Positions 1-21,073 of a DNA stretch of 21,073 nucleotides are shown piece by piece; the stretch's first letter is position 1, and each line of letters opens with the position of its first letter. The notes beneath the pieces were generated by a model. That model did no database searches. It was not told the origin of the DNA and saw only the letters and a program-made list of their open reading frames with translations. Source of the stretch: a virus. Made by a program: the position numbers and the translations under genes. The DNA lies in the IMG/VR virus record IMGVR_UViG_3300030098_006882, positions 1 to 21,073 of that record. One strand, 5' to 3'.

Positions 1-1
1 T

Positions 2-187
2 GGTGTTGTTTTAGAAATTATCCCTAGAGAGGATGAAGTTCCTGTTTTCATTAGAAGGTACAATTATGAACCAATGGCACTCATCTATTGGTGGTTTCCC
101 CACCCAATAGAAGGTGACGGGTATGAAGACGGTATTGATTATGAATACTTAGAGCGTTTACAAAAAATAAAAACTAATCTTTCATAG
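2..187 (+). CDS. C-terminal end of an unidentified protein (5' truncated)
   Basis: An open frame runs in from the left edge and ends at a TAG at 185-187, giving the last 61 residues of a protein. The visible part is mixed acidic and aromatic, with a YWWFPHP stretch near the middle and an acidic GDGYEDGIDYEY segment close to the end. I do not recognise the family. Its 3' end overlaps the last codons of the minus-strand gene that ends at 174, so the two are convergent and tail-to-tail. The reading is supported only by an uninterrupted frame with plausible composition, so confidence is moderate. Confidence 0.5.
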   Translation, partial: GVVLEIIPREDEVPVFIRRYNYEPMALIYWWFPHPIEGDGYEDGIDYEYLERLQKIKTNLS

Positions 188-455
188 CTAATTCAGCACG
201 AAGTTTATCTTCCATGTATTTTTGTTTCATGGTTTGTAATCCTTCGTCAATCTTATCAAGAGCTTTTTCAAGCTTTTCTTGGTTCTCTTCAGCCAATTCT
301 TTATTTTTCTTTACTACCTCAACAACATTTTTATTTAGGTCATCATAACGAGACTGAAAGTTCCCTTTCATTGTGTGATTGCTGATTAGCAAAGATAATG
401 TCCACATACCAAGTATGCCATATTCAACTAAACCGTTTAATCCTCCAGCGTCCAT
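174..455 (-). CDS. small membrane-anchored coiled-coil protein (holin-like architecture, unproven)
   Basis: A 93-residue protein. Residues about 5-25 form one hydrophobic segment (GILGMWTLSLLI). The rest, about 33-85, is a charged Lys/Glu-rich helix with heptad-like spacing that should form a coiled coil. A short N-terminal membrane helix followed by a cytoplasmic coiled coil is the layout of several small phage holin or holin-accessory families, but no diagnostic motif is visible, so lysis is only a guess. The start is well fixed: AGGAGG lies 8 bases upstream of the ATG at 455, and an out-of-frame ATG sits 4 bases closer to it. A T4-type late-promoter octamer lies about 65 bases upstream on the same strand, which would suit a late gene. 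Confidence 0.75.
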   Translation of the reverse strand: MDAGGLNGLVEYGILGMWTLSLLISNHTMKGNFQSRYDDLNKNVVEVVKKNKELAEENQEKLEKALDKIDEGLQTMKQKYMEDKLRAELAMKD

Positions 456-462
456 TCATAAT

Positions 463-469
463 CCCTCCT
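463..469 (-). promoter_or_regulatory. strong Shine-Dalgarno for the coiled-coil membrane gene
   Basis: The minus strand reads AGGAGGG here. Two ATGs follow, about 3-4 and 8 bases after it. The farther one at 455 has the better spacing and opens the 93-codon frame; the nearer one is in another frame and stops early. Confidence 0.75.
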
Positions 470-519
470 ATGTAAAAACGAACAAAGTAATTAGTTTTGT
501 ACTCTTGATATAAACTAGT

Positions 520-527
520 TATTTATA
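520..527 (-). promoter_or_regulatory. T4-type late promoter octamer TATAAATA
   Basis: The minus strand reads TATAAATA exactly, the -10 sequence of T4 late promoters recognised by the gp55 sigma-like factor with gp33 and gp45. It points toward the membrane/coiled-coil gene starting at 455. Transcription would begin about 5-6 bases downstream, leaving a leader of roughly 55-60 bases. The octamer also overlaps the first base of the divergent gene at 527. An AT-rich 21-kb window holds a few such octamers by chance; its position in one of the rare intergenic gaps is what supports it. Confidence 0.5.
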
Positions 528-1312
528 TGAGAATTACTACAAAAATCACTTCATTATTACTTATTTTTGCTTTTTTAGCGAGCACGCCAGCAGTTGTGTT
601 GGGATCGCAGGGTCAATTGCTTCAAGCTGAACCAAGTAAAGTTGCAATGCAAGCAATCGGACTTGCAAAACATTATTACGCTCAGGGTAAATTTGAAAAA
701 GCTGCTGAATTGTTTATGGAAGCATACAAATTAGATGCTCGTGTTGAGTTTATGTTTAATGCTGCTAGGGCATACCAAAGAGCAATTAAGCTGACAAAAG
801 CAAAAGAGTTATTTAATCGCTGTGTTAAGACAAAGGGAGCTTCAGCCGTTGTAAAACAAAAAGCTTCAATTTATCTTCGTGAAATCCAGAATATGGAAAG
901 AGCTTTATCTAAAGCAAAAAATGAGGGTAAAAAGAAAGCAGTTAAAGTTGTGGTAAAGCCGAAGCCCAAACCAAAAAAGAAAGTTGTTCTCCCTAAAGGT
1001 GATTGGAAGCAAACCAGCGGTGCTATTTCTTTAGCCGGTGCTGCTTTGGCAGGTATTGCTGGTGGTTGGTTGTTAATTACTTCTTATGAGTTGTCTAAAA
1101 ATGCTGATGATAAGGCTGCTGATCTCGATATTAGTTTTGATGATTATCAGCAGGACAAAGATAAAGCTGAAATGTACAATATCCTTGGTTGGTCCTTGTC
1201 AGGTGTTGCTGTGGCTGGTGCAGTATTTGGTTTTTGGGGTTTATCCTCAAGCAATTCTAAGGTCAGTCTCGCACCAACTGGAAATGGTGCAACTCTTATG
1301 GTGAGATTTTAA
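527..1312 (+). CDS. exported TPR protein with two C-terminal membrane helices, Myxococcota-like
   Basis: A 261-residue protein. Residues 1-27 are a clear signal sequence (basic start, then LLLIFAFLA, a likely cleavage after VLG). Residues about 38-115 form helical tetratricopeptide-type repeats (AKHYYAQGKFEKAAELF, then FNAARAYQRA). A Lys/Pro-rich spacer at about 130-155 (KPKPKPKKK) leads to two hydrophobic segments near 163-185 and 215-237. The chain ends in LAPTGNGATLMVRF. This order (TPR, basic spacer, two membrane helices, a SLAPT-G-G-A tail) is one I associate with secreted proteins of Myxococcota and related predatory bacteria, so it may be a host-derived cargo gene. No Shine-Dalgarno precedes the ATG, but the signal peptide begins right there. 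It is followed by a lipoprotein gene only one base after its stop codon. Confidence 0.85.
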   Translation: MRITTKITSLLLIFAFLASTPAVVLGSQGQLLQAEPSKVAMQAIGLAKHYYAQGKFEKAAELFMEAYKLDARVEFMFNAARAYQRAIKLTKAKELFNRCVKTKGASAVVKQKASIYLREIQNMERALSKAKNEGKKKAVKVVVKPKPKPKKKVVLPKGDWKQTSGAISLAGAALAGIAGGWLLITSYELSKNADDKAADLDISFDDYQQDKDKAEMYNILGWSLSGVAVAGAVFGFWGLSSSNSKVSLAPTGNGATLMVRF

Positions 1313-1313
1313 T

Positions 1314-1931
1314 ATGAAAAACATAATAATTTTATTTTTTATCCTGTTCGCAGGTTGTGTAGACCGTCCTTACGATGAAGCTTACTTTATTGGTGAAGGC
1401 GAGGATGTTATTGAACCCGAAGAGGATATCACTGAACCAGAAGAAGAGATTGAAGAGGACGTTATAGAAGACACATACGAGCCTGAAGAGGATGTCGTAG
1501 AAGATGTTATTGAACCAGAAGAAGATATTGAACGGGACACTGCTTGGGATTTTGATGCTGTAGAAGAGGATATTGTTTCAGTTGACGCAGATGATGAGGA
1601 TACTTGGATTGACACTTTTATTCCAGAGGACACTTGGCAACCAGAAGACACATACGTTCCACAAGATACTTGGACACCCCCGCAGGACACTTGGACGCCA
1701 CCACAAGACACCTATGTTCCACCCAAGGACACATATCAGCCTCCACAGGACACCAACAAACCAGAGGATACAAAGCCGCAATTAGGACCGGGAGAGTGTC
1801 CAAAGGATTGTAAAACTTGGTATGATGGTTGTAACACCTGTCAATGCAATGATGGTAAGATTGGCGGTTGCACTAAGATGTTCTGTCCAACTCCGAAACA
1901 ACCTTACTGCAAGAAGTTGCACGGAACTTAG
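1314..1931 (+). CDS. acidic DT-repeat lipoprotein with pacifastin-like cysteine motif
   Basis: A 205-residue protein with a lipoprotein signal: hydrophobic start and lipobox LFAGC, so Cys15 would be lipidated. Residues about 25-90 are almost entirely Glu/Asp with Val, Ile and Pro (repeats such as EPEEDI). Residues about 100-150 are tandem units of the type P-Q-D-T-W/Y-x-P. A cysteine-rich end (about 160-200) reads CNTCQCNDGKIGGCTKMFC, which fits the pacifastin pattern C-N-x-C-x-C-x2-G-x4-C-T-x3-C, with another Cys 10 residues before CN. Pacifastins inhibit serine proteases in arthropods; similar cysteine patterns also occur in bacterial lipoproteins. Asp-Thr-Pro repeat lipoproteins are common in Myxococcota/Bradymonadota. 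GGTGAG 8 bases upstream sets the start. Inhibitor function is inference. Confidence 0.85.
   Translation: MKNIIILFFILFAGCVDRPYDEAYFIGEGEDVIEPEEDITEPEEEIEEDVIEDTYEPEEDVVEDVIEPEEDIERDTAWDFDAVEEDIVSVDADDEDTWIDTFIPEDTWQPEDTYVPQDTWTPPQDTWTPPQDTYVPPKDTYQPPQDTNKPEDTKPQLGPGECPKDCKTWYDGCNTCQCNDGKIGGCTKMFCPTPKQPYCKKLHGT
1615..1780 (+). repeat. imperfect tandem repeats encoding P-Q-D-T-W/Y-x-P units
   Basis: Within the lipoprotein gene the DNA repeats in units of about 18-21 bases built around gacacttgg/gacacatat and ccaccacaag. The clearest are two near-identical units around 1665-1710 (both encoding PQDTWTP). The repeat probably expands and contracts by slippage and encodes an extended spacer that holds the cysteine-rich end away from the membrane. 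Confidence 0.7.
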
Positions 1932-2284
1932 CCTTTCCAAAAGACTTGGATACCAACAAGTGTAAACGCTAATAGCGAGCTTACAATATTTTTTGGAGTA
2001 AGTGCGGATTCCCCCATAAGGAACCAAGTTAAGAGTGGGAAACAGATATAGGACAATCCAAAACTCAGTAGTCTTGATGCCCAGACAGTGCCAAGCGCCT
2101 CATAGGACCATTTTGATCCCCACCAGAAAGTGAGTGATACTGGGAATGACCAAATTAAAGAAGTTATAACTGGCTTATCTTTCCACCAATCCCAAACAAA
2201 CTGAGAATTATTAAGAAACCAAGCAAATATCTGACCCAAGATAAGCATTAAAGAACCAACAAGGATGAGTGTTGTTTTTGACAT
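1928..2284 (-). CDS. conserved phage membrane protein, about four helices
   Basis: A 118-residue, very hydrophobic protein. Membrane segments can be placed at about 5-25, 40-58, 68-88 and 97-116, separated by short polar turns (NNSQFVWDWWKDKP, then WGSKWSYEALG). I recognise the general pattern (N-S-Q-F-x-W-x-W-x-K-x-x-P, then a G-T-x-W-A-x-R turn, ending VGIQVFWKG) from marine phage genomes, but no function is known to me. It is the last gene of a three-gene minus-strand operon. Its ATG overlaps the stop of the preceding gene by one base (TAATG), suggesting coupled translation. Its own stop shares three bases with the stop of the convergent lipoprotein gene. Confidence 0.85.
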   Translation of the reverse strand: MSKTTLILVGSLMLILGQIFAWFLNNSQFVWDWWKDKPVITSLIWSFPVSLTFWWGSKWSYEALGTVWASRLLSFGLSYICFPLLTWFLMGESALTPKNIVSSLLAFTLVGIQVFWKG

Positions 2285-2907
2285 TATTTTTTCTTATTTA
2301 ATCGTTTTGTTTTTTCTTTTGATGCTTCTTTTCTTTGTGTGGCATAATCAAATGCAGTTTTCAATCGCTTTTTTGTTTTAGGGTCTTTTGCATTTTGATA
2401 AGCTGCACGAACCCTTTGATGGATTAGATTAATAATCTGAGACTGTCTTTTGTGAGATTTTGCTTTAAAACTTTTTTTAGCAAGTGTTCTTCTAATATCG
2501 GCAGCAGTTCTGAATTTAACTGACACTGTGTCTTTAGGATTTTCATCAGTATAAAGGCGTCTACTTGAGCCTTTTGGTTTCTTGCCAGTTCCAACTTTGG
2601 GATCACGCTTCTTTTCTTCCAAAAACCCACCATTAACTGTGCCTGCATAACCAATGTAAGCAATTTTTGCTTTTATTTTTGGAAAATCTTTTGGGTTTTT
2701 GAACCCCGGTGAGTAAAAATTAGATTCGTTCTTTTTACCACGGTAGCAATCTTTGATGTCCTGTGATTTACAACTTGCTTTTTGTGTGAAGCCCATTTTT
2801 TTACAAGGTGTTCTTTTACAATACGCTGGAGTTGCTCCTCGTTTGTCTTTCTTTTCGTTAATGTTTTCTTTATTATATGATTTTTTTTCTACAATAATGC
2901 GGATCAT
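2284..2907 (-). CDS. conserved basic Cys-motif protein of marine phages, function unknown
   Basis: A 207-residue, strongly basic protein. Near the N-terminus four cysteines (30, 35, 46, 54) lie in the segment YCKRTPCKKMGF ... KASCK ... DCYRGKK, a possible small metal-binding knuckle. The second half contains RRLYTDENPKDTVSVKF, then SHKRQSQIINLIHQRVRAAY and a Lys-rich tail. I have seen this pairing of a K-K-M-G-F cysteine motif with a basic helical tail in marine phage and giant-virus proteins of unknown role. It could bind nucleic acid or sit in the virion. The N-terminus reads MIRIIVEKKS, so an I-V-E site lies close to the start, like other short N-termini here. No clear Shine-Dalgarno; it begins 12 bases after the stop of the zinc-ribbon gene, so they are probably co-transcribed. 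Confidence 0.85.
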   Translation of the reverse strand: MIRIIVEKKSYNKENINEKKDKRGATPAYCKRTPCKKMGFTQKASCKSQDIKDCYRGKKNESNFYSPGFKNPKDFPKIKAKIAYIGYAGTVNGGFLEEKKRDPKVGTGKKPKGSSRRLYTDENPKDTVSVKFRTAADIRRTLAKKSFKAKSHKRQSQIINLIHQRVRAAYQNAKDPKTKKRLKTAFDYATQRKEASKEKTKRLNKKK

Positions 2908-2919
2908 ATAATAAGTAGT

Positions 2920-3159
2920 CTAAGAATTCTTACTTTTTTCCCAACAAGAGGGGCAAACAAGGGCTTTTGTTTCACCTTCTGCAACAACCATCCAGTTCAT
3001 TGCCATATCTCTACTCTTTTTATTAAAAACCTTATTACATAAAGAGCAGTTGTCTGGTAAGAATATATTACTTATTTTATTTTGAAGTTCTTTTTCAGCT
3101 TGCTTTTCATCTTTTAAAGACTTCTTTCTTTTAATCTTTCTTTTCAAGTTATTACTCAT
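2920..3159 (-). CDS. small zinc-ribbon-like protein
   Basis: A 79-residue protein. The first 30 residues are very basic and helical (KRKIKRKKSLKDEKQ). Residues 38-72 hold two CxxC pairs: CSLC at 38-41 and CPSC at 69-72, with NWMVVAEGETKAL between them, as in a treble-clef or zinc-ribbon fold of about 35 residues. Such small zinc ribbons often bind nucleic acid or RNA polymerase, so a regulatory role is possible but not shown. It is the first gene of a minus-strand operon. Upstream on the same strand lie AATAAATA (about 37 bases away) and TATAAAAT (about 17 bases away), either of which could serve as a promoter. Confidence 0.8.
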   Translation of the reverse strand: MSNNLKRKIKRKKSLKDEKQAEKELQNKISNIFLPDNCSLCNKVFNKKSRDMAMNWMVVAEGETKALVCPSCWEKSKNS

Positions 3160-3195
3160 AAATTAATCGTAGCATATTTTATAGTTGGTGTTAAC

Positions 3196-3203
3196 TATTT
3201 ATT
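3196..3203 (-). promoter_or_regulatory. possible late promoter octamer AATAAATA
   Basis: The minus strand reads AATAAATA about 37 bases before the ATG of the zinc-ribbon gene. It matches TATAAATA at 7 of 8 positions, and cyanophage relatives of T4 are described with a relaxed NATAAATA form. A nearby TATAAAAT at 3183-3176 on the same strand is a competing sigma70-like -10 element. Both are weak evidence in AT-rich DNA. Confidence 0.3.
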
Positions 3204-3221
3204 TTTAGTTGAGGTAACATA

Positions 3222-3575
3222 ATGAAAGTACGTTTTATTATTAAAGAGCAAGAAGTCCCACCACCAGATTCCGTAAAAACAGATGCACAATTAGTGTCTT
3301 CTATACAAAACATGTTGCTTAATTTAGAGGGTGCTCAACTAGCTGCTTTAGAACAATATGCCATGGCGCTTAATAGCGCATCTTTAGAAGAAAAAAAGAA
3401 AAAAATGACAAAATCTGATGTCAAAAAGCGTGAAAAAATTGTTAAAGGTATGAAAGGCTCAAAAAAAGACTTTGAAAAGCGCTATGGTGAAGATGCAGAA
3501 GATGTAATGTATGCCACTGCCACCAAAATGGCAATGAATGCCACCAAAATGGCAATGAAAAAGAAGAAAAAATGA
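3222..3575 (+). CDS. small phage protein with RYG...MYATATKMA signature, probable virion protein
   Basis: A 117-residue protein. It begins MKVRFIIKEQEVPPP, then a helical segment at about 20-60, a Lys-rich stretch (EEKKKKMTKSDVKKREK), and the sequence FEKRYGEDAEDVMYATATKMA near the end (84-104). The pattern F-x-x-R-Y-G ... V-M-Y-A-T-A-T-K is one I know as a recurrent tail motif in proteins of marine T4-like phages; its function is unknown to me. The I-K-E-Q near the start resembles a prohead-protease site, so the product may be packaged and cleaved. GAGG with 7-base spacing precedes the ATG. The stop overlaps the next start (ATGA), so it is coupled to the kinase-like gene. The C-terminal heptad ATKMAMN/K is duplicated by a 21-base tandem repeat. 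Confidence 0.85.
   Translation: MKVRFIIKEQEVPPPDSVKTDAQLVSSIQNMLLNLEGAQLAALEQYAMALNSASLEEKKKKMTKSDVKKREKIVKGMKGSKKDFEKRYGEDAEDVMYATATKMAMNATKMAMKKKKK
3518..3559 (+). repeat. perfect 21-base tandem duplication
   Basis: Two identical 21-base copies lie head to tail at 3518-3538 and 3539-3559 (each starting TGCCACCAAAATGG). They encode two successive A-T-K-M-A-M heptads at the C-terminus of the signature protein. The perfect identity suggests a recent slippage event. Confidence 0.85.
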
Positions 3576-4516
3576 AATTAATCCTTGAAAATTGGCGAAA
3601 ATTTGTTAATGAACAGGACGATGCAACTGTTCCAGCCAAACCAGACGCTAAAAAAGCATTTCACGATGCTGAAACAACTAAGTTGGGTCAGAAAAAACAA
3701 GATGACCCACAAAAATTAGAGCCTATTGAGCTTAATACAACGATTCAAAAAGAAAACGCAAACAAAATTTTTCTATATTACTTGGATGAAAAGAACGTCA
3801 GAGATATTTTTCAGTTAAGCTCACTTCCAAAGGACGGTCAATTTAATAAAATGTTTGAAGAACCTGCTAAGGTCAAAAGATTTATTGATCATATGGTTGC
3901 TGCAAATGATATTTTAGGCAAAAATAAGATTGTAGAATTTTTAGGAGCAGGTTCATTTGGTTTTGTTGTGTTGTTAGACAACAATCACGCTCTTAAGATT
4001 TACAGTGGGTCGTTTGATCCGCTTGCAACTGACGATGTAATTGATCCAGATGCTAAAACTGACAGAGAAAGATACCAAAAATCTCAAGAAAAGGCGTTTG
4101 GTGGCAAGGGTGATGTTGCCGACTTGCACATTTATGACGAGGGTGAGCTAAAATTACCCACTGATCGCACTTGGTACTATGCTGAAATGCCTGAATTAAT
4201 AAAATTAAGTTCACATATGCGCTTTGTACACAAAGATAAGGATATGGTTAAGGTTACAACCGACTTAGATATGGAAATTACTAAATTAAAATACATTGCT
4301 AAGGATGATGTTGACAATAAAACTGAAAGTGACATTGATACTGTCGTACAAGACCAAAAAATCGTGCTTATGGATAAGAAATTTGCAAAAAATCTATTAG
4401 ATCAGTTGAGAAATATGCTAAAAACAAAAAGTTTTGAGCAAATTGAGGATGTTAGAGGGGCAAATATTGGGATTATGCGAGGAAAAGAGGACATCCCAGT
4501 GATTTTTGACTACTAA
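3572..4516 (+). CDS. protein-kinase-like protein with capsid-targeting-like N-terminus
   Basis: A 314-residue protein with kinase landmarks in order. They are a glycine-rich loop GAGSFGFVV at 125-133, the ATP-anchoring lysine in ALK (Lys142), and a hinge-like YYAEMPEL at 202-209. Next comes a catalytic-loop match DVRGAN at 293-298, where D293 and N298 have the D-x4-N spacing of kinases. Last is FDY at 312-314, in the place of DFG, with Asp313 as the Mg ligand. The chain ends immediately after that, so activation segment and most of the C-lobe are absent. About 150 residues between Lys142 and the catalytic loop include an unusual charged insert (about 150-190). The N-terminus MKLILENWRKFVNEQ resembles T4 capsid-targeting sequences, so it may be a packaged internal protein. 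It is coupled by ATGA to the gene before it. Kinase activity is unproven. Confidence 0.85.
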   Translation: MKLILENWRKFVNEQDDATVPAKPDAKKAFHDAETTKLGQKKQDDPQKLEPIELNTTIQKENANKIFLYYLDEKNVRDIFQLSSLPKDGQFNKMFEEPAKVKRFIDHMVAANDILGKNKIVEFLGAGSFGFVVLLDNNHALKIYSGSFDPLATDDVIDPDAKTDRERYQKSQEKAFGGKGDVADLHIYDEGELKLPTDRTWYYAEMPELIKLSSHMRFVHKDKDMVKVTTDLDMEITKLKYIAKDDVDNKTESDIDTVVQDQKIVLMDKKFAKNLLDQLRNMLKTKSFEQIEDVRGANIGIMRGKEDIPVIFDY

Positions 4517-4750
4517 ATGAAAAAAATATTAGTAATTTTTACAATTTTATTTATTTCAACGCCAGTTTTTGCAAAATCTAAGGCAAAATTCTATGATTTC
4601 AGCGATCAACTCATTGATGGTACAATAAAAAAGCCATCAACCATATACATGGAAGCAAGAACTCGTGCAAAGTTCGCAAAATTGCTTAAATTAAAGAAAT
4701 CTTTCATTCCAAGACTGCTTATGACTGGTAGAGAGTCACTTTTAAAGTAA
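4517..4750 (+). CDS. small exported protein with conserved YDF...IKKPS...RLLMTGRE pattern
   Basis: A 77-residue protein. Residues 1-19 are a textbook signal peptide (MKK, hydrophobic ILVIFTILFIS, cleavage after VFA). The mature part is short and basic: KFYDFSDQLIDGTIKKPS, then ARTRAKFAKLLKLKKSF. I recall similar small exported proteins (F-Y-D-F ... D-G-x-I-K-K-P ... R-A-K-F-x-x-L-L-x-L-K-K-S-F) in deltaproteobacteria-like genomes, but the memory is not specific and the function is unknown. The ATG directly follows the TAA of the kinase-like gene with no gap and no obvious Shine-Dalgarno, so translation is likely coupled. It converges on a small minus-strand gene 7 bases away. Confidence 0.8.
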   Translation: MKKILVIFTILFISTPVFAKSKAKFYDFSDQLIDGTIKKPSTIYMEARTRAKFAKLLKLKKSFIPRLLMTGRESLLK

Positions 4751-4757
4751 AATACTG

Positions 4758-5054
4758 TCAATGAACAGTTAAACTAACGTATTGCGATAAAAACTCTTCT
4801 ATTTCTACACTTTTATCTATATTTTCTTTGACTTGGTGCATTAATAACAGACACTCAGCAGTATTTAGATTTTCATAATGCTCATCCAATATCTCTGTTA
4901 GCACATCAATCGTGTCTAAAACATTATCGGTATATGCCACTAAAGCATCAAAGGTTTCATCATCAAAATGTTGGTTGTCAGACAATAAAGCTCGTGCTCT
5001 ATTGCGGCAAGCCATTGCTATTGCGGCAACTTTTACTATATCGGATAATTCCAT
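4758..5054 (-). CDS. small all-helical protein, function unknown
   Basis: A 98-residue acidic protein predicted to be almost wholly helical: VKVAAIAMACRNRARALL, then DDETFDALVAYTDNVLDTI and HYENLNTAECLLLMHQVKEN. I recognise no motif or family. It begins 12 bases after the stop of the upstream minus-strand gene, so the two probably form an operon. No good Shine-Dalgarno is visible. A TATAAT lies 7 bases before the start, too close for a normal leader. Confidence 0.65.
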   Translation of the reverse strand: MELSDIVKVAAIAMACRNRARALLSDNQHFDDETFDALVAYTDNVLDTIDVLTEILDEHYENLNTAECLLLMHQVKENIDKSVEIEEFLSQYVSLTVH

Positions 5055-5066
5055 AAGGACATTATA

Positions 5067-5276
5067 CTATTTTTTGTTTACTTTTTGAAATAAAAACATA
5101 AAATTTTGCTTTTTTTGTAATTTTGTGTTTTGTTCTTCGCTAATTTTATATGTTTGTTCAAATTTGTTAAAAAAACTGTTGTCTGTGGATACTTTTGCCT
5201 GTTTCATAGACGCACTTGAGTAAAGAGCCGGTACTAAAACCGCGATTGCAGCAAAAATAACTAAAAAATTCTTCAA
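5067..5276 (-). CDS. small exported or membrane-anchored basic protein, TTG start
   Basis: A 69-residue protein. Residues 1-23 form a signal peptide or membrane anchor (KNFLVIFAAIAVLVPALYSS). The remainder is polar and basic, rich in Lys, Gln and Asn (EEQNTKLQKKQNF). The start is TTG, supported by a good Shine-Dalgarno-like GAGAGGTGAG about 6-7 bases upstream and by the hydrophobic segment beginning right after it. A TATAAATA late-promoter octamer lies about 18 bases upstream on the same strand, leaving a very short leader. The family is unknown; size and layout would suit a small lysis-related or superinfection protein, but nothing specific shows that. Confidence 0.65.
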   Translation of the reverse strand: MKNFLVIFAAIAVLVPALYSSASMKQAKVSTDNSFFNKFEQTYKISEEQNTKLQKKQNFMFLFQKVNKK

Positions 5277-5293
5277 AACTTCTCACCTCTCTG

Positions 5294-5301
5294 TATTTAT
5301 A
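5294..5301 (-). promoter_or_regulatory. T4-type late promoter octamer TATAAATA
   Basis: The minus strand reads TATAAATA exactly, followed by a purine-rich ribosome-binding site and the TTG start at 5276. This gives a compact promoter, leader and start unit of about 25 bases, much like T4 late genes. It lies in the 27-base gap between two divergent genes. Confidence 0.55.
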
Positions 5302-5303
5302 AT

Positions 5304-6008
5304 ATGAAAAAAATTATTTTGTTACTGATTTTTTCAACATTAAATAGTTGTATGATTAGCTCAAGACACAAGAAAAATGTCTTTTTTAAAGGCACTTTTC
5401 TAAAAATTGAGAAAAAAATAAGTTTAACTGCTTGCCACCCCTTAAAACCAAGTCAGTGTATGACGAAAAATTTTGAATCAAGTGCATCTTCGTTTCTTAT
5501 TATGCACCACAAAAAGAAATCTTATCTAATGACTGCTGCTCACGTCTGTCATAATGACTATGGAAAGCTGGTTTACTTTCCCGGTTTTAAAGCACAGCAA
5601 GAATTCTATGGTCTAACCTTAAAAATGAAAAAACATTACTACAAAATTGAGGCAATGGACTTTGAATCTGATTTATGCATTGTTTCTACAGATAGGTTTG
5701 AAGGTATACCATACAAAATAGCTAAAAAACTACCAGAAATAGGAGAGCAAGTATACAATATTGCTGCGCCAGCGGGCATCTTTGAAGAAAATTTAGTTCC
5801 CTTGTTCAAAGGAATGTATTCTGGCGGTGCGCACGATAGAAAAGTTTACACTCTACCCGCAACTGGAGGTTCATCTGGATCACCAGTATTAAACCACAAA
5901 GGTCAGGTTGTTGGTGTGGTGAGTGCGGTAACAAAAAATTTTAAAAATATTGTAATTTCACCAACTTTAAAACAAATTAAAAATATCATTAAAACTATAA
6001 ATAAATAA
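5304..6008 (+). CDS. trypsin-like serine protease lipoprotein
   Basis: A 234-residue protein. The start is a lipoprotein signal with lipobox LNSC (Cys16). The chymotrypsin-fold triad can be traced: His80 in LMTAAHVC, Asp123 in ESDLCIV, and Ser191 in GGSSGSPV, followed by GQVVGVVSAV typical of the last strands. Length suits a minimal trypsin-fold domain tethered to the membrane by its lipid. In a phage such a protease could act in the periplasm or at the cell surface of the infected host, in processing or exclusion of other phages; the substrate is unknown. No Shine-Dalgarno precedes the ATG; a TATAAT abuts it, so the start could be leaderless or the real promoter lies further up. A late-promoter octamer for the next gene overlaps its end. 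Confidence 0.9.
   Translation: MKKIILLLIFSTLNSCMISSRHKKNVFFKGTFLKIEKKISLTACHPLKPSQCMTKNFESSASSFLIMHHKKKSYLMTAAHVCHNDYGKLVYFPGFKAQQEFYGLTLKMKKHYYKIEAMDFESDLCIVSTDRFEGIPYKIAKKLPEIGEQVYNIAAPAGIFEENLVPLFKGMYSGGAHDRKVYTLPATGGSSGSPVLNHKGQVVGVVSAVTKNFKNIVISPTLKQIKNIIKTINK
5996..6003 (+). promoter_or_regulatory. T4-type late promoter octamer TATAAATA
   Basis: An exact plus-strand TATAAATA lies 30 bases before the ATG of the Nudix gene and overlaps the last codons of the serine-protease gene. Transcription would start near 6009. It could drive the Nudix gene and the coupled NTase-peptidase gene behind it. Confidence 0.5.
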
Positions 6009-6032
6009 ACTATTTACTCTGGTTGTGGTATT

Positions 6033-6473
6033 ATGAATCCAGTGAAAGAAATTAAGCATAAAGACGATAATCCAAATCAGTCATCAATGGCAGTTTTATT
6101 AGATCCAAAAGACCGCATTCTAATATTAAAACGTCCTGCCGATTTGAAGTCTGACAGCTTTCCAAACAAGTGGTGTATACCGGGAGGCAAAGCTCTTGTT
6201 GGAGAAACACCACTTAACAATGTTATACGAGAAGTTTTAGAGGAAACCGGGATTGAACTTAAACCCGGTTCAACAAACTATTTATTAAATAAGCAAGAAG
6301 GGGACAAAAACTATTTCTTTTTTATGGCTCGTGTAAATCAGGAACCAAAGATGATGAACGTGCTGGATGAACACGAAGAGTTTAAGTGGATCAGAGCAGA
6401 TGAAATTGAAAAGTATGATATGATCAAAGATACACACGACATAATCAAGCTGGCTCTACGGAAAGGATTATAA
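6033..6473 (+). CDS. Nudix hydrolase
   Basis: A 146-residue single-domain Nudix protein. The Nudix box is complete at residues 52-74: G52-x5-E58-x7-R66-E67-V-L-E70-E71-T-G73-I, which supplies the Mg-binding helix. It starts from a strand SSMAVLLDPKDRILILKR and ends with a DEHEEFKWIRADEI segment typical of the family. Nudix enzymes hydrolyse nucleoside diphosphates linked to another moiety, such as oxidised nucleotides, NAD(H), ADP-ribose or RNA caps; the substrate cannot be told from sequence. Its stop overlaps the ATG of the next gene by one base, coupling it to a nucleotidyltransferase-peptidase fusion. That neighbour makes a link to a nucleotidylated substrate conceivable. Confidence 0.93.
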   Translation: MNPVKEIKHKDDNPNQSSMAVLLDPKDRILILKRPADLKSDSFPNKWCIPGGKALVGETPLNNVIREVLEETGIELKPGSTNYLLNKQEGDKNYFFFMARVNQEPKMMNVLDEHEEFKWIRADEIEKYDMIKDTHDIIKLALRKGL

Positions 6474-8548
6474 TGAAACTAACCATTGCAAAAGACGAAC
6501 TACAATTTGGACACAAGCAAACTCTTAACAAAGATTTTTGGAAAGATGAGAAGCTTGATACAGAGGTACGTTTGGCGATAATGGCGATTGTTAAAAATTT
6601 CCTGAAAACAACAAATTTAGAAATGACTGCTGATGAAATCGATGAAATTGAATTCACAGGCAGTTTAGCAAATTACAACTATAGCAAATACAGCGATGTT
6701 GATATTCATTTGTTGTTTGATTTTTCAAAAATTGGTGATGATCCTGAATTTATGAGAGATTATCTCACAACCAAAGCAATCAACTGGAACAATAGACATA
6801 ATGTTACTATTTTTGGACATGAGGTTGAATTATATATCACAGATGCTGGTTCTGATCACCACTCAACTGGTGTTTACAGTGTAAAAGATGATAAGTGGCT
6901 TGTTAAACCTGTTCGCGATACTAAATTATCCGCCGAACTTAATCTTAACAAGGTTAAAGATAAAGCTGACAAGATTTCTAAAGAGATAGATATGTTGGTT
7001 TCTGTAGAGGGTGACCTATCTTTAGAAACAATTGAAGGCTTAAAAAATAAAATCAAAAAGATGCGAGTTGCTGGACTTGAAACTGGTGGTGAGTTCTCTA
7101 TTGAAAACTTGGCTTTTAAGCTGCTTAGAAGGCGCGGAGAGCTAAGTACTCTCTATGCCCTTATGAACCAAGCGCAGGACGCAGAACTCTCGTTAGACGA
7201 GGATGTGGAGTGGTGGAAAAAGCGCCGCAAGTTGGACAATAAAAACTATCTTGAGCTTATAGGGCATGTTCGCGGAGCGAAAAAAAATAAGAGTGGCACT
7301 CCATATATATTAGAACCTCACAAAAAATTGCCGATGAGTGCCCCTCCCGGCGTTGCAGAATCTATTTTAAAAGAATACACAGATGAAGAAGAAGAAAAGT
7401 TTGAACAAATTAAACAAAAAATAGATGGCGGTGCGACTTTTGAGTTAGACTTAAAGTCTCGTTCTTTTGGACAATTTAAATGTTTAACACAGCACACATA
7501 TGAAGTCAAAAAAGAAGGGCAAAATTATAGATTTAAATTAAAATCTAACATAGAAGATGTTCTAACACCAATAGCTAAAAAATTAAAAGATGTGGGTCGC
7601 ATCGATCCAAATTCACGGTGTGTTTATCATAATGGAGACAAACTTTTAAATTTAGATAATTTGAAACAAATTATATTATCTGAGTTACAGCAAAGAAATG
7701 TTCTTGGTGAGTTTGGTATAGTAGGCAAGCCAGTACCACCTCAGATAGAGCCATCTCCCATGCCTCCAATACCTCTCGAACCAAAAGAAACCCCAAAAGA
7801 ACCCAGCTTGGAGCCAGAAGACTCTAAAGTTGATGACGTTGAAGTCCAAGATGATAAAGAAAAAATTGTTAAAATACAAGTTGCCCCAGTAAGAACAATT
7901 ACTGTTAAGTGCGATAAAAATTCATTAGCAAAACTTAAAGGTGGAAATACTCCTAAATCAATTGCATATATTGTTTGCAAACAGGGTCTTGATTATTCAA
8001 TAAATAAGAAAAGAAAGTCACGAAGGAATGTAACAATTGATCAAGATTGGAAAACAAAAAATTTAATAAGAGTTAAGTTGGGCGACAAAACTGTTCGTTT
8101 CAATAAACAGTTTGCAAAAAAACTTCAAGATGCCTATCAAGAGGCAATAACTGAATCTGGACTTGAAGACTTTGGTTTTAAGCCAGTAGCTTATACCGCA
8201 AGAAGAATTGGATCAAAACCAACCGACCCTCTTTCCACACACGCCCTTGGAATTGGTATTGATTTTTATGTTCCAGCCAAAACATTCTCAAACAAGTTGG
8301 CTTATTGGAAAGAAACACAGTTTGCAATGGGAATGGGAAATAGAGATTATGACGACATCGCAAAAGAAAATAAACTTGAAGTTACGGAAGAAATGAAGGA
8401 AAAAATTCTAAACTTTAGAGAAAAATATAAGAAGTTTGTTGCTGCTATGAAAAGAAATGGATTTAGAGCAGGTGCTGATTTTACAAGAGATAGTAAGTTT
8501 GGTGACCCATCACACTTTGAGGTTAGTATTGAAAAACTATTAAACTAG
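6473..8548 (+). CDS. nucleotidyltransferase fused to M15-type peptidoglycan peptidase
   Basis: A 691-residue multidomain protein. Residues about 1-240 form a Pol-beta-like nucleotidyltransferase: GS at 63-64, then SDVDIH with D75 and D77, and a third acidic residue at E117/E119 (HEVELY). Residues 320-415 are a mixed region of unknown fold. A Pro/Glu-rich linker spans about 419-455. Residues about 555-691 are a LAS-type zinc peptidase: S-x-H-x2-G-x-G-x-D at 588-597 (zinc ligands H590, D597), and DPSHFE near the end (D678, H681). This matches M15/VanY D,D- or L,D-carboxypeptidases and phage endopeptidases that cut cell-wall peptides. A packaged, tail-borne wall-degrading enzyme is a good fit; the purpose of the NTase head is unknown. 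AAAGGA at 5-6 bases upstream supports the start. Confidence 0.9.
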   Translation: MKLTIAKDELQFGHKQTLNKDFWKDEKLDTEVRLAIMAIVKNFLKTTNLEMTADEIDEIEFTGSLANYNYSKYSDVDIHLLFDFSKIGDDPEFMRDYLTTKAINWNNRHNVTIFGHEVELYITDAGSDHHSTGVYSVKDDKWLVKPVRDTKLSAELNLNKVKDKADKISKEIDMLVSVEGDLSLETIEGLKNKIKKMRVAGLETGGEFSIENLAFKLLRRRGELSTLYALMNQAQDAELSLDEDVEWWKKRRKLDNKNYLELIGHVRGAKKNKSGTPYILEPHKKLPMSAPPGVAESILKEYTDEEEEKFEQIKQKIDGGATFELDLKSRSFGQFKCLTQHTYEVKKEGQNYRFKLKSNIEDVLTPIAKKLKDVGRIDPNSRCVYHNGDKLLNLDNLKQIILSELQQRNVLGEFGIVGKPVPPQIEPSPMPPIPLEPKETPKEPSLEPEDSKVDDVEVQDDKEKIVKIQVAPVRTITVKCDKNSLAKLKGGNTPKSIAYIVCKQGLDYSINKKRKSRRNVTIDQDWKTKNLIRVKLGDKTVRFNKQFAKKLQDAYQEAITESGLEDFGFKPVAYTARRIGSKPTDPLSTHALGIGIDFYVPAKTFSNKLAYWKETQFAMGMGNRDYDDIAKENKLEVTEEMKEKILNFREKYKKFVAAMKRNGFRAGADFTRDSKFGDPSHFEVSIEKLLN

Positions 8549-8568
8549 TTAATTAAAGGTAAATTAAT

Positions 8569-11500
8569 ATGTACACAATTAAAAATTTAGCAGATAAAAC
8601 TTTAAAAAAAGAACTCCTTGAAGAGTTTTTAAATTTTGTGAATATGGAGCTTGAAATTAATAAGCCATATTCTGTATATTTTGTGAATGATGAGATTAAT
8701 GCTTCTGAAGCGCTTGGCAAGACTGCCATGTATAACCCCTCCACAAATTCAGTATATGTTTATGTGACCAACAGACACCCCAAGGATATTCTAAGATCCA
8801 TAGCTCATGAATTAATGCATCATAAACAAAATTGTGATGGTCGTTTAGATAAAACTGATGAAGAAGGTTCTGACAATCTTATGGAACTTGAGGCTGAGGC
8901 TCAAATGGCTGGCTTGTTAGTAAGAATGTTTGAGGACGGCAGAAAAAAGTTGAATGAAGATGCCCTGCCGTTTGGGTATGCAACTGAAGAAGAGAGCAAA
9001 AGAATAAAAAAAGTTATAAAAGATAAGCTTGTATCTTATGGATTTAATCCAAATACGGATCCATTTGGTGAAAAAATTAACACTTTTAATAAATTATCCT
9101 TAAGAGATTTAAGGGCTATAACAAGATATAATGAAGACCCACAGGAAATAAAAAAACAGGCTCGCGTTCGTTCAATTCTTGGAGTAAATTATTTTTATAA
9201 AAAAATTACTTCTCACAAAAATATAGCAAATGGAGTCATGGCAATTCTTCAAGATTTTTCTAAAATTAAAAATGCCACTGTTTCAAACATTGATACACCA
9301 TCTAAGGCGTTGAAAACTGCTGCAAGAAGAATTTATTACTTTTTTGATCCACCACAGGGAGTGGTGCCGGGATACAAAAAACAATTTCCTCAATATGCAC
9401 ATAAACATGTTGAACAATTATTACAACGACTTCGTGACAATTATTTTAACAAGGCGATGGAGATTATTTCAAGACACGCATCTTCTGCCGATGCTATAAA
9501 TTCCGCAATTACTGGAATTGAACAAAGTATTGGCGATTGGGGCAGTAGAACAGTAAATTGGTGGAAAGATGCATCTTTTACTGAGAAGAAAAGATGGGTT
9601 TTGATGGCGATAGGAATGATGCCCCCCGAAATAGCTGCTACTGCTGTGGGCGGCTCAGTTTCTCTCATAGGAACTCCTGCTGCTGGTGCAGCAGCGGGAT
9701 CATTAGCAGCTATCGTTCCAGTCGCATCAGATGCTGCTGCGGGTGTTTCTTATTTTACTGAAGAACCAAAAGATCCATTAATGGGTGCTCTCTGTTTGTT
9801 TTCCGCTGGATTGTCTTCATTCGATGCAGCCAAAGCGTCTCGCATGTCTCAAATGCTAAAAGCTGGAAATAAAACTTTAGCTCGTATTGAAATGATCAAT
9901 ATTTTAAATACGAATCCCGCTTATCTTAATAAAACTTTACAGTCTTTAGATAAGGCGGCTAAAAGTCTTGAAAAATATAACTTGCCAACTCTTGCTCGAC
10001 CTTTTAAATCGGGCGCTCAGTACATAAGGCAGCTTTCCGAAGCAGCAAAAATTTCAGATGATTTAGTTGGCACTTGGACTCGTGTTGAGAGAGGGCAGGC
10101 TCCTGAATGGGTTAATACAGGAGTCGCAACAAAAGGAGCTATCGAGACAATTGAAAAAACAACCGGCAGAGAGGTTAAAGATTCAGTAATATTAAATTAC
10201 AGAAAAATGACTGGTCGTACATCGGGCGCTCAACAAATTGGTAGAACAACCCCAGAAGAGATTTTGGATGTTTTTTCCTCTGCTGAAAATTCTACATTTG
10301 AGGGAGGTTATTCTCTTTTCTCAAAAGATTTTGTTGAAGAGATTGTTGAGCAGGCACCCGAGGCTTCCAAGAGACTTGACAGTGCTTATAATCCTTATGC
10401 TGCCGAATACGCTGCCGACCGCGCAATTTTAGAAAAATACGATGCCTTGAGCAATATCGCATACGAGGCTAAGTACGGTGGGAAATTTTTAGATGATATG
10501 GTATTACCATCTATAGATTTGAATAGATTGGGATTAGAGAACTTTGATCAGATATTGTCAATTCTTAATTCTAAATTTTCAGCTAATAAAAGACCATACG
10601 ATCTTTTATTTAATAGACTAAGAAAATTGACTGAATTTAAAGTTTCAAGGCAAGAACTTGAAGAAATTGTATTAAAATATTTTAAAGAAGAGTCTGATGA
10701 TATATCTGGTGAAGTTAGATATGTATCAATTCCGGGTACATCATCAGAAGATGCATTTAATAAGATTTCAGAAGAAATTGTTAATTTATCTAAAACAAGG
10801 AACGAAGCAGAATTTTTAAGAAGGATTGCAACAGCAGGAACAGCAACTGTTTCAAGAGGCGGCAGAGTAATACCAATCGGTCCCTCTGTCAAAGAAGGGG
10901 TTGATTTTGCCTATAACGAGGCTGCACGCGATATTGCTTTAACCCCCGGTTTTAGACAAAGACTCACAGATCGTGTTTTAGACAAAATTGAGAAAGAAGG
11001 CAAGGATATAAGAGTTTTAAAGAAACAAGATTTAGAAGATATAAACGAAGAAAGTGCCAATGAACTTCTTAAACAGATTGTACCAACTTCACAGACTTAT
11101 AAAAAATATTTAAAAACTTATGATTCTGGGCTTGTAAAATTTAAAGATAGAGTGGGCTCTGTAAAAGAAAAATTAGGGAACTTAATTGGAATTACTGGCT
11201 CAGTTATCCGATTTAACTTTTTGCCGTTTGGTAAAAGACAAACTTTTACAGATTTAAAAACAATGGTTAAAGCTGGTGGTAAAAGTAGGGTTGCAGCAGC
11301 AGCAAGGCTTGCAACCTCTGCCGCAAGAACAGGAATCACTATTATGAAAATCAAGACAATTCTTGATCAAGCTAAAGCAATATACGGCAAGGGTGGTCTT
11401 CAAAGCGATGTATATAAGGTTGCAAAAGGTTTAAATCCTGATGAAGAACCCGGTGCAATATCTCTTTTATGGACTGCGACAATGATAAAAACTGTTGAAG

Positions 11501-12381
11501 CTACAGAAGAAGTTAAGAAATACTTTCAAGATAAATTTGAAGTTGATGTAGATGAAGTAAAGAAAGAAATTCCTAAAAATGTAGAACGAAAATTGATTGA
11601 AGTTGGCGTTGGGGCACCATTAGAAAAAGAAAAGCCTGAACCTAAAAAGGACGATAAGAAAAAGCCTAAAAAACCAGATCCAAAACAAAAGAAAGCTGAA
11701 AAAGAAATAAAAGAACAAGAGAAAAAAGCTAAAAAACAAATTCCAAAGATGAAAAAGAAAACTGGCAGCAAGGGAGTTCCGGCACCAGTTAAAAAGGCTG
11801 CTGCCGCAGCATCTAAAAAAGCTGCGCCAAAACCAGAGCCAACAACACGAAAGCCGGGAGAAGCTGGTGGCACAAAAGCAGGTGCTGCTGATGAACGCGG
11901 AGGTAGTGGAGAGGACAAAGGTGCAGGAGGTCTTCAGTATAATCAAAATGCAATTTCACAATTCATTTTCGCAAGAAACGAGGATCCCGAACTGAAATTA
12001 AAAGATTTAATGGCAAATTCAGGCTTAAGAGCGTTGGGAGAAGAATTAGCAGAAAAAATTATTGCCATTTATAATGCGGCACCATCAGTTGAATTTGACG
12101 ATATTTATGATAAAACAGAAGACCCCGCACTTGTTTTTGTTGCAGCCCCAACGGGAGATGAAAGACCAGTTGAAGTAAGAGAACTACTCAATTTTTTTAG
12201 AGCTAACAAATTAAATGACTTAGACGATGAAGACAAGAAAGAACTAATGAAGTTATTAAATAATTTAGAAAAACATTATAAGAGAAAACAAACTAAAAAA
12301 GAGTCAATATCTATCTCTGATTACCGCGAAAAACTATTAGAAGAAAGATTGGAAAAACTTACAATAGGATTGATTAAATGA
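8569..12381 (+). CDS. giant metallopeptidase-headed phage protein, probable virion protein
   Basis: A 1270-residue protein. Residues 80-84 are HELMH in the context RSIAHELMHHKQN, followed by an acidic ELEAEAQ stretch at 106-112 that can supply the third zinc ligand (gluzincin-like). A long helical middle follows. Residues about 344-397 are strongly hydrophobic and Ala/Gly-rich (PAAGAAAGSLAAIVPVASDA), able to insert in a membrane. Residues about 400-1000 are mixed helical with no motif I recognise. Residues about 1020-1123 are low-complexity Lys/Pro/Ala then Gly-rich, like a flexible linker. About 145 C-terminal residues look folded again. The layout suits an injected or tail-lumen protein, in the manner of phage internal proteins that enter the cell; this is inference. 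AAAGGT with 8-base spacing supports the start, and the stop overlaps the next start (ATGA). Confidence 0.88.
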   Translation: MYTIKNLADKTLKKELLEEFLNFVNMELEINKPYSVYFVNDEINASEALGKTAMYNPSTNSVYVYVTNRHPKDILRSIAHELMHHKQNCDGRLDKTDEEGSDNLMELEAEAQMAGLLVRMFEDGRKKLNEDALPFGYATEEESKRIKKVIKDKLVSYGFNPNTDPFGEKINTFNKLSLRDLRAITRYNEDPQEIKKQARVRSILGVNYFYKKITSHKNIANGVMAILQDFSKIKNATVSNIDTPSKALKTAARRIYYFFDPPQGVVPGYKKQFPQYAHKHVEQLLQRLRDNYFNKAMEIISRHASSADAINSAITGIEQSIGDWGSRTVNWWKDASFTEKKRWVLMAIGMMPPEIAATAVGGSVSLIGTPAAGAAAGSLAAIVPVASDAAAGVSYFTEEPKDPLMGALCLFSAGLSSFDAAKASRMSQMLKAGNKTLARIEMINILNTNPAYLNKTLQSLDKAAKSLEKYNLPTLARPFKSGAQYIRQLSEAAKISDDLVGTWTRVERGQAPEWVNTGVATKGAIETIEKTTGREVKDSVILNYRKMTGRTSGAQQIGRTTPEEILDVFSSAENSTFEGGYSLFSKDFVEEIVEQAPEASKRLDSAYNPYAAEYAADRAILEKYDALSNIAYEAKYGGKFLDDMVLPSIDLNRLGLENFDQILSILNSKFSANKRPYDLLFNRLRKLTEFKVSRQELEEIVLKYFKEESDDISGEVRYVSIPGTSSEDAFNKISEEIVNLSKTRNEAEFLRRIATAGTATVSRGGRVIPIGPSVKEGVDFAYNEAARDIALTPGFRQRLTDRVLDKIEKEGKDIRVLKKQDLEDINEESANELLKQIVPTSQTYKKYLKTYDSGLVKFKDRVGSVKEKLGNLIGITGSVIRFNFLPFGKRQTFTDLKTMVKAGGKSRVAAAARLATSAARTGITIMKIKTILDQAKAIYGKGGLQSDVYKVAKGLNPDEEPGAISLLWTATMIKTVEATEEVKKYFQDKFEVDVDEVKKEIPKNVERKLIEVGVGAPLEKEKPEPKKDDKKKPKKPDPKQKKAEKEIKEQEKKAKKQIPKMKKKTGSKGVPAPVKKAAAAASKKAAPKPEPTTRKPGEAGGTKAGAADERGGSGEDKGAGGLQYNQNAISQFIFARNEDPELKLKDLMANSGLRALGEELAEKIIAIYNAAPSVEFDDIYDKTEDPALVFVAAPTGDERPVEVRELLNFFRANKLNDLDDEDKKELMKLLNNLEKHYKRKQTKKESISISDYREKLLEERLEKLTIGLIK

Positions 12382-13532
12382 GTGCAGCCGCTAAATATGG
12401 TTCAGATAATATAAGTTTATGGACACCATCAGCCACTGGAAGTAATTCCTTAAGTTCCGACATTGTTGCTTGGATTGATTGTGAAGATACTGATGAAATG
12501 ACCACTGTAGTGGATGATGGACATAGTTATGTCACAATCATAAAAGACAAAGTTAATGATATTAGTTTTGGTGCCCCGAATGGCTACCAACGTCCAAGAT
12601 TTTCTAATGCTACAGATTCTTTATTAATTAACAACAGAAATACTTTACATTTCTGGGAAGCCAGCTTACAACACACGCCAGACACAGCATTGACTGCTTC
12701 TGAAGATGCGTTTGATGGTCACTTGGCAGAATTGAATGACCCCAGATATGCGTTTTTCGTTTATAAACCAATAGACTATTATGGTGACGCCAACCTACTT
12801 TACCAATATGGCGATAGTGCCCATGACAGGGCTTATGGTTTAGCCATGTGGGTCACCGGATCAGGGACTCTCACAAACACTAGTCATTATTATTATATGG
12901 CATCTTACGGCACCGGTAAGAGATATTACCCAGATGAAGATGATACGAATAGCAAGTATTACAATAAGGGTGGTGTAACCAATCTTGTTTACCACCAACA
13001 TTCTGGTACTAGCGGATATCTAAGTCACGATGGTAATCAGACTACGGCGAGTTATTCTTCAACGACTTTAATTACAAATAACTTTGATCGGGATATGCAA
13101 TTTTGGATTGGTGAAGAAATTGGTGGTGGTGGACGCGGCATAGAGTTCCTCTTAGCTGAAATGATTATGATTACTGGTAGTGGGCTCTCTGACGCAGACC
13201 GTCAAAGAGTTGAGGGATATTTAGCCCATAAGTGGGGATTAACTGGAGATTTAGCCGGTGATCATCCTTATAAAAGCAGCGCACCAACAAATGGATTAAG
13301 TGCTGGTGGCGATGGACCAGTTTTCGGAAATGATATTGGTAGAAAATATTCAATTGAACCCGGCAATGGCGCACGCGGTGGACCCGTTCTTAAAAGATTT
13401 GAAAACATAAATTGCAATTATGGTAAGAAAGATGGTATTGAACAAGTTCCTTTTGCATTGCAGCAACCGGGACCGTTCTCTTTAAAAAGACGAGCAACTG
13501 CTTACCAAGTCACACGCGGAGATAAAAAATGA
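12378..13532 (+). CDS. LamG/concanavalin-like phage structural protein
   Basis: A 384-residue protein rich in Tyr, Gly, Ser, Thr and Asn, like an exposed beta-structure. It opens with LSSDIVAWIDCED and ends its lectin-like domain with DRQRVEGYLAHKWGL (275-288), then DHPYKSSAP. That last pattern (E-G-Y-L-A-H-K-W-G-L ... H-P-Y) is a common end of LamG-like jelly-roll domains in marine phage tail or capsid-decoration proteins. About 90 further residues (IEPGNGARGGPVLKRF ... QPGPFSLKRR) have no match I know. A host-surface or virion-decoration role is likely. It is coupled by ATGA overlaps both to the metallopeptidase protein before and to the triple NTase protein after. Confidence 0.88.
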   Translation: MSAAAKYGSDNISLWTPSATGSNSLSSDIVAWIDCEDTDEMTTVVDDGHSYVTIIKDKVNDISFGAPNGYQRPRFSNATDSLLINNRNTLHFWEASLQHTPDTALTASEDAFDGHLAELNDPRYAFFVYKPIDYYGDANLLYQYGDSAHDRAYGLAMWVTGSGTLTNTSHYYYMASYGTGKRYYPDEDDTNSKYYNKGGVTNLVYHQHSGTSGYLSHDGNQTTASYSSTTLITNNFDRDMQFWIGEEIGGGGRGIEFLLAEMIMITGSGLSDADRQRVEGYLAHKWGLTGDLAGDHPYKSSAPTNGLSAGGDGPVFGNDIGRKYSIEPGNGARGGPVLKRFENINCNYGKKDGIEQVPFALQQPGPFSLKRRATAYQVTRGDKK

Positions 13533-16500
13533 GCAAACTCTTAAATGAAGGCGGCAATATTTTCAAAGGTGATGAAGGTGGATCAGAAACTATTCGTATT
13601 AAGCGCGATGACGTTGATCCTACGCTAAAGTGGCTGGAGGAAGAAGTTTTAAATTTTGATGATGATAAAAAACTTAATCTTGTTAATCATAAATTGGGAA
13701 CAACAGGTGAAAAAGAAACATCTGGTGATTTGGACATCGCCATTGATGAGAAAAAAGTCTCAAAAGATGAATTAATAAATAAGTTGGTAATATGGTTAGA
13801 AAAAAACCATCCAGACTACAATTATCGTGATTGGATTCATAAAACAGGTGTATCAGTTCACTTCAAAACCCCAATTAAGACAAAAGAGGGGGGCGATGAA
13901 TTTAATGGTTATGTTCAGACAGACCTTATGTTCGGCAATCCAGATTTCATGCTTTGGGCAGTCAAAGGTGAGATGGGACCAAGCGAGTATCGTGGTGGTG
14001 ACAGACAGAACTTGATCAATGCCATTGCAACGCAGCGTGGGTATGCTTGGAGCGCCTTCTTTGGTTTAAAGGATAGAGAGACCGGGGAAAGAACAAACGA
14101 CCCTCAGACAGTCGTAGATCGCGTTTTAGGGACAGGTCACAAACCAGAAGATTTTGATAGTATTTATACCCTGTTTGATATTCTTGCTGATAAAGAAAAA
14201 TATCCTGACGATGTTTATGAGGCAATTCGTGAAAAGGCAGGTTTTGATTTCCCTCATCGTGATAAAGAAGATAAATCATTAGACGAAGCAAAAAAGGATA
14301 GTCCTCGTATTCAACACGCTGAAGATTTAATTTTCTTTGAGGGTAGTGAAGGCGCTATTCGTGCTCTTGACGCTCTTGAGAAGATGAATAATCCAGAAGG
14401 TCGTCCAGAGACAACCTTAAAGTGGGACGGCTCACCAGCGATTTATTTTGGTCGTGATAAAGAAGGCAATTTTATTTTTACAGACAAAGGTGGTTTTGTA
14501 GCAAAGGGCGATAAAGGCAGAGCTAATTCAAAAGAAGAAATTGATGCAATGTATCGCGCTCGTTCAGGACGCGCAGCAAAAAAATCTGATATGACTTCTG
14601 AAGAAATATACCAACAAAAATATTCAAAAATTTCTCCTATGATGCAAAAAGCATTTGAGTTAGTAGAAAAGTCACTTGACTCTACACATAGAGGATACTT
14701 CTTTGGTGAGGTTCTTTACTTTGACAAACCAGCAGTTGAGGACGGCAAGTTTGTTTTCAAGCCAAATATGGTAAAGTATAAAGTTGCAACCGATTCAGAA
14801 ATGGGTAAAAAGATTGCAAAATCTGATGTAGGTATTGTTGTGCATTCTGAAAAAGATGTTAATGAGAAACCAATTCTTGGTAAACTTAACCTTAAACCTC
14901 TGTCATCACCAGACCCACGCGTTATTTTCTTTGGTAAGACATTTATTGAGAAACCAGTTAGTGTTGATGATACAGAGGTTGCTGAAATAAAACAGATCGT
15001 TTCTGCAAATTCTCAAGCAATTGATGGATTCTTCAACGCTGAAAAATTACGCAAGTTTAAAATTTCTGATTTACCAAACTTATTCTATGGATACTTAAAC
15101 AGTAAAGTTGACACAGGCTTAGAAAGCTTGGGTGAAGACTTTAATGATTGGCTTGTCAGCAAAGGCAGTGTCTCAGATGGCAAAAAACTAAACGTAAAGA
15201 ATTACATTTCTGAAAATCTGGAAACATACACCTTGGTTTGGGATGTTGTCACCAGAATAATGCAGATTAAAGACGACATTATTAGAAGCATTGACACTCA
15301 AGGAGGCTTGCCGTTTAGTCAATCCCTCGGCGGTGAAGAAGTTGGTGAGGGTTATGTTCTATCTGACGATGGCAAATTAATCAAATTGGTTGATAGATCC
15401 AAATTTACAAGAGCAAATCGTGCCGCCGTAAGAGAGCAAAATGAACTTGATCCTGATTATGAAGATGATTTAGAAGCTCAAATTGCTGACATTGAAGACG
15501 TTGAAACACACGTCTTTATTCCCGGCGGCTTTAAACCTCCTCATAAGGGACATCTTTCACTACTTCTTCAAGCAATTCAGAAGTACCCTGATGCGATTGT
15601 TCATATTACAAGTGGTCCAACAAAGCGTGCAGCAGGTGATTTAGAAATTAGTGCTGAACAAGCAAAGCAAGTTTGGGAAAAATACATTGAAAAATATGGC
15701 ATTAATAATGAAGTAAAACTTGATTATTTTGATCGTTTTAAGACGAATAGAAAGAAAGAAGATGGTTCTGTAATAACTTCATCAAGTCCATTCTTAAGAA
15801 TTGGTCTTAGAATGGAAAATGATATTGAAAACATTAACCCAAATTCAAAGATTGTTGCTGTCTCTTCAGAAGATGAGCATATTAATTTTGTAAAGAATGC
15901 AGCAACTTATTTAAATAATAAGAAAAAAAATCCAAAGAATTTCACTTTTGAACCATTAAAAGCAGAAAAAATTGAAGTTGAACCCGGTGTTAAATTTTCT
16001 GCTACTCAAATGAGAAAGGCGATTAGCGAAGGCGACTTTGATACATTTAAGGCTTTTATGCCAGAAAAACTTTCTGATGATGAAACAAAAGAAATATTTG
16101 AAATGCTTGGGGGCGTTATGGGTGAAGCATCCGTCGCTGCAAATGTTGCGGGCTACCCACTCCCTTTTACTTCGGGTAAAAAGAGGTGCGAACAAACTAT
16201 TTATAAGGAACAATTACGTCAAGTAATAAGACATCTTGTTAATAAAGAGAGAAACAATATGCTAAATGAAGAAAAACAATTAAGAGAACTTATCCGACAA
16301 ATCATTAAGGAACAGGATACGCCAACAAAATCAACTGGATTAAATAAATTAATTCAAGCGTTGAAAATTATTCTACCAACAGTAGAAAGTGGATATAAAT
16401 CTTTAACCACTGATAAAGAACAGAGAGACTCTTTCAAGCAACATTATCTCAAAGCTATTATTGACACTCTTTCTCCACAGGATGCAATCAGAGCGGCGTC

Positions 16501-17032
16501 TGGTGGTGAATCTGTTGGTATGCTTGGTGGCTCTGCCCTTGAAGAACAGGATCAAATTGAAGTAACTGTAACTGATGAGGAAACACCAGAAGCTGATCTC
16601 AGTGCTGAAATTGAAGATGAGGAGCTTGGTGACGATGCTCAAATCACAAAAGATGCTGGTGTTACACTCAAAGATATTGAAGGTAAGAAAACTGATATTC
16701 CAATCCCACAAATTCCCGGTTTAGATGAGACTGGTAGAGATGAATCAGTAGATGTCTACAAAAAGACTGTTGATGCAGTAACAAGAAACTACAGAACTCT
16801 ACATAACGAAAGCGATAGAAAAGAATTTAAAGAGTATCTTGTAACAAATCTTTTACTATACTTTGATAAATTTGAAAATGATATTGCCCCTGAATTAGAA
16901 CCTGTTACTACACCTGAGTATGAAAAACAAACAGCAGATAAAGCTCAGTTTACTGCTAAAGGTGAAGAGACAGTATCTGAAGAAATAAAGAAAGCAGTAA
17001 AAGAGACTTTAAAAAATAGTCTATTTCAATGA
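13529..17032 (+). CDS. three-domain nucleotidyl-transfer protein (Pol-beta-like, ligase-like, HxGH-type)
   Basis: A 1167-residue protein with three different nucleotidyl-transfer modules. Residues about 30-245 are a Pol-beta-type domain (SGDLDIAI with D67 and D69, third acidic D132 in QTDLMFG). Residues about 255-600 look like the covalent ligase/capping class: KWDG at 298-301 with Lys298 as the predicted nucleotide-accepting lysine, and FFGEVLY at 391-397 like motif III. I believe this module exists alone in cyanophages as an uncharacterised family. Residues about 660-845 are an HxGH nucleotidylyltransferase (PPHKGH at 670-675, SATQMRKAI at 824-832), as in NMN or PPCDC-type cytidylyl/adenylyltransferases. 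From about 865 on the chain is acidic and helical, with two LRxxIRxx(I/L)xxKE motifs at 896-907 and 918-928. A nucleic-acid or cofactor repair role, or virion packaging, is inference. Confidence 0.88.
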   Translation: MSKLLNEGGNIFKGDEGGSETIRIKRDDVDPTLKWLEEEVLNFDDDKKLNLVNHKLGTTGEKETSGDLDIAIDEKKVSKDELINKLVIWLEKNHPDYNYRDWIHKTGVSVHFKTPIKTKEGGDEFNGYVQTDLMFGNPDFMLWAVKGEMGPSEYRGGDRQNLINAIATQRGYAWSAFFGLKDRETGERTNDPQTVVDRVLGTGHKPEDFDSIYTLFDILADKEKYPDDVYEAIREKAGFDFPHRDKEDKSLDEAKKDSPRIQHAEDLIFFEGSEGAIRALDALEKMNNPEGRPETTLKWDGSPAIYFGRDKEGNFIFTDKGGFVAKGDKGRANSKEEIDAMYRARSGRAAKKSDMTSEEIYQQKYSKISPMMQKAFELVEKSLDSTHRGYFFGEVLYFDKPAVEDGKFVFKPNMVKYKVATDSEMGKKIAKSDVGIVVHSEKDVNEKPILGKLNLKPLSSPDPRVIFFGKTFIEKPVSVDDTEVAEIKQIVSANSQAIDGFFNAEKLRKFKISDLPNLFYGYLNSKVDTGLESLGEDFNDWLVSKGSVSDGKKLNVKNYISENLETYTLVWDVVTRIMQIKDDIIRSIDTQGGLPFSQSLGGEEVGEGYVLSDDGKLIKLVDRSKFTRANRAAVREQNELDPDYEDDLEAQIADIEDVETHVFIPGGFKPPHKGHLSLLLQAIQKYPDAIVHITSGPTKRAAGDLEISAEQAKQVWEKYIEKYGINNEVKLDYFDRFKTNRKKEDGSVITSSSPFLRIGLRMENDIENINPNSKIVAVSSEDEHINFVKNAATYLNNKKKNPKNFTFEPLKAEKIEVEPGVKFSATQMRKAISEGDFDTFKAFMPEKLSDDETKEIFEMLGGVMGEASVAANVAGYPLPFTSGKKRCEQTIYKEQLRQVIRHLVNKERNNMLNEEKQLRELIRQIIKEQDTPTKSTGLNKLIQALKIILPTVESGYKSLTTDKEQRDSFKQHYLKAIIDTLSPQDAIRAASGGESVGMLGGSALEEQDQIEVTVTDEETPEADLSAEIEDEELGDDAQITKDAGVTLKDIEGKKTDIPIPQIPGLDETGRDESVDVYKKTVDAVTRNYRTLHNESDRKEFKEYLVTNLLLYFDKFENDIAPELEPVTTPEYEKQTADKAQFTAKGEETVSEEIKKAVKETLKNSLFQ
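16259..17032 (+). other. possible internal start giving a 257-residue C-terminal product
   Basis: Inside the triple NTase gene, an in-frame ATG at 16259 follows AGAGAG about 7 bases upstream and opens the segment MLNEEKQLRELIRQIIKEQ. Short N-terminal sequences of this kind (hydrophobic/basic helix ending in I-K-E-Q) are typical starts of separate virion-associated proteins in related phages. The last 257 residues may therefore be a formerly separate gene fused in frame, or still be made separately from this site. The sequence cannot decide between them. Confidence 0.35.
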
Positions 17033-17397
17033 AGAAAGATCCTAAGAAGAATTATTCTATAAGTAAGAAGTTAAAATTAGAAAATAAGATAGATGAAGAT
17101 TTTGAAGTTAGATTAAGTAATCTTACCTTAGAAGATATTATAGCCCTTAAATTAGAGTTGTCAAGCAAAACTTTCAAAGGTAAATTCTATGGACTTCAGT
17201 TGTATAAATATATTCAAGACATTGCAAGAAATGCAGTTGTTAAGTTTGCCATAGCAGCTACAAACTCTAAGATCAAAGCTTCTTATATTTTAGGTATATC
17301 GTACAAACAACTTAAATATATTCAGAAAGGTTATGAATTGGAGGACTACTTTGACACAACACACTTAACAGATAAACCTTATGATGATACAATCTGA
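17029..17397 (+). CDS. Fis-like helix-turn-helix protein, probable phage regulator
   Basis: A 122-residue protein. Residues 28-62 read LSNLTLEDIIALKLELSSK and KGKFYGLQLYKYIQDI. Residues about 66-100 (ARNAVVKFAIAATNSKIKAS then YILGISYKQLKYIQKGY) have the spacing of a Fis-type helix-turn-helix, where A-x-x-L-G-I-S marks the turn into the recognition helix. I recognise this combination (E-x-L-I-A-L-K-L-E-x-S, G-K-x-Y-G, then the Fis-like helix pair) from marine T4-like phages, where it is a common unnamed small protein. DNA binding and a transcription role are inferred. It is the last of four genes joined by ATGA overlaps. Confidence 0.82.
   Translation: MKKDPKKNYSISKKLKLENKIDEDFEVRLSNLTLEDIIALKLELSSKTFKGKFYGLQLYKYIQDIARNAVVKFAIAATNSKIKASYILGISYKQLKYIQKGYELEDYFDTTHLTDKPYDDTI
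17203..17210 (+). promoter_or_regulatory. intragenic TATAAATA octamer, doubtful promoter
   Basis: An exact late-promoter octamer lies inside the Fis-like gene, about 190 bases before the next start codon at 17400. It coincides with codons for Y-K-Y, so coding constraint alone could explain it. It could also re-initiate transcription for the small genes that follow. Confidence 0.2.
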
Positions 17398-17399
17398 TT

Positions 17400-17711
17400 A
17401 TGAAGATTTCAGAGTTAGTAGTTGGAGAATTCTACATTATCAAACCTACTACTAAGAAACAAGTAATAGTAAAAAAAGATAGATTAACATTAGGAGGTTT
17501 TTCTCCTGTGTTTCAAGAAAATTTAGATTATAAACAATCTCTTTTCATTTATGCTGGTCAGGAAACAGAGAAGGTAGTTAAAAAGGTTGACAGTAAGAGA
17601 AAAGAAGTTTATACTTATAAACCACACATTATGTTGTGTGTAAAGACTGGTGAAAAATTTAAAGTAGCTGGTTATTATATTCAGACATATTTTATTAAGC
17701 CAAAGAAATAG
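17400..17711 (+). CDS. small beta-rich protein, function unknown
   Basis: A 103-residue, basic protein with alternating hydrophobic residues that suggest a small beta-barrel: VVGEFYIIKP, KQVIVKKDRLTLGGF, QSLFIYAGQE, KPHIMLCVKTGEKFKVAGYYI. A repeated Lys/Thr pattern and the SH3-like strand spacing fit a nucleic-acid or protein-binding fold, but no family is recognised. Its start follows the previous stop after two bases with no Shine-Dalgarno, so it is probably read by coupled translation. The stop overlaps the strong Shine-Dalgarno of the next gene. Confidence 0.72.
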   Translation: MKISELVVGEFYIIKPTTKKQVIVKKDRLTLGGFSPVFQENLDYKQSLFIYAGQETEKVVKKVDSKRKEVYTYKPHIMLCVKTGEKFKVAGYYIQTYFIKPKK

Positions 17712-17715
17712 GAGG
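17710..17715 (+). promoter_or_regulatory. consensus Shine-Dalgarno AGGAGG
   Basis: A full AGGAGG ends 5 bases before the ATG at 17721 and overlaps the preceding stop codon. Many other genes in the window rely on overlap coupling or weak sites, so this one may be translated strongly. Confidence 0.7.
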
Positions 17716-17720
17716 TTACT

Positions 17721-17948
17721 ATGGAGGCAAATCCATTATTTGGACGACCGTGGAAGATTGCAGGTCGTTTTGAAACTTTTGAGGGTGCGGATAGAAAAAG
17801 AAAGCAGCTTTCCTCAGAAAAAAATTTACAAGTTAAAGTTAAAAAGCAGTTGAAGGGTTATGTGGTAAAAACCAGATCAACTAACACTGAAGAACCAAAG
17901 CGGCTTAGTCGCAAGAAGCAACGCAAGGAGAAGATGAATGATCGCTGA
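17721..17948 (+). CDS. small conserved basic phage protein, function unknown
   Basis: A 75-residue protein: PWKIAGRFETFEGADRKRKQL, then VKVKKQLKGYVVKTRS and a basic tail (KRLSRKKQRKEK). The core W-K-I-x-G-x-F-x-T-F-x-x-A-D-x-K-R, followed by V-K-V-K-x-x-x-x-x-x-V-K-T-R, is a pattern I recall from small proteins of marine T4-like phages. The alpha-beta arrangement and basic tail suggest nucleic-acid binding, which is inference. A consensus Shine-Dalgarno precedes it. Its last codons overlap the start of the PurA-like gene by 11 bases. Confidence 0.75.
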   Translation: MEANPLFGRPWKIAGRFETFEGADRKRKQLSSEKNLQVKVKKQLKGYVVKTRSTNTEEPKRLSRKKQRKEKMNDR

Positions 17949-18948
17949 TGTCGTTGTTGGACTTCAATATGGTGATGAGGGTAAAGGAAAAGTAACTCAC
18001 CACCTATGTAAGACAGGAGGGTATACTCATGTCCTACGCTACAATGGTGGCTGCAATGCTGGTCATACTATTTTCCATGAGGGTCGTAAGTTTGTTACGC
18101 ATCACATCCCAGCAGGGGTCTTTTTTGGGATCAAAAGTATCATTGGCAATGGCTGTGTACTTGATCCTGTACAGTTTTTTAAAGAGTTAGATGAACTTAA
18201 GTCAGGTGGGATTGACACCACGGGACTTATTTATGTCGCTAAAAACTGTCATGTAATTACAGATGACCACAAAGAAGAAGATGGTAAAGATAAAAAGATT
18301 GGTACTACCAAGCGAGGCAATGGTCCTGCTTACAGAGATAAATATGCCAGAACAGGTATCATGGCTAAAGATGTTCCAGAGCTTAAGCCGTACTTGATTG
18401 ATCTACATGATGAGTTCTGGAATCAGTCTGATGTTAAAATCCTCTGTGAAGGCGCTCAAGGCTTTGGATTGGATATTGACTGGGGAGACTACCCTTACGT
18501 TACTTCAAGCCATTGTCTGACATCCTCGGTGCTTTTAAATGCCATTCCTCATTATGCCATCCGTGATGTCTGGGGAGTTGCCAAAGCTTATGAGACTTAT
18601 GTTGGTACAAAGCAGTTCCAACCACCACATAATAAAGTTTTTGCTCATATACAAGAAGCAGGACAGGAATTTGGCGCTACAACTGGAAGAGTTAGGCAGT
18701 GTAACTGGCTTAGTCTTCCATTTCTTAAGAAGTCAGTTCAACTGAACGCTGTGAACCGTGTTGTGATTAACAAGATGGATATTATGCGGCAGGTTAGTAA
18801 CTGGAGTCTTAGAAACAACGATGGTAAATCAGACTTCTTTGAATATTTTTCAACAGAAGAAGACTTTACTAACAGAATTGAAGAATTCTTGGCTGGCACT
18901 GGGAAGGATATGGATATTTTCTTTTCAGACAGCCCACACAAAATTTAG
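17938..18948 (+). CDS. short adenylosuccinate synthetase-like enzyme (PurA/PurZ family)
   Basis: A 336-residue enzyme of the family that joins aspartate to IMP (PurA) or to dGMP (phage PurZ) using GTP or a related nucleotide. Visible motifs: YGDEGKGK at 11-18 (catalytic Asp13), AGHT at 41-44 (catalytic His43), IGTTKRGNGPAY at 121-132, GATTGRVR at 256-263 (aspartate loop), and guanine-type NKMD at 288-291. E. coli PurA is about 430 residues; this length instead fits the short archaeal PurA and phage PurZ group. Known PurZ of phages S-2L and phiVC8 lack the catalytic Asp, whereas here Asp13 is kept, so it is either a true PurA or an intermediate PurZ0-like enzyme. AAGGAG with 7-base spacing selects the ATG at 17938 over an ATG 4 bases earlier, which lies in the preceding gene's frame. 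Confidence 0.92.
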   Translation: MIADVVVGLQYGDEGKGKVTHHLCKTGGYTHVLRYNGGCNAGHTIFHEGRKFVTHHIPAGVFFGIKSIIGNGCVLDPVQFFKELDELKSGGIDTTGLIYVAKNCHVITDDHKEEDGKDKKIGTTKRGNGPAYRDKYARTGIMAKDVPELKPYLIDLHDEFWNQSDVKILCEGAQGFGLDIDWGDYPYVTSSHCLTSSVLLNAIPHYAIRDVWGVAKAYETYVGTKQFQPPHNKVFAHIQEAGQEFGATTGRVRQCNWLSLPFLKKSVQLNAVNRVVINKMDIMRQVSNWSLRNNDGKSDFFEYFSTEEDFTNRIEEFLAGTGKDMDIFFSDSPHKI

Positions 18949-18958
18949 GGAGAATAAA

Positions 18959-19183
18959 ATGAATAATAAATTTTTTAAATTTCATTTTAAGAATGATAAA
19001 ACTAAGCGAGGCACAAGTTGCCATAAAAATTTAGATAATTTTACTGAAGCAATGAATTTTGCTTACGATTATCTTGACAAACTTAATGGTGAACCCGACT
19101 CAGATTCGGGTCAATATAGGATTATAGGTGTTTATGAAATTTTATATACACATGATAATTCAGTTCCAAGTGAACTCAACTAA
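18959..19183 (+). CDS. small phage protein, function unknown
   Basis: A 74-residue protein read from the ATG at 18959, chosen because AGGGAG lies 6 bases upstream; a longer frame begins inside the PurA-like gene and is not needed. It reads KFFKFHFKNDKTKRG, then NFTEAMNFAYDYLDKL and QYRIIGVYEILYTHD: strand, helix, strand, as in a small alpha-beta domain. No family is recognised. It lies between the PurA-like and ClpP-like genes and is probably in the same transcript. Confidence 0.72.
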   Translation: MNNKFFKFHFKNDKTKRGTSCHKNLDNFTEAMNFAYDYLDKLNGEPDSDSGQYRIIGVYEILYTHDNSVPSELN

Positions 19184-19200
19184 TTATAAAAGGAAACAAC

Positions 19201-19866
19201 ATGACAAGATATTATTGGTGCGACGATAAAACCAAAGAGAAAATTGAAGAAGAGTCTCAAGAAGAGGGTGGAGTAACACCAATTATTCTTATGGGCGGCG
19301 AAAATGGACCACCACCTGCTTTAGAGTGCGTAGACGTAGTAGACAACGTGATTATGTTTTATGGAGAGGTTAGTGAAAAAAATGCAAAACTTCTCAATAA
19401 AGCACTCAGAGCAGTTGATAAAGATCTACAAGTATTCAAAGTAAAATATGATACAAACCCACCACCAATCAAATTACATATTAATTCATACGGGGGCTCT
19501 GTTTTTGCGGGGTTTTCAACAGTTGATGTAATTTTAAACTGTAAGACACCAGTTCACACATACATCGACGGCTCTGCTGCTTCAGCGGCAACCTTAATTA
19601 GCGTCGTTGGAGACAAAAGATTTATTTACGAGCACTCACACATGCTTATTCATCAGCTTTCCTCTGCTATGTGGGGTAAGTTTGAAGATTTCAAAGATGA
19701 GATGGAAAACCTTGACTTGATCATGACAAAAATCAAGAAAATTTACAAGGAAAGAACTAATTTATCAATGAGACAAATCACAGAAATTCTTAAAAGAGAT
19801 AAGTGGTTTGATGCTGAAAAGTGTGTTGAAATCGGACTCGTTGACGAGATTGTAGAAAATGGCTAA
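19201..19866 (+). CDS. ClpP-like serine protease of phage type
   Basis: A 221-residue ClpP/crotonase-fold protease. The catalytic triad is in order and correctly spaced: Ser128 in GSAASAAT, His151 in MLIHQLS, and Asp200 in LKRDKWFD, 49 residues after the His as in E. coli ClpP. INSYGGSV (94-101) forms the oxyanion strand. The end (EKCVEIGLVDEIV) is typical of the family. The N-terminal 40 residues (acidic, then GGENGPPPA) differ from bacterial ClpP, so pairing with host ClpX/ClpA is uncertain; it may instead act in prohead maturation or on host proteins. Good Shine-Dalgarno (AAAGGA) precedes it. The stop overlaps the start of the PhoH gene by 8 bases. Confidence 0.92.
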   Translation: MTRYYWCDDKTKEKIEEESQEEGGVTPIILMGGENGPPPALECVDVVDNVIMFYGEVSEKNAKLLNKALRAVDKDLQVFKVKYDTNPPPIKLHINSYGGSVFAGFSTVDVILNCKTPVHTYIDGSAASAATLISVVGDKRFIYEHSHMLIHQLSSAMWGKFEDFKDEMENLDLIMTKIKKIYKERTNLSMRQITEILKRDKWFDAEKCVEIGLVDEIVENG

Positions 19867-21073
19867 GAAAACTTATGTTTTAGATACAAATGTTTATCTT
19901 TCTGACCCAACAGCTTTTAAAAACTTTGGAAGAAACGATGTTGTTATTCCATTAAAGGTTCTTGAAGAGATTGATAAGCATAAAAAGAGACAGGACGGTG
20001 TGGGGGCTAATGCTCGCCACACCATTCGTCTTTTGGATGAATATCGTGGAAAGGGCTCTCTTGAGAAAGGAGTCCGTATTGAGAAGGGTAAGGGTTTATT
20101 AAGAGCAAGGATTTCTGATGTTAATGCTCTTCCAATTGAATCAAATAAAAGAGATCCAGATAACATTATTCTTGCCTGCGCCTTGAACGAAGCAAATGAT
20201 GGTAAAAGGGTAGTTGTTGTTTCCCGTGATATCAACCTTAGAGTCCGCTGTGACGCCCTTGGTATTCCTTGTGAGGGCTATGACATAAACCAAGTCGTAA
20301 ATGACCGTAGCGAGCTTTACACGGGGTTTGAGAGGCATTTGGTAGATGATCAAACAATCGATCATTTCTACTCCGGTGAGAAAATTTTTATTGAAAAAGA
20401 AGAAAAGTTATTATTACCCAACCAATTTGTTATGTTGATCTCTAATTCTAATGAAAAGAAAACTGCATTAGCAAGGTTCTTAGCATATAACAAGCCGCTT
20501 ATTAAAGCAGGAATCCACAAACATGGGGTCTGGGACATCACAGCAAGAAACAAAGAGCAATCATTCGCTATTGATTTGTTATTGGATCGGAATGTTCCAA
20601 TTGTATCCCTCATTGGTGCCGCTGGTTGCGGTAAAACTTTATTGGCTGTGGCTGCTGGATTGGAGCAGGTTTTAGATGAAGGTCAACATGAACCAATCTA
20701 TAACAAGCTTGTAGTTTCAAGACCAGTAATGCCTATGGGCAGAGACATCGGTTTTCTACCCGGCACCTTAGAAGAAAAAATGGCACCATGGCTAGCACCT
20801 GTCCAAGACAATTTACAGTTCTTGATGGGAAATGATAAGGTAGCCCTTGAAATGTATGCTGAAAGAGGCATTATCGAAATTGAAGCCTTAACTTATATTC
20901 GCGGTAGATCTATCGCAAAAGCATTTATTATCATCGATGAAGCTCAGAACTTATCAGTTCACGAGTTAAAAACAATTATTACTCGTGTTGGTGAAGATAC
21001 AAAGATTGTTCTAACTGGCGATATTGAGCAGATTGACACTGTTTATTTGGATGCTACTAGCAATGGCTTATCT
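19859..21073 (+). CDS. phoH: PIN-PhoH protein (PhoH2-type), 3' truncated by window edge
   Basis: 405 residues are visible and the frame is open at the edge. Residues 1-140 are a PIN RNase domain with the usual acidic residues: Asp9 (VLDTN), Glu36/37 (LEEID), Asp99 (RDPDNIIL) and Asp124 (SRDINLR). Residues about 225 onward are PhoH: Walker A GAAGCGKT at 253-260, SRPVMPMG then GFLPGTLEEKM, Walker B IIIDEAQN (Asp370, Glu371), and LTGDIEQID near the edge. PIN-PhoH fusions are ATP-driven RNA-unwinding RNases. PhoH is a widely used marker gene of marine phages, though its phage role is unsettled. The end of the ClpP gene overlaps its start, so the two are translated together. Confidence 0.95.
   Translation, partial: MAKKTYVLDTNVYLSDPTAFKNFGRNDVVIPLKVLEEIDKHKKRQDGVGANARHTIRLLDEYRGKGSLEKGVRIEKGKGLLRARISDVNALPIESNKRDPDNIILACALNEANDGKRVVVVSRDINLRVRCDALGIPCEGYDINQVVNDRSELYTGFERHLVDDQTIDHFYSGEKIFIEKEEKLLLPNQFVMLISNSNEKKTALARFLAYNKPLIKAGIHKHGVWDITARNKEQSFAIDLLLDRNVPIVSLIGAAGCGKTLLAVAAGLEQVLDEGQHEPIYNKLVVSRPVMPMGRDIGFLPGTLEEKMAPWLAPVQDNLQFLMGNDKVALEMYAERGIIEIEALTYIRGRSIAKAFIIIDEAQNLSVHELKTIITRVGEDTKIVLTGDIEQIDTVYLDATSNGLS

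Follow-up and report, generated by a model that had tools for sequence, protein, structure and literature searches.

Bacteriophage T7 gp0.7 (T7PK, phrog_15752) carries a GxGxF motif, a lysine, a DxxxxN loop (DMHSGN at residues 195–200) and the metal aspartate D213, after which only about 29 residues follow, the kinase domain presumably ending near residue 242. There is no room for helices αF to αI, and gp0.7 acts on many host proteins. The purified N-terminal domain of T7PK phosphorylates RNase III as well as itself, and its autophosphorylation on serine is down-regulatory (PMC4858673). Similarly, the kinase domain of the gp0.7 homologue JSS1_004 phosphorylates defence proteins (PMC12345140). 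Standalone T7-type kinases end 21–22 residues past the aspartate, and the 188-residue 'kinase protein' of Stenotrophomonas phage DLP6 ends DIHSGNLMVRPGTDELVITDPLV-stop, three residues past it.

Kinases are normally described as requiring a C-lobe anchored on αF. The minimal effector kinases OspG, HopBF1 and SteC have a reduced C-lobe and are delivered into the host. SteC nevertheless keeps β9, αEF and αF, and its minimal C-lobe regions are essential for catalysis (PMC13395416).

In T4, the internal proteins IPI–IPIII and Alt are ejected as enzymes or inhibitors. They reach the head by a short N-terminal leader, of which the first 10 residues suffice and which gp21 removes by cutting after L/I-x-E (PMC9026906). 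None of this T4 cargo is a kinase. For four cyanophages, S-CRM01, S-TIM5, S-CBWM1 and S-CREM2, kinases have been reported as virion-associated, with the caveat from the authors of the virion list that co-purification was not excluded (PMC10665884).

Catalytic residues and the shared C-terminal end

The window analysed here, meaning the whole stretch of DNA under study, is 21,073 bases long and comes from a virus record of 23,666 bases. It encodes a 314-residue protein in which G125xGxFG130, K142, D293-x4-N298 and F312-D313-Y314 succeed one another in the order of a kinase fold (glycine-rich loop, β3 lysine, DxxxxN, DFG-type aspartate), directly followed by TAA (Table 1). An earlier note, made from the sequence alone, had described a kinase-like protein with these motifs, and the set of residues for ATP and metal is indeed complete. 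The note also placed FDY at DFG; the position is right, D313 being the DFG aspartate, but Y314 replaces the phenylalanine and the chain stops before the glycine. Pfam, NCBIfam, PHROG and PDB sequence searches with the protein gave no significant match, and this kinase, recognised by eye, is therefore unnamed in the profile libraries.

Table 1. Coordinates of the kinase gene, its parts and the adjacent upstream gene in the window.
Feature	Position	Strand	Basis or remark
Upstream 117-residue ORF (MKVRFIIKE↓Q...)	3222..3575	+	may also bear a leader; not conserved as a partner
Kinase-fold ORF, 314 residues and TAA stop	3572..4516	+	ORF coordinates correct; homologues; dN/dS
Leader MKLILENWRKFVNE, residues 1–14	3572..3613	+	predicted capsid-targeting; predicted cut after E14
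Linker, residues 15–60	3614..3751	+	poorly conserved (mean conservation 0.43); first part predicted disordered
Glycine-rich loop GAGSFG, residues 125–130	3944..3961	+	
ATP lysine K142	3995..3997	+	invariant; on strand β3 of the model
Predicted αC helix, residues 162–177, candidate Glu E173	4055..4102	+	model
Hinge E205-M206-P-E	4184..4195	+	E205 and M206 invariant
Helical segment of variable length between hinge and catalytic loop, residues 213–285	4208..4426	+	helices in the model
Catalytic loop D293-VRGA-N298	4448..4465	+	D293 and N298 invariant
F312-D313-Y314 and stop; DFG aspartate penultimate	4505..4516	+	invariant in 9/9

Relatives were found on ten IMG/VR contigs, which together with the window, and less near-duplicates, yield nine distinct sequences (alignment A4) that range from 91% to 27% identity. 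Down to the lowest of these identities the core catalytic residues are unchanged, and G125, G127, F129, G130, K142, D293, N298, G300, F312, D313 and Y314 are invariant among all nine. The candidate αC glutamate E173 is kept in six of the nine at the aligned column and is shifted or an aspartate in the rest, and the histidine of HRD is missing, with isoleucine two residues before the catalytic aspartate. Between close members dN/dS is 0.08–0.10 (about 0.09), and the gene is under strong purifying selection. This constraint and the invariant core make it very improbable that the protein is a packaged structural or scaffold-binding protein with a dead kinase fold, a reading with which the head location suggested by its leader (see below) would agree.

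The end of the protein is shared by the whole family: in each of the nine sequences FDY is followed by a stop codon, exactly one residue after the DFG aspartate. The alignment that the earlier note had proposed as a check thus bears out its claim that the protein ends at the DFG position, and homologues continuing past FDY, which would have spoken against it, were looked for among the nine members and not found. The same picture emerged when the end was left out of the search. A DNA pattern for approximately D-[LIVMF]-R-x-x-N-[LIVMF]-G-x(10)-[LIVMF]-F-D-[YF], with no stop required, matched nine IMG/VR contigs, all of them family members and all ending there; a profile search on the glycine-rich loop and hinge motifs, which ignored the C-terminus, returned the same ten contigs. 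Truncation through a sequencing or assembly error is ruled out, because nine distinct homologues with different stop codons (TAA in some, TGA in others) share the end. Read-through of the stop is likewise ruled out: downstream sequence, frames and genes differ between loci, and the next ORF in locus L001 lies in another frame. No cellular relatives were found in genome contigs with two motif patterns, a search that does not exclude distant ones. A tblastn match in Staphylococcus phage PB50 (E 0.4) was coiled-coil-like in appearance and was discarded as unrelated.

Predicted fold and the vacant C-lobe

An AlphaFold2 model computed on A4 reached a mean pLDDT of 73.6 and a pTM of 0.67. The per-residue pLDDT was below 50 for residues 1–45 and, from residue 160 onwards, mostly exceeded 80. 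Its N-lobe consists of β1 (119–123), β2 (130–134), β3 (139–144), αC (162–177), β4 (189–193) and β5 (201–207), and is followed by αD (212–219), helices spanning 225–285, the catalytic loop, β7 (299–302) and β8 (305–311), where the chain ends. The top Foldseek match was PknB (E 1.2e-4). VIA-align gave Z scores up to 8.9 against PKR, TTK and IRE1 (PKR: Z 8.9, 141 residues, rmsd 3.6), and its alignments ended at TTK 664, PKR 432, PknB 156, IRE1 711 and LCK 382, which we take to be the DFG aspartate of each kinase. Structure prediction of the protein alone, another check proposed in the earlier note, therefore supports a kinase fold as far as β8; by the model, the protein is protein-kinase-like over its ATP-binding half.

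The activation segment and helices αF to αI are missing. The definition of eukaryotic protein kinases (EPK) requires an activation segment and the GHI helices, and even the eukaryote-like kinases (ELK) retain a C-lobe through αF (PMC3415842); the present chain ends one residue past the aspartate, outside the EPK definition, and with nothing after D313-Y314 it also lies outside the ELK class. The earlier note had recognised this absence and had read it as the loss of the parts that bind a protein substrate. The absence stands, but it does not exclude protein substrates, because T7 gp0.7, with the same anatomy, phosphorylates many host proteins.

In other respects T7 gp0.7 differs: it is expressed early and not packaged, has a D-x-H loop and a TDP motif, and carries a C-terminal basic shutoff domain that the window kinase lacks. 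A comparison of the family with the T7 kinase by hhalign gave a probability of 1.4%, which is not significant, and only the family member at L016 matches phrog_15752 (3.1e-5, over the N-lobe). From these comparisons, homology between the two families appears weak and is unproven. The DLP6 kinase, which resembles the window kinase in its end, has no leader and belongs to a different family. Taken together, a family that always terminates at DFG, T7 gp0.7 and the DLP6 kinase point to a recurrent phage design, and such a design would set the lower size limit of an active kinase core.

The segment between hinge and catalytic aspartate is unusually long. It spans 83–167 residues across the nine members against roughly 45 in typical kinases, and for this reason the helical insert could fill the space of the vacant C-lobe. 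A fuller version of this idea, which we hold tentatively and at less than even odds, is that the catalytic core needs nothing beyond the DFG aspartate, that the terminal D-Y-carboxylate edges the metal site, that the variable insert ahead of the catalytic loop replaces the C-lobe, and that a cleavable leader brings this pre-made protein kinase into the capsid, from which it is ejected into the host.

The missing C-lobe also bears on what else the enzyme might do. Its loss would be irrelevant in a small-molecule or nucleotide-modifying kinase of the APH/ChoK type, packaged or not. However, the APH/ChoK substrate pocket is formed by helices after DFG, which are absent here, and structural comparison favours protein kinases, with PknB and TTK among the best matches. 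Such an activity is therefore unlikely, despite the catalytic loop without HRD, the NUDIX and cytidylyltransferase-domain proteins among the neighbours, and the virion APH/ChoK-like kinases reported in cyanophages (PMC10665884).

A self-modifying or AMPylating pseudokinase-like enzyme, with the terminal tyrosine or linker residues as acceptor, is less probable still. Y314 is invariant and adjoins the metal aspartate, and T7PK offers a precedent in its down-regulating serine autophosphorylation (PMC4858673), but the catalytic residues are the ordinary phosphotransfer set, and a tyrosine in the place of the DFG phenylalanine may be structural.

About equally doubtful is a fold that is inactive alone and completed either by dimerisation or in trans, by another protein of phage or host origin. 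With the conserved end, the αF position stays empty, and OspG is a minimal effector kinase switched on by a binding partner (PMC13395416); against this, the purified N-terminal domain of the T7 kinase is active (PMC4858673), and no neighbour that could complete the fold is conserved across the nine loci. The earlier note had named the adjacent 117-residue protein as a possible partner, and this was not borne out: a recognisable relative was found only at L003 (45% identity).

The N-terminal leader and the case for packaging

The strongest clue to the function of the window kinase is a feature that the earlier note did not mention, its leader. The sequence MKLILENWRKFVNE↓Q (here and below, the arrow marks a putative cut) looks like the capsid-targeting leaders of T4-type phages, including a site of the L/I-x-E kind for the prohead protease. 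A leader is present in all nine family members, with W8 invariant and an end of the FLxE type. Similar leaders occur on unrelated proteins at L007, L008, L064 and L066, and close variants of MKLLLENWRxFLxE begin four genes near the L007 kinase and several at L008. In the examined loci the pattern M-x(2-11)-W-x2-[FYH]-[LIVM]-x-E matched 26 protein starts, including some duplicate contigs or double starts, against 0.55 expected from shuffled ORFs.

Three family members lie on contigs over 100 kb (G002, G007 and G010, with genomes of 141, 160 and 173 kb). All three encode a gp21-type protease and a gp23-type capsid protein, and the LLRE↓A site is kept in the gp23 of G002 and G007, the two that were read. 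The window's own record, a 23,666-base fragment, contains no T4-type protease or capsid gene. Judging from its sequence, the leader probably loads the window kinase into the virus head for injection.

The link between such leaders and packaging was examined in S-CREM2, of which two regions were translated and compared with the published mass-spectrometry virion list. Four virion proteins start with a leader of this kind: the kinase (VKRFDAFLTE↓E), a SAM hydrolase (MKDFDSFLEE↓F), ORF13 (MKDLHSFLTE↓Q) and a cytidylyltransferase (MKNFSSFLTE↓A). Over the two regions, a leader ending in [FY][LIVM]xE begins 4 of 13 detected proteins versus 1 of 44 undetected ORFs (Fisher p = 0.008). The S-CRM01 kinase begins MISFDQFLSE↓K. 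S-CREM2 ORF14 and S-CRM01 g130 are thus, like the window kinase, kinases of T4-type phages with an N-terminal leader (FLTE↓E or FLSE↓K), and theirs are virion-reported. Unlike the window kinase, both exceed 750 residues and continue for about 175–190 residues past a DLG motif. A profile of A4 found no match in S-CRM01 or S-TIM5. The virion-detected Cas9-like protein of S-CREM2 (locus L078, OR473000, 7704–10313) has FMAE↓A at about residues 22–25, a possible capsid-targeting site.

Since the T7 gp0.7 anatomy works on proteins, we propose, with a probability of roughly 0.55, that T4-type phages package the window kinase in their virions and inject it, and that it is a minimal protein kinase working in the manner of T7 gp0.7. 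Residues 1–14 would carry it into the prohead as a capsid-targeting leader, and a gp21-type protease would cut after E14. The mature kinase would then be ejected into the host together with the DNA, as the minimal effector kinases are delivered into theirs, and would phosphorylate host proteins or defence proteins ahead of all phage gene expression. Its ATP site would be built from the N-lobe, αD/αE together with the helical insert of variable length, the catalytic loop and the terminal D-Y-COOH, with neither activation segment nor αF to αI, as in T7 gp0.7.

Several observations count against this proposal: the missing HRD histidine, the partly conserved αC glutamate, the weak homology to the T7 kinase, a window leader that ends V-N-E rather than in a strict L/I-x-E, and the untruncated virion kinases of S-CREM2 and S-CRM01. 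If packaged, the kinase would be at work before transcription of the phage begins, and host takeover or counter-defence could start no earlier; its sequence features give the impression of a host-takeover enzyme that is pared down and ready-made. The DFG-terminal end and kinase packaging are each known elsewhere; the combination and the invariant terminal tyrosine are new. The leader also provides a testable loading signal for virion-associated phage kinases.

Neighbouring genes and a second kinase family

The window contains possible protease sites of another type as well (FIIKE↓Q, IIVE and an internal LIRQIIKE↓Q), in the genes at 3222–3575, 2284–2907 and 13529–17032. They suggest that there may be more packaged proteins, including the DUF6267/cytidylyltransferase protein.

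A second leader-tagged kinase family was found at L007 (6001–7026), L063, L064 and L066, and matches Pfam Pkinase (2.4e-5) over the N-lobe. Its members have a canonical DxHSGN loop and end 6–9 residues past the DLG aspartate. Unrelated leader-tagged genes stand in tandem beside the second-family kinase, and the contig that carries L064, 195 kb long, also encodes gp21 and gp23. An AlphaFold model of the L007 kinase family reached a pLDDT of only 45.7 and was left out of the analysis.

Six of the nine loci have a trypsin-like peptidase gene (window 5304–6008; also in the neighbourhoods of L005, L010 and L016) no more than a few kb from the kinase, and its orientation varies. The genes at window 6473–8548, L001:8902–12486 and L003:8890–12639 encode proteins of 691, 1194 and 1249 residues whose N-terminal ~316 residues are over 70% identical; their C-terminal parts differ, with an M15-type peptidase in the window, a pattern of modular exchange. 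Window 17938–18948 encodes a phage adenylosuccinate synthetase (PF00709, 4e-83) in which the aspartate of GDEGKGK is kept, which we take to mark it as PurA-like and not PurZ-like. The products of window 1314–1931 and L001:2439–4511 resemble lipoproteins and contain many D/T/P repeats, and one of them has a pacifastin-like cysteine motif; the style is reminiscent of Myxococcota/Bradymonadales, which may be a clue to the host.
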